Assembly (NCBI GenBank): GCA_902625415.1
Contig: CACOBG010000002.1
Location: forward strand, 85,783-149,782
Source: an uncultured SAR86 cluster bacterium
Lineage (GTDB): Bacteria; Pseudomonadota; Gammaproteobacteria; Magnimaribacterales; AG-339-G14
Length of the DNA: 64,000 bases
Reading direction: 5' to 3'
Below, piece by piece: positions 1-64,000 of this stretch. The notes beneath the pieces are model-generated. The model was not told where the DNA came from and searched no databases. It saw only the letters and a list, made by a program, of their open reading frames with translations. The translations under genes were made by a program, and so were the position numbers. Numbering within the stretch: the first letter of the stretch is position 1; every line of letters begins with the position of its first letter.

Positions 1-2
1 TT

Positions 3-410
3 TTTCCCACAGTTACTTCTGCCGCTGGAATAAAATTTAATGATGCAGATTTGGATGGAGTTAATCTTCTCCCTTATATAAAAAAAGAAAAATCTTCAGA
101 ACCTCACAAAACTCTTTTCTGGCGTTCGGGCAATCATCAATCCGTTTTGCACGAAAATTGGAAATACATTGTAAGCAAAAAAGAAAATTTTCGCTGGCTA
201 TTTAATACTGCCATCGATCCCACAGAGAAAAATAATGTGATTGAGGCTTATCCAGAGAAAGCCAAATTACTTGAAGACTTACTTGTAAAATTTAATTCTG
301 AACAAGCTGAACCGGTCGTACCATCAGGCTATGAAGTTCCAATTATGATCGATAAATATGATGGGCAAGAATATGAAGCAGGGGACGAATATATTTACTG
401 GTCTAATTAA
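3..410 (+). CDS. Sulfatase family protein, C-terminal fragment (5' end outside window)
   Basis: Frame is open from the window edge (FPTVTSAAGIKFNDADLDGVNLLPYI...), resembling the C-terminal part of arylsulfatase-type proteins; stop at 408-410. Confidence 0.6.
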   Translation, partial: FPTVTSAAGIKFNDADLDGVNLLPYIKKEKSSEPHKTLFWRSGNHQSVLHENWKYIVSKKENFRWLFNTAIDPTEKNNVIEAYPEKAKLLEDLLVKFNSEQAEPVVPSGYEVPIMIDKYDGQEYEAGDEYIYWSN

Positions 411-439
411 ATAGACCTCATTTATAGTTTTTTTGGGAA

Positions 440-464
440 CACCCCTTCCAGAATTGAAGGGGTG
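440..464. other. Hairpin (CACCCCTTC / GAAGGGGTG, 7-nt loop) between convergent genes
   Basis: Perfect 9-bp inverted repeat between the sulfatase stop and the TonB receptor stop; no clear 3' T-tract on either strand. Confidence 0.5.
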
Positions 465-484
465 CTCTAGGGGGATTCTCTAAC

Positions 485-2518
485 TTAGAAGTTAAAGTTC
501 AGTTTGATACCGAAGTTTCGACCAGCTAGTGGCACTTCGTTTTTTACATAAGAAGTGTGATTTCTAGCTTTTTCGTCCATCAGGTTTCTTCCAAAGACAG
601 ATAAAACCAGCTCTTCATCACTACCTATAGCAATTGACCTTCTGATATCGAAATCAACCATGGTGTAGCCTTCTGTGACAGATTCACCAAAACCAATGTC
701 ATCTTCTTTTTGCACATCCATAATTTTGATGTCATAAGTGACATCTCTTTGTTCAAGCGCAAAGCGATAAACATTTTTAATTGGAGTGATTCTTGGCACG
801 TTTCCACCACTGGCAAAGGTTCCAACCACTTCTTCTCTACCATAAGAAATTTGTAGTTCACCGTTGTTTGTAGAAAAAGATCTACCTACTTCAAATTCGT
901 AACCGTTGAAGTCTGCATCGGCTTGAGAATAGTCAACATTGGGTCTACCTTTAGTTACTGTTCCTCTATTTTTGATGTAAATGTAGTCGTCTACTGCATT
1001 TGCATATACAGACGCATTAACAAAGTAGCCATTGTTTTCGTAACCAACACTAAAATCTAAATTATTTGATCTTTCAGATTCTAAATTGACATTACCGAAC
1101 TCATTTCTTGCTGCAGCTAAGTGAGTTCCATTCATGAAAAGCTCTATTTCAGATGGAGCTCTTGCAACACTTGAAATACCAAGAGTAATACCAACGTTGT
1201 TTGCTACATCCCAACCCATGGTAAGGGCAGTACTTAAGTTACTTTCGCTTATATCATGAAGCGTGTTGCCAACTGCACCGTCTCGGCTTACTTGATCTAG
1301 ACGAATACCAAAATCAATGTCCATGACTTCTAACTCTCTACAAATGAAGTAACCAAAGCTCAACATTTGAGAATCGACTGGCTTCATGAATGCTTCTTCT
1401 CCGATAATCGCTACATCTTCTTGGTTGGCATTGATAGTCACATTCTGTCTGTTACCACCAGCTTGATTACCGATATCGAGTTTCATGCCAAATTCAAAAG
1501 ATTCATTAGTGAAAGTCGTAGGCTCATGCTCTTCTTCACCAGGTTTTTCTACATGACCAGGCTCTTCAACATGTCCTTCAGTAAAAGAATAATCATTCAC
1601 TTGTAAGAAGTAACTTAGTTTATCAAGACCACGAAGATTAGTTGCAGCACCTTCGATAGTTAAGTTTTCCGAAGAAGTATCTGCTTGAATCCTCTCGTCT
1701 TCATGTTCTTCACCAGCATGTTCTCCTTCTTCTTCTTCTTCTTCCTCACCGTGGAAAGCTATTCCGTAGGTGTTTTCAATTTTGCCTATAGAAAAACCAA
1801 AGTAACCCCAGTCTCTGACAACTGAAGTACCGAATTTATGACTGAAAGTAGCTAAATCTGAGTTTGCTAAAGATTCTTTAGCTTCAGGTTTTCCTTCATG
1901 AATGATGGCACCACTTGGCACATCATAACTTTCGAAATTTACTTCTTTCAAAGCATAAGTCAGATTTACATCGTTGACGTTTCCCTTATAAGAAAAACTT
2001 CCTGAGGTACCCATGTTGGCTGTTTGCCTTTCAAGACCTATATTAAAGTCATTACCTTCAAAGTCTTTACTGGTAATAGTTTGATCAACGATATTGATGA
2101 TTCCACCCATGGTTCCATTGGAGTACAACAAAGATGAAGGACCTCTGACCACTTCTATTTGTTGTAAGTCGTTCATATCCACGTCATTTAAATGGTCAGA
2201 ACCTAGTCCAGAGACGTCTCTGACTAACTTACCGTTAGAAAGTATTCTCACTCTGGTACCGCCCATTCCTCTAATGACTGGCTGACCAACACCTGGACCA
2301 AAGTTAGAAGAATTAACTCCGAGTAAATAATTCAAACTTTCTCCAAGATTCGTCGAAGCTGAATAATTGATGTCATCTCCTTTGATGACAAAAACCGGTG
2401 AATCTATTTCTGCAAGAGTTGCACCACCCAGAGATGAAGTAACGACAATTTCTTCATCCATTGTGTGAAGCACATTCAGAAATGCGAAACACAAAATAAA
2501 ATACAAAGATTTTTTCAT
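485..2518 (-). CDS. TonB-dependent outer membrane receptor with acidic/His-rich loops
   Basis: Signal peptide, plug-domain motifs (GQPVIRGMGGTRVRILSNG, IEVVRGPSSLLYSNGTMGGIINI), C-terminal beta strand ending in F (NFGIKLNFNF). Confidence 0.9.
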   Translation of the reverse strand: MKKSLYFILCFAFLNVLHTMDEEIVVTSSLGGATLAEIDSPVFVIKGDDINYSASTNLGESLNYLLGVNSSNFGPGVGQPVIRGMGGTRVRILSNGKLVRDVSGLGSDHLNDVDMNDLQQIEVVRGPSSLLYSNGTMGGIINIVDQTITSKDFEGNDFNIGLERQTANMGTSGSFSYKGNVNDVNLTYALKEVNFESYDVPSGAIIHEGKPEAKESLANSDLATFSHKFGTSVVRDWGYFGFSIGKIENTYGIAFHGEEEEEEEGEHAGEEHEDERIQADTSSENLTIEGAATNLRGLDKLSYFLQVNDYSFTEGHVEEPGHVEKPGEEEHEPTTFTNESFEFGMKLDIGNQAGGNRQNVTINANQEDVAIIGEEAFMKPVDSQMLSFGYFICRELEVMDIDFGIRLDQVSRDGAVGNTLHDISESNLSTALTMGWDVANNVGITLGISSVARAPSEIELFMNGTHLAAARNEFGNVNLESERSNNLDFSVGYENNGYFVNASVYANAVDDYIYIKNRGTVTKGRPNVDYSQADADFNGYEFEVGRSFSTNNGELQISYGREEVVGTFASGGNVPRITPIKNVYRFALEQRDVTYDIKIMDVQKEDDIGFGESVTEGYTMVDFDIRRSIAIGSDEELVLSVFGRNLMDEKARNHTSYVKNEVPLAGRNFGIKLNFNF

Positions 2519-2571
2519 AATTTCCTCCTAGAAATTAAAAAATTAAAATTAAAAAAGTTTAAAGGTAGGTT

Positions 2572-2859
2572 TTATTGAGGCGGAGCTCTAGAAAGAAAGT
2601 AAGACTGATTCTTTTTCTGATGAAAACTGATGGTTTCAGTTTCAATTCCGTCAGAGAAAAAGAGATGATATGAAATAAGTTCAAGTTCATTACTTACTTG
2701 ATCACTTGTACAAGTGAGACATTCATTATGAAACTCAATTTCATGATGCTCGGCATCGTGTATTTCATGTGAATGATCGTGAGTAAGCTCTCCAAGTAAG
2801 CCACTTGAAGCTAAAACTAAGCTAAAAAGTATTGCTAGTTTGTTTCCTTTCCCTAACAC
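2572..2859 (-). CDS. Small secreted His-rich protein with CxxC
   Basis: GTG start, hydrophobic signal segment, then THDHSHEIHDAEHHEIEFHNECLTC; directly upstream of and co-directional with the TonB receptor. Confidence 0.7.
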   Translation of the reverse strand: MLGKGNKLAILFSLVLASSGLLGELTHDHSHEIHDAEHHEIEFHNECLTCTSDQVSNELELISYHLFFSDGIETETISFHQKKNQSYFLSRAPPQ

Positions 2860-2924
2860 GCGAGAGATTGTATTATAAAAAAAGATTTTTTACACTTTTC
2901 ATAAAATTTTTTGGGAGAAAAACT

Positions 2925-3512
2925 ATGAGATTGTCACTTATTTTATTATCGGTAATTTTTATTTCGTGTTCGGAAATTTCTCACAATTCAGCAGAGTGGC
3001 AAATTGAAACTTATTCTTCTGCTGCACCCTCATACATTGGAGATTTTGCTACCGTGATAGGCGGTAATGGAGAAATACTCAGAGAAGGGACCAATGGTTG
3101 GATTTGCCAGCAAGGAAATCCTCGACCTTATCCAAAAGACGGATGGAAGTCTGCGCATGAAGCCATGCCGGCATGTCACGATGAAGAAGGAATGAAATGG
3201 ATGATGGCTTACGCTGAAGGAAAGGCTCCTAACTTAAGCAGAGACACTTATATGTGGATGCTCCATGGCGATGTTGGTGAAGATAATTTAGTTCCAGGTG
3301 TTTTGAATGAGAGTGATTCAACTCCAGGGCAATGGATAGAATCAGGTCCACATTTGATGCTGATGCCAAAAGATCCAAAAAGTCTGAAAAATTTCACGAC
3401 TGACTTCACTAAGGGAGAGCCTTACGTCATGTTTCCTGGAACTGACTATGCTCATTTGATGATCCCTGTGGAGGGTTATTACGATTATCAGCCTTCAGCT
3501 AAACCGGACTAA
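2925..3512 (+). CDS. Predicted lipoprotein of unknown function
   Basis: ATG at 2925 gives MRLSLILLSVIFISC (lipobox-like); the longer ORF-track start at 2832 overlaps the divergent gene and is unlikely. Confidence 0.75.
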   Translation: MRLSLILLSVIFISCSEISHNSAEWQIETYSSAAPSYIGDFATVIGGNGEILREGTNGWICQQGNPRPYPKDGWKSAHEAMPACHDEEGMKWMMAYAEGKAPNLSRDTYMWMLHGDVGEDNLVPGVLNESDSTPGQWIESGPHLMLMPKDPKSLKNFTTDFTKGEPYVMFPGTDYAHLMIPVEGYYDYQPSAKPD

Positions 3513-3513
3513 A

Positions 3514-4644
3514 TTATAAAGAACCAAAGAAGTTTCTTAGTTCTTGGATGTAAAGTTCGGGCTTTTCTAAGGCGGCAAAGTGTCCACCTGAATCTAAAAC
3601 GTTGTAATACTTAAGGTTGCTATAACGTTTTTTAAGCCAACGTTCGGATGCTTTGAAGATTTCTTTAGGGTAGATACTAACTCCAGTAGGCGTTTTAACT
3701 TCGCCGCCATTGAATTCACCGAAACTTTCCCAATACAGTCTGGCGGAGGATGTCGCAGTTTCCGTTAACCAATAAAACATAACATTAGTCAGTAACTCAT
3801 CCCTTGATACGGCATTTTCTGGATGACCATCGCAATCGGTCCATTGATAAAACTTTTCCAAGATCCATGCTGCTTGACCTATGGGCGAATCGGTCAATCC
3901 ATAGCCTAAAGTTTGCGGCCTTGTGGATTGTTGTTTGGAATAGCCAGAGTCCCACTCTTGATAGAATTGAAATCCTGCAAGAGCATTTTGCTCGAATTCA
4001 GTTAAATCATTCATGGTATCCATATCAGGAGAAACTACTGCCATATTTAAATGAATAGCTTCACAGTCGGGATCTTGTGTGCCAAGAGCGGTTGTTACTG
4101 CAGAGCCCCAGTCACCACCTTGGGCAAAATATTTTTTGTATCCAAGGTTTTTCATGAGCTTAGAAAAAGTATCTGCAATTTTTTCTACACCAAACCCCGG
4201 CTTTGTGGGTTTTCCTGAAAAACCAAATCCAGGTAAAGACGGAGTTACCACATGAAAAGCATCTTTAGGGTCTCCACCGTTTATTGTCGGATCTGCTAAA
4301 GGTTTAATCACTTGCAAAAATTCCACAATGGAACCTGGCCAACCATGAGTGATGATTAAAGGTTTAGCTTCTTTATGGGGAGAGGGGTAATGGATAAAGT
4401 GAATATCCAGGTCATTTATGTTCGTTATGAACTGGGGAAATTCATTAATGTCTTTTTCATGTTTTTTCCAGTCATATTCATTCAACCAATATTCGTGAAT
4501 TTCTTTCATGTAAGACAATGGAATGCCTTGGGTCCAATCATCCGGAGTCTCTTTTTCGGGCCACCTTGTTAACTCCAAACGTTTTTTTAAGTCTTCAAGC
4601 TTATTTTCAGGTATATCTATTGAGAAATCTTTTATTTCTGACAT
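3514..4644 (-). CDS. Epoxide hydrolase (EHN domain plus alpha/beta hydrolase fold)
   Basis: N-terminal IDIPENKLEDLKKRLELTRWPE, then HGWPGSIVEFLQVI, QGGDWGS, C-terminal GGHFAALEKPE. Confidence 0.9.
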   Translation of the reverse strand: MSEIKDFSIDIPENKLEDLKKRLELTRWPEKETPDDWTQGIPLSYMKEIHEYWLNEYDWKKHEKDINEFPQFITNINDLDIHFIHYPSPHKEAKPLIITHGWPGSIVEFLQVIKPLADPTINGGDPKDAFHVVTPSLPGFGFSGKPTKPGFGVEKIADTFSKLMKNLGYKKYFAQGGDWGSAVTTALGTQDPDCEAIHLNMAVVSPDMDTMNDLTEFEQNALAGFQFYQEWDSGYSKQQSTRPQTLGYGLTDSPIGQAAWILEKFYQWTDCDGHPENAVSRDELLTNVMFYWLTETATSSARLYWESFGEFNGGEVKTPTGVSIYPKEIFKASERWLKKRYSNLKYYNVLDSGGHFAALEKPELYIQELRNFFGSL

Positions 4645-4733
4645 GGTATCTTTGAATACAAATTTTATGTTGTATTATTTCTCCTCAAGTAAGAAAATAT
4701 CACAATTAGTTAAAAAACTTACGACTTTTTATA

Positions 4734-4943
4734 ATGGAAAAATTTGCTGAGCGCTTTTCAACCCATCTCGAGAGCTGGGGACTAGTTTGGTTTTGTTTGA
4801 TTTTTTGGGGCAGTATTTTCAATGCAATTTTTCTTAATTTTTTTAACTTCAGTTCAGAATTATATTTAAACTATCTAGGCTACTTCGCAGGACTTATTCT
4901 TGGAGCGTTTGCTAAATATAAGGCTTGGGGTTGGTTAGGATGA
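4734..4943 (+). CDS. Small membrane protein, 69 aa
   Basis: Two hydrophobic segments; stop overlaps the desaturase start (ATGA at 4940-4943). Confidence 0.5.
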   Translation: MEKFAERFSTHLESWGLVWFCLIFWGSIFNAIFLNFFNFSSELYLNYLGYFAGLILGAFAKYKAWGWLG

Positions 4944-5848
4944 ATCAATTTACTTTGGATAGCCAAAAACTTCTTTCTATCGATGAGGAACGTGTAGTTG
5001 CCAGAACCTTCATGGGCAGAATAGAGTGGGAAATGATTGTCATTGGCTTAGGACAATTTTTAGTCTGGCTGGGGATTTGGGCAATGGTGCTGATGGGATC
5101 TTTGTCGCTTTGGGCTGGATTTATATTAAGTACTTTATCAACTGCATTCTCATATCTACCGTCTCATGCAGGTCAGCACGGTCATCTATCTGGAAAGAAT
5201 AAAAAATTAAAATGGGTAAACGCAGTTGTCGGCCAGATTTCTTTAATTCCTCTTGCGCAATCGCACCATGTTTTAAAAGCTCTTCATATGAAGCACCATG
5301 CTTACACCAATAACTCCGAAAGAGATCCTGATTTTTTTCATACTCACGTTGATCACTGGTGGCAAGCAGCTATAAATGTTCATGGTCAGACTAATGGCGG
5401 AGACTCAAGACTACAAAAAATGATGGAGATGTATATCGAAAAAGATGAAAACTTCAAGGCCGATGTAGAAAAAGGAACCCCTTTTGCTTTGATGTTTTTT
5501 TTCGGCCAAATGATCGCAGCCTTTTATTTTCCTCTGGAAACTTTGTTTCTATGGTGGCTTCCTAGAAAACTTGTAACTTCATATTTAGGAGTTATCTTTT
5601 CTCACGAGCCCCATAAAGTTCTGCCGCAGGGAAGATACAAAGATACAAGGTTCTGGGTAAATGGAATCCCAAGATTTTTCAATCACTCCATGCAAATCCA
5701 TGTGATGCATCATATGTATCCAAATATTTGTCATTTCGATGAACCAAAAGCGATAGAGGCACTAAAGCCATATATGATAGCTAGAGGCATTCCAGGTGCT
5801 GAAGATCTTCCTGATAAGATTTCTTATAAACTTTTATCCTTTAAATAA
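4940..5848 (+). CDS. Membrane fatty acid desaturase-like protein
   Basis: Histidine boxes HAGQHGH, HMKHHAY, HVMHHMYP and several TM segments; ATG at 4940 preferred over 4925. Confidence 0.8.
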   Translation: MNQFTLDSQKLLSIDEERVVARTFMGRIEWEMIVIGLGQFLVWLGIWAMVLMGSLSLWAGFILSTLSTAFSYLPSHAGQHGHLSGKNKKLKWVNAVVGQISLIPLAQSHHVLKALHMKHHAYTNNSERDPDFFHTHVDHWWQAAINVHGQTNGGDSRLQKMMEMYIEKDENFKADVEKGTPFALMFFFGQMIAAFYFPLETLFLWWLPRKLVTSYLGVIFSHEPHKVLPQGRYKDTRFWVNGIPRFFNHSMQIHVMHHMYPNICHFDEPKAIEALKPYMIARGIPGAEDLPDKISYKLLSFK

Positions 5849-5850
5849 CA

Positions 5851-6432
5851 TTGGCTTATACATTAAGCATTGGTGAATATGCTCCTGACTTTGATCTGGT
5901 AGGAACTGATGTAGATTATTACTCTTTGGATTCCTTTCAAGATTACGAAAACCTAATTATTTTTTTTACTTGTAACCACTGTCCTTATGTAACCGGATCA
6001 GATGAAGTCACACGAACAACTGTAGAGAAATATCAAGGACCTCGATTCAAGTTCATTGCAATTAATTCAAACAGTAAAAATACCTACGAAGAAGACAGTT
6101 TTGAAAATATGGTCAAAAGAATAGACGACTACAAATTTCCCTGGCTGTATCTTTATGATGAGACACAAAAAGCAGCTAAGGATTATGGAGCTTTAAAAAC
6201 GCCTCATTTTTTTGTTTTTGATAAAAAAAGAAAGTTGGTTTACACCGGACGAGGAGTTGATTCTCCAAAAGATTCATCTAATATTAAAATTAATGATTTA
6301 GAAAGAGTTCTTGAAGAACTCAAAGAAGATAGGAAAATATCAGTGCCAGTTACCAATCCCATTGGCTGTAACATTAAATGGGAAGGCAAGGAAGCACACT
6401 GGATGCCTGCAGAGGCATGCGACTTAATATAG
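5851..6432 (+). CDS. AhpC/TSA-type thioredoxin-fold protein
   Basis: GEYAPDFDL, FFTCNHCPYV, LKTPHFFVFDKKRKLVYTG; TTG start. Confidence 0.8.
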   Translation: MAYTLSIGEYAPDFDLVGTDVDYYSLDSFQDYENLIIFFTCNHCPYVTGSDEVTRTTVEKYQGPRFKFIAINSNSKNTYEEDSFENMVKRIDDYKFPWLYLYDETQKAAKDYGALKTPHFFVFDKKRKLVYTGRGVDSPKDSSNIKINDLERVLEELKEDRKISVPVTNPIGCNIKWEGKEAHWMPAEACDLI

Positions 6433-6442
6433 GAGATAAAAA

Positions 6443-7150
6443 ATGTCTGAGTTAGCAACTTTAAAAACAGAAGGGGACGTATCAATAATTACTTTGGATG
6501 ATGGGAAGGCCAACGTTTTTTCTTATCCAATGTTAGAAACCCTTCAAAAAATTTTTTCCGAGATACCCAAAGACAAAGGTTCGGTAATTATTACTGGCAG
6601 AGATGGAATGTTTTCTGGAGGTTTTGATTTAAAAACTTTTGCCTCGGGCGATGTTGATCTAATTAAAAACATGTCGGCTTTGGGTTTCAAAACTTTATTT
6701 GATCTGTATACCTTTCCAAGACCAGTAGTTGCTGCAATTTCAGGTCATGCTGTGGCGCTCGGTATTTTTGTAGTTTGTTGTTGTGACTACCGAATTGGGA
6801 TAGACGGAGAATTTGTGGTTCAAGCAAATGAAGTAAGAAACAATATGGATATTCCCGTACCTATTATGGAAATAGCAGCTAGTAGGGTAAACAAACAACA
6901 CATTTATAGAGCTCTTTTCCATGCAGATCCTTATAAAATGTCTGATGCTGTTAATGCTGGTTGGATTGATGAAGTTGTTTCCTCTCCGAGCGATCTAATG
7001 ACAAGAGCGATGGAAAAAGCAGAAGATTTGGCAACTTTAGGTCACCCTATGTACCAAAAAACCAAAGAAGTTTTTCAACAAGATATTGTAGAAAAAATCC
7101 AAGCAAATTTGCCTAATCCTTCAGACAGTCCAAGTTTCGTATCGGTTTAG
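6443..7150 (+). CDS. Enoyl-CoA hydratase/isomerase (crotonase) family protein
   Basis: MSELATLKTEGDVSIITLDDGKANVFS, DGMFSGGFDLK, AISGHAVALGIFVVCCCDYRIG. Confidence 0.85.
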   Translation: MSELATLKTEGDVSIITLDDGKANVFSYPMLETLQKIFSEIPKDKGSVIITGRDGMFSGGFDLKTFASGDVDLIKNMSALGFKTLFDLYTFPRPVVAAISGHAVALGIFVVCCCDYRIGIDGEFVVQANEVRNNMDIPVPIMEIAASRVNKQHIYRALFHADPYKMSDAVNAGWIDEVVSSPSDLMTRAMEKAEDLATLGHPMYQKTKEVFQQDIVEKIQANLPNPSDSPSFVSV

Positions 7151-7185
7151 TTATTTGTAAACTTCTTATATAATCCAATTCCTTT

Positions 7186-7261
7186 GGGGCTATAGCTCAG
7201 CTGGGAGAGCGCCTGATTTGCATTCAGGAGGTCCGCGGTTCGATCCCGCGTAGCTCCACCA
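7186..7261 (+). tRNA. tRNA-Ala (anticodon TGC)
   Basis: Complete cloverleaf GGGGCTATAGCTCAGCTGGGAGAGCGCCTGATTTGCATTCAGGAGGTC...GTAGCTCCACCA with encoded CCA. Confidence 0.97.
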
Positions 7262-7269
7262 AAAATTAT

Positions 7270-7938
7270 TCATCCCCAGTTAAGATTTATATTATTTATA
7301 TTTTCCTTAACTAGCCTTGCTCTTAAATTTACCGTTTCAATGGCAATTTTATGGGAAAACCTTTCATGAGTTTCCGCATATATTTTTCCGATTTTTTTGT
7401 ACAACTTCTCGTCAATGATCTTTTCTAATATTTCTACTTCCGCTCCTTCAATGTCCATTTTTAGTAAAGCAATTTTATTTTCAATATTCTTCAAATAATC
7501 AATGAAATCTATACATTTAATCTCTACGAAAGGTTTATCTTTACCTCTCCTAAAACTCAATACAGAAGAACCTATTGTTGTCTCGGGATTAGCTGCATCA
7601 AACTTTCTGTACCTGTATAGTTTTTTGGATTCATTTTTTATTCCGACAGCTACTTCAAATAATTTAAGATTTTCATCATCACCGCAATTTTTTTTCAGTT
7701 CATTTATGGCTATAGGATCTGCTTCAAAGGCATGGACTTTAAATTCTTTTTTTAAGAAAATCTTTGTGAACTTCCCTACATTTGCTCCTACATCAATTAC
7801 AAGGGATCCTCTCGGCAAGGAATTTATGTAATCATCAAATTCTTTTGAAGCTTCTTTAACTCTACCACTTCTATTTATTTTGAATCTATTTTTTAAATAC
7901 CATTTAAACTTAAAAGCAAAACCATTAATAAAATTCAT
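7270..7938 (-). CDS. FkbM-family methyltransferase
   Basis: VIDVGANVGKFTKIFLKKEFKVHAFEADP and IALLKMDIEGAEVEIL motifs. Confidence 0.85.
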   Translation of the reverse strand: MNFINGFAFKFKWYLKNRFKINRSGRVKEASKEFDDYINSLPRGSLVIDVGANVGKFTKIFLKKEFKVHAFEADPIAINELKKNCGDDENLKLFEVAVGIKNESKKLYRYRKFDAANPETTIGSSVLSFRRGKDKPFVEIKCIDFIDYLKNIENKIALLKMDIEGAEVEILEKIIDEKLYKKIGKIYAETHERFSHKIAIETVNLRARLVKENINNINLNWG

Positions 7939-8015
7939 AATCTTTTTAAAATTTTTAAATTACGTTTCTAATTATTTTAGATAAATATTGATGGTCAACT
8001 TATAATATTAATGCT

Positions 8016-8044
8016 TTGACAGTGCAACTGTCATATTTTATATT
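8016..8044 (+). promoter_or_regulatory. Sigma70-type promoter TTGACA-N17-TATATT with overlapping palindrome
   Basis: -35 at 8016-8021, -10 at 8039-8044; perfect inverted repeat TGACAGT-GCA-ACTGTCA at 8017-8033. Confidence 0.6.
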
Positions 8045-8051
8045 TGATTTT

Positions 8052-9953
8052 ATGAGAGCATTACACGATTTAGTTATTAGAAACGGAAAAATTGTAGATG
8101 GCAGCGGAAAAAAACCTTTTCATGGCGATGTTGCTATCGATAATGGAAAGATATCTGCAGTAGGAATCGTTGAAAATCCTGGCAAAAAGGAAATTGACGC
8201 AAAAGGAAACATTGTCACTCCTGGGTGGGTAGACATTCATACTCATTATGATGGTCAAGTTTGTTGGGACCCATATTTGACCCCATCAAGCTGGCATGGT
8301 GTAACAACAGTTGTCATGGGAAATTGTGGAGTCGGTTTTGCTCCGGTAAAACCTGGCGATGAGGAATTTTTAATTCAATTGATGGAAGGAGTTGAAGACA
8401 TACCTGGTACGGCTCTCCATGAGGGAGTTGATTGGAATTGGGAAACTTTTCCAGAGTTTTTAGATGCGATAGAAAAAAAAGATTTTGTTATGGATCTAGG
8501 TTTTATGATTGGACATGGCCCTTTGAGAAGTTATGTTATGGGATACGAAAGATGTCAAAATCAAGTTGATGCCTCAAAAGAAGAAATTTCCAAAATGTCA
8601 GATATTGTCACTGAAGCTATTGAATCTGGCGCCTTAGGGTTTAGTACTTCTAGAACAATTCTACATCGAGATGTTCACGGAGTTTATGTTCCTGGAACCG
8701 AAGCAAGTTCGGAAGAAATGAAATCTTTAGCTTTTGCAATTGATAAAGCAGGCGAGGGAACTTTGGAAATTGTTTCCGATTGGCTTGATAAAGAAATCGA
8801 AATGTCTTGGATGAGAGAATACGTTGAAAAAAGCGATTGTGGACTGACAGTTCTTCAGACAAGTGGCGATGCAGTAAAAACAATTTTATTTTGCGAAGAA
8901 CAGTTTTTAAAAGGTAAAAACGTTAGACCTCAATTTCCAGGAAGGAATGTGGGCATGATGTTTGGTTTGGAAAGCTCTTTGCATCCTTTTATAGGCCATC
9001 CTTCTTATCGAGAAATAGCAGATCTTCCTTTATCTGAGAGGGTAAAAATTATGAAAGATCCTGCTTTTAAGGAAAAATTACTTAATGAAAAGCCTAACTT
9101 TGTTTCTGAAATAGAAAAATCAATGAACGAGCAAGGTAGTACCAAATCCCAAGAAGAAATCAAAGAAGCAGCTAACTTAGGCCTTAAACTCATTTCCAAC
9201 TACGATACTCAATTCATTTTAGGAGATCCTCCTAACTATGAACCTGGAAAAGAAGACAGTATTGCAGCTTTAGCAGAGTCTAAAGGCATAGCTGAACTTG
9301 AAGTCATTTATGACGAATTTCTTAAAAACGAAGGCACTAATTTAGTTTATGCCTGTTTTACCCCTTATGAAAATCATAAATTAGATTTTGTAGAGCGAGC
9401 TTACGGTCTTAAATCCTCTGTAGCTGGCGGAAGCGATGGCGGAGCTCATTGTGGTCTGATATGTGATGCCAGTATGCCAACAACTAATCTATCACACTGG
9501 GCAAGAGACAGAGAGGCTGGTAAAAAAATTCCGATTGAATTAATTGTAAGAAAACAAACTAAGGATACTGCTGAAACTTATGGTTTGTTTGACCGAGGGG
9601 AAATTAAAACAGGAATGTTAGCTGATCTGAATATCATTGATTTCGAGAAGCTTAATGTTACTCATCCTAAAATGGTATACGATCTGCCTTTGGGAGGAAG
9701 AAGATTAATTCAAACCTCTTCAGGTTACTTAGCTACAGTTAAGAGCGGTGAAGTAGTCTACGAAGCTGGTGAAGCGACAGGAATTCTTCCAGGAAAATTA
9801 ATTCGAGGAAAACAAACTTGTGAAGTAAAAACGGAAAAAGAAAGGGTACCTTTCATTGACCGAACTCTTCGTTTAATGTCTGTTAAAGCTTTTAAATTAC
9901 TCTGGAATTTAAGAAAAAACTCAGTTAAAACAACTGTTGTTTCTGACGACTAA
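8052..9953 (+). CDS. N-acyl-D-amino-acid deacylase-like amidohydrolase
   Basis: LVIRNGKIVDGSGKKPFHGDVAIDNGKI, GWVDIHTHYDGQ, GVTTVVMGNCGVGFAP. Start set at ATG 8052 because the TTG at 8016 lies in the -35. Confidence 0.85.
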   Translation: MRALHDLVIRNGKIVDGSGKKPFHGDVAIDNGKISAVGIVENPGKKEIDAKGNIVTPGWVDIHTHYDGQVCWDPYLTPSSWHGVTTVVMGNCGVGFAPVKPGDEEFLIQLMEGVEDIPGTALHEGVDWNWETFPEFLDAIEKKDFVMDLGFMIGHGPLRSYVMGYERCQNQVDASKEEISKMSDIVTEAIESGALGFSTSRTILHRDVHGVYVPGTEASSEEMKSLAFAIDKAGEGTLEIVSDWLDKEIEMSWMREYVEKSDCGLTVLQTSGDAVKTILFCEEQFLKGKNVRPQFPGRNVGMMFGLESSLHPFIGHPSYREIADLPLSERVKIMKDPAFKEKLLNEKPNFVSEIEKSMNEQGSTKSQEEIKEAANLGLKLISNYDTQFILGDPPNYEPGKEDSIAALAESKGIAELEVIYDEFLKNEGTNLVYACFTPYENHKLDFVERAYGLKSSVAGGSDGGAHCGLICDASMPTTNLSHWARDREAGKKIPIELIVRKQTKDTAETYGLFDRGEIKTGMLADLNIIDFEKLNVTHPKMVYDLPLGGRRLIQTSSGYLATVKSGEVVYEAGEATGILPGKLIRGKQTCEVKTEKERVPFIDRTLRLMSVKAFKLLWNLRKNSVKTTVVSDD

Positions 9954-11281
9954 ACTGAAGCTTCCAGATTAGCTTTATCTCTTGCATACCTTCGCCCAGC
10001 AAAGTAATAACATGGGATGGCAAGAGATCCGATAAAACCAAAGATTAATAAAGCCCAAGTATAAGGTTCTGCAATGGTACCTTTAGTTATATCAATCATA
10101 ATTCCTGCTCCTAAGGAACCGATAGTAAGGCCAATTAAGTTTATACAAAGTATGTAGAAAGCAACGATTGTCGCTCTAATTTTCTCTGGAACTAACTCTT
10201 GAACAGTAGAAAAAGTGGGGCCATAAAAACATCCCAACTGAAAATAACCAAGGACTACACCAACCCAAAAAATTACTGTTGTTGGTTCCACAAATCGATA
10301 GATTACACCTATCGGTAATAAAATAAGAGATAACCAAAATAAGAAAATTGGTCTACCCTGATTTGTTTTCTCTAACCACCAGTCACTCACTAGCCCACCA
10401 AACAAAACTCCCGCTAGTCCGGCAAAGACAGCGATGATTCCAGATATTTGAGCGATGACACTTCTATCAAAACCTCTTTCCTCAACTAGCCATATTTGCT
10501 CAAAGGCGGCTGCACCAAGAATAATATGATAAAAAACTCCCCCAGAAATGGTGAGTGTTAGAGCAGGTGATTTTTTTAAAGCATTAACCAAGATTGTCAT
10601 TACTTCCGAGAAAGATAGTTTCTCTTCTTGGGCTTCGATTAAATTTTGACTTTCAACTCTTTTTTTATCTTTAAAGAGCAACATGCAAAGTCCTAAGAAA
10701 ACACCCAGGATTCCTAACATATAAAAGCATCCACGCCACCCAATCGTTTCTCCAAGCAAGCCTTCTAAAAAAATTGGTGATTTTATATCCGCAACAAACC
10801 CAACCAATAAAAGACTAATCGCAACCCCTAAGGGAACTCCTAAGTAATAAAATCCAGCAGCAAACCCCATCCTTTTTGGTGGGAAGGCATCGCCCAAAAG
10901 AGACATTGAGGTTGGGGTTATAATTGATTCACCGACACCAATAAACATTCTCGGCAGAGCTAAAGTAATAAATCCTTTGGCTGCACCTGAGGCCATTGTA
11001 AAAACACTCCAAAGTACTACTCCAAAAGCAATCAACTTAGATCTATTCACCCGATCAGCTAGAGCTCCCATGAACAGACCCATTATTGAGTAAAAGAAAA
11101 TAAAAGCTAAAGAGGTAAGCAGTCCAAATTGCCAACCTGTAAGCTCCAGTTCTGGAACAATATAGTTGGCAAAACTTGCGATTAATTGTCTATCTGTAAT
11201 ATTGAGAAGATTTAATACAGTTAGAAAAAAAAGAAGTCTATATGGATTCATACTTATAGGATATTGTGAAAGAATTATCAT
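9950..11281 (-). CDS. MFS transporter
   Basis: Many TM segments and an MFS motif (GALADRVNRSKLIAFG); an internal ATG at 11251 is an alternative start. Confidence 0.85.
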   Translation of the reverse strand: MIILSQYPISMNPYRLLFFLTVLNLLNITDRQLIASFANYIVPELELTGWQFGLLTSLAFIFFYSIMGLFMGALADRVNRSKLIAFGVVLWSVFTMASGAAKGFITLALPRMFIGVGESIITPTSMSLLGDAFPPKRMGFAAGFYYLGVPLGVAISLLLVGFVADIKSPIFLEGLLGETIGWRGCFYMLGILGVFLGLCMLLFKDKKRVESQNLIEAQEEKLSFSEVMTILVNALKKSPALTLTISGGVFYHIILGAAAFEQIWLVEERGFDRSVIAQISGIIAVFAGLAGVLFGGLVSDWWLEKTNQGRPIFLFWLSLILLPIGVIYRFVEPTTVIFWVGVVLGYFQLGCFYGPTFSTVQELVPEKIRATIVAFYILCINLIGLTIGSLGAGIMIDITKGTIAEPYTWALLIFGFIGSLAIPCYYFAGRRYARDKANLEASV

Positions 11282-11310
11282 AGTATAGGATTTTTAAAAA
11301 AATATAAAAA

Positions 11311-11910
11311 ATGTTTGTTTTGGGCGTAACAGGTGGAATTGGGTCTGGCAAATCAGCCGCAACTGATATTTTTTCCTCTCTGGGAATTAAGATAGTCGAT
11401 GCTGATGTTCTATCAAGAGTCCCCGTTCAAAAAGGAGAAGCAGGCCTTTTTGAGATAGAAAAAAGATATGGTTCTGAAATTCTTCTTGCAACAGGCGAAC
11501 TGGATAGAAAAAAATTAAGAGAAATAATATTTGAAAAAGAAGAGGAAAAAGATTGGTTAGAAAATTTACTTCATCCTCTTATAGCAGATTTAATTAAAGA
11601 GGAATTAAAATCATCTTCTTCCAAGTATACAATCCTTGCCTCACCATTGTTGTTCGAAACTAAACAGTCCGATTATTGCGATGAAGTACTGGTTATTGAT
11701 GTATCTGAGAAAACTCAAATTTTCAGAACAAAAACACGAGACGATGTTCCAGAAGAACAAGTGAAAACTATAATTCTTTCGCAAATAAATCGTTCTGAAA
11801 GACTCAGATTAGCAACTCACATTATAAAAAATGAAGATACTTTAGATGATCTAAAAAAAGCTGTAACAGAATTACATCAAAAAATAATTATTCAAATTGA
11901 AACCAAATGA
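11311..11910 (+). CDS. coaE: Dephospho-CoA kinase
   Basis: FVLGVTGGIGSGKSAATDIF P-loop, VDADVLSR; next to yacG. Confidence 0.95.
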   Translation: MFVLGVTGGIGSGKSAATDIFSSLGIKIVDADVLSRVPVQKGEAGLFEIEKRYGSEILLATGELDRKKLREIIFEKEEEKDWLENLLHPLIADLIKEELKSSSSKYTILASPLLFETKQSDYCDEVLVIDVSEKTQIFRTKTRDDVPEEQVKTIILSQINRSERLRLATHIIKNEDTLDDLKKAVTELHQKIIIQIETK

Positions 11911-12059
11911 AATGTCCAAGTTGTAAAGAAGAAATTTCAGAAAGTGCTGATAAAAAATTTAGACCTTTCTGCTCAGAAAGGTGCCGCTCTCTGGACCTGT
12001 CAGATTGGCTTAACGAAAGAAATGTTATTTCTTCGGACTTATCTCATTCAGAAGATTGA
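11907..12059 (+). CDS. yacG: YacG zinc-binding protein (50 aa, absent from ORF track)
   Basis: MKCPSCKEEISESADKKFRPFCSERCRSLDLSDWLNE: CPxC plus CSERC; ATGA overlap with coaE stop. Confidence 0.9.
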   Translation: MKCPSCKEEISESADKKFRPFCSERCRSLDLSDWLNERNVISSDLSHSED

Positions 12060-12586
12060 AAAAATCCACTTATACCTGCAATACCTTGAGCACCATTTTC
12101 TTTTGCAATTGTAAGATCTTCTTGCTTTAAACCTCCTAATGCAAAACTTGGTCCTGGAAATAGCTTGGCCAGTTTAGAAAATTTCTCCCAGCCCAGTGCA
12201 GGATTTTTATTAACAACATTTTTTATTGGAGAGATAAATATATAATCCAGTCCAAGTTGTGCAGCTTTAATGACTTCTTTTTTATTATGACATGAAGCAC
12301 CTGTCAAAGAGGAACTCAACTGATTTGTTTCTATCAAATCTCTAGAGGTTAGATGTAGGCTTTCATGATCGGAAATATTTTTTCCCAACCCTGAATTTAA
12401 AATTACTTTGCCTCCCTTATTTTCATAAATTTCTTTGGTTTTATTCCAATGCTCTGATGAAAAATACATTACATCCACTCTGTAGATCAAGTAATTTGAA
12501 GTATCAGATAGTTTTTCAATCAGAGAAAAGAAGTTTTCTGGAATTTTTTTTGGAGTTATTGGAATAAAACTAGCTTCTGTAATCAC
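12044..12586 (-). CDS. Stand-alone TenI/thiamine-phosphate-synthase-like domain protein
   Basis: HLTSRDL, GASCHNKKEVIKAAQLGLDYIFISPI, FALGGLKQEDLTIAKENGAQGIAGISGF; located argJ-x-yacG. Confidence 0.7.
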   Translation of the reverse strand: MITEASFIPITPKKIPENFFSLIEKLSDTSNYLIYRVDVMYFSSEHWNKTKEIYENKGGKVILNSGLGKNISDHESLHLTSRDLIETNQLSSSLTGASCHNKKEVIKAAQLGLDYIFISPIKNVVNKNPALGWEKFSKLAKLFPGPSFALGGLKQEDLTIAKENGAQGIAGISGFFQSSE

Positions 12587-13745
12587 TATTGATTGATATG
12601 TACTCTGGGGATAGGTCTGATGTCATGACAAGAGCCGATTGTTTAGATTTCCCAAGATTGATTTCGATATTGATTGTTTTTTTTCTAAATTCCTTTTTGC
12701 CTTTTGCTTCAGAATATTTTGGACTTAGATTTCCATTGACTAAAACCGGATGACCTCCAATTTTTAGTGATAGATTTTTCATATCAAACTCTTTTTCATC
12801 AGCATTTCCTGCAGCAGTAATAATTCTGCCCCAATTGGGATCTTCACCGAATGCGGCTGTTTTAACCAAAGGAGAGTTTGCAACTTTTAAAGCAACTTTC
12901 TTAGAAGCTTTATAAGAGCTTAATCCCGAAACTTTAATTTTAATGAGTTTGGTCGCACCTTCTCCATCTAAAACCATCTTTTCAGCTAATTCTCTAAAGA
13001 CCTCAAAAAAGTTATTCTTAATTTTTTTCTGATATTTCTTAAAGTCACTTTTTTTCTCTGAGGTTGTTGCAAAAATACTGGAATCACTTGGAGATTGATC
13101 TCCATCAATGGAGATGGCATTAAATGTTTGATCGCAAATATCCTTGTGTAATTTCTTCAACTGAATTTTTGAAAGTATTAGATCCGTAAAAATAAAACTC
13201 AGGGTAGTTGCCATATTCGGTTCAATCATCCCAACTCCTTTTGCAACGCCGATTACATTAATTTTTTGACTCCCTAGTTTAAATTCCCTTTTTACTACTT
13301 TATGTCGAGTGTCTGTAGTCATTATTGCATTAGCAAAGTCTTCCCAAGAATTTTTACCTAACTGATTAGTACATTTTTTAAACGCTTGAGAAAGCTTTTT
13401 AGTGTCAAGCAATTCTCCTACCACGCCAGTAGAAAAGGGCAGGATATTGTCTTTGGATACATTTAATGAAGAGGAAACATGATCAATGAGTTTTTCAGAA
13501 TCTTTTTTTCCTTTCTTGCCGGTTGCAGCATTTGCATTTCCAGCATTGACCATCAAGACTTTTGGTTCTGAAATATTTTTATTTATTTTTTCCAAACATA
13601 TTTCAACAGGTGCAGACTTAAATTTATTTGAGGTAAACAAGCCAGACCAAATTGCTTTCTTCTCAAGTTTTACTATTGAGGTATCCAATCTAGTTCCATA
13701 CTTCGTCTTGGAGGATGCGCAACCAATTTTTATATCTTTCAACAT
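12570..13745 (-). CDS. argJ: Glutamate N-acetyltransferase / amino-acid acetyltransferase
   Basis: VNAGNANAATG, GVAKGVGMIEPNMATTLSFIFTD, FGEDPNWGRIITAAGNA. Confidence 0.93.
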   Translation of the reverse strand: MLKDIKIGCASSKTKYGTRLDTSIVKLEKKAIWSGLFTSNKFKSAPVEICLEKINKNISEPKVLMVNAGNANAATGKKGKKDSEKLIDHVSSSLNVSKDNILPFSTGVVGELLDTKKLSQAFKKCTNQLGKNSWEDFANAIMTTDTRHKVVKREFKLGSQKINVIGVAKGVGMIEPNMATTLSFIFTDLILSKIQLKKLHKDICDQTFNAISIDGDQSPSDSSIFATTSEKKSDFKKYQKKIKNNFFEVFRELAEKMVLDGEGATKLIKIKVSGLSSYKASKKVALKVANSPLVKTAAFGEDPNWGRIITAAGNADEKEFDMKNLSLKIGGHPVLVNGNLSPKYSEAKGKKEFRKKTINIEINLGKSKQSALVMTSDLSPEYISINSDYRS

Positions 13746-16378
13746 TATCTTTTTTTCTTTTTTCTGTTAGCTTTTGCTTGTAGTCTTCTTAAACGTCTAT
13801 TTCCCTCTACTGGTTGATCGTTATTAGATGCTTGTTGGTTAGACACAGAGTTATCCACAAATGCTGATGGAGAATTTTCGTGCACAGTTTTAGTTTTTTC
13901 CAAGACCTCTCTAGATTTCATCTTTTCAATTTCTTGTTCGTCTTCAGGTTTTACTTCGACACGGCAAAGGAATCTTGTAGATTCTTTTTTTATTGTTTCG
14001 AGAAGTTGTTCAAACATTTCAAACGCTTCTCTTTTGTATTCAAGACGCGGATCTTTTCCTGCATAACTTCGAAACCCAATGTTTTGTCTGAGCGAATCAA
14101 GTTGATTGATATGATTCTTCCAACTTTGATCAATAACCTGCAGGATGATTTGATTTTCCAATTGAGAATAAACGTTTGGAAATTTATTTCTTTTTTCTAA
14201 GTAAATTTTGTCAGCAAAATCCAAAAGCTTATTAAGCACCTCTTGAGTGTTGGATTCACTATTTTCTAATTCAGTTTTTAAATTAAATTGCAAATTAAAT
14301 TCAGATTCTAGGATATTTGTTAGTTCATCAACTTTCCAGTTGACTTCTATTTCATATTCAGGAATTTGAGCTTCAAAAGTCGAGCTCAAAACATCAGCTC
14401 GCATATTTGAAATTAAGTCGTCTAAATCATTGTCTTCTAATATTTCTTTTCTTTGCTTATAAATTACCTGCCTTTGTTCATTCAAGACATCATCAAATTC
14501 TAGAATTCTTTTACGTATATCAAAATTCCTACCTTCAACTCGTCGTTGAGCTCGTTCTATAGAATTGGTTAACATTTTATGTTCTATCGATTCTCCTTTT
14601 TTCATTCCACCAAAGGATTGCATAAGAGCTTTCATTCGGTCAGGAGCAAATATTTTGAGCAAGCCATCATCTAGTGATAAGAAAAATTGAGAAGAACCGG
14701 GGTCACCTTGTCGTCCTGACCTACCTCTCAACTGATTATCAATTCTTCGAGATTCATGTCTTTCGGTACCGATGACATGTAATCCTCCCAATTCAACAAT
14801 TTCCTTTCTGGCTGCTGCAGATTCAGGGAATCCTCCAAGGACAATATCTGTTCCTCTTCCAGCCATATTTGTAGCTATTGTCACAGCTTTTTCTTTTCCA
14901 GCTTGGGAAATTATTTCTGCTTCTTGTTGATTTTGTTTGGCATTTAAAACACGATGAGGAATATTTAATGTATCCAGTTTTTTTGACAAAACTTCAGAGT
15001 TCTCAACAGATATGGTGCCGACAAGAATGGGATTACCTTTTTCGTGATAAGTCTTTATCTCATCGATGATGGCATCATTTTTTTCATCCTCTGTGAGATA
15101 AATTTTATCGTTTTTGTCTTCTCTGACCATTGGAAGATTTGTTGGAATAGAAATTGCCTCCAAAGAATAAATTTCATCAAATTCTCTAGCTTCTGTTTTG
15201 GCAGTTCCTGTCATGCCTGACAGCTTCTCAAACATCCTAAAGAAGTTTTGAAAAGTAGTAGACGCAAGTGTTTGACTTTCAACTTGAATGTCCAAATTTT
15301 CTTTTAATTCTAGAGCCTGATGCACTCCATCAGAAAGTCTTCTGCCTGGCATCGCTCGACCTGAATTGGTATCAATTAAGATGACTTTTCCATTTTGAAC
15401 TATGTAATCGGTATTTTTTTCAAACAGTGTTTCAGCCCTAACAAGAGCTTGGACCATATTCAGAAGTTTTAAGTTTTCACTAGCATACAAACTCACAGAA
15501 TCCTCGAGGAGGTTATTTTGCTTGAGATAATTTTCTATTTTTTCATGCCCATTTTCGGTAATTTCTATTGATCTGGATTGCAGATCTATAGTGAAGTCTC
15601 CTGCTTTCACGACTTCTTCTTTTTCAAAATCAAACTCTTCCTCAGTGAGACTTTTCACTACCGGCTTAAGCTTTCTATAGAGGGGTCCATTATCCTCTGC
15701 AACGCCACTTATTATTAAAGGAGTTCTGGCTTCATCGATTAATATCGAATCCACTTCGTCTACCACCACAAAATAAGGGTCTCTTTGAAGACGATCTTCC
15801 TCTCTGAGAACCATATTATCCCTGAGGTAATCAAAGCCTAGCTCGTTGTTTGTGGCATAAACGACGTCTTTGGCATAGTTTTCTTTTTTCTCTAAAGGAT
15901 TAAGTTCTGGAGTGATATATCCAACATTCATTCCCAAGCCTTCGAAAATTGGAGCCATCCAGTTTGCATCTCTTTTAGCCAAGTATTCATTTGCAGTAAC
16001 CACAATGACACTTTTTCCAGTAAGTGCATTGAGATAACAGGGTAAGGTTGCAACCAATGTCTTTCCTTCTCCCGTTGCCATTTCAGCAATCATGCCTTGA
16101 TTTAAAATGGCACCACCAATTAATTGACAATCGTAGTGACGAAGTCCTAAAAATCTTTTGCTTGATTCTCTTACAGCTGCAAACGCCTCTGGCATGATGT
16201 CTTCTAAACTTGAACCTTCGGAAAGTCTTTCTTTTAATTTACTAGTTGTATTTTTAAGTTCTTCGTTTGTAAAAGAATCAAAGTTTTGTTCTAAATCATT
16301 TATTGAATTTACAACGCTTCCGAGTTTACGTAAAACTCGCTTGTCTTTGTTTCCAAATAAGAATGACAATATGGACAT
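13745..16378 (-). CDS. secA: Preprotein translocase ATPase SecA
   Basis: MATGEGKTLVATLP, VVDEVDSILIDEARTPLIISG, RRIDNQLRGRSGRQGDPGSSQFFLSLDD. Confidence 0.98.
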   Translation of the reverse strand: MSILSFLFGNKDKRVLRKLGSVVNSINDLEQNFDSFTNEELKNTTSKLKERLSEGSSLEDIMPEAFAAVRESSKRFLGLRHYDCQLIGGAILNQGMIAEMATGEGKTLVATLPCYLNALTGKSVIVVTANEYLAKRDANWMAPIFEGLGMNVGYITPELNPLEKKENYAKDVVYATNNELGFDYLRDNMVLREEDRLQRDPYFVVVDEVDSILIDEARTPLIISGVAEDNGPLYRKLKPVVKSLTEEEFDFEKEEVVKAGDFTIDLQSRSIEITENGHEKIENYLKQNNLLEDSVSLYASENLKLLNMVQALVRAETLFEKNTDYIVQNGKVILIDTNSGRAMPGRRLSDGVHQALELKENLDIQVESQTLASTTFQNFFRMFEKLSGMTGTAKTEAREFDEIYSLEAISIPTNLPMVREDKNDKIYLTEDEKNDAIIDEIKTYHEKGNPILVGTISVENSEVLSKKLDTLNIPHRVLNAKQNQQEAEIISQAGKEKAVTIATNMAGRGTDIVLGGFPESAAARKEIVELGGLHVIGTERHESRRIDNQLRGRSGRQGDPGSSQFFLSLDDGLLKIFAPDRMKALMQSFGGMKKGESIEHKMLTNSIERAQRRVEGRNFDIRKRILEFDDVLNEQRQVIYKQRKEILEDNDLDDLISNMRADVLSSTFEAQIPEYEIEVNWKVDELTNILESEFNLQFNLKTELENSESNTQEVLNKLLDFADKIYLEKRNKFPNVYSQLENQIILQVIDQSWKNHINQLDSLRQNIGFRSYAGKDPRLEYKREAFEMFEQLLETIKKESTRFLCRVEVKPEDEQEIEKMKSREVLEKTKTVHENSPSAFVDNSVSNQQASNNDQPVEGNRRLRRLQAKANRKKKKR

Positions 16379-16380
16379 GT

Positions 16381-17301
16381 TTATCCAAGACTAGGGTCGA
16401 TGATAGGTTCTATATAATCAATAATAGGATTATCACTTTCAGAAGAAATGAGCTCCCATGAATTTGGAACTTCAATTAATTTTCTTAAAAGCAAGTTGTT
16501 TTGTGTATGTCCAGATTTATATCCCTCAAATTCTCCAATAAGATTATGTTGCAATAAATATAAGTCTCCGATTACATCCAAAATTTTATGTTTAACCAAC
16601 TCATCTTTAGATCGCAAACCTTCTTCGTTTAAGATTTCATTATCTTTGATAGCGATAGCATTTTTTTGACTAGCCCCCAGCGAAAGAGAATTCTTTTTTG
16701 CTGCTTCAAGATCTTCCATAAAGCCATAAGTCCTTGATCTTGAAATTTCTTTTAAATATGTCGTTGAATTAAAATCAACTGTGGTTTTTCTTGATAAGCC
16801 TTTCCTAACTTCGTCGTCATAAACAAGTGAATGAGTCACTTTGAAACCATCGTAAGGAGAAAGTTTTGCCCAAGCACCATTATCTGTGAATATCGAAACT
16901 TCCTTTTTAATTTTTATAAACTTTTTTGGTTTTGTTTGTTCTTTTATCCCTGCAGACTGAATTAAGAAGACAAAAGGACTGGCACTACCATCCATAATTG
17001 GAACTTCTCTATCATTTATTTCGACAGTTACATTATCTATGCCAAGCCCAGCAAAGGCAGACATCAAGTGTTCAACAGTAGCTATTTCAATTTCACCGAA
17101 TTTAAGTGTTGTTGCCAGAGTAGTTGGCCCGACATTTTCTACAACTGCCTTAATTTCAACATAGGGATCTAAATCTACTCTTCTGAAGACAATACCTTGA
17201 TCTTCTTCGGCTGGGAGAAGATTAATTACAATTTTTCTTCCTGAATGAACGCCAATTCCCGTCGCTTTTATTGGATTTGTAAGTGTTCGTTGTACTAACA
17301 T
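16381..17301 (-). CDS. lpxC: UDP-3-O-acyl-N-acetylglucosamine deacetylase
   Basis: GIGVHSGRKI, IATVEHLMSAFAGLGIDN, HKILDVIGDLYLL, YKSGHTQNN. Confidence 0.95.
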   Translation of the reverse strand: MLVQRTLTNPIKATGIGVHSGRKIVINLLPAEEDQGIVFRRVDLDPYVEIKAVVENVGPTTLATTLKFGEIEIATVEHLMSAFAGLGIDNVTVEINDREVPIMDGSASPFVFLIQSAGIKEQTKPKKFIKIKKEVSIFTDNGAWAKLSPYDGFKVTHSLVYDDEVRKGLSRKTTVDFNSTTYLKEISRSRTYGFMEDLEAAKKNSLSLGASQKNAIAIKDNEILNEEGLRSKDELVKHKILDVIGDLYLLQHNLIGEFEGYKSGHTQNNLLLRKLIEVPNSWELISSESDNPIIDYIEPIIDPSLG

Positions 17302-18005
17302 TACTCTTTAATTCTTTGTTTTCTAGCTTCAAATAGGATAACAGAACAAGCATTAGATACGTTAAGACTTTCTATTTGATCATTCATGGGAATTCTTATC
17401 ATTTCGTCTATATCTTTTTTTAGATTTGGCTTTATGCCTTCGCCTTCGGAACCCATTATAATAGCCGTAGGCAAGTTAAAATCACACTCATAATATTTTT
17501 TTTCAGCAGTTCCATCGCATCCAAGAATATTGAAATTTAAAGTTTTAAGATTCTTTAGTAGATACTTGATATTGTTAACAATAACAAAAGGTATAATCTC
17601 TGAAGCACCTTTGGAAACTTTTCTTACTGTTTCGGTAAGATGACAAGCTCTATTTTTGGAGACTATTACCGCATCTATATTTGCTGCTAAAGCACTTCTT
17701 AATATTGAACCCACATTTTGTGGATCCATGACATGATCCAAAATCAGTAGCAGTGAATTCTCTTTTTGATTAATCAATTTTTCTAGAAAATTAATATCTT
17801 TTATTTGAGATGGTTTGAAAATAGCTGATAGTTTTTTATCTTTGTTAAATGAGATAGCTAAATCTTTTTCTTTTGCAAGTGAAATCAATTCCAAAGTCTT
17901 TTTGTTATTTTTATCCTTTGGAAAAGAAAGTTCTTCAATATTCTGAGGGAGGTTATCAAGTAAAGTTTTGATAAAGTTTTGATCAATAGTTTCCAACTTT
18001 TTCAT
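17301..18005 (-). CDS. rlmB: SpoU-family 23S rRNA 2'-O-methyltransferase (RlmB-like)
   Basis: LDHVMDPQNVGSILRSALA, IMGSEGEGI, IPMNDQIESLNVSNACSVILFEARKQR; next to rnr. Confidence 0.88.
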   Translation of the reverse strand: MKKLETIDQNFIKTLLDNLPQNIEELSFPKDKNNKKTLELISLAKEKDLAISFNKDKKLSAIFKPSQIKDINFLEKLINQKENSLLLILDHVMDPQNVGSILRSALAANIDAVIVSKNRACHLTETVRKVSKGASEIIPFVIVNNIKYLLKNLKTLNFNILGCDGTAEKKYYECDFNLPTAIIMGSEGEGIKPNLKKDIDEMIRIPMNDQIESLNVSNACSVILFEARKQRIKE

Positions 18006-18007
18006 GC

Positions 18008-19888
18008 CTAATTTATAACTTTTAAATCAATCCTCTTCCTGGAAGTTTCCACAGATTTTATTTTAATTTTAAATTTATCACCCAACGCATAGATATTATT
18101 TTTATTTGCTGAAGTAAGAGAATGAGCTGTCGCATCATGAACATAATAAGGAGATCTTTTAAGATTTTTTATGTGACAAAACCCCTCAATATTAAGTCCA
18201 TCGATATGCATAAATACTCCAAATTCCAACACTGCCACAACTTCTCCATAGAATTCCTTTCCAATGTGTTCTTCGGCACACTTACAACTTAGATATTTAG
18301 AAGATTCCCTCACGATTTTCTCTGCTTCTCTATCTTTATCACTACAAATTGTAGCAATTCCATCTATTTCATCTTGAGAATAAGAGCTTCCTTTTTTTTC
18401 AATAATCGACTTAATAACTCTATGCGTTACCAGATCTGAATACCTTCTTATTGGAGATGTAAAATGACAGTATTCTTCGAGTCCAAGAGCAAAATGATTG
18501 CTTTCTTTTCCTGAATAAACAGCAAGCTTCATGCTTCTTAAAATCTGATAGGTCAAAGAAAAGGATTTTTCTTTTTGTTTGATCTCTTTTAGCCAAGCGT
18601 TGAGTTTCTCTCTAGGATTGGATTCAGTCATACCTTTACGGAGGCCTCTCGCTTTTAGAAATTCTTTAAGCTTTTCCAATTCATTGTAATCTGGGTTATC
18701 GTGGTGTCGGAATGGGATAGGTTTTTTAATTTTTTTAGTTAATTTTGCCGCACAAATATTTGCCAGAATCATAGATTCTTCTATGACTTCGTTTGCTAAT
18801 AAATGATTTATAGACTTGAACTTAATTATTTTGTTATCTTTGCCAACTGGCCTGTATTCAGGGAGATAAAAATCTATCGCCTTCCTTTCTTCTCTTATTT
18901 TTCTTCTCAAAGCATGTATTTTTTTTAAGGTACTTAAATTAGACACAATATCACTTGAAAGGGTGGTTTGGCCTTTTTGATAAAATTTTTCAACCTCATC
19001 ATAGGTAAGACGATTCTTAGAACAGATAACAGAATTGAAAAATTCAAAGGATTTTATTTCTCCTTCTCTATCTAGATAAATTTTACAAGTTAAAACCAAC
19101 TTATCCTCGTTAGGCCTTAACGAACAAAGTTTATTTGATATAAGTTCTGGCAGCATAGGGATTACTTTTTTTTCAAAATAAACCGAGGTTGCTCTAGACA
19201 AAGCTTCTTTATCTAGCGAAGAATCTTGAAGTACATATTCGGAAACGTCTGCTATTGCTACGTATAAAAGAAAGCCATCGGAACTTTCTTCAGCATACAC
19301 AGCATCATCAAAATCTTTAGCGTTACTTCCATCAATCGTCACAAAATTTAAACTTCTCAGATCTTTTCTGGACTTAACATCCTGTGCTGAAATATCTCTT
19401 TTAATCTTGTTACATTCGTTTATTACAGATTTGGACCATTCGGTAGAAAGATCGGTTCCATTGGTAGCAAAAATAAAAGCCTCCTCAAATACATCATTGC
19501 TTTTTAAGGTTTTTATAGGCTTTGCTTTAGGCTTGTACTTTAGAGACGGTTGAGATGTTATTTTTACTTCACAAATATCATTTGATTTGAAATTCTTTAA
19601 ATTCTTGCCCTCTAGCAGGATATCGAGATGAAAACTTTTGTCTAGACTAGTTAGATAAGTCTTGCCTTTATACTTCTTAACAATGCCCGTAAGCTCACTG
19701 GTATTCCTTTTCAAGACTTCCTTAATTTTTGCCTTACTTCCGGACATTTTTTGACAAACAACTTCGTCTCCTGGAAAAACTTTGAACATTTCTCTATTCG
19801 ATAAAGAAAGAAATTCATCCTCTGAATACTTTACCCTCCCTCTGCCTGATTTATTTAAAAATACCTTGGCCTTGAAATTTTTCTTCAT
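18008..19888 (-). CDS. rnr: RNase II/R family exoribonuclease
   Basis: FVTIDGSNAKDFDDAVYAE, FTSPIRRYSDLVTHRVI, C-terminal S1 domain; no Lys-rich tail. Confidence 0.88.
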   Translation of the reverse strand: MKKNFKAKVFLNKSGRGRVKYSEDEFLSLSNREMFKVFPGDEVVCQKMSGSKAKIKEVLKRNTSELTGIVKKYKGKTYLTSLDKSFHLDILLEGKNLKNFKSNDICEVKITSQPSLKYKPKAKPIKTLKSNDVFEEAFIFATNGTDLSTEWSKSVINECNKIKRDISAQDVKSRKDLRSLNFVTIDGSNAKDFDDAVYAEESSDGFLLYVAIADVSEYVLQDSSLDKEALSRATSVYFEKKVIPMLPELISNKLCSLRPNEDKLVLTCKIYLDREGEIKSFEFFNSVICSKNRLTYDEVEKFYQKGQTTLSSDIVSNLSTLKKIHALRRKIREERKAIDFYLPEYRPVGKDNKIIKFKSINHLLANEVIEESMILANICAAKLTKKIKKPIPFRHHDNPDYNELEKLKEFLKARGLRKGMTESNPREKLNAWLKEIKQKEKSFSLTYQILRSMKLAVYSGKESNHFALGLEEYCHFTSPIRRYSDLVTHRVIKSIIEKKGSSYSQDEIDGIATICSDKDREAEKIVRESSKYLSCKCAEEHIGKEFYGEVVAVLEFGVFMHIDGLNIEGFCHIKNLKRSPYYVHDATAHSLTSANKNNIYALGDKFKIKIKSVETSRKRIDLKVIN

Positions 19889-19958
19889 TGTTTCAATTAT
19901 ACTGTCCTTGATAATCTATAAAGCGATTTAATTTTTTAATGTATATTGATAGAAATAT

Positions 19959-20435
19959 ATGACCACCCCAGACTTAAGTGATAAGTACCCCCACGTAAAT
20001 TTTTTGAATTTGCAGTTTACGAATTTTGGCAAAAAAGGTTTTTTTTCAGGAAAAATTGAAACTGTAATTTGTCCTGACGATAATTCAAAAGTTAAGCAAG
20101 TTCTGGGTGAAGAGGGCGATGGAAAAATTTTGATCGTAGATGGTCAAGGTAGTACCAGAGTTGCCTTGATGGGAGATATGATTGCAGAGTCTGCGGAAAA
20201 AAATAATTGGCAAGCTGTCATAATAAATGGCTGTGTGAGAGATGTTGAGGCCCTGTCTAATTTCAAGATTGGAATATTTGCTTTGGGCTCAGTTCCAAAA
20301 AAAAGTGAAAAAAAAGATCGAGGCGAAATAGGTATTAATATTAAATTTGGGGGCATCTCAATTGAATCTGGAAATTGGGCTTATGCTGATGAAAGCGGGA
20401 TATTAGTTTCTAAAGAACAGTTAGATTTAGATTAG
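19959..20435 (+). CDS. rraA: RraA-family protein (RNase E activity regulator-like)
   Basis: TTPDLSDKYP, ALMGDMIAESAEKNNWQAVIINGCVRDVEAL, YADESGILVS. Confidence 0.9.
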   Translation: MTTPDLSDKYPHVNFLNLQFTNFGKKGFFSGKIETVICPDDNSKVKQVLGEEGDGKILIVDGQGSTRVALMGDMIAESAEKNNWQAVIINGCVRDVEALSNFKIGIFALGSVPKKSEKKDRGEIGINIKFGGISIESGNWAYADESGILVSKEQLDLD

Positions 20436-22867
20436 ATTTTTATCTCTTCCATAATTGAGATATCTTTTACAGAGGTCCCTATATGAATGATGTAATCCCC
20501 CTTGGCAATTTCCCATTTAGAATTTTTTACGTCCCATTCTGAGAGATCTCTTTTAGAAACTTTTAAAGTTAATGTCTTAGATTTGTTTTTTGTAATTTTT
20601 AGCTTTTTAAAATCTACGAGTTTCTTTTTTGGCGTTCCTGCCTTCACTGCCTTTCTTTCTAGATAGCACTGCACAGTTTCAAAAGTAGAAAAGTCACCAA
20701 TATTTTTAAGTTTTACTTTAATTTTGATTTCGTGTTTCTTCTTTGTAATAGAAACCTTTTTTAATTTAAATTTTGAGTAAGACAAACCGTGACCGAAAGG
20801 AAAAAGAGGTTCAATCTTCTTTTTGTCGTACCATTTATAACCCACCAATAATTTTTCTTTATAGTCCATTTGCAAGTCTTTACCTGGATAATAAGAATAT
20901 GCCGGCGTATCAGATAGTTTCTTGGGATATGTTGTAGGCAACTTTCCACTTGGACTTACTTTGCCGAATAATATTTCAGCTAAAGCATTTCCGAATTCTT
21001 GTCCCGGAAACCAAGTTTGTAAAATTCCTGGACAAGATTTTATCCAGGGCATGCTTACTGGAGATCCGGTATTTATCACTAAAACTGTATTTTTATTTGT
21101 AGCTAAAATCTTTTTGATAAGAGCATCCTGTTCGCCTGGGAGACTTAAACTTTTTCTATCATTGCCTTCAGTTTCCCAATCTGAATTTGTGCCTACAACC
21201 AGAACTACCGCATCAGATTGCTTTGCCACTTTGACTGCTTCTTCAAGCAAATTTTTTGGGTCAGGCGGTCTGCAGCCAAACTGTATGGCTGGAAATCTCC
21301 CTTCAAATTCATACTCAACCTCTACTAGATATTCTTTTCCCTTAGAAAGTTTTATTTTGTTTCTCTTTGGAGCGCATGCAAAACCAAAAAAAGCTTCTCC
21401 TTTTTTTTGAGATGACCAATTATCAACTAACTCCTTTCCGTTGATTTTTATTCTGGATAAACCAATACTAAAAACCTCAAACTCAAATTCTCCAGAAATT
21501 TCTGGTTTATAAGTAGTAGAAAATTTAACAGATAATTCAGGCCTTTCCTTTTCATCCAAAAACTCTCTTGCAAATCCTTGCAAAGCCCAAAATCTATTTC
21601 CACTTAAAACTTGTTTTGCTATTGGTTCTCCATCAAAAGTTTTTCCTCGAAAAAACTCGACCTCAAATCCATTTTCTTTTTTTCCTGGAACATAAGAGTA
21701 TTCTTTTTCTAAAGGAGGGAGATATTTATCAACATGACAACCTTTTGCATAATTTATTTTTACTCTTTCATCCTTTAAGAAATTTGAAATTCCCTCTAAG
21801 GGATGAACTTCGTAATGAGGTTTCAAACCAGCACTTCCGCCACCGATAATTTGACTGTCTTTTACGTTTGGACCGATAAGTGCAATTTTAGAGATTTTGG
21901 TTTTGTCAAAAGGTAGTACCTCTTCATTCTTTAAAAGAACCATACCTTCGGTAGCAGTTTTTTTAATAAGTTTACGATGAGACTTTTTATCAATGCTTTT
22001 CTCTGCAACTCTTTTTTTGTTGAACCTATCGGTGAACTTTGCAACGTTGAGAATTCTCTTCACTTTCTCGTCAATTGTTCCTTCTTCAACAAGTCCATCT
22101 TTAACTGCATCGACTAGGTTTCCCCCCCAAGTTTTCGCTGGCCCAGGCATTTCCAGATCTAGACCGCCATTGGCATTTTCTACAGTTTCTAATGCAGCTC
22201 CCCAGTCACTCACAACATAACCATCAAATTTCCATTCTTTTTTCAAAATTTGATTTATTAATTCATCGTGAGAACTGCAATAAATATTATTTACTTTGTT
22301 ATAGGCCGACATCACGACTTTAGCTTTGGCTTTTTTTATTCCCATTTCAAAAGGATATAAATAAAGTTCTCTTAATGTCTTTTCATCAATATTGGAACTA
22401 ACAAGGTGTCTTTCAAATTCAGTATCGTTTCCAGCAAAATGCTTTAAACAAGCAGCAACCCCCTTACTTTGAACACCAGAGACATAAGAGCAAGCAATTT
22501 TTGAAGTTAAAACAGGATCTTCTGAATAACACTCAAAATGACGACCCCCAAGCGGGTGACGATGTAAATTTATTGTAGGAGCTAGAAGAACATCAACATC
22601 CTTATATAATGCTTCCTCACCTGTAGCTGAGCCAATTTTTTTAATTAGTTTTTCATTCCAAGTTGCTCCCAAAAGAATAGGGCTAGGAAAACAAGCTGAA
22701 GTTTGAGGAGTACTGGAGTCTCCTCTTACTCCGTTTGGACCATCTGACATTTTTATTTTTGGTATTCCAAATTTTTTAATATCCGGGGTATGCCAGTTAT
22801 CCAAACCTGATAACAAAGAAACTTTTTCTTCAAGAGATAGTTTGGAAATTATTTTTTTTAATTTCAT
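20432..22867 (-). CDS. Glycoside hydrolase family 3 beta-glucosidase-like (possible PA14 insert)
   Basis: MSDGPNGVRG, LKHFAGNDTEFERH, GYVVSDWGA, LIGPNVKDSQIIGGGSAGLKP, LFPFGHGLSYSKF. Confidence 0.9.
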   Translation of the reverse strand: MKLKKIISKLSLEEKVSLLSGLDNWHTPDIKKFGIPKIKMSDGPNGVRGDSSTPQTSACFPSPILLGATWNEKLIKKIGSATGEEALYKDVDVLLAPTINLHRHPLGGRHFECYSEDPVLTSKIACSYVSGVQSKGVAACLKHFAGNDTEFERHLVSSNIDEKTLRELYLYPFEMGIKKAKAKVVMSAYNKVNNIYCSSHDELINQILKKEWKFDGYVVSDWGAALETVENANGGLDLEMPGPAKTWGGNLVDAVKDGLVEEGTIDEKVKRILNVAKFTDRFNKKRVAEKSIDKKSHRKLIKKTATEGMVLLKNEEVLPFDKTKISKIALIGPNVKDSQIIGGGSAGLKPHYEVHPLEGISNFLKDERVKINYAKGCHVDKYLPPLEKEYSYVPGKKENGFEVEFFRGKTFDGEPIAKQVLSGNRFWALQGFAREFLDEKERPELSVKFSTTYKPEISGEFEFEVFSIGLSRIKINGKELVDNWSSQKKGEAFFGFACAPKRNKIKLSKGKEYLVEVEYEFEGRFPAIQFGCRPPDPKNLLEEAVKVAKQSDAVVLVVGTNSDWETEGNDRKSLSLPGEQDALIKKILATNKNTVLVINTGSPVSMPWIKSCPGILQTWFPGQEFGNALAEILFGKVSPSGKLPTTYPKKLSDTPAYSYYPGKDLQMDYKEKLLVGYKWYDKKKIEPLFPFGHGLSYSKFKLKKVSITKKKHEIKIKVKLKNIGDFSTFETVQCYLERKAVKAGTPKKKLVDFKKLKITKNKSKTLTLKVSKRDLSEWDVKNSKWEIAKGDYIIHIGTSVKDISIMEEIKI

Positions 22868-22902
22868 AACAGAGTAAAGAGTATACTTTGTAAAATTGCT
22901 TT

Positions 22903-23268
22903 TTGAGAATGCCTTTTTTTATTGTTTTATTTTTTTACATCACAATTTCCATCTATCAGATCAGCGCCGTCACAGATGCACTAAAACTTATCTTTATGGT
23001 TCAAAGCACCTTTCTGGAAGGTGTTTTATTTATCATCTCTCTGTTTCTTACTTTTACTCCTTTATTAGGTCCAATTTTAGGGATCATAGGAGCAACATTT
23101 GTCTGGGAGTGGAATATTTTATTTTCCGCATTACTTTTTTTCTGGCCCTATCTAATTGGATTTTTGTTTTTTTTCTTTAGAAACAAAAGTTCTGAAAAAA
23201 AGAATACAACAAGCCAAGCTCCAGATATTGAAGACGCTCAAATAATCGAAGAAAAGAAATTTAAATAA
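22903..23268 (+). CDS. Small multi-pass membrane protein of unknown function
   Basis: Several hydrophobic segments then a charged C-terminal tail. Confidence 0.55.
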   Translation: MRMPFFIVLFFYITISIYQISAVTDALKLIFMVQSTFLEGVLFIISLFLTFTPLLGPILGIIGATFVWEWNILFSALLFFWPYLIGFLFFFFRNKSSEKKNTTSQAPDIEDAQIIEEKKFK

Positions 23269-23271
23269 TAT

Positions 23272-23347
23272 TGGAGCTGGCGATTGGATTCGAACCAACG
23301 ACCGCCTGATTACAAATCAGGAGCTCTACCAACTGAGCTACGCCAGC
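23272..23347 (-). tRNA. tRNA-Thr (anticodon TGT)
   Basis: Reverse complement GCTGGCGTAGCTCAGTTGGTAGAGCTCCTGATTTGTAATCAGGCGGTCGTTGGTTCGAATCCAATCGCCAGCTCCA. Confidence 0.96.
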
Positions 23348-23391
23348 AAATCAGATGAAGATGATATATTAATTAAAAAATAAATTGCAGA

Positions 23392-24180
23392 CTAATTTAT
23401 ATTTATTGAAACTTCTCCAGAAGATATCTTTTTTGTTTGATTACCTATTCTGACATTTAAAGATCCATCGGAATTTATATCCAAAGCAGTTCCTTCCCTA
23501 CTAATTGAATTTGAGAGAAAAACTTTCTTGTCTTTCAAAAAATTCAACTTATTGAAATCTTTTACAAAGTCATCAAAACCCTTTCTTTCAAAATTTGATT
23601 TCAATAGTAAGACTTCGTTTGCTATTTTCGATATTATTTCGTTTCTATCGATCTCGATATTCTCAAATTCCAATTCAAGAGAAGTCCAGTCTTTATCAAT
23701 TTCTGTATTATTTTTCATAAAAACATTTAAGCCAATTCCAACAACAATCAAATTTTCCCTATCCCCTGAAAAAGTTTCTATTAAGATCCCTCCAATTTTC
23801 TTTTTATTTAAGTAAATATCATTGGGCCATTTAATTTCAGTAAAAATATTTTGCCTTAATAGAACATTGTGTATTGCAAGAGCTGATACCAAACTAAATG
23901 AGCTGAAATTTTTCAATTCTAGATTGGTAGAAAAACTCAAAGACATGTAGATATTTTCATACTTGGGGCTTTGCCATTTTTTTAAATTTCTTCCCCTACC
24001 TTTTGTTTGGCTTTCAGCTACACACAGACAATATTTATTTGGATTTGCAAACTCAATTAGATAATCGTTAGTTGATTCTAGTTCTTCATAAAGCGATAAA
24101 TGCCACTCAAAATCACGGTTTTTTTCAAGAAAATTAAAGATTTTTTCTTCTTTTAATGTATTTTGTTTGACATCTTTCAT
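23392..24180 (-). CDS. birA: Biotin--[acetyl-CoA-carboxylase] ligase
   Basis: ELESTNDYL, TKGRGRNLKKWQSP, IKWPNDIYLNKKKIGGILIE; no N-terminal HTH domain. Confidence 0.9.
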   Translation of the reverse strand: MKDVKQNTLKEEKIFNFLEKNRDFEWHLSLYEELESTNDYLIEFANPNKYCLCVAESQTKGRGRNLKKWQSPKYENIYMSLSFSTNLELKNFSSFSLVSALAIHNVLLRQNIFTEIKWPNDIYLNKKKIGGILIETFSGDRENLIVVGIGLNVFMKNNTEIDKDWTSLELEFENIEIDRNEIISKIANEVLLLKSNFERKGFDDFVKDFNKLNFLKDKKVFLSNSISREGTALDINSDGSLNVRIGNQTKKISSGEVSININ

Positions 24181-24208
24181 GTGTGCTCAGAGAATACACA
24201 ACTCTATA

Positions 24209-24292
24209 GGAGGGGTTGGGGAGCGGTCAAACCCATCTGACTGTAAATCAGACGCTTCGGCTTCGCAGGTTCGAATCCTGCCCCCTCCACCA
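24209..24292 (+). tRNA. tRNA-Tyr (anticodon GTA)
   Basis: 84-nt class II tRNA GGAGGGGTTGGGGAGCGG...CTGACTGTAAATCAG...CCCCCTCCACCA. Confidence 0.96.
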
Positions 24293-24406
24293 AAAGTGTT
24301 GCATTTAAAGCAAAATTTAAGTATAAAGCCGTTCGGAGCATCGGGTGATGAGAGTTGTTTTATTTTCTACTTTTTTTGTGCCGTCTCCTAGGATATTAAA
24401 GGAATT

Positions 24407-24482
<76 letters not shown>

Positions 24483-24512
24483 TTAAATAAAGTTTTTAAA
24501 GAGGAATAAAAA

Positions 24513-25706
24513 ATGGCTAAAGAAAAATTCGAAAGAACCAAACCGCATTTAAACGTGGGAACTATTGGTCACGTAGACCATGGTAAGACGACTTTAACTG
24601 CTGCTTTAACTAAAGTGTGTGCCGAAGCTCAAGGTACTGGTGAAGCAATTGCTTTTGATGGTATCGATAATGCCCCTGAAGAAAGAGAAAGAGGAATTAC
24701 GATTGCGACTTCTCATGTAGAGTATGATTCTTCTGCAAGACATTATGCTCATGTAGATTGTCCAGGACACGCTGACTATATTAAGAATATGATTACAGGT
24801 GCTGCACAAATGGACGGAGCTATTCTTGTGGTCAACTGTGCCGATGGTCCTATGCCTCAAACTAGAGAGCACATTCTTCTTGCTAGACAAGTGGGCGTAC
24901 CTTACATTGTCGTTTACCTTAATAAAGCCGATCAAGTTGATGATGCAGAACTCATTGAGCTCGTTGAAGTAGAGGTCAGAGATTTATTGAATGAATATGA
25001 ATTTCCTGGAGATGACACTCCTATAATTATAGGTTCAGCTCTAAAAGCTTTAGAAGGAGAAGATTCAGAACATGGAGTTCAATCTGTACAAAAGCTTGTT
25101 GAAGCGCTTGACTCTTATATTCCAGAGCCAACCAGAGAAACTGATAAGCCTTTCCTAATGCCAATTGAAGATATCTTTTCAATTCAAGGAAGGGGAACAG
25201 TTGTTACAGGAAGAATTGAGAGAGGAGAAGTCAAAGTTAATGACGAAATGGAAATAGTTGGTATTAAGGATACTGAGAAAACCGTTTGTACAGGAGTTGA
25301 AATGTTTAGAAAGCTTTTGGATGAAGGAAAAGCTGGAGAAAACGTTGGAGTCCTATTAAGAGGAACTAAAAGAGAAGATGTGGAAAGAGGACAAGTTCTA
25401 TCTGCACCTGGCTCTATTACTCCTCATACAAAATTCGAAGCTCAAGTATATGTTCTTAGTAAAGAAGAGGGAGGAAGACATACTCCTTTCTTTAAAGGGT
25501 ACAGACCTCAATTTTATGTGAGAACTACTGATGTAACTGGTGAAGTAACACTTCCTGATGGTGTAGAAATGGTTATGCCAGGAGATGACGTTGCAGTAAC
25601 CGTAGAGCTTATTTCTCCAGTAGCAATGGAAGATGGTATGAAGTTCGCTATCCGTGAAGGTGGAAGAACTGTCGGTGCCGGAGTAGTTTCTAAAATTATT
25701 CAATAG
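24513..25706 (+). CDS. tuf: Elongation factor Tu
   Basis: [46 protein letters not shown]. Confidence 0.99.
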
Positions 25707-25780
25707 GCCAGTAGCTCAATTGGTAGAGCGGCGGTCTCCAAAACCGCAGGTTGGGGGTTCAATTCCCTCCTGGCCTGCCA
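25705..25780 (+). tRNA. tRNA-Trp (anticodon CCA)
   Basis: AGGCCAGTAGCTCAATTGGTAGAGCGGCGGTCTCCAAAACCGCAGG...CTGGCCTGCCA; 5' end overlaps the tuf stop codon. Confidence 0.96.
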
Positions 25781-25826
25781 GAAAGAGAAGCCCTCTTTTT
25801 AAAGAGCATGGCACGAGAGGAGCGAG

Positions 25827-26168
25827 ATGATTCTTAGTAAAGGTCTTTGGTTAGTAGGATTGGCAATCATTGCGGCCGCAGTGTGGGGCAATTCCTATTA
25901 CAGCGATTTTGGTCTTCTTTATAGAGTTATAGGAGTTATAGCTTTATTTTCATTAGGCCTATTTGTTTTAAGATTTACCGAGTTTGGATCTGTTGCTTTC
26001 CAAACTATAAAACAGTCTACGACTGAAATCCGCAAAGTAGTATGGCCAAATAGAACTGAGACAACTCAGACCACTCTTATAGTTGTAGGTGTAGTCATAA
26101 TTGCTGCTCTTATTTTGTGGGGCTTAGATTCTCTTTTTTCTTTTGTAATGAGTTTAATCTTAGGGTGA
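25827..26168 (+). CDS. secE: Preprotein translocase subunit SecE
   Basis: TIKQSTTEIRKVVWPNRTETTQTTLIV, flanked by tRNA-Trp and nusG. Confidence 0.95.
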   Translation: MILSKGLWLVGLAIIAAAVWGNSYYSDFGLLYRVIGVIALFSLGLFVLRFTEFGSVAFQTIKQSTTEIRKVVWPNRTETTQTTLIVVGVVIIAALILWGLDSLFSFVMSLILG

Positions 26169-26171
26169 TAA

Positions 26172-26705
26172 ATGTCTAAAGCTTGGTACATCATAAATTC
26201 TTATTCCAATTACGAAAATAAGGCTAAGGAGCAACTTTTAGAAAGAATTAAATTAGAAAAAATGGAAGATCTTTTTGGCAGGATAGAAATACCAGTTCAT
26301 GAAGTCGTTGAATTAAAAGGTGGAAAAGAAAAGATTACAGAAAAAAAATTCTTTCCTGGGTATATCTTAGTAGAAATGGAAATGAACGATGAAACTTGGC
26401 ATTTGGTTAAAGAGACTCCTAGAGTACTAGGTTTCATAGGCGGTACAAAAAATAATCCCAAGCCAATTTCCGATGCTGAAGCAGCAAAGATTTTAAATCA
26501 AATGGAGCATGGAATAGAAGAGACATCACAAGGCACTGTTTATGAGCCTGGAGAAATGATTAGAGTAATAGACGGTCCATTTAATGACTTCAGTGGTGTT
26601 GTTGAAGAAGCTGATAACCAAAAGGGTAAAGTTAAAGTTGCTGTAATGATCTTTGGAAGATCCACTCCTGTTGAATTGGATTTTTCTCAAATTGAGAGAG
26701 GATAA
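26172..26705 (+). CDS. nusG: Transcription termination/antitermination protein NusG
   Basis: [55 protein letters not shown] domain. Confidence 0.97.
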
Positions 26706-26707
26706 AT

Positions 26708-27136
26708 ATGGCTGAAAAGAAAATAATGACATACATTAAATTGCAAGTTCCTGCTGGAGCTGCTTCACCAAGTCCTCCTGTTGGTCCAGCTTTAGGACAA
26801 CACGGGGTAAATTTAATGGACTTTTGCAATGCATTTAATTCTAAAACCAACGAATTGGAAAAAAACCTTCCTGTGCCAGTGGTCATTACTGTTTACGAGG
26901 ATAGAAGTTTTGATTTCATTGTAAAAACGACTCCAGCAAGTGTTCTTTTAAAAAAAGCAGCAGGCCTTTCTAAAGGAAGTCCAACCCCAAATTCAGAAAA
27001 AGTTGGAAAAGTCTCTAGGAAACAATTAGAAGAAATTGCAGAGGCAAAAATGGCTGATTTAAACGCTACTGATATGGATCAAGCTGTAAAAATTATTGAA
27101 GGAAGTGCCAGAAGCATGGGAATAGAGGTAATTTAA
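26708..27136 (+). CDS. rplK: 50S ribosomal protein L11
   Basis: [26 protein letters not shown]. Confidence 0.98.
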
Positions 27137-27792
27137 TGTCTCAAGAAACTAAAAAATATTTGATCGAGGAAGCTTTAGGGGAACTTAATTCTAATGCTTC
27201 AAAAAAATTCACTGAATCTTTGGATGTTTCAATTAACTTAGGAATTGATGCTTCCAAATCAGATCAGAATGTTCGAGGAGCATCAAATCTTCCTCATGGA
27301 AATGGTAAATCTTTCAAAGTTGCAGTATTTGCAGATGGCGATGAAGCAACTCAAGCAAAAGAAGCAGGAGCAGATAAAGTAGGCATGGAAGATCTTGCGG
27401 AGGAAATAAAAGCAGGGAACATGGATTTTGATGTTGTGATTGCAACACCTGATACCATGAGAGTAGTTTCTCCTTTAGGACAAATTCTTGGTCCAAAGGG
27501 ACTGATGCCAAATCCAAAATCCGAAACTGTTACTAAGGATATTCCAAATACGGTAAAAAACGCAAAATCAGGACAAATTAGGTATAAATCAGATAAACAA
27601 GGTATAATCCACGCCCGTATTGGACAGATAGGTTATACAGAAGAACAATTGAAAGATAATTTAGAAGCTTTTTTAACAGACGTTAAGAAGGCAAAACCCC
27701 CTTCGGCAAAAGGGGTTTATATTTCAAAAGTAACCCTCTCTTCCACCATGGGCAAAGGGTTCGAAATTGATACTGCAAAACTTAATTTTTAA
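27136..27792 (+). CDS. rplA: 50S ribosomal protein L1
   Basis: [20 protein letters not shown], downstream of rplK. Confidence 0.98.
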
Positions 27793-27833
27793 TTCATAGA
27801 TGAGTTTGTTTGGAAAAATAAGAATTTTAAGCT

Positions 27834-27979
27834 GTTGTAACTTCGTTACAACCGTCTTAGACCGTAGGAGTTTAACTTTTTTAAACTTAATGTTTCCTAC
27901 GCAGATAGTTCAAAAAGATTTCTCTTTTTGGACAAAAGGTTCCTCTTTTGGAAATTTAATCAAAGGAGGGTTTTAATTA
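27834..27979 (+). promoter_or_regulatory. L10-type ribosomal protein leader upstream of rplJ
   Basis: AGACCGTAGGAG...TTAATGTTTCCTACGCAGA with CGTAGGA(27863-27869)/TCCTACG(27895-27901) stem and inner GTTTAA/TTAAAC, plus further hairpins up to the SD. Confidence 0.75.
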
Positions 27980-28498
27980 ATGTCACGCTTAGATACTAAG
28001 AAAGTTCTAGTTGAGGATTTAAATAAGATTGCTCAAGAAGCTTTTTCTGTGATCGCTGTTGATTATCGAGGAACTAATGTTCCTGGTTTAACTCAACTTA
28101 GAAAGGAAGCTAAATCACAGGCTGTTCAATTAAAAGTTATTAAAAATACTTTAGCAAAAAGAGCTTTGGAGAATACTAAATTCGATTCTTTAAATGAAAT
28201 TCTTACAGGTCCAACCCTGTTGGCTTTTTCTATGAATGATTTTCAAAGTGCAGCAAAACTTGTAAAAGACTTTGCAGCCAAAGAAGAATCATTTGAAGTA
28301 AAAGGACTTTCCATAGGAGAAGGTTTTCTTGAGCCAAACGAGCTTAAGGCCTTAGCTTCTCTTCCATCAAAAGAAGAAGCAATTTCTATGCTTCTAGGAT
28401 TAATCCAGGCTCCACTTAATAAACTTGCCGGAACTTTAAATGAGGTTCCGTCACAGTTAGTTAGAACTGTTAACGCAGTGAGTCAAACTAAATCTTAA
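27980..28498 (+). CDS. rplJ: 50S ribosomal protein L10
   Basis: VDYRGTNVPGLTQLRKEA, TGPTLLAFS; between rplA and rplL. Confidence 0.97.
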   Translation: MSRLDTKKVLVEDLNKIAQEAFSVIAVDYRGTNVPGLTQLRKEAKSQAVQLKVIKNTLAKRALENTKFDSLNEILTGPTLLAFSMNDFQSAAKLVKDFAAKEESFEVKGLSIGEGFLEPNELKALASLPSKEEAISMLLGLIQAPLNKLAGTLNEVPSQLVRTVNAVSQTKS

Positions 28499-28524
28499 TT
28501 ATCTAGGCATAACGGAGAAAAATA

Positions 28525-28905
28525 ATGGCTATTACAAAAGAAGAAATACTCGATGCGATATCAGAAATGAGCGTTATGGATGTAGTTGATTTGGTAAAAC
28601 TTATGGAAGAAAAATTTGGCGTCACTGCTGCAGCTCCAGTTGCTGCTGCTGCTGCTCCTGCAGCAGGTGGCGAAGCCGCTGCTGCTGAAGAGCAAAGTGA
28701 ATTTGAAATTTTCTTAGCTGATGTTGGTGAAAAGAAAATCGATGTCATCAAGGCTGTGAGAGCAATTACTGGCTTGGGCTTGAAAGAAGCTAAAGCAATA
28801 GTTGATGGCGCTCCCGCTTCTGTTAAAGAAGGCGCAAATAAAGATGAGGCCGAACAAGCCAAATCTCAACTTGAAGAAGCTGGCGCAAAGGTAGAACTAA
28901 AATAA
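28525..28905 (+). CDS. rplL: 50S ribosomal protein L7/L12
   Basis: Ala-rich hinge and [28 protein letters not shown]. Confidence 0.98.
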
Positions 28906-28928
28906 CTTCATTTATAGGCTAAATTTAT

Positions 28929-31900
28929 ATGGCAAGTACATACTCATTTGCAGAAAAAAAGAGAATAAGAAAAAGTTTTGAAAAAATTTCTAGTGCGATG
29001 TCACTACCTGACATCTTAGAAATCCAAACCGATTCGTATGATTACTTTTTACAAAATATTCCTGATGCTACAAAGAGGAAAAATCAAGGCTTGGAAAGCG
29101 TTTTTCAATCGATTTTTCCAATCAACAGTGTCTCTGGAAATGCAAGGATTGAGTACTTAGGTTATAAACTACAAGACCCTGAATTCGATGTTCAAGAGTG
29201 TCTTCCGCGAGGAAAAACTTATGAGGCGCCTTTAATAATAAGATGCAGAATTATCTTTATTGATAAAACCACTGGCGAAGAAAACCTCAAGAGCGCTAGA
29301 GAAGAAGAAGTTTATATGGGAACTGTTCCTTTGATGACAGAGCATGGAACTTTTGTAATTAATGGTACTGAAAGGGTAGTTGTTTCTCAGCTGCATAGAT
29401 CACCAGGTTTGATATTTGATCATGACAGGGGTAAAACTCATTCATCAGGGAAACTCTTATACTCTTCTAGAGTAATACCTTATAGAGGTTCTTGGTTAGA
29501 CTTCGAATTTGATCATAAAGATCTTGTTTACATTCGTATTGACAGAAGAAGAAAACTCTATGCGACCATCTTACTAAGGGCAATAGGTTTTACTTCCCAA
29601 GAGATATTAGAGAAGTTCTACGAAAAAGAAACTTATCTAATAGGTTCAAATAGTTATTCTTTGAAAGTCATTCCTAGAAGAATGGTTGGTAAGATTGCTC
29701 CCTCAGATATAAAAGGCAGTCAAGGTGTAATAATCGAAGCAGGTAAAAGAATAACTGCCAGACACATAAGACTAATTGAGTCGAGCAAGATTAAAACTTT
29801 AGAGGTTCCAAAAGAAAGTCTCTTCAATCAAACAATTGCCGAAGATATTATTGATCCTTCAACTGGAGAAATCGCAATAGCATGCAACACTTTGATCGAT
29901 GAAGAAATTCTTCTCAAATTGAGTGAGCTAAAACTAAAAGAAATTAATGTTCTTTATATAAATGAGCTTGAATCAGGCCCATATATCTCAGATACCTTAA
30001 GATCAGATACTACTTCTAATTCACTAGAAGCTCTTGCTGAAATCTACAGAATGATGAGACCTGGAGAACCGCCTACCAAAGAAGCTGCAACTCTCTTATT
30101 TGAGAACCTATTTTTTAATGCAGATAAATATGATCTTTCTGATGTAGGAAGGATGAAATTCAATAAAAGGCTAGGTAGGGAAGAGTTAATAGGAAAGGGC
30201 ACTTTGGATAACGATGATATCCTTGAGGTTATAAAAACTTTGGTAGATATTCGAAATGGAAAACAAACCTGTGATGATATAGATCATCTTGGAAATCGAA
30301 GGATCAGATCAGTAGGAGAAATGGTTGCTAACCAAGTTAGAGTAGGTTTGTTGAGAGTAGAAAGAGCCGTAAGAGAAAGGTTAAACATTGCAGAGGCAGA
30401 AGAATTAGGACCAGCAGATTTAATTAATGCAAAACCAATAACTGCAGCAATAAACGAGTTTTTTGGTTCAAGTCAGTTATCTCAATTCATGGATCAAAAT
30501 AATCCTCTATCCGAAGTAACTCATAAAAGACGTGTCTCAGCACTGGGCCCTGGAGGACTAACTCGTGAAAGAGCTGGTTTTGAAGTCAGAGATGTTCATC
30601 CTTCTCATTACGGTAGAGTTTGTCCAATTGAAACTCCTGAGGGACCAAATATTGGTTTAATAAATTCTTTATCAGTATATGCAAAAGTTAATGATTTCGG
30701 TTTTCTTGAGACTCCCTACAGAAAAGTCGAAAACGGCAAGGTAACCGATGAAATTCAATATGTATCTGCAATTGAAGAAGGTGAATTTGTTATAGCACAA
30801 GCCTCAGTAAAATTAGACAAAAACAATAAATTTGTTGAAGAGCTCGTTCCAGTTAGATATAGAAATGAGTTTGAGTTAATGACTGTTGACAGAGTAGATC
30901 TTATGGATGTCTCTCCTCAACAAGTAGTTTCAATTGCTGCAGCGCTAATACCTTTTCTGGAACATGATGATGCTAATAGGGCATTGATGGGATCAAATAT
31001 GCAACGTCAAGCAGTTCCAACTTTATCAACAGAAGCTCCTTTAGTTGGTACGGGCATGGAAAGACTGGTAGCACAATACTCTGGAGATTGTATTATTGCT
31101 AAAAATTCTGGAACAGTTGAAAAAGTAGATTCGGGAAAAATAGTTGTAAGGAAAAACCTTAAAGAGATAAGCGCAACCGACTCAGCTGTCGATATTTATA
31201 ATCTGATTAAATACACAAGATCAAATCAAAATACCTGCATCAATCAAAGACCTATTGTAAGTGAGGGAGATAAGATTTCTGCTGGAGACATATTGGCAGA
31301 TGGTTCTTCAATAGACTTAGGAGAGTTAGCGCTTGGACAAAATATCAAAGTTGCTTTTATGGCATGGCACGGCTACAACTTTGAAGATTCAATCTTGATT
31401 TCAGATAAATTAGTTAAAGATGACAAGCTTACAAGTGTTCATATTATTGAAGAGACTTGCACGGCAAGAGATACAAAACTTGGCCCAGATGAAATAACAG
31501 CAGATATTCCTAATGTTGGTGAGTCTGCTTTATCAAAACTTGATGAATGCGGAATAGTTCACATTGGAGCGGAAGTAAATGCAGGAGATATTCTTGTTGG
31601 TAAAGTTACTCCAAAAGGGGAAACACAACTTTCTCCAGAAGAAAAACTATTAAGAGCAATATTTGGAGAAAAAGCATCAGATGTAAAAGATACATCCTTA
31701 AGAGTTAAAGCCGGACAAGATGGTACTGTTATTGATGTTCAAGTATTTACTAGAGAGGGTTTAGAAAAAAATTCTCGAGCTGAAGTAATAGAATCGGTTT
31801 CTTTGGCAGAGATTCAAAAAGATATTGATCAAGAATTAAGTATAGTTTCCGAAGCTACCATTAATTCCCTAATGCCATCTCTTGAAGGTAAGAAAGTTAT

Positions 31901-33005
31901 CAGCGGAAGAGGTATTTCCAAAGGAGAGGCTTTGACAAAAGACTTCTTAAAGAGCTTGCCCGCTTCGGAATGGTTCAAATTGAGAATGCAAGATGAAAAG
32001 CTTAACGATTTGATAAAAGAATCAAAGGACAATCTCAAAAAATATGAGGACATGCTTAAAGAACGCTTTGAAGCTAAAAAAAGAAAAATAGTTTCTGGCG
32101 ATGATTTGCCTCCAGGGGTGCAACAAGTAATTAAAGTTTACCTCGCCGTAAAAAGAAAAATTCAGCCTGGAGATAAACTTGCAGGAAGGCATGGTAATAA
32201 AGGTGTAATTTCAGTAGTCATGCCTGTCGAGGATATGCCTTATGATGAAAACGGAGAACCAGTTGATTTAGTTCTAAATCCCCTAGGAGTCCCTTCAAGA
32301 ATGAATGTAGGTCAACTTCTTGAAGTCCACTTAGGCTGGGCATCAAAAGAACTAGGTAAAAAAATAGGTGAGCTAGTTGAAAAGTCTAAGAACCTTTCTG
32401 AAGTAAAACCTTTTGTTGAAAAAATTTATTCTTCTACTGGAAAAAAAGAAGAGCTTGAAAAACTCTCTGATAAAGAATTTAAAGAGCTATGTGAAAATTT
32501 AAAGTCAGGAGTGCCAATGGCTACACCAGTTTTTGATGGAGCATCAGAAGAAGAGATTAAAAAGATGCTCGAACTAGCTGATTTACCATCTTCTGGTCAA
32601 GCTCAACTATATGATGGAAGAACGGGCGAGGCTTTCGATAGATTAGTGACAATTGGATACATGTATATTTTAAAATTAAATCATTTAATCGAAGATAAGA
32701 TGCATGCTAGATCTACAGGTTCATACAGTCTTGTTACTCAACAACCTCTTGGAGGGAAAGCTCAATTTGGAGGTCAAAGGCTTGGAGAAATGGAAGTATG
32801 GGCTCTAGAAGCTTACGGAGCTGCTAACACTTTACAAGAGATGTTGACTGTAAAATCAGATGACGTTCCAGGAAGAACAAAGGTATACAAAAATATTGTA
32901 GATGGTAATTATGAAATGGAAGCTGGCATCCCCGAATCCTATAATGTTTTAACCAAAGAAGTCAGATCTCTAGGAATAGACATAGACTTCGACGAGGTAG
33001 ATTAA
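28929..33005 (+). CDS. rpoB: DNA-directed RNA polymerase subunit beta
   Basis: [60 protein letters not shown]. Confidence 0.99.
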
Positions 33006-33009
33006 ATTT

Positions 33010-36000
33010 ATGAAAGATTTATTAAAACTTTTTAAACAGGAAGAAGAAAACAATTTCAACGCAATCAAAGCTGGACTAGCTTCTGGGCAGCAAATTAGAT
33101 CTTGGTCTTTTGGAGAAGTAAAAAAACCTGAAACTATTAATTACCGTACCTTCAAGCCTGAGAGAGATGGTTTATTTTGCGCAAAAATATTTGGTCCAGT
33201 TAAGGATTACGAATGTATTTGTGGCAAATATAAAAGAATGAAGCACAGAGGAGTTGTCTGTGAAAAGTGTGGAGTCGAAGTAACACTAGCCAAAGTCAGA
33301 AGAGAAAGAATGGGGCATATAGAACTGGCTGCTCCAGTTGCACATATTTGGTTTTTAAAATCTCTTCCTTCTAGAATATCTCTCCTCTTAGATAAGACTC
33401 TCAGAGAAGTAGAAAGAATTTTATACTTTGAATCTTTTGTGGTCACAGACCCAGGCATGACTGATCTTGAAAAAGGTCAAATTTTAGATGAAGAAGAATA
33501 CTTTGAAAAACTTGAGGAGTTTGGAGAAGAATTTTCGGCTGGTATGGGAGCGGAATCTGTAAAAATTCTTCTTTCCGAGATGAACTTGGACAATGAAATA
33601 TCAGAAGTACAAGAACAAATTGATTCCACAAACAGTGATGCTAAGAAAAAGAAGCTTTCCAAAAGATTAAAAATTCTTAAGGCTTTTACCTCCTCTAACA
33701 ACAAACCAGAGTGGATGATCTTGGACGTATTACCTGTCTTACCTCCAGACCTAAGACCTCTTGTTCCTTTGGAAGGCGGAAGGTTTGCAACATCTGATCT
33801 TAACGATCTTTACAGGAGAGTTATCAATCGTAATAACAGGCTTAAAAGATTAATAGAGCTTAATGCTCCTGAAATAATTGTTAGAAACGAAAAAAGAATG
33901 CTTCAAGAATCAGTAGATGCATTACTCGACAATGGAAGAAGAGGAAGAGCTATCACTGGTTCAAACAAAAGGCCTTTGAAATCTCTCGCAGATATGATTA
34001 AAGGAAAACAAGGAAGATTTAGACAAAATTTACTTGGTAAAAGAGTAGATTATTCCGGAAGATCTGTAATTGTTGTGGGTCCAACATTAAAACTTCATCA
34101 ATGTGGACTACCTAAGAAAATGGCTTTGGAGCTTTTCAAACCATTTGTCTTTGGAAAACTTCAACAACTAGAATTAGCAACAACTATTAAAGGCGCTAAA
34201 AGAATGGTTGAAAGGGAAGAGCCAGTAGTTTGGGACATTTTGGCAGACGTAATCAGGGAACATCCAATTCTGCTAAATAGAGCACCTACTCTTCATAGAC
34301 TTGGAATACAAGCCTTTGAACCAACTTTGATTGAAGGAAAAGCTATTCAACTTCATCCTCTAGTTTGTAAAGCTTACAACGCAGACTTTGATGGCGATCA
34401 AATGGCAGTGCACGTTCCTCTCACCTTAGGGGCTCAACTAGAGTGTAGAGCTTTAATGATGGCAAGCAATAATATTCTTTCACCGTCTAATGGAAAACCA
34501 ATTATTGACCCTTCTCAAGATGTAGTCCTTGGTATTTATTACATGACGAGGGAAAAGGTTTCAGCCAAAGGAGAAGGTTCAATTTTTGCAGACATAAATG
34601 AAGTCCACAGAGCATATGACAGTGGAAATGTCGATCTTCAGGCAAAAGTAAAGGTTAGATTGGCAAATAAAGAATCAGAGCTAAATCTAGTTGATACAAC
34701 CGTCGGTAGAGCAATTCTTTCTGGAATTCTTCCTAAGGAACTTGATTTTGAACTCATAAATAAACCTCTAGACAGTAAGTCAATATCTTCTCTTATCAAC
34801 ATGTCATACAGACATAGCGGTTTAAAAGAAACAGTAATATTTGCAGACAAACTTATGTACTTGGGATATGAGTATTCTACAAAGTCTGGATCTTCAATTT
34901 GTGTAGATGATTGTGTAATTCCTACCGACAAAGAGGAAATCATCTCAAGCGCTGAAACTGAAGTAAAAGAAATCGAATCTCAGTATTCATCTGGTCTAGT
35001 AACGCAAGGTGAAAAGTACAATAAAGTTATTGATATTTGGTCAAGAGCAAATGAAAAAGTTGCAAGTTCTTTAATGGATACAATTTCAACAGAAAAAGTT
35101 GAAGATAGAGAAGGAAATTCTGTAGACCAAAAATCCTTTAACTCGGTCTTTATGTATTTAGATTCTGGTGCAAGAAGTTCTCCTGCACAGGTTAGACAAC
35201 TTGCTGGAATGAGAGGTCTAATGGCTAAACCAGATGGTTCAATAATTGAGACTCCAATTACTGCGAACTTTAGAGAAGGTTTAACCGTTCTACAGTATTT
35301 CACCTCTACTCACGGCGCTAGAAAAGGTCTGGCAGATACTGCATTAAAGACTGCCAACTCAGGTTATTTAACAAGAAGATTGGTCGATGTTGCACAAGAT
35401 CTAGTAATTAGAGAAGAGGATTGTGAAACAAAAGATGGTATAGAGCTTAGATCAATCATTGAAGGTGGTGAAGTTGTTCAACATTTAAAAGATAGAATTT
35501 TAGGTAGAGTTTTAGCGGAACCATTATCTTCAAAAGATGGGTCTTTCAAAATTCCTAAAGGTACTTTAATTGATGAGCCATTAGCTGAACAAATTGAACA
35601 AAACAACATAGATATTGCGAAAGTAAAATCTCCAATAACATGTGAAACCAGTTTTGGAATTTGTTCAAAATGCTACGGAAGAGATTTAGGAAGAGGAAAT
35701 CTAGTAGATCCTGGTGAAGCCGTTGGAATTGTTGCTGCTCAATCTATTGGTGAGCCCGGAACTCAACTTACAATGAGAACTTTCCATATTGGAGGAGCCG
35801 CTTCTAGGTCTTCAGAGGAAGACAGAATACAAGCTAAGTATGATGGAACTGTGAAATTTAGAAATCTGAATTCACTTCAAAATAAATCTAAAAAACAAGT
35901 TTGCATTTCTAGATCAGCTGAATTGGTTCTTTTTGATGAGAATGAATCTGAAAAAGAAAGATACAAAATTCCTTACGGAGCCGAAATAAATGTCAACGAA

Positions 36001-37182
36001 GGTGCTGCTATAAAATCTGGAGAATTATTGGCAACTTGGGATCCATTAAATCACCCGATAATTTCTGAAGTTAAGGGTAAGGCAAATCTTAAAGATATGG
36101 AAAATGGTATTACCATCAGAGAAGTTACTGACGAGTTAACAGGCTTATCAAGCGTGGAGATCTTGGATGCGTCTGAAAGAACTTCTGCAGGAAAAGATAT
36201 GAATCCTATGGTGGTTATAACAGATGCTAAAGGAAAAGAAGTTATGCTTCCCGGAGGAAAAAGACCTGCTGAATATAAGTTAGAACAAAAATCTCTCGTT
36301 AATGTAACTGATGGTCAATCTATTGAAATAGGTGATGTTCTTGCAAGAATTCCTAAAGAATCTTCCAAAACAAGAGATATTACTGGAGGACTTCCTAGAG
36401 TTGCTGATTTATTTGAAGCAAGACAACCAAAAGAAGTTGCTATTCTTGCTGAAATTAGTGGAGTAGTTTCTTGGGGAAAAGAGACCAAAGGTAAGAGAAG
36501 ATTAGTTTTAACTGGTAAAGAAGGTAAAGAAGAGATTATTCGTGAAACTTTAATACCTAAAACAAGAAGTATTAATGTCTTTGAAGGAGAAACCGTTACC
36601 AAAGGAGACGTGATAAGTGAAGGTTCTTTGAGCCCGCACGATATTCTTTCTTTGAAAGGAGTTGAGGAACTAACAGAGTATGTGGTTAATGAGATTCAAG
36701 ATGTTTATCGATTACAGGGTGTTGAAATAAGCGATAAACATATCGAGTGCATCCTGAGACAAATGCTTAGAAAAGTTGAAGTTACTGAGTCTGGAGATAC
36801 AGATCTAATCATAGGAGATCAACTGGAACTTTCAGAAGTATTACAACAAAATAAAAAAGCCTCTTCAGATGGCGGAATTCCAGCTAAATTCAAGCGTCTT
36901 TTATTAGGAATTACCAAAGCATCTCTTGCTACAGAGTCTTTTGTCTCAGCTGCATCTTTCCAAGAAACTACAAGAGTTCTTACCGAAGCCTCTGTAACTG
37001 GAAAGATAGACAAGTTAAGAGGCCTTAAAGAGAATGTTGTGATAGGAAGGCTTATTCCAGCTGGAACTGGATATGGAGCCTCTCAAGGACAAGCTGATTT
37101 AGTTTCAGATATTGAATCCGAGCTCAGCGAAGTAATCGCTGATACTGAGGCTGATCAAAGTGAATCTTCTAGCGAAGAATAG
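33010..37182 (+). CDS. rpoC: DNA-directed RNA polymerase subunit beta'
   Basis: [43 protein letters not shown]; no intein. Confidence 0.99.
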
Positions 37183-37183
37183 T

Positions 37184-37212
37184 TTGACCAAATGACAATG
37201 TCTCATTAAAAT
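37184..37212 (+). promoter_or_regulatory. Candidate sigma70 promoter upstream of rpsL (TTGACC-N17-TAAAAT)
   Basis: -35 at 37184-37189, -10 at 37207-37212, in the 43-nt rpoC-rpsL gap. Confidence 0.5.
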
Positions 37213-37225
37213 CGCGCACTTAATT

Positions 37226-37597
37226 ATGGCAAGAGTAAATCAATTAATAAGAAAACCTAGAAAGGTTAAGAAAGCTAAAAGTGATGTCCCTGCGTTGGTA
37301 GGTTCTCCGCAAAAAAGGGGAGTTTGTACCAGGGTTTATACAACAACTCCGAAAAAACCTAATTCAGCTTTAAGAAAAGTTTGTAAAGTAAGATTAACTT
37401 CTGGATACGAAGTTATTTCCTACATTGGTGGAGAAGGTCATAATCTTCAAGAACACTCTGTTGTTTTAATTAGAGGTGGTCGAGTTAAAGATCTTCCTGG
37501 TGTTAGATATCATACTGTTAGAGGTACACTGGATACTACGGGTGTCGAAGACAGAAAACAACGTAGATCAAAATACGGATCCAAGAGGCCTAAATAA
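37226..37597 (+). CDS. rpsL: 30S ribosomal protein S12
   Basis: [24 protein letters not shown]. Confidence 0.99.
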
Positions 37598-38067
37598 TGC
37601 CTAGAAAAGGACCAGTTCCAAAAAGAGATGTAATCCCTGATCCAAAATATGGGAATGTAAAACTTGCTAAGTTTGTAAATAACTTAATGCAAAGAGGAAA
37701 AAAAAGTACAGCTGAAAAAATTATCTACTCTGCCTTAGATCAAGTATCTTCAAAATCAAAAAGAGATCCGCTTGAAGTTTTTGAAGAAGCATTAGATCAA
37801 GTTGGTCCTCAAGTTGAAGTTAAATCTAGAAGGGTTGGTGGTGCTACCTATCAGGTCCCTTTAGAAGTAAAAACTTCAAGACGTCTTGCTTTGGCTATGA
37901 GATGGATCGTTTCAAGTGCCAAGAAAAGATCTGAAAAAAATATGTCTACAAAACTTGCTGGCGAATTGATTGATGCTGCTGACGGAAGAGGAGAGGCAGT
38001 AAAAAAACGCCAGGATACTCATAAAATGGCCGAAGCAAACAAAGCTTTCTCTCACTTTAGATTTTAA
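37597..38067 (+). CDS. rpsG: 30S ribosomal protein S7
   Basis: [37 protein letters not shown]. Confidence 0.99.
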
Positions 38068-38070
38068 TAA

Positions 38071-40185
38071 ATGTCTGCAAGAAAAGTTCCTTTAAACCTT
38101 TATAGAAATATTGGCATTTGCGCGCACGTTGATGCAGGTAAGACTACAACAACCGAAAGGGTTCTTTTTTATACTGGAATATCACACAAAATAGGTGAAG
38201 TTCATGATGGCGCTGCCACAATGGATTGGATGGAACAAGAACAAGAGAGGGGTATTACCATTACTTCAGCTGCTACGACTTGTTTTTGGAAAGGCATGAG
38301 GAGTCAATTTAATGAACACAGAATTAATATAATCGATACTCCAGGACACGTTGATTTTACGATTGAAGTAGAAAGATCATTAAGAGTTTTGGATGGCGCT
38401 GTAGTTGTTTTTTGCGGAAGCTCTGGCGTAGAACCTCAATCAGAAACTGTCTGGAGGCAAGCAAACAGATACAAAGTTCCTAGAATAGCTTTTGTAAATA
38501 AAATGGATAGAGCCGGAGCTGACTTTTTAAGAGTTGTTGGTCAAATTAAAGATAGGTTAGGCGCTACTCCTGTACCCATACAACTTCCTATAGGTGCAGA
38601 AGATGATTTTAAAGGAATCATTGATTTGATGAGAATGAAAGCTCTCTACTGGGATGGAGATGATATGGGAACATCTTATAGAGAAGAAGATATTCCATCA
38701 GACCTTCTTGATCAGTCAAATGAATATAGAGAAGCGATGCTTGAGTCAGTCGCAGAGGCAAGTGAAGAATTAATGGAAAAATATTTGGAAAATGGCGACC
38801 TATCTCTTGAAGAAATAATTCAAGGTATCAGGATTAGGACTTTAAATAATGAAATTGTTCCTACTATATGCGGTTCTGCCTTTAAGAATAAAGGCGTTCA
38901 ACCAATGTTGGATTGTGTAATTGACTTTCTCCCTTCGCCTGACGAAGTAGAAGCAATACAAGGTATTTTGGAGGATGAGGAAACAACCGACCAAAGATCA
39001 TCAAGCGATGAAGAGCCTTTTTCTGCTTTGGCCTTTAAAATCGCAACAGATCCTTTTGTTGGAACTTTAACATTTGTAAGAGTTTATTCGGGAGTTTTAA
39101 ATTCTGGAGATGCCGTTTATTCTCCTGCAAAAAGATCCAAAGAGAGAATCGGAAGAATGCTTCAGATGCATGCCAACAATAGAAGTGAAATATCAGAAGT
39201 AAGAGCAGGAGACATAGCTGCAGTTATTGGTTTGAAGGACGTAACAACAGGAGATACTTTATGCGATCTTAAAAAACCAATTATCCTAGAAAAAATGACT
39301 TTCCCTGAACCTGTTATTTCTGTTGCAGTTGAACCTAAAACAAAGACAGACCAAGAAAAAATGTCTACAGCCTTAGGAAGACTTGCTCAAGAAGATCCAT
39401 CTTTCAGAGTGAATTCCGATGAAGAGTCTGGTCAGACAATTATTTCTGGTATGGGAGAACTTCATCTAGATGTCCTTGTTGATAGAATGAAAAGGGAATT
39501 TGATGTTGAAGCTAACATCGGTAAACCTCAAGTAGCATACCGAGAAACAATTAAGAAAGATGTTGAATCTGAAGGAAAATTTGTCAGACAATCTGGAGGA
39601 AAAGGTCAATACGGTCATGTTTGGTTAAAAATAGAGCCTTTAACAGAAGCTGAAAAAGAAGATGAAAATGAAGTATTTCAGTTTGTGAATAAAATTGTTG
39701 GAGGAACCATTCCAAGAGAATTCATTCCGGCCGTCGAAAAAGGTGCCTTCGAACAAATGCAATCAGGAATATTAGGTGGTTTTCCTTTGATCGATGTAAA
39801 AGTAACGGTTTATGATGGATCTTTTCACGATGTAGATTCTTCAGAGATAGCTTTTAAAGTTGCCTCCTCGATGGCTTTAAAAGATGGAGCACTAAAAGCT
39901 AATCCAGTCATCCTTGAACCAATAATGAAACTGGAAGTTGTGACTCCAGAAGAGTATATGGGAGATGTTGTTGGAGACTTAAATAGAAGAAGAGGCATAG
40001 TTCAAGGCATGAATGATATTCATGCTGGAAAGGTTCTAGATGGAGAAGTTCCACTTGCAGAAATGTTTGGTTATGCAACTGATCTAAGGTCTGCCACTCA
40101 AGGAAGAGCAACTTTCACCATGGAACCTTTGAAGTATTCAGAAGTCCCTGCAAATGTTGCAGAAGCTCTTATAAATAAAGGTTAA
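38071..40185 (+). CDS. fusA: Elongation factor G
   Basis: [53 protein letters not shown]. Confidence 0.99.
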
Positions 40186-40192
40186 TTTCTTA

Positions 40193-40221
40193 TTGACAGT
40201 CTCCAAGGGCAGGCATAGAAT
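40193..40221 (+). promoter_or_regulatory. Candidate S10-operon promoter (TTGACA-N17-TAGAAT)
   Basis: -35 at 40193-40198, -10 at 40216-40221, in the 122-nt fusA-rpsJ gap. Confidence 0.65.
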
Positions 40222-40307
40222 TGCCGCTCTTTTGCGTATTTATATGTAAAAGGCCGATTTTTTCGGCACGTTCTTTAAAAATTTTGTTGTTTAAATAGAG
40301 GTAAGCT

Positions 40308-40628
40308 TTGCAAAGCCAAAATATAAGAATTCGTCTAAAAGCTTTTGATAACAAGCTGATAGATAAGTCTGCAAAAGAAATTGTAGAGACTGTTAAAAGA
40401 ACTGGCGCAGTTGTAAAAGGACCTATTCCCATGCCTGTGAGAAAAAGGCAAACAACAATTTTAATTTCTCCCCATAAAGATAAGGATGCTCGTGACCAAT
40501 ACGAGATTAGAACTTACAAACGTATTATGGACATAATCAAACCTACTGAAAAAACAGTGGATGCACTCATGAAACTAGATCTTTCTGCTGGTGTAGACGT
40601 ACAAATATCTTTGGATGAACTCAACTAG
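40308..40628 (+). CDS. rpsJ: 30S ribosomal protein S10 (TTG start)
   Basis: [31 protein letters not shown]-like AGAGG upstream. Confidence 0.98.
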
Positions 40629-40631
40629 AAA

Positions 40632-41270
40632 ATGATTGGATTAATTGCAAGAAAAGAAGGAATGAGCAGGGTTTTCACTGATGAAGGAAAGTCTGTCCCT
40701 GTTACGGTTTTGAAAATTCATTCAAACGTTGTTTCTCAGATTAAAACTTCTGAAAAAGATGGTTACGATGCCATCCAAATATCAGCAGTAGAGCAATCGG
40801 AAAAAAATCAATCTAAAGCTGAAATAGGTCATTTGAAAAAAAACAATATTTCCTTCAAAAAACTTTCTCAAGAATTTCCCTTAAATATAAGTGAAGAAGA
40901 AAATCTTGATATAGGCTCTGAAATAAAGGCCGATATTTTTGAGGAAGGCCAATTTGTAGATGTTATAGGTACAACAAAGGGAAAAGGCTTTGCGGGTACG
41001 GTTAAAAGATGGAATTTCGCAACTCAAGATGCTACTCATGGAAACTCTCTTGCTCATAGAAAACCAGGTTCAATTGGACAATGTCAAACTCCCGGAAGAG
41101 TTTGGAAAGGAAAAAAAATGTCAGGACACATGGGTAACGTAAGACAAACTACACAAAATTTAAAAGTTCAAAAAATTGATTTGGAAAATAATTTTATTTT
41201 AATCAAGGGAGCTGTTCCTGGTCCAAATGGATCAGAAGTAACCATTAAACCGGCAACTAAAAAAACATGA
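40632..41270 (+). CDS. rplC: 50S ribosomal protein L3
   Basis: [39 protein letters not shown]. Confidence 0.98.
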
Positions 41271-41881
41271 AATTACCTTTTTTAAAATCTTCTAAAACAA
41301 CTGAGGCTGAAGTTTCAGAAAAAATCTTTGGAGTTGAGATAAATAAAGATCTTATCGCTCAACTTATAAAAATCTATATTGAAAATAGCCACCCCGGAAC
41401 AAAGGCTCAAAAAAACAGATCTGCTGTAAGAGGAGGTGGAAAAAAACCTTGGCGTCAAAAGGGAACAGGAAGAGCTAGGGCAGGAACATCTAGAAGTCCT
41501 CTCTGGCGTGGTGGTGGAGTTGTATTTCCTGCTTCAACTAAGTCAGCAAAACCAAAAAAACTAAATAAGAAAATGTATAAATCTGCCATGCGATCCATTT
41601 TTTCGTCTCTTGCAAAAGAAAATAGAGTTTTTTTGTCTGACCAAATCAATATAGAAAATCCAAAGACTAAGGACTTTGTAGATTTTCTTAAGAAAAATGA
41701 ACTTAAAGAGGGCCTGTTTATTGTTGATGAAATTTCAAACAATCTCAGTTTAGCTTCAAGAAACTTACCTAATGTGAATGTAACCAACTTGAATACTTTG
41801 AATCCTATTAATTTATTGAAGTTTAACTCAGTAGTGATTGCAGAAAATTGTCTTAACCTTATTGAAGAGAAATTATCGTGA
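41267..41881 (+). CDS. rplD: 50S ribosomal protein L4
   Basis: [29 protein letters not shown]. Confidence 0.98.
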
Positions 41882-42180
41882 GCAATATTATTCCCAACAA
41901 AATTATCGAATCAGCTTTAGTTTCTGAGAAATCTTCTTTGGTTGGACAAAACGCAAATACATACGTATTCAAAGTGAATACTTCTGCAACAAAAAATCAA
42001 GTGAAAAAAGCTATAGAAGCAAAATTTGATGTAAATGTTACGAAGGTGAACATTCTGAATGTTAAAGGGAAGACAAAACGAATGATGAATCTAAGAGGGA
42101 AGATTAGAAAAAAATCTGATTGGAAAAAAGCTTACGTTTCATTAAAACCAGAACAACGAATAGAGATTATTCAAGAATAA
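41878..42180 (+). CDS. rplW: 50S ribosomal protein L23
   Basis: [38 protein letters not shown]. Confidence 0.97.
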
Positions 42181-42181
42181 A

Positions 42182-43006
42182 ATGGCAGTAGTAAAAGCAA
42201 AACCAACATCACCAGGAAGAAGATTTAGAAGCCTTCAAACTGGAAAAGATTTATACAAAGGCAGGCCTTTGTCCTCACTTGTAACTAAGAAAAGTAAAAC
42301 TGGCGGTAGAAACAATGCGGGAAGAATCACAACACGCCACATTGGTGGGGGACATAAGCAACACTATAGGATTATTGATTTCAAAAGGAACAAGGATAAT
42401 ATCCCCGCAAAGGTAGAGAGAATCGAATACGATCCCAACAGGTCAGCATATATAGCTTTATTGCTTTATAACGACGGGGAAAGAAGATACATAATTGCTC
42501 CTAAAAACCTTAAAGTAAATGATCAGGTAATTTCTGGAGAAAAGGCATCGGTAAATGTTGGAAATACCCTGGTTTTAAAAGATATTCCTGTTGGAACAAT
42601 TCTTCACTGTGTGGAGCTGAAACCAGGAAAAGGAGCACAACTTGCCAGAAGCGCAGGTACCTACGTACAGTTTGTTGCTAAAGAAGGTCAATACGCAACT
42701 CTAAGACTTAAAAGCGGTGAGGTTAGAAAGGTTTTGACTGAATGCAGAGCCACAATTGGAGAAGTCTCAAATCAAGAACATTCTTTAAAATCTTTCGGTA
42801 AAGCTGGTGCTAAAAGATGGATTGGAGTGAGACCCACAGTTAGAGGAGTAGCAATGAACCCTATTGACCATCCTCATGGAGGTGGTGAGGGAAAAACATC
42901 TGGAGGAAGACATCCTGTTTCTCCATGGGGAGTTCCTACTAAAGGTTATAGAACCAGAAGCAATAAAAGAACAGATTCATTAATTGTCAGAAGAAGGAAG
43001 AAGTAA
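42182..43006 (+). CDS. rplB: 50S ribosomal protein L2
   Basis: [48 protein letters not shown]. Confidence 0.99.
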
Positions 43007-43278
43007 TGGTTAGATCAGTAAAAAAAGGTCCTTTTGTAGATCATCATCTTGAAGAAAAAGTTCAAAAGGCGATTGAAGAAAAGAGCAAAAGACCGATTAA
43101 AACTTGGTCAAGGAGATCAATGATTACGCCTGAAATGGTGAACTTGACTATTGCAGTCCATAACGGCCGTGCTCACGTACCAATTCTTATCAAAGAGGAC
43201 ATGGTTGGACACAAGTTAGGGGAATTTGTCCCAACAAGAACATTCAAAATGCACTCAGGAGACAGACAAGCAGGTTAA
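43006..43278 (+). CDS. rpsS: 30S ribosomal protein S19
   Basis: [36 protein letters not shown]. Confidence 0.98.
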
Positions 43279-43280
43279 TT

Positions 43281-43622
43281 ATGACTGAAGTAAAAGCAAA
43301 GCTTAGTAGATTAACTGTTTCACCTTACAAAGTAAGGTTGGTAGCTGATCAAATTAGAGGAAAGAGGGTTGAAGAGGCCATAGACATATTATCTTTCAGT
43401 AAGAAATCTTCTGCCTCAAATGTACTAAAGCTTTTGGAGTCAGCAATCGCAAATGCCGAAAACAATAAAGGTTTGGATATCGACGATCTTTTTGTTTCAG
43501 AAATTAAAGTTGATGAATCTTTTATTCTTAAAAGAATCCAGGCAAGAGCTAGAGGAAGAGCGGACAGAATTCAAAAACGCAGTTGTCATGTCAACATAAC
43601 TTTAGGGAGTGAAAAAAACTAA
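43281..43622 (+). CDS. rplV: 50S ribosomal protein L22
   Basis: [41 protein letters not shown]. Confidence 0.98.
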
Positions 43623-44274
43623 ATGGGACAAAAAGTAAACCCGATAGGAATTCGATTAGGAATTTCGCGAAAACACAACTCAACTTGGTATGCTGAAAAA
43701 GACAAGTATCAAGAACTTTTGCTTAATGATTTTGCTGTGAGAGAGTTTCTAAAAAAAGAACTTGATAATTCTTTTGTAAGCAAAATTGAAATCGAACGTC
43801 CTTCACAAAGTGGAAAAGTAACCATCCATACTTCAAGACCAGGAATGATCATTGGAAAAAAAGGTGAGGACATAGATCGTTTAAGGGATGAGCTTACAAA
43901 GTTAATGGAAGTTCCAGTCAGCCTAAATATACAAGAGATAAGAAAACCTGATTTAGATGCTCAACTGGTTGCTGCAAATATTGCGGTTCAACTTGAAAGA
44001 CGTGCAATGTTTAGAAGGGTTATTAAAAGAGCTGCACAAAATACTATGCGTCAAGGTGCTCAAGGAGTAAAAGTTAGAGTTGCAGGAAGATTAGGGGGCG
44101 CAGAAATTGCAAGAGCCGAATGGCATAAAGAAGGAAGAGTACCTCTTCATACTCTTAGAGCAGATATAGACTATGGTCTTGCAGAAGCAAAAAACAACTT
44201 ATGGAATCATTGGAGTAAAAGTTTGGATTTGTAGAGGTGAAATATCTACGAAACCTAAAAAAACCGATAACTAA
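43623..44274 (+). CDS. rpsC: 30S ribosomal protein S3 with apparent frameshift at A6 tract 44189-44194
   Basis: [24 protein letters not shown]...[12 protein letters not shown], then the zero frame stops at 44234. The +1 frame continues the S3-like C-terminus [26 protein letters not shown], stop 44272-44274. Confidence 0.9.
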
Positions 44275-44279
44275 AAATT

Positions 44280-44693
44280 ATGTTTCAACCTAAAAGAACA
44301 AAATATAGAAAACAAATGAAGGGCCGCAATAGAGGTCTTGCCCAGAAGGGTAATTCCTTGGATTTCGGTGCTTTCGGTCTTAAAGCTACTTCTCGAGGAC
44401 AAATTACTTCAAGACAAATTGAGGCTGCAAGAAGAGCTATGACAAGACATGTTAAGAGGGGAGCAAAAATTTGGATACGAATCTTTCCCGACAAGCCAAT
44501 TACAAAAAAACCTCTTGAAGTTAGACAAGGTAAAGGTAAAGGAAATGTTGAGTATTGGGTTTGTCCTATAAAACCAGGAAGAATTCTCTATGAGATGGAA
44601 GGTGTTGATGAATCAATTGCAAGAGAAGCTTTAACTTTAGCAGCCGCAAAATTACCTGTAGGAACAAAATTTGTTCAAAGGAGATCGGTTTAA
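44280..44693 (+). CDS. rplP: 50S ribosomal protein L16
   Basis: [25 protein letters not shown]. Confidence 0.98.
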
Positions 44694-44863
44694 TGGCCAA
44701 GAAAAAAGCAAACTTATCTGAAATTGAAAAACTCAATATGGAGTATTTAGATTTGAAATTAAAAAATAGTTCGGGCTCGCTCAAAGAGACTCACAAACTA
44801 TCGGAATTAAGAAAAGACATTGCTAGATTAAAAACCAAAGAAAGAATGGAATTAGAAAAATGA
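44693..44863 (+). CDS. rpmC: 50S ribosomal protein L29 (56 aa, absent from ORF track)
   Basis: [56 protein letters not shown] between rplP and rpsQ. Confidence 0.93.
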   Translation: MAKKKANLSEIEKLNMEYLDLKLKNSSGSLKETHKLSELRKDIARLKTKERMELEK

Positions 44864-45123
44864 GTGAAGTAATTGAAAGAACCTTGGTTGGGTCAGTGGT
44901 AAGTATTTCTGGAGATAAGTCTAGGGTAGCTCTAATTCAGAGAAGTGTTAAACATAAGACCTTAGGAAAAATTATAAAACGCTCGTCAAAAATTAGCTTC
45001 CATGATGAAGATAATTCTAGCAATTTAGGAGATAAGGTAAAAATTATGGAATGCAAGCCTTACTCAAAATCCAAATCTTGGAAACTTATTGAAGTGCTTA
45101 AAGTATTCGAGGGGGTTGAATAA
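44860..45123 (+). CDS. rpsQ: 30S ribosomal protein S17
   Basis: [32 protein letters not shown]. Confidence 0.96.
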
Positions 45124-45125
45124 AA

Positions 45126-45494
45126 ATGATTCAAACTCAGACCATTTTAGAAATTGCAGATAACAGTGGAGCAAGGAAAGTTATGTGTATAAAAGTTCTT
45201 GGCGGCTCGAAAAGAAGATACGCTCGAGTTGGGGACATTATCAAAGTCGCTATAAAAGAGGCTATTCCAACTGGAAGAGTAAAAAAAGGACAGGTTGCTG
45301 AAGCAGTAGTAGTTAGAACTAAAAAAGATATTAAAAGAGAAGATGGTTCGAGCATAAGATTTGATGATAATGCAGCAGTCTTAGTTAATACTCAAAAACA
45401 GCCAATTGGCACTAGAATTTTCGGGCCAGTATCTAGAGAGCTTAGAAGTAAAGATTTCATGAGAATTATTTCTCTTGCTCCGGAGGTCATTTAA
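45126..45494 (+). CDS. rplN: 50S ribosomal protein L14
   Basis: [28 protein letters not shown]. Confidence 0.99.
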
Positions 45495-45496
45495 TT

Positions 45497-45808
45497 ATGA
45501 AAAAACTTAGAACTGGAGATGAGGTTATTGTGATATCTGGAAAAGATTCAGGAAAAACTGGAACGCTTTCTAAATTTATCTCAGAAACAAAATGCATTGT
45601 TTCTGGAGTTAAAATCGTTAAAAAACATCAGAAGCCTAATCCTCAACTCAATATTCAAGGGGGAATTCTTGAAAAAGAATCACCAATTGATGTTTCTAAT
45701 TTAGCTATCTACAACAAGAAATCAAAAAAAGCAGACAAAATTAATATTGAAATTAAAAAAGATAAAAAAATAAGAGTATTTAAATCGGATGGAAAAGAAA
45801 TCAAATGA
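45497..45808 (+). CDS. rplX: 50S ribosomal protein L24
   Basis: [26 protein letters not shown]. Confidence 0.96.
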
Positions 45809-46353
45809 GCACTTCAATTTTAAAGAAAACTTATCTTGAAAAGGCAGTTCCAAACTTAAAGGAATCTTTAGGTTTTAAGTCTAATATGGCAGTACCTAAA
45901 ATTACTAAAGTAACTCTTAACATGGGTTTAGGGCCCGATGCAGTAAACGACAGAAAAGTTATTGATACTGCAATCGAAGATTTAAGACTCATTTCTGGTC
46001 AGCAGCCAGTAAAAACGCTTGTAAGAAAGTCAGTAGCAAGTTTTAAAATTAGAGATGGCTATCCTATAGGTTGCAAAGTAACCCTAAGAGGGGAAAGAAT
46101 GTACGATTTTCTAGATAGACTCTTGAATATCGCAATTCCAAGAGAAAGAGATTTCAGAGGACTTAGCATCAAGTCTTTTGATGGACAAGGTAATTACACT
46201 ATGGGAATAAAAGAGCATATTATTTTCCCGGAAATTGATTATGACAAAGTCCAAAAAATTAGAGGTATGGATATAAGTATTACTACTTCTGCAAGAAACG
46301 ATGAAGAAGGCTTGTCCTTACTTAAAGAACTAAATTTTCCATTTGTTAGCTGA
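45805..46353 (+). CDS. rplE: 50S ribosomal protein L5
   Basis: [44 protein letters not shown]. Confidence 0.98.
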
Positions 46354-46362
46354 GGTATAAAA

Positions 46363-46668
46363 ATGGCAAAAAAATCAATGATTGCAAGAGAAATAAAGAG
46401 ACAAAAAACAGTTGAACGCTTTGCTGCTAAAAGGGCAGAGCTAAAAAAGATAATTGCAGATTCTCAATCTTCTGATGAAGATAAGTTTGCTGCTAGAGAG
46501 AAATTGCAAAAACTTCCAAGAGATGCAAATCCAATTCGTCTTCAAAGAAGATGTCAGATAACAGGAAGACCTCATGCTGTATACAGAAAATTTGGTCTTT
46601 CAAGAAATAAATTAAGAGAATTAGCTATGAGAGGAGATGTCCCAGGATTAGTAAAATCAAGCTGGTAA
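46363..46668 (+). CDS. rpsN: 30S ribosomal protein S14
   Basis: [43 protein letters not shown]. Confidence 0.98.
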
Positions 46669-46673
46669 GAATT

Positions 46674-47069
46674 ATGAGTATGCAAGATCCAATTTCAGAC
46701 ATGATAGCAAGAGTTAAAAATGCTCAATCTAGAGGTCATAAAGAAGTACTTCTTGATTCCTCTAAAATTAAGTTCGGTATATGCAAGGTTCTCGAATCAG
46801 AAGGTTATATTAAAAAAGTCGAGCTAGTAGGAGAACAGCCCAAGCAGGAAATTAAAATTACTCTTAAATATTTTGAGGATTTACCTGTTATAAAAGAATT
46901 TGACAGAGCAAGCAAACCAGGGCTCCGTAAGTACTTTTCCTCTGATCAAATTCCTCCTGTTAAAGGAGGTTTGGGTACGGCCATCATGACAACCAGTAAG
47001 GGAATCATTACCAGCGAACAAGCAAAAAAAGAAAAAGTGGGTGGCGAACTAATCTGTACGGTATTTTAA
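46674..47069 (+). CDS. rpsH: 30S ribosomal protein S8
   Basis: MSMQDPISDMIARVKNAQSRGHKEV, GGLGTAIMTTSKGIIT. Confidence 0.98.
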   Translation: MSMQDPISDMIARVKNAQSRGHKEVLLDSSKIKFGICKVLESEGYIKKVELVGEQPKQEIKITLKYFEDLPVIKEFDRASKPGLRKYFSSDQIPPVKGGLGTAIMTTSKGIITSEQAKKEKVGGELICTVF

Positions 47070-47070
47070 A

Positions 47071-47610
47071 ATGGCAAGAAATATAAATAGAAAATTACTT
47101 CTTTCTGATGGCGCAAAAGCGTCAATAGCTGAAGACGTTCTATCGATTTCTGGAGCAAAGGGAGAGCTTTCTCTAAATGTGCATGATACTGTAAAAGTTT
47201 CTTTAGAAGAGGATTCAATTCTCTTTAACCCAAAAGACTTGGAGGACAAAACCTCTGTTTCAATGACAAGTACCATGAGATCTCTTACCTTGAATATGAT
47301 AGAAGGTGTCACTAAAGGTTTTGAAAAAAAACTTGAAATTAATGGCGTCGGTTACAGGGTAAAAGTATCAGGAGCAAATCTTGAACTCTCACTTGGCTAT
47401 TCACATCCAATTAATTACAAACTGCCTGATGGAGTTACTGCTGAAGCTCCTACCAATACAGAATTAGTATTGACATCTACTAACAAACAACTTCTAGGTG
47501 ATACGGCCTCAGAGATAAGAGCCTTTAGACCTCCGGAACCTTACAAAGGAAAAGGAGTTAAATATTCCGATGAACATGTAAAAAGAAAAGAATCTAAGAA
47601 AACTGCCTAA
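47071..47610 (+). CDS. rplF: 50S ribosomal protein L6
   Basis: [44 protein letters not shown]. Confidence 0.98.
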
Positions 47611-47611
47611 G

Positions 47612-47959
47612 ATGAAAAAGATTGAAGCAAGAAATAGAAGAGCAAGAAAACTAAGAAGTCTATCTGAAGGCCTTAATGTTAATAGGCTAGCTATATTTAG
47701 ATCTGCAAAACATATATATGCACAAGTTTTTTCAGTTGATGGAAAACAAATACTTGCACAGGCTTCCTCACTAGATAAAGAGTTAAAAGCTACCAACGGA
47801 GGAAACGTTGAGGCAGCTGAGAAGGTTGGAGAGTTAGTTGCAAAAAGGGCAATTGAGCAAGGGATAAAAAAAGTTACTTTTGATAGGTCTGGCTATAAAT
47901 ATCATGGAAGGGTGAAGTCGCTTGCTGATGGTGCTAGGTCTCAGGGATTAGAATTTTAG
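47612..47959 (+). CDS. rplR: 50S ribosomal protein L18
   Basis: [35 protein letters not shown]. Confidence 0.97.
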
Positions 47960-47967
47960 AGAAGAAT

Positions 47968-48450
47968 ATGGAAGAAAATTTTGAACAAACAACAGAAGTT
48001 TTAGAAGAAAAACTAGTTGGCGTAAACAGAGTTGCCAAAGTTGTTAAAGGAGGAAGACTATTTGGTTTTACTGCCTTAACTGTAGTAGGTGACGGAAAAG
48101 GAAAAGTTGGATTTGGTAGAGGAAAAGCAAGGGAAGTGCCTATAGCAATTCAAAAAGCATTAGAAAGTGCTAGAAGAAATATGGTTAATGTCGACCTTAA
48201 TGGATCAACTATTCATTACGCAGTAAAAGCTAAACATGGATCGGCAACTGTTTACATGCAGCCTGCTTCACCCGGTACAGGAATTATCGCTGGAGGAGCA
48301 ATGCGAGCAGTCTTAGAGCTTGCTGGCGTAAAAGACGTATTAGCTAAATCATATGGCTCGACAAATCAAATTAATGTTGTAAGAGCTACATTCAAAGGCT
48401 TGTCGGAAATAGAATCACCAGAAAAAGTTGCATTAAGAAGATCAAAATAA
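47968..48450 (+). CDS. rpsE: 30S ribosomal protein S5
   Basis: [32 protein letters not shown]. Confidence 0.98.
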
Positions 48451-48452
48451 TT

Positions 48453-48641
48453 ATGGCTGAAGAAAAAACAATTTCCGTAAAACAAATTAAAAGCGTTACT
48501 GGGTCTAAAAGAAACCAGAGACTCTCTTTAAAGGGATTGGGCTTAAAAAAAATAAATCATGTCGTGCAAGTCAAAAACACAAAAGAAAATCTTGGCATGA
48601 TAAATAAATGCAGGCATTTAGTAGAGGTAATTGAAGAATAA
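48453..48641 (+). CDS. rpmD: 50S ribosomal protein L30
   Basis: ISVKQIKSVTGSKRNQRLSLKGLGLKKINHVV. Confidence 0.95.
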   Translation: MAEEKTISVKQIKSVTGSKRNQRLSLKGLGLKKINHVVQVKNTKENLGMINKCRHLVEVIEE

Positions 48642-49069
48642 TGAAGCTTAACGAATTAAATCCTAGTTTGAAAAATAAACCCACTAAAAGAGTTGGCCGA
48701 GGAGCGGGTTCTGGCTTAGGCAAAACTTCTGGTAAAGGGCATAAAGGTCAAAAAGCAAGGTCTGGAGGAAAGGTTCGTCCTGGATTTGAAGGCGGACAAA
48801 TGCCAATTCAACAAAGATTACCTAAATTTGGTTTTACCTCTAGATCATCAAAATACAAAACACATATCAAACTTGGTGATCTAAACAATTTATCTGAAGA
48901 CGTTATTGATTTAGATGTCTTAAAGGCAAATAAACTGATTTCAAGAATAACAAAAGAAGTTAAGGTAATTAATTCTGGTGAGTTAAAAAAAGCCATCAAA
49001 ATAAAAGGTCTAAAAATTTCAAAAACTGCTTCAGAGCAAGTTAAAAAATCTGGAGGCGAGGTAGGTTAA
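48641..49069 (+). CDS. rplO: 50S ribosomal protein L15
   Basis: RVGRGAGSGLGKTSGKGHKGQKARSGGKVRPGFEGGQMP. Confidence 0.98.
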   Translation: MKLNELNPSLKNKPTKRVGRGAGSGLGKTSGKGHKGQKARSGGKVRPGFEGGQMPIQQRLPKFGFTSRSSKYKTHIKLGDLNNLSEDVIDLDVLKANKLISRITKEVKVINSGELKKAIKIKGLKISKTASEQVKKSGGEVG

Positions 49070-50373
49070 TGGCGGCTATTAATCCCAAATCCTCTGGCCT
49101 TTCAGAACTTTGGTCAAGACTGAGATTTGTCTTACTAGCACTTATCATCTATAGGATTGGAACTCATATACCTGTTCCTGGAATAGACCCTGTCAAAATT
49201 TCTTCTTTATTTGACCAAAATCAAGGAACCTTGCTTGGCTTGTTCAATATGTTTTCTGGGGGTGCTTTGGAAAGAATGAGCATCATGGCTCTTAACGTAG
49301 TTCCTTATATTACTGCGGCTATTGTGATGAATCTTTTAGAAGCAACCACTCCAAGTTTAAAGAAAATGTTTAGACAAGAAGGAGAACAAGGTAGGAGAAA
49401 AAGAACCCATTATGTGCGTTTAGGAACTTTGCTTCTAGCAATATTTCAATCTATGGGATTTGCAATTGCTCTTTCTTCTCAAGGAATGGCAATAGATCCT
49501 GGCTCCATGTTCATTTTTACTGCGGTGGTCTCTTTCGTTACAGGCACAATGTTTTTAGTTTGGCTTGGAGAGCAAGTAAATGAAAGAGGAATTGGAAATG
49601 GTATTTCGCTAATTATTTTCGCAAGTATTGTATCTGGTTTGCCAAGTGCAATTGGACAATCTTTTGAAGGGGCAAGACAAGGAGAAATAAGTCTCATCTT
49701 GCTTCTTACAGTTGCCTTTATGGCGATACTTGCCATTTCTTTCATAGTTTGGGTAGAAAGAGCACAAAGAAGAGTTACTGTAAATTACGCCAGAAGAAAT
49801 CCTAACCAAATGGCTATGGGACAAGCTTCGCATGTTCCATTAAAAGTAAACATGTCAGGAGTAATTCCCGCTATTTTTGCAAGCAGTATAGTTCTTTTTC
49901 CAGCATCAATTAGTTCCTGGTTTGGACAAAGTGAAGGGATGGAGTGGCTGCAAGAAGTATCCTTGGCATTAAGTCCTGGACAACCTTTATACGTAGTCGT
50001 GTTTTCTATTTTGATTGCTTATTTTTGCTTTTTTTACACTGCGATACAGTTTCCAGCAAAAGATATTTCAGATAACTTGAAAAGGTCTGGCGGCTTCCTT
50101 CCTGGAATTAGACCGGGAGGCCACACGGAAGAATACATTGATAATGTTATGTCCAGACTGACAGTCTGGGGATCTATTTATATGATAATGATTTGTTTAT
50201 TACCCCAGTTTTTAATTGTATCTGCAAACGTTCCTTTTTACCTGGGAGGAACTTCACTTTTAATTGCTGTAGTGGTGGTAATGGACTTCATGGCTCAGGT
50301 ACAATCACACCTTTTATCGAGTCAGTATCAGTCTTTGATGAAGAAAGCTAATTTGAAAGGGTTTAAAAGATAA
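49069..50373 (+). CDS. secY: Preprotein translocase subunit SecY
   Basis: [32 protein letters not shown], multiple TM segments. Confidence 0.98.
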
Positions 50374-50374
50374 A

Positions 50375-50491
50375 ATGAAAGTAAGAGCATCGGTAAAAAA
50401 AATATGCAAAGATTGCAAGCTTGTTAAGAGAAGAGGCACAGTTTATGTAATCTGCAAAACTGATCAAAAACACAAACAGAGGCAAGGATAA
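50375..50491 (+). CDS. rpmJ: 50S ribosomal protein L36 (38 aa, absent from ORF track)
   Basis: [38 protein letters not shown]; stop overlaps rpsM start (TAATG). Confidence 0.96.
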
Positions 50492-50847
50492 TGGCAAGGG
50501 TAGCTGGAGTAAACATACCTGATAAAAAGCAGGCTTGGATATCATTGACACATATTTTCGGAATAGGTAGAACAACTGCCTTGAAAATTTGTGAAACGAC
50601 AGGTATCAAGTTTGATACAAAGATTTCTGCATTAAACGAACAAGAATTAGAGAAGTTGAGAAAAGAAGTAGGTAATTACCTTGTAGAAGGAGATCTAAGA
50701 AGAGAGGTTAGCACCAACATCAAAAGGTTAATGGACCTCGGTACTTTAAGGGGCATCAGGCACAGAAAAAGACTACCTGTAAGAGGTCAAAGAACGAAGA
50801 CAAACGCTAGGACTAGAAAAGGGCCTAGAAAACCAATCAGAAGATAA
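50491..50847 (+). CDS. rpsM: 30S ribosomal protein S13
   Basis: [44 protein letters not shown]. Confidence 0.98.
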
Positions 50848-50849
50848 TA

Positions 50850-51239
50850 ATGGCAAAAGAAAAAGGAAAGAAGACAAAAAGTTCTAAGTCAGTTGCAAGC
50901 GAAGGCGTAGCTCATATTCTTGCAACTTTTAATAATACGATTATTAATATTACTGACAAAAAAGGTAATACGATCTCTTGGTCAAGTTCAGGGGCAAATG
51001 GATTTAAAGGCTCAAGAAAAAGCACTCCATTTGCTGCTCAAATTGCCGCAACTAAAGCAGGAGAACAAGCTATGAATTTAGGTCTGTCGGAAGTGGAAGT
51101 GGAAGTTTCAGGTCCTGGATCTGGTAGAGAGTCAGCGGTAAGAGCTTTAAACGGTTGTGGTCTAAAAATTACAAAAATTTCAGACGTCACACCAATTCCA
51201 CATAATGGTTGTAGACCGCCTAAAAAGAGAAGAGTGTAA
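50850..51239 (+). CDS. rpsK: 30S ribosomal protein S11
   Basis: [40 protein letters not shown]. Confidence 0.99.
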
Positions 51240-51241
51240 TC

Positions 51242-51862
51242 ATGGCAAGATATAGAGGACCAAAAATTAAACTCTCTAGAAGAGAAGGTACTGATCTCCA
51301 ACTCAAAAGTGGATACAGATCCTATGAATCCAAGGCTAGGTCAGAAAACCCTCCTGGCGTCCATGGATTAAGAAGAGGTAGGCTTTCAGATTATGGTATG
51401 CAATTAAGAGAAAAGCAGAAAGTAAAAAGAATGTATGGGGTCCTTGAAAAACAGTTTAGAAATTATTACAAAAGAGCAGCTCGTCAGAAGGGCGAAACCG
51501 GTACTAATTTATTACTTTTTTTAGAAAAAAGACTTGATAACGTTCTTTACAGACTTGGCTTTGCATCAACCAGAGCCGAGGCAAGGCAACTAGTCAGTCA
51601 TAAATCTGTCTTAGTGAATGGAAAAACAGTAAATATTCCTTCTTATCAGGTTGCTGAAGGCGATGAGATTTCAATAGCGGCAAAATCGCAGTCTCAAAAA
51701 AGAATTACACAGGCTTTATCTTTAAGCGAACAAAGAGAAGAATGTGAATGGGTATCAGTAGATAAATCTAAATTTACCGGTACTTTTAAAAATTTACCTA
51801 CGAGAGAGTTGCTAAGTAGTGAAATAAACGAAAACTACATAGTAGAGCTTTACTCAAGGTAA
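51242..51862 (+). CDS. rpsD: 30S ribosomal protein S4
   Basis: [50 protein letters not shown]. Confidence 0.98.
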
Positions 51863-51884
51863 AAAATCTAAATTTGAGGATCAT

Positions 51885-52877
51885 ATGACAGACAATTTTG
51901 ACATTATCAAGGATTTCTTAACTCCAAAAGAAATTATCGTTGAGGAAGTAAATCCTAATCATTCAAAAATTATATTAGAGCCTTTGGAAAGAGGATTTGG
52001 CCACACATTAGGAAATGCTTTAAGAAGGATTATTCTATCTTCTATACCCGGCTCATGTGTTGCTGAAGCAAAAATTGATGGGGTTTTGCATGAATTCTCA
52101 ACAATTGATGGGGTTGCAGAAGACGTGATAAACATACTTTTAAATTTAAAAGGTATAGCCGTACGAATGATGGATGTTGAAGAAGCAGAATTATCTGTTG
52201 AGAAATCTGGAACGGGTAAGTTAACTGCAGGAGATTTTGAACTTCCTGCTGGTGTAGAAATCATTAACCCAGATCATCAGATTGCAACTCTTGCTGATAA
52301 TGGCAGTATAAAAATGTCTATCAAAGTTAAAAAAGGTAGGGGTTACGATCCAGTAATAATCAGCGCTACTGAGGAAGGAGAAAGTAAAGAAGTTGGATTG
52401 TTAAGACTAGATGCTTCTTATTCACCAATAGAAAAGGTTGCTTATCAAGTTGAAAACACAAGGGTAGAAAATAGAACAGATCTCGATAAGCTTATTTTAG
52501 ATGTTCATACTAATGGCACAATTGACCCAGAAGAAATTTTGAGATTAGCAGCAACTATTTTACAAAGACAATTGATTGCATTTGCTGAACTTGGGTTTGA
52601 AACCGAAGAGGAAGAAGAAGAAGAGATTCCTCCAGTTGATCCAATTATGCTTCGTCCTGTTGATGAATTGGAACTTACTGTTAGATCGGCAAATTGTTTG
52701 AAAGTAGAGAAAATTTATTACATTGGTGATCTTGTTACTAGAAAAGAATCAGATCTATTAAAAACACCGAACCTTGGAAGAAAGTCTCTGAATGAAATTA
52801 AAGATGTATTAGCAGCTAGGGGATTATCTTTGGGATTGGAACTAGATAACTGGCCGCCTTCAAATATAGAAAGTTAA
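51885..52877 (+). CDS. rpoA: DNA-directed RNA polymerase subunit alpha
   Basis: [26 protein letters not shown]; alpha-[15 protein letters not shown]...[21 protein letters not shown]. Confidence 0.99.
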
Positions 52878-53284
52878 TGAGTAATTTAAAAAGAGGCAGA
52901 ACCTTTGGTAGAAATAGCTCCAGAAGAAAGGCGCTATTTCAAGCTTTAGCTATTTCTTTAATAGAACATGAAGGTATTAAAACAACTTTACCTAAAGCTA
53001 AAGAATTAAGGTCATTCATTGAACCATTGATAACCCTTGCTAAAAAAGATTCTGTCAGCAATCGCAGACTAGCTTTTTCAAAGTTAAGAAATAAGTCCGC
53101 AGTAGGGAAACTCTTTTCTGACTTAGGTCCAAGATTTAAAGAAAGGCCTGGAGGCTATTCCAGAATTATTAAGATCGGTTTCAGAAAAGGAGACGCTGCT
53201 CCAATTGCTTTTATTGAACTCGTAGATAGATCGATCGAAGACGAAATTGAAGTCGATACTCCAGCAGAGCCTGAAAAAGCCTAA
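52877..53284 (+). CDS. rplQ: 50S ribosomal protein L17
   Basis: [35 protein letters not shown]. Confidence 0.97.
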
Positions 53285-53296
53285 TATGTAATTTTT

Positions 53297-56098
53297 TTAT
53301 AAAAACTTTCCAGTATAGGACTTTTTGCATTTAGCTAGCTGATTAATATCTCCAGCAGCAACTATTTCTCCTCCACCATTTCCCCCTTCGGGTCCAATAT
53401 CAATAATCCAATCAGAGTTTCTGACCACATCTAAATTATGTTCAATCACAACAATTGTGTTTCCTTGAGAGTTTAATTTTTGTAAAACGTCCATTAGTAG
53501 CTGGACATCATGAAAGTGTAAACCTGTTGTCGGTTCATCTAATAAATAAATTGTTTTACCTGTAGAAGTTTTAGAAAGTTCTTTAGCTAGCTTAACTCTT
53601 TGAGCCTCTCCTCCAGATAGAGTTGTAGCTGGCTGTCCTAACCTCAAATAGCCAAGGCCTACTTGATTCAAAGTATCGAGTTTTTTCTTGATTTTTGGGA
53701 CGGCTTCAAAAAATAAAGAAGCTTGTTCAACAGTCATATTTAGAACTTCTGAGATATTCTTGCTTTTATATTTAACCGTTAAGGTTTCGTTGTTGTATCT
53801 CTTTCCATTACATACGTCACATTTAACATAAACATCTGGGAGAAAATGCATCTCTACTTTTATCATTCCATCTCCCTCACAGGCTTCACATCTTCCTCCT
53901 CTGACATTAAAGCTAAACCTTCCAGGTTTGTATCCTTTAGCTCTAGCCTCTTGAGTTCCGGCAAAAAGTTCTCTTATTGGAGTGAAAATACCTGTATAAG
54001 TTACTGGGTTAGATCGCGGGGTTCTACCTATGGGACTTTGACTTATTTCAATAACTTTATCGACAAGTTCCGTTCCTTCTATTTTTTCAAAAGCCTCAGT
54101 TTTCATGGAACTTTTACTTAAAATATTCGACAGAGCAGGATAGAGCGTTTGATTTATCAAAGTAGATTTTCCAGAACCAGAGACTCCTGTAATAGAAATT
54201 ATATTCCCCAAGGGAATTTCCAAATCTACATTTTTAAGGTTATTTCCTGTACATCCCGATAACTTGATTTTTCCTTTATCTGTAATTTTTTTCTTTTTTT
54301 CTATTTGAATTCTCTTTTTTCCAAAAACATATTGAGAGGTAAGAGAATTTTTGGCTTTCTTAAGAGATTCAACATTTCCAGAGAAACAAACTTCTCCTCC
54401 ATGGATTCCTGCTTTTGGACCTATATCTATAATGTGGTCTGCTTCTTCAATTGTTTCTTGATCATGTTCTACAACGATAACGGTATTACCTAGTTCTTTG
54501 AGTCTTTTTAGAGTAGATAAAAGCTTTTTGTTATCTCTTTGATGTAAGCCTATAGAAGGTTCATCAAGAATGTAGGTTACTCCCACTAAGCCGGCACCAA
54601 TTTGTGAAGCAAGCCTAATTCTCTGGGCTTCACCTCCACTTAAAGTTTCAGCGCTTCTAGAAAGAGTAAGGTAGTTAAGACCAACATCAGATAGGAATGT
54701 TAAGCGCTCTTTAATTTCTTTAATTATTTTTATTGCAATTTCTCCCTTGACCCCTGTCAAAGTTAATTTTTTAAAAAAACTTAGAGCATCACCAATTGTC
54801 ATGCCTACAATTTCAGGTAATGAAAATTTATTTATAAATACACTTCTTGCTTCTAAGTTTAATCTAGTTCCGTTGCACTCATCACAGAGGGTATTCGTCA
54901 TAAACTTTGCATAATATTCTCGTCTAAAATTCGAATCAGTATCTCCAAGTCTTCTTTCAATATTTCTTACAACACCTTCAAAAGGCTTAAAGATCTCTCT
55001 TTTAAAACCTCTTTTAGAAACGTAGCTAAAGTCAACTTCATCATCGCTTCCATATAAGACGATATCTTTTTCTTTTTCTAATAGATCTTCGAAAGGTGTG
55101 TCTAGAGAAAAACCAAAAGTTTGACTAACTCTATTTAACAAATACCTGTTGTGATAAGTGTGACTAGCATCCCAATCCTTTATGGCTCCCTGATTTAGAC
55201 TAAGTTCTGGTCTAACAATTAATTTAGATAAATCTATTTTTGATTTATATCCCAAACCATCACAAGATGGACAAGCGCCAGATGGACTATTAAATGAAAA
55301 CAATCTCGGTTCTAATTCTTGAATACTAAAGCCACATTTAGGGCAGGCCATTTTAGTTGAAAATGCATCAAAACTTTTTTTATCATCCATATCCTGAATT
55401 TCTACCAACCCATTAGACTCAGAGACACAAGTCTCTAAAGACTGTATGAGACGACTATTGTTTTTTGAGTCAATGGTTAGTCTGTCAATCACAATGGATA
55501 TTGAATGTTTTTTATTTTTATCTAGCTTGATTTGATCACTTAAATCGTAAACTGCTCCATTTACAGTTACTCTCACATATCCTTTCATGAGGAGATCATT
55601 AAATAAGTTCAAATGCTCTCCTTTTTGTTCTTTAATTACAGGAGCTAAAATGAAAACTCTTTTTTTGTTAAAACTTTTTAGTATTTTTTTACCTATTTGA
55701 TCAATGGTCTGGCCTTCAAGAGAGATATTATGATCCAAGCATTTTGCAGTTCCTGATCGTGCATAAAGTAATCTAAGATAATCATAAATTTCTGTCACAG
55801 TCCCAACCGTTGATCTTGGATTATGAGAAGTTGATTTTTGCTCAATGGATATAGCAGGAGATAGTCCTTCTATGGTATCAACCTCGGGTTTATCCATGAC
55901 TGAAAGAAATTGTCTAGCATAAGCAGAAAGGGACTCTACATATCTTCTTTGGCCTTCAGCATATAAGGTATCAAATGCAAGAGAGGATTTTCCTGAGCCA
56001 GAAAGGCCAGTTATCACTGTCAATTTATCTCTAGGTATATCTAAATCGATATTCTTAAGATTATGCTGCTTAGCTCCTTTGACATGGATAAATTTCAT
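53297..56098 (-). CDS. uvrA: Excinuclease ABC subunit A
   Basis: [60 protein letters not shown]. Confidence 0.99.
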
Positions 56099-56145
56099 TT
56101 ATTTAATTTTTCTTTTAGATTAGACTAACTTAACAGATATCAATT

Positions 56146-56589
56146 ATGGCTCAAAGCGGAATAAATAAGGTTATATTACTTGGAAATTTAGGACAGGATC
56201 CTGAAGTGAGATACACCGCTGGAGGTGTGCCTATAGCAAATGTATCTATTGCTACTTCAAACAGTTGGAAGGATAAAAACTCTGGAGAGACTGTTGAACA
56301 AACAGAATGGCACAGAATTGTTTTCTTTAATCGTCTTGCAGAAATCGTTGAGCAATATCTTAAAAAAGGCTCAAAAATATATGTAGAGGGACAATTAAGA
56401 ACCAACTCCTGGGAAGATAAAAATACTGGAGAAAAAAAATTCAGAACTGAAATTGTTGCAAGAGAAATGCAAATGCTTAGTTCTAGAGGAGAGATGAGTC
56501 AGCAGAACCAAGATTCAGGATTTGATCAGTCTTCGCAAAATTCTCAAGAAGAAAGCGTGCCTTGGGACGATGAAGATATACCGTTTTAA
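56146..56589 (+). CDS. ssb: Single-stranded DNA-binding protein
   Basis: [23 protein letters not shown]-terminal acidic tip [10 protein letters not shown]. Confidence 0.97.
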
Positions 56590-57809
56590 TTCTTAAATTT
56601 TGAAAGAACCAAACTTACATTGGTTCCACCAAAACCAAAACTATTACTCATAAACGAATCAAATTCTTTTTCTAAAGATTTTTCAGGAATATTTATGCCA
56701 TCTGCTTCAGGAATCGGATCAGTCAAGTTTTTATTTCCGGCAATGAAATTTCCATTCATCATAAGTATGCTGTAAATGCATTCTTGTACACCTGCGGCCC
56801 CTAAAGTATGTCCAGTAAGGGATTTTGTTGAGCTTACTAATGGAATATCATCTTTGAATACTGATTTTATAGCATTCAACTCAATTGGATCTCCAGCAGG
56901 AGTTGAGGTTCCATGGGCATTAAGATAATCAACAGATTTTAAACCGCTCATTTCTAGGGACTTTTTCATGCAATTTTTTGCTCCTTCACCAGACGGAGCA
57001 ACCATATCATCCCCATCGGATGTTGCTGAGTATCCTTTTATTTCAGCATATATTTTCGCTTTTCTTGATAAGGCATGTTCCAACTCTTCAACTATCAGAA
57101 TTCCTCCTCCTCCCGAAATCACAAAACCATCTCTATTTTCGTCAAAAGGTCTTGAGGCCGCTGTAGGGTTTTCATTGTAATTGCTTGATAAAGCTCCCAT
57201 AGCATCGAACAATCCAGATTGCGTCCAATGTTCGTCTTCTGCTCCACCCGCAATAATTACATCTTGATTACCAAGTTGGATTTGCTCCCAAGCCGAACCT
57301 ATACAATGAGCACTGGTTGAGCAAGCTGATGAAATCGAGAAATTTACTCCTTTGATTTTTAAAGAAGTAGCTAGACAAGCCGAAACTGTACTTCCCATAG
57401 TTTGGGTGACACGGTAAGGACCAACTCTTTTAACTCCTTTTTCTCTTAAAATATCTGCTGCATCAACTTGACTTCGGGAAGATGCTCCACCAGAACCCGC
57501 GATGACTCCAATTCTGTCTGTTTCAAAGATACTTTCAGGTAATTCTGAATCTCTTAATGCGTCTAAAGCACTTAAGTAGGAATAAGCTGCAGCTTCTCCC
57601 ATAAATCTAAATAATTTTCTGTCTATTAAATCTTTAAGGTCAATTAAAATTGATCCAGAAACTTTACTTCTAAATCCTAAGTCATTGTATTCATCATTTT
57701 TTGATACTCCCGAAATTCCTTGCCTCAAGGAATTAGATATCTCTTCTAAGTTATTTCCAATGCAGGAAATTGAACCCATTCCTGTAATAACTGCTCTTTT
57801 TTTTGTCAT
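56586..57809 (-). CDS. fabB: Beta-ketoacyl-ACP synthase I
   Basis: [49 protein letters not shown] at 57809 preferred over 57842, which lies in fabA. Confidence 0.95.
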
Positions 57810-57810
57810 G

Positions 57811-58332
57811 TTAGAAATTTTGTGGATCTTCGAATAAACCAACTCTTAAATCCTTAGCAGAATAGATTTCTTTACCATCAACAAACATCAATCCATCAGC
57901 AAATCCAATAACGAGCTTTTGTTTCCTAATCCTTTTGATACTGATTTTATATTCAACTAATTTAGCTTTTGGCAGTACTTGTCCATAAAATTTTACTTGT
58001 CCCGAGCCTAAGGCTCGTCCAATTCCGCTATTTCCTTCCCACAAAAGATAAAAACCTAGTAATTGCCACATTGCGTCAAGTCCAAGACAACCCGGCATCA
58101 CTGGATCTGTTGAAAAATGACAGTCAAAGAACCATAGCTCAGGATTTATATCCAACTCGCCTTGAATTTCACCAATGTTGTAATCACCTTTAGAATCGTT
58201 TATCTCAACAATCCTATCCATCATCAACATTTCATTATTAGGCAATCTTCCATTTCCCAGTCCAAATAAGTCACCATTTGAGCAAGCTATTAGCTCGTCT
58301 TTAGAAAAATTATGTTTATTTTTTAAATCCAT
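57811..58332 (-). CDS. fabA: 3-hydroxydecanoyl-ACP dehydratase/isomerase
   Basis: [43 protein letters not shown]. Confidence 0.97.
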
Positions 58333-58418
58333 TTCTTAACAACTTCCTTACCTTTCTTAAAGATTGCGAGGAAAGACTTTATCCTATACTATTCGGTTCT
58401 ATTTTGTAATTTGTAAAG

Positions 58419-58736
58419 ATGTACGCAGTAATAAAAAGCGGAGGAAAGCAACATAAAGTTTCAGAAGGAGAGGAAATTCTTCTTGAAAAGATTTCTCTTG
58501 ATGAAGGAGAAGTCATAGAGTTCTCTGAAGTTTTAGCTGTAAACAAAGACGGTAATTTAAATGTTGGTAAGCCTCTTTTAGAGGGAGCTGTTGTAAAAGG
58601 GACGGTTTTAAATCATCTCAAGACAAAAAAAATTACTGTCATTAAAATGAAAAGAAGAAAAGATTACAGAAAAAAACAAGGACATAGGCAGAATTTAACA
58701 AAAGTAAAAATTGAATCTATAAGTTATGGCGCATAA
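58419..58736 (+). CDS. rplU: 50S ribosomal protein L21
   Basis: [40 protein letters not shown]. Confidence 0.98.
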
Positions 58737-58986
58737 AAAAGCAGGTGGAAGTTCCAGAAATGGAAGAGATTCTGAGTCAAAAAGACTTGGTGTCAAAAGG
58801 TATGGTGGCCAAGCAGTTTCTGCTGGAGAAATACTCGTAAGACAAAGAGGAACAAAATTTCATCCCGGACAGAACGTAGGTATCGGAAAAGATCATACGC
58901 TTTTCGCAAAATGTGATGGAAAAGTTTTCTTTAACAAAAAAGGAAAAAACCTCAAGCAATTTGTCAATATAGAATCTACTTCATAA
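58726..58986 (+). CDS. rpmA: 50S ribosomal protein L27
   Basis: [29 protein letters not shown]. Confidence 0.99.
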
Positions 58987-58990
58987 TGTC

Positions 58991-60001
58991 ATGCGCTTCA
59001 TCGATGAAGCAGTAATTGAAATATCTTCGGGAGGCGGTGGTAACGGCTGTCTTAGCTTCCGTCGTGAGAAGTTTATTCCTAAAGGAGGACCCGATGGTGG
59101 TGATGGCGGGAAAGGTGGCAATATAAATTTTATCGCGAAAGAATCTTTGCATACTTTGCAAGATTTCAAACTCAAAAGAAAATACAAAGCTCAAAATGGC
59201 CGGCAGGGAAAAGGCAAAAATATGCATGGAAAGGATGGTGAAGATACTATCCTAGAGGTGCCATTAGGAACTATATTAATTAATGATGAAACGGATGAAT
59301 TTCTTTGTGATCTCACAAAATCGAACCAGGTATATACGGCTGTAACAGGAGGTAAAGGAGGCCTTGGTAATGCAAGGTTTAAGACATCGACCAATAGGGC
59401 TCCAAGAAAAACAACTGAAGGAAAATTGGGGGAAATACTAAAAATAAGACTAGAGCTAAAAGTTTTAGCAGATGTAGGGCTTTTAGGTAAGCCTAATGCA
59501 GGAAAATCAACTTTAATCTCAAAAATATCTTCTGCCAAACCCAAAATTGCTGATTATCCTTTTACAACATTAAGCCCTAATCTTGGTGTAGTTAAGATAA
59601 ATAGTTACTCAAGTTTTGTTGTAGCTGATATTCCAGGATTGATTCCGGGAGCTTCAGAAGGGATTGGACTTGGAATAGAATTTTTGAAGCATCTTTCTAG
59701 GGTTGAAATACTTTTACACCTCATTGATGTTGAGGAAGGGGATTCTGAAAAGATTAGAAAAGATTTTGATGACATTAATAAAGAATTAAAAGAATTTAGT
59801 GAAGAGTTAAAACAAAAAGAACAATGGGTCGTGATTAGTAAAATAGATAAAATCTCTCAAGACAAAAGAAAGCAGTTAGAAAAGGAATCAAAAAAACTTT
59901 TCAGCAACAAAAATGTCTTTTATGTATCATCGATTTCTGGATCAGGTTTAGAGAAAATGACTCAAAGTATTGGAAATAGATTGGCAAATGAAAAAAATTA
60001 A
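58991..60001 (+). CDS. obgE: GTPase Obg/CgtA
   Basis: MRFIDEAVIEISSGGGGNGCLSFRREKFIPKGGPDGGDGG, GKPNAGKSTLIS. Confidence 0.98.
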   Translation: MRFIDEAVIEISSGGGGNGCLSFRREKFIPKGGPDGGDGGKGGNINFIAKESLHTLQDFKLKRKYKAQNGRQGKGKNMHGKDGEDTILEVPLGTILINDETDEFLCDLTKSNQVYTAVTGGKGGLGNARFKTSTNRAPRKTTEGKLGEILKIRLELKVLADVGLLGKPNAGKSTLISKISSAKPKIADYPFTTLSPNLGVVKINSYSSFVVADIPGLIPGASEGIGLGIEFLKHLSRVEILLHLIDVEEGDSEKIRKDFDDINKELKEFSEELKQKEQWVVISKIDKISQDKRKQLEKESKKLFSNKNVFYVSSISGSGLEKMTQSIGNRLANEKN

Positions 60002-60773
60002 TCCTAAAAAACTAATTGTAATTAAAGCGGGTTCAAGTCTAACAACTTTGTCATCAGGGATGCCTAATTTGAAATTTATAAAGTCAATTTCTGAGCAAAT
60101 TTTTAGACTTTATAAAAAGGGATTTCATATCGTTTTGGTTTCTTCAGGTGCTATTGCTCAAGGCATGAAAATATGGAATTTAACTTCTAAGCCTAAGTCA
60201 GTTGATTTTCTCCAAGCTTTATCTGCATCCGGTCAGATTGGACTAATAAATAGCTATCAAAAAGAGTTTAAAAGATTTAATTTAATCGCCGCACAAGTTT
60301 TATTAAGCCATTCTGATTTCGGTGTTAAAAACCGTTCTGAAAATGCTAAAAATAGTATTTATAATCTTATAAAACTAGGCGCCATCCCGATCATCAATGA
60401 AAACGATTCAATATCCACAGAAGAAATTCTAAATGGGGATAATGATAGGCTAAGTGGAAAAGTTGCAACATTATTAAATTCAAAAAAACTATTTATTCTG
60501 ACAGATCAAAATGGACTCTATGATAAAAATCCTGATCAAAATTCTGACGCGAGGTTAATTGGTAAAATCAACCTCAATAAGTTTGACTTTAAGAAAGTAT
60601 CTTTTGGAAACTCAGGTATTTTAGGGAGAGGAGGAATGACAACTAAGATAAAAGCTGCAAGAGATTTCCTCAACAAGACCAATGAAGTTTGGATACTTAA
60701 TGGCAATCATGAAGGAATTGTAGAAAAGGCAATTCTAGAAAACCCTTTCGGAACAAAAATATATTTAACCTAA
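59988..60773 (+). CDS. proB: Glutamate 5-kinase (short form)
   Basis: LIVIKAGSSL, VSSGAIAQGM, PIINENDSIS, GRGGMTTKIKAA; 261 aa, C-terminal PUA domain absent. Confidence 0.94.
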   Translation: MKKINPKKLIVIKAGSSLTTLSSGMPNLKFIKSISEQIFRLYKKGFHIVLVSSGAIAQGMKIWNLTSKPKSVDFLQALSASGQIGLINSYQKEFKRFNLIAAQVLLSHSDFGVKNRSENAKNSIYNLIKLGAIPIINENDSISTEEILNGDNDRLSGKVATLLNSKKLFILTDQNGLYDKNPDQNSDARLIGKINLNKFDFKKVSFGNSGILGRGGMTTKIKAARDFLNKTNEVWILNGNHEGIVEKAILENPFGTKIYLT

Positions 60774-61028
60774 TTTTTTAATAGATTTAATCAATCTAGA
60801 TTTTTGACGAGCAACCGCATTTTTAGGAAGAACTTTCTTGTTAGCTAATTTATCAAGGACTTTTTGAGTTGAAATGAATAAGTCTTTAGCCTTAGTTGCA
60901 TCATTTTCTTTTATAGCATCTTCAACATTTCTTATCATTGTTCTCATGGAAGCCCTTTGAGAACTCTTTAAAGAATTTCTAGAGTTAGCTTGCCTAGACC
61001 TTTTTTTAGCTGATTGAATATTTGCCAT
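60765..61028 (-). CDS. rpsT: 30S ribosomal protein S20
   Basis: MANIQSAKKRSRQANSRNSLKSSQRASMRT. Confidence 0.96.
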   Translation of the reverse strand: MANIQSAKKRSRQANSRNSLKSSQRASMRTMIRNVEDAIKENDATKAKDLFISTQKVLDKLANKKVLPKNAVARQKSRLIKSIKKLG

Positions 61029-61061
61029 AGGTGGCGATGATGAAGAGAATTTGGATTAATG

Positions 61062-61835
61062 TCAACTTTCTATTTTAATTTTTATAAATAAACATAACTT
61101 GTAAATTAATCTTGTAAATTCGTTGACTAATCTATAAGGAATCATTACCCAATATCTTCTATAAAAAGAATATTTGAATTCACTCTTCGCTTGGATATAT
61201 GAGTTTCCCTCATGTAACTCCTCTTTAAGATATACAGGCGCTGGCGAGATACTTAAGGATCGTAAAGACAAAAGCCAATCTCTATCAATTGCATGATCGA
61301 TAGGAAGACTCATTTTATTAAGTTTGTTTAGTATATTCTTAGCTGCACGCCTGTTGATCAAATAACAGCCTGTTCCAGATTTAAATCCTAAGTTCAAAGA
61401 CAGATAGAAGTCCTTATAGATTTTTTGTAATTTTATTGGGATTCCTTTTTCTTTATTTCTATCACTTCCTCCGCTCAATCTTAATAAATCAAAATGTATT
61501 CTGGAACTTAGAGCTCCATTGATAATCTCAATTATGTCCTTATTGAACTCAATATCATCTTCACAGACGAGAGCAAGGTCTTCATTTGTAGTAAGAAATT
61601 TTTTTAGAACATTTAAATGACTAAAATAACAGCCTAATTCTCCAAGATTTGTTCTTTTGCCGTGCAACAAATTATATTTTACTTCTGAATAATTTTTATG
61701 AGGCAGTAACAATTCTTTACCATCTACAGCAATCTCAAGATTAAAATTTATACCTACCTTATCAAATACTTCTTTTGCGGAAATTAGCCTGTCATTTGCT
61801 CTTTTTAAATTTATTAAGTAGGCAATCACATTCAC
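61062..61835 (-). CDS. Glycosyltransferase family 25 (LPS biosynthesis-type)
   Basis: AYLINLKRANDRLISAKEVF, GELGCYFSHLNVLKKFL, ALVCEDDIEF, GTGCYLINRRAAKNIL. Confidence 0.85.
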   Translation of the reverse strand: MNVIAYLINLKRANDRLISAKEVFDKVGINFNLEIAVDGKELLLPHKNYSEVKYNLLHGKRTNLGELGCYFSHLNVLKKFLTTNEDLALVCEDDIEFNKDIIEIINGALSSRIHFDLLRLSGGSDRNKEKGIPIKLQKIYKDFYLSLNLGFKSGTGCYLINRRAAKNILNKLNKMSLPIDHAIDRDWLLSLRSLSISPAPVYLKEELHEGNSYIQAKSEFKYSFYRRYWVMIPYRLVNEFTRLIYKLCLFIKIKIES

Positions 61836-61845
61836 AATTATACAT

Positions 61846-62197
61846 TGGTGGAGGCGGCGGGTATCGAACCCGCGTCCATCAATTTATCCCTATCAGCTCT
61901 ACATGCTTAGATTCATCTTTTAAATTCCTTTTTTAACTCTCCGATGAGCAGGATAGATAAAAAGTATTCTGTTAAAACTTTTCAGAAAAACCACAGAAAT
62001 AATTTTCTGAGCAACCTATTAATTGACTTTCGCTTACCCTAATAGGTATTAGATAAAGAAAGCTAGCCAAATTATGCGGCTAGAGCGTAGTTTGCTTTAT
62101 TGCCAACTAATTTTTTTGTAACTTCATTTTACGAGTTAGTTACATTCTCGACATGCACATTAAGTTCAAAAACGGATGTCTAATCCATTTCGCCCCC
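61846..62197 (-). ncRNA. ssrA: tmRNA
   Basis: 5' GGGGGCGAAATGG..., conserved TGTGCATGTCGAG, tag ORF GNKANYALAA, 3' GGACGCGGGTTCGATACCCGCCGCCTCCACCA. Confidence 0.97.
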
Positions 62198-62224
62198 AAA
62201 TGGACAACCATTTTAATTAAATTT

Positions 62225-62698
62225 TTAAAACTTGCTATTAAGTTTTAAATTTTTAGCTTTTTCCTTTTTCCATTCCTTTTGCTTGATGCTTTCTCTTTTA
62301 TCAAACTTTGATTTTCCTTTCCCTAAACTAATTTTTAATTTCACTAAATTTTCTTTCCAAAAAATTTTTATCGGTAGACAAGTAAGACCTTTTTCTTGTG
62401 TTCCTTTAAAGATTTTCGATAATTCTGACTTGGTAAGTAATAATTTTCTTGTCCTCAAAGGGTCAACTTCATGAGTGACTTCTTGTAGGGGAGAAATAGA
62501 CATGCCAATAATCCATGCTTCTCCCTTTTTCATTAAAATGTAACTATCTTTGATATCTACTCTTGATGATCTAATAGACTTAACTTCCCAACCTAATAAG
62601 GATATCCCGGCTTCAAAATTTTCACCCAATTCATAATTGAACTTAGCTTGTCTATTTTCAATGATAGGTTTTCTATTAATTTTTTTATCTTGGCCCAT
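62225..62698 (-). CDS. smpB: SsrA-binding protein
   Basis: IIENRQAKFNYELGENFEAGISLLGWEVKSIRSSRVDIKDSYILMKKGEAWIIGMSISP; start reset to ATG at 62698. Confidence 0.96.
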   Translation of the reverse strand: MGQDKKINRKPIIENRQAKFNYELGENFEAGISLLGWEVKSIRSSRVDIKDSYILMKKGEAWIIGMSISPLQEVTHEVDPLRTRKLLLTKSELSKIFKGTQEKGLTCLPIKIFWKENLVKLKISLGKGKSKFDKRESIKQKEWKKEKAKNLKLNSKF

Positions 62699-62741
62699 TG
62701 GATTAGTATAACTTGTTAAAAGTCCTATAGAATTATTTGAA

Positions 62742-64000
62742 ATGAGTACTTCAAAAATTTGGCAAGGAAATTCAACCTTCATCTTAGCCGCGGCAGGATC
62801 CGCTGTTGGATTAGGTAACATTTGGAAATTTCCTTATATGGTTGGTTCGAATGGAGGAAGTGCGTTTGTTCTAATTTATCTGATTTGTATATTTGCTATC
62901 GGATTGCCGGTCATGGTTTCTGAAATAATAATTGGAAAATATGGCCGGAAAAGTCCTGTTAATTCATTAAAAAAAATATCGCAAGAATATGAAATCAATA
63001 TTAATTGGAAATATTTAGGAGTATTAGGAGCTTTAGCAGGGATTCTCATACTTTCTTATTATAGTGTTTTTGCCGGAATGGCTTTTTCTTACATTTTTAA
63101 CTTATTTCCATCAGGACTTGAAAATCCATCGAATTATTCATCTAAATATTTTTTAGACTTTACTTCCTCTCCCGGAAAGTTAATTTTTTGGCATACTCTT
63201 TTTCTTATTACCACATGTTTAATCGTAGGGCTTGGCGTTATTAAAGGAATAGGTAAATCTGTAAATTTTTTAATGCCTTTCCTATTCATATTCATCATTT
63301 TGATTTCATTATATTCATCTTATGTTGGAGACTTAAAAAGCACTTTGAGGTTTTTATTCAATCCAGATTTTTCCGTCATTACGCCTGATATAGTCATTAG
63401 TGCTATGGGTCAAGCTTTTTTTTCCTTATCTATTGGAATGGGAGCAATTATGGCTTATGGAGCCTATATGCCTGAAAAACAACTCATAGGCAAAACTGTC
63501 CTTACGATTATCCTATTAGATACTTTTGTTGCACTTGCTGCTGGAATAGCTATTTTTCCAATTGTATTTAGCAATGCCTCATTAGAAGTAACTGCAGGTC
63601 CAGGACTTTTATTTGAGACTTTGCCAGTTGCATTTTATTCTCTTCCTTATGGAAACTTATTCTCCATTATCTTTTTTTTATTAATATCAATTGCAGCATT
63701 AAGTTCTTCAATATCGCTTTTAGAACCTTTTACCGCTTGGATGGAGGAGAAAAAAAAATATACAAGATCGATAATTGTTGTTTTTTTAGGCTCATTAATT
63801 TGGTTTTTAGGGCTTGCCAGCATCCTTTCGTTTAATATCTGGTCGGATGTAACATTATTTGGATTAAATTTTTTAGAGTTATTGGATTACCTGACTAACA
63901 ATCTTATGTTGCCCTTAGGTGGTTTTTTTGTTGTCTTGTTAATTGGATGGTTTATGCCTTATGACTTTATAAAAGAAAATTTAAATTTTAATGAATTTAG
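62742..64000 (+). CDS. SLC6/NSS family sodium-dependent transporter (3' end outside window)
   Basis: MSTSKIWQGNSTFILAAAGSAVGLGNIWKFPYMVGSNGGSAFVLIYL...GQAFFSLSIGMGAIMAYGAYMP; open to the window edge, absent from ORF track. Confidence 0.93.
   Translation, partial: MSTSKIWQGNSTFILAAAGSAVGLGNIWKFPYMVGSNGGSAFVLIYLICIFAIGLPVMVSEIIIGKYGRKSPVNSLKKISQEYEININWKYLGVLGALAGILILSYYSVFAGMAFSYIFNLFPSGLENPSNYSSKYFLDFTSSPGKLIFWHTLFLITTCLIVGLGVIKGIGKSVNFLMPFLFIFIILISLYSSYVGDLKSTLRFLFNPDFSVITPDIVISAMGQAFFSLSIGMGAIMAYGAYMPEKQLIGKTVLTIILLDTFVALAAGIAIFPIVFSNASLEVTAGPGLLFETLPVAFYSLPYGNLFSIIFFLLISIAALSSSISLLEPFTAWMEEKKKYTRSIIVVFLGSLIWFLGLASILSFNIWSDVTLFGLNFLELLDYLTNNLMLPLGGFFVVLLIGWFMPYDFIKENLNFNEF

Follow-up and report, generated by a model that had tools for sequence, protein, structure and literature searches.

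A gammaproteobacterial L10 leader in a SAR86 cluster genome and a hairpin predicted to close the rplJ SD

The rplJ leader in the window (the whole stretch of 64,000 nucleotides that was analysed) is best explained as a translational leader of rplJL-rpoBC in which a kink-turn domain is followed by a first hairpin (hairpin 1) and by a second one that by default keeps the rplJ ribosome-binding site (SD) shut, while L10 would act on ribosome loading; we assign this reading a probability of roughly 60%. Computation establishes that the leader is of the L10 type, that hairpin 1 is real, and that the SD hairpin predominates and is conserved within the genus. By analogy with known L10 leaders and through its family membership, the leader would be expected to bind L10(L12)4 and to mediate repression. 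In the proposed mechanism the kink-turn domain at 27851-27909 would bind free L10(L12)4 as a mimic of the L10 site in 23S rRNA; hairpin 1 and then the hairpin enclosing the rplJ SD would follow, the latter being shut by default irrespective of the state of the kink-turn stem. Translation of rplJ would thus depend on ribosomes loading on an adjacent single-stranded stretch and melting the SD hairpin, and L10(L12)4 bound just upstream would lower this loading and thereby rplJ translation. That repression operates through blocked loading instead of refolding is a speculative component, which we consider less likely than not.

Locus and kink-turn domain

The rplJ loci most similar to that of the window belong to SAR86 cluster bacteria, and the window itself is, to judge by this similarity, from a SAR86 (Gammaproteobacteria) genome. 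Open reading frames give the gene order secE-nusG-rplK-rplA-rplJ-rplL-rpoB (Table 1), in which the leader takes up the 187 nt after rplA and lies directly 5' of rplJL, the position of rplJ leaders that bind L10(L12)4. A small open reading frame at 27800-27976 was rejected as a gene: it runs through the structured domain and would be thrown out of frame by single-base indels in the relatives L025 and L026. Elsewhere in the window, a terminator-like hairpin (CCCCTTCGGCAAAAGGGG, 27698-27715), readable on both strands, lies within the end of rplA, and a tmRNA gene (184 bits) is found on the minus strand at 61846-62197.

Table 1. Features of the rplJ leader and neighbouring genes (window coordinates).
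Feature	Position	Strand	Evidence or remark
rplA	end at 27792		ORF list
5' hairpin, GTTGTAAC-TTC-GTTACAAC	27834..27852	+	minimum-energy fold; also in family folds
L10(L12)4-type kink-turn domain	27851..27909	+	R1 match; stem covariation in 37 leaders
C-stem of kink-turn	27852-27856/27904-27908	+	one mismatch in the SAR86 genus of the window
NC-stem of kink-turn	27863-27868/27896-27901	+	covaries across 37 gammaproteobacterial leaders
Unpaired UAA of kink-turn, invariant	27888-27890	+	alignment of leaders
Hairpin 1, 11 bp, GTTCAAAAAGA-TTTC-TCTTTTTGGAC	27908..27933	+	folding energy, covariation
Hairpin 2 (CAAAAG/CTTTTG), competitor of SD hairpin	27933..27950	+	predicted not to form
Conserved single-stranded AAAAGG between hairpin 1 and SD hairpin	27934..27939	+	genus alignment
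SD hairpin, anti-SD arm TCCTCTTTTGG (27941-27951) with TCAAAGGAGGG (27960-27970)	27941..27970	+	energy, pairing, conservation
rplJ SD core GGAGG	27965..27969	+	best match to 16S 3' end
rplJ (ribosomal protein L10)	27980..28498	+	ORFs; SAR86 homologues 72-99% identical
rplL	28525-28905		ORFs; downstream of rplJ
rpoB	28929-33005		ORFs; downstream of rplL

Leaders of rplJ were gathered at genus, family, order and class level, and a covariance model of 65 positions (R1) was built from the kink-turn alignment of 37 leaders, with E. coli K-12 included and the SAR86 family of the window excluded. Across these 37 gammaproteobacterial leaders, 96.6% of cells in the C- and NC-stems are paired and two-sided changes occur at 7 of 11 pairs, a result equalled by none of 500 shuffles. 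R1 matches the window at the kink-turn domain with 42.4 bits (E 6.9e-10), which is its single match in the whole window genome, and recovers it, at 26.8-54.5 bits, in each of the 30 family relatives examined. The window leader has both stems and the unpaired UAA; the 5' strand of its C-stem is overlapped by the 3' arm of the 5' hairpin. Since R1 matches the window and its relatives and nothing else in the genome, the domain is, at the level of sequence, a genuine gammaproteobacterial kink-turn leader of the L10(L12)4 type. The original prediction of an L10 leader is thus borne out by a model trained without the SAR86 family, and the conserved element it had pointed to (CGTAGGA 27863-27869 / TCCTACG 27895-27901) is correct in letters and coordinates. 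In the same order, leaders L063-L068 (family f4) carry the kink-turn domain at 34-40 bits, yet little or no recognisable SD precedes their rplJ; in L063 the domain begins immediately after the rplA stop.

The Rfam L10_leader model, a search with which had been suggested as a check, misses the leader: RF00557 aligns to it at 30.6 bits, below its gathering cut-off of 44. As RF00557 matched none of 94 gammaproteobacterial genomes, its failure in the window says little on function, and the missed gammaproteobacterial L10 leaders are a property of the Rfam library, not of the window genome. R1 matched 108 of 140 genomes with one match per genome (about 25 of these had entered its training); the Rfam model overlooks the gammaproteobacterial form, which R1 detects.

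Hairpin 1 and the closed SD

The arms first noted for hairpin 1, CAAAAAGA (27911-27918) and TCTTTTTG (27923-27930), are right in letters and coordinates, and the stem is longer than described (11 bp, 27908-27918/27923-27933; -9.9 kcal/mol, z -3.9). Within the genus, 97% of its cells are paired and two-sided changes occur at 3 of 11 pairs, while about 11% of its letters are non-majority in 13 genus members; the alignment indicates that hairpin 1 is a real, conserved and covarying structure. Because the stem has 11 bp, its outermost pair takes C27933, a base that hairpin 2 needs as well. The AAAAGG that follows shows 2.6% non-majority letters in the 13 genus members, compared to 14.4% in the loop of the SD hairpin. 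A role as an SD-like standby site was rejected, for this segment, although conserved, is no better as an SD-like site than about one third of control segments; it possibly serves as a ribosome-loading contact.

As originally predicted, CCTCTTTTG (27942-27950) pairs with CAAAGGAGG (27961-27969) over 9 bp with one G-U, and the pairing extends to 11 bp. The resulting hairpin has an energy of -11.7 kcal/mol (z = -2.9; 1 of 200 shuffles as stable) and a predicted occupancy of 0.99-1.00, and the local pairing probability averaged over the 8-nt SD is about 0.97 in the window, with a mean of 0.94 across the 13 genus members. Opening the SD, whose core lies 10 nt before the ATG and forms a duplex of predicted -11.8 kcal/mol with the 16S 3' end, would cost 7-8.5 kcal/mol. 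The SD is predicted closed across 10 to 45 C, and an RNA thermometer was rejected. Against a genome null for SD accessibility, drawn from the window and 20 further stretches of 20 kb each, the mean unpaired probability of the rplJ SD (0.03) ranks above the 1% but below the 5% quantile of 196 genes, which places it among the top few percent closed. The SD TAGGAGGA at window position 2518, where a 678-codon ORF begins on the minus strand, had a predicted accessibility of 0.004, the lowest of 76 strong-SD genes sampled; its pairing partner lies elsewhere than within the 40 nt upstream.

The SD hairpin could be incidental, as an A+T-rich genome and a strong SD often give such hairpins, with the kink-turn domain alone being regulatory. 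An SD opening cost or closure equal to that of rplJ is found for about 5% of the genes in the window genome, and when linkers were swapped in from other genes of the genome, the local opening cost gave p = 0.075 for the window linker. The same swap test on SD pairing probability, however, was equalled in 5 of 402 cases, and the stem is retained in all 13 genus members. Non-majority letters in these make up 3.8% of the anti-SD arm and 0.7% of the SD arm as against 14.4% of the loop, i.e. the anti-SD arm is about four times less variable than the loop and is constrained despite being non-coding. In diverged relatives, two loop-proximal pairs have changed on both sides (equalled in 8 of 500 shuffles), and the most diverged genus members add new loop-proximal pairs; core pairs are uninformative because they hardly vary. 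We consider an incidental hairpin unlikely, and the claim that CCTCTTTTG sequesters the rplJ SD holds as a prediction of a closed SD, kept throughout the genus with a constrained anti-SD arm.

Beyond the genus the picture is less clear. Each genus was tested separately because the linkers are too divergent for a reliable MAFFT alignment, on which cross-genus covariation of the SD hairpin would depend. Local SD pairing is 0.72, 0.78 and 0.19 in the neighbouring genera g4, g3 and g2, and 0.30, 0.04 and 0.14 in families f2 and f3 and in the remaining class; in two of the three other family genera it is similar to that of the window genus but weaker and not clearly above chance. Combined over four genera, the swap tests gave p = 0.03-0.2, varying with the choice of representatives, a range that lends the incidental explanation some weight. 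The CCTCTTTTG/CAAAGGAGG complementarity expected in homologous leaders is present in 13 of 13 genus members, whereas in the other three genera it is weaker and not significant. With test results of 5/402, 0.075 and 0.03-0.2, the SD hairpin is statistically credible inside the genus and unproven outside it. Most leaders of family f3 (L069-L088) have a short hairpin of the GCC-GAAA-GGC type a few bases before an open SD, and in family f2 (L049-L062) a hairpin often directly abuts the SD.

Coupling of the SD to the L10 site

Hairpin 2, whose noted arms CAAAAG (27933-27938) and CTTTTG (27945-27950) are accurate in letters and position, had been proposed to form an on/off switch with the SD hairpin: without L10, 27942-27950 would pair with CAAAAG and leave the SD open, and L10 would move it onto the SD. 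The two pairings do exclude each other, AAAAGG is conserved in the genus, and the strand order lets hairpin 2 form first in transcription. The alternatives are, however, unbalanced: hairpin 2 reaches -3.1 kcal/mol (z = -1.6; equalled by 20 of 200 shuffles), which leaves it 8.6 kcal/mol short of the SD hairpin, and its predicted occupancy is 0.00. No two-sided changes of hairpin 2 were found in the genus alignment, and it is broken in L027 (A-A) and L028 (U-U), where the SD hairpin persists. L10 binding would, moreover, make C27933 of hairpin 1 available to hairpin 2 and thereby promote opening instead of closing. Comparable stability, conservation or covariation of both pairings and dependence of the SD on the L10 site, which would mark a two-state switch, were all absent, and we regard such a switch as highly improbable.

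The last of these points comes from constraint folding. Enforcing or forbidding the C-stem of the kink-turn left mean SD accessibility unchanged in the genus of the window (0.06/0.07), in g4 (0.26/0.26) and in g2 (0.39/0.40). The calculation covered three of the family's genera, g3 being left out as its kink-turn letters fall outside the search pattern, and it treats secondary-structure thermodynamics, with kinetic folding and tertiary contacts outside its scope. Because the constraints have no effect, secondary-structure thermodynamics does not connect the SD to the L10 site, and the predicted response of the SD to L10 binding finds no support at this level.

The same result bears on a refolding mechanism as in E. 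coli, in which L10 would form the C-stem and disrupt the downstream hairpin (P3/hairpin 1), the freed 3' strand then closing the SD. Such a mechanism would be possible in many other gammaproteobacterial leaders because their downstream hairpin also claims the 3' strand of the C-stem (at least 2 of 5 nt in 22 of 36 class leaders and in 20 of 20 of family f3); when the C-stem is imposed on the E. coli leader, the predicted fold joins GCUUGUUUCUGCUC to the SD region. In the window leader, by contrast, the two structures compete for only about 2 bp (1.3 of 5 nt), the released letters stop short of the SD, and the accessibility of the SD is indifferent to the C-stem constraint. Coupling through hairpin 1 was rejected, the conflict between it and the C-stem being too small, and refolding of this kind appears very unlikely here.

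Still less probable is transcription attenuation as in Bacillus subtilis, with the hairpin at 27941-27970 and the following TTTTAATTAA acting as an L10-dependent terminator. A consensus scan flags this hairpin as terminator-like, and RF00557 aligns it to its own 3' hairpin, followed by U; but it offers just 4 GC pairs and 4 U, the other genera lack the U tract (e.g. GAGAGATTAATAA, TTGAGGAATTAATA), and the stem contains the SD, with the gene start 10 nt later. With a U tract that is not conserved, the element lacks what defines a B. subtilis-type attenuator, and the terminator reading was rejected.

The preferred reading, a closed SD hairpin with L10 acting on ribosome loading, has observations against it too. 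For a gene that needs strong translation, a predicted 7-8.5 kcal/mol seems a high price for opening the SD, and something beyond the model (S1, co-transcriptional folding or coupling) may therefore open it. SD pairing in the three other genera is weaker and not significant, SDs equally costly to open occur in about 5% of the genome's genes, and the conserved AAAAGG is not unusually SD-like. An extended version, in which one SAR86 family would have exchanged refolding for a closed-by-default SD hairpin and L10(L12)4 would control loading remotely with secondary structure unchanged, strikes us as quite unlikely.

Comparison with known systems

RF02858 (Arrc08, Actinobacillus sRNA 08) aligns with the window over 27803-27968 (36.4 bits, E 8e-9), far under its cut-off of 219 bits; as the alignment spans the leader including the kink-turn letters, RF02858 probably represents an L10 leader of Pasteurellaceae and not an sRNA. 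With the rplJL leader of Bacillus subtilis (RF00557, transcription attenuation) the window leader shares an upstream kink-turn L10 site and a final hairpin before the gene, but its RF00557 score is below the cut-off, its final hairpin holds the SD and is followed by no good U tract, and no antiterminator like that of the B. subtilis system was found in it. Standby-dependent mRNAs such as E. coli tisB (PMC7708055) resemble it in that a stable local hairpin holds the SD and is preceded by single-stranded sequence; use of a standby site would here be an inferred analogy.

The closest system is the rplJ leader of the gammaproteobacterial (E. coli) type bound by L10(L12)4, with which the window leader has in common the position before rplJL-rpoBC, the C- and NC-stems, the conserved UAA, a hairpin after the kink-turn and the match to R1. 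In E. coli, L10(L12)4 represses translation and sequestration of the SD has been proposed, the detailed mechanism being unresolved (PMC4538822; PMC10931766), as is, by the description given, repression of rplJ from a distant site (PMC10931766). The two differ in that the E. coli K-12 leader measures 412 nt as opposed to 187 nt after rplA, and in that the SAR86 genus closes the SD by a local hairpin, with a downstream hairpin that overlaps the C-stem by about 2 bp only. With its 187 nt and single local SD hairpin, the SAR86 leader offers a compact test system for the question of whether repression needs refolding of the SD.
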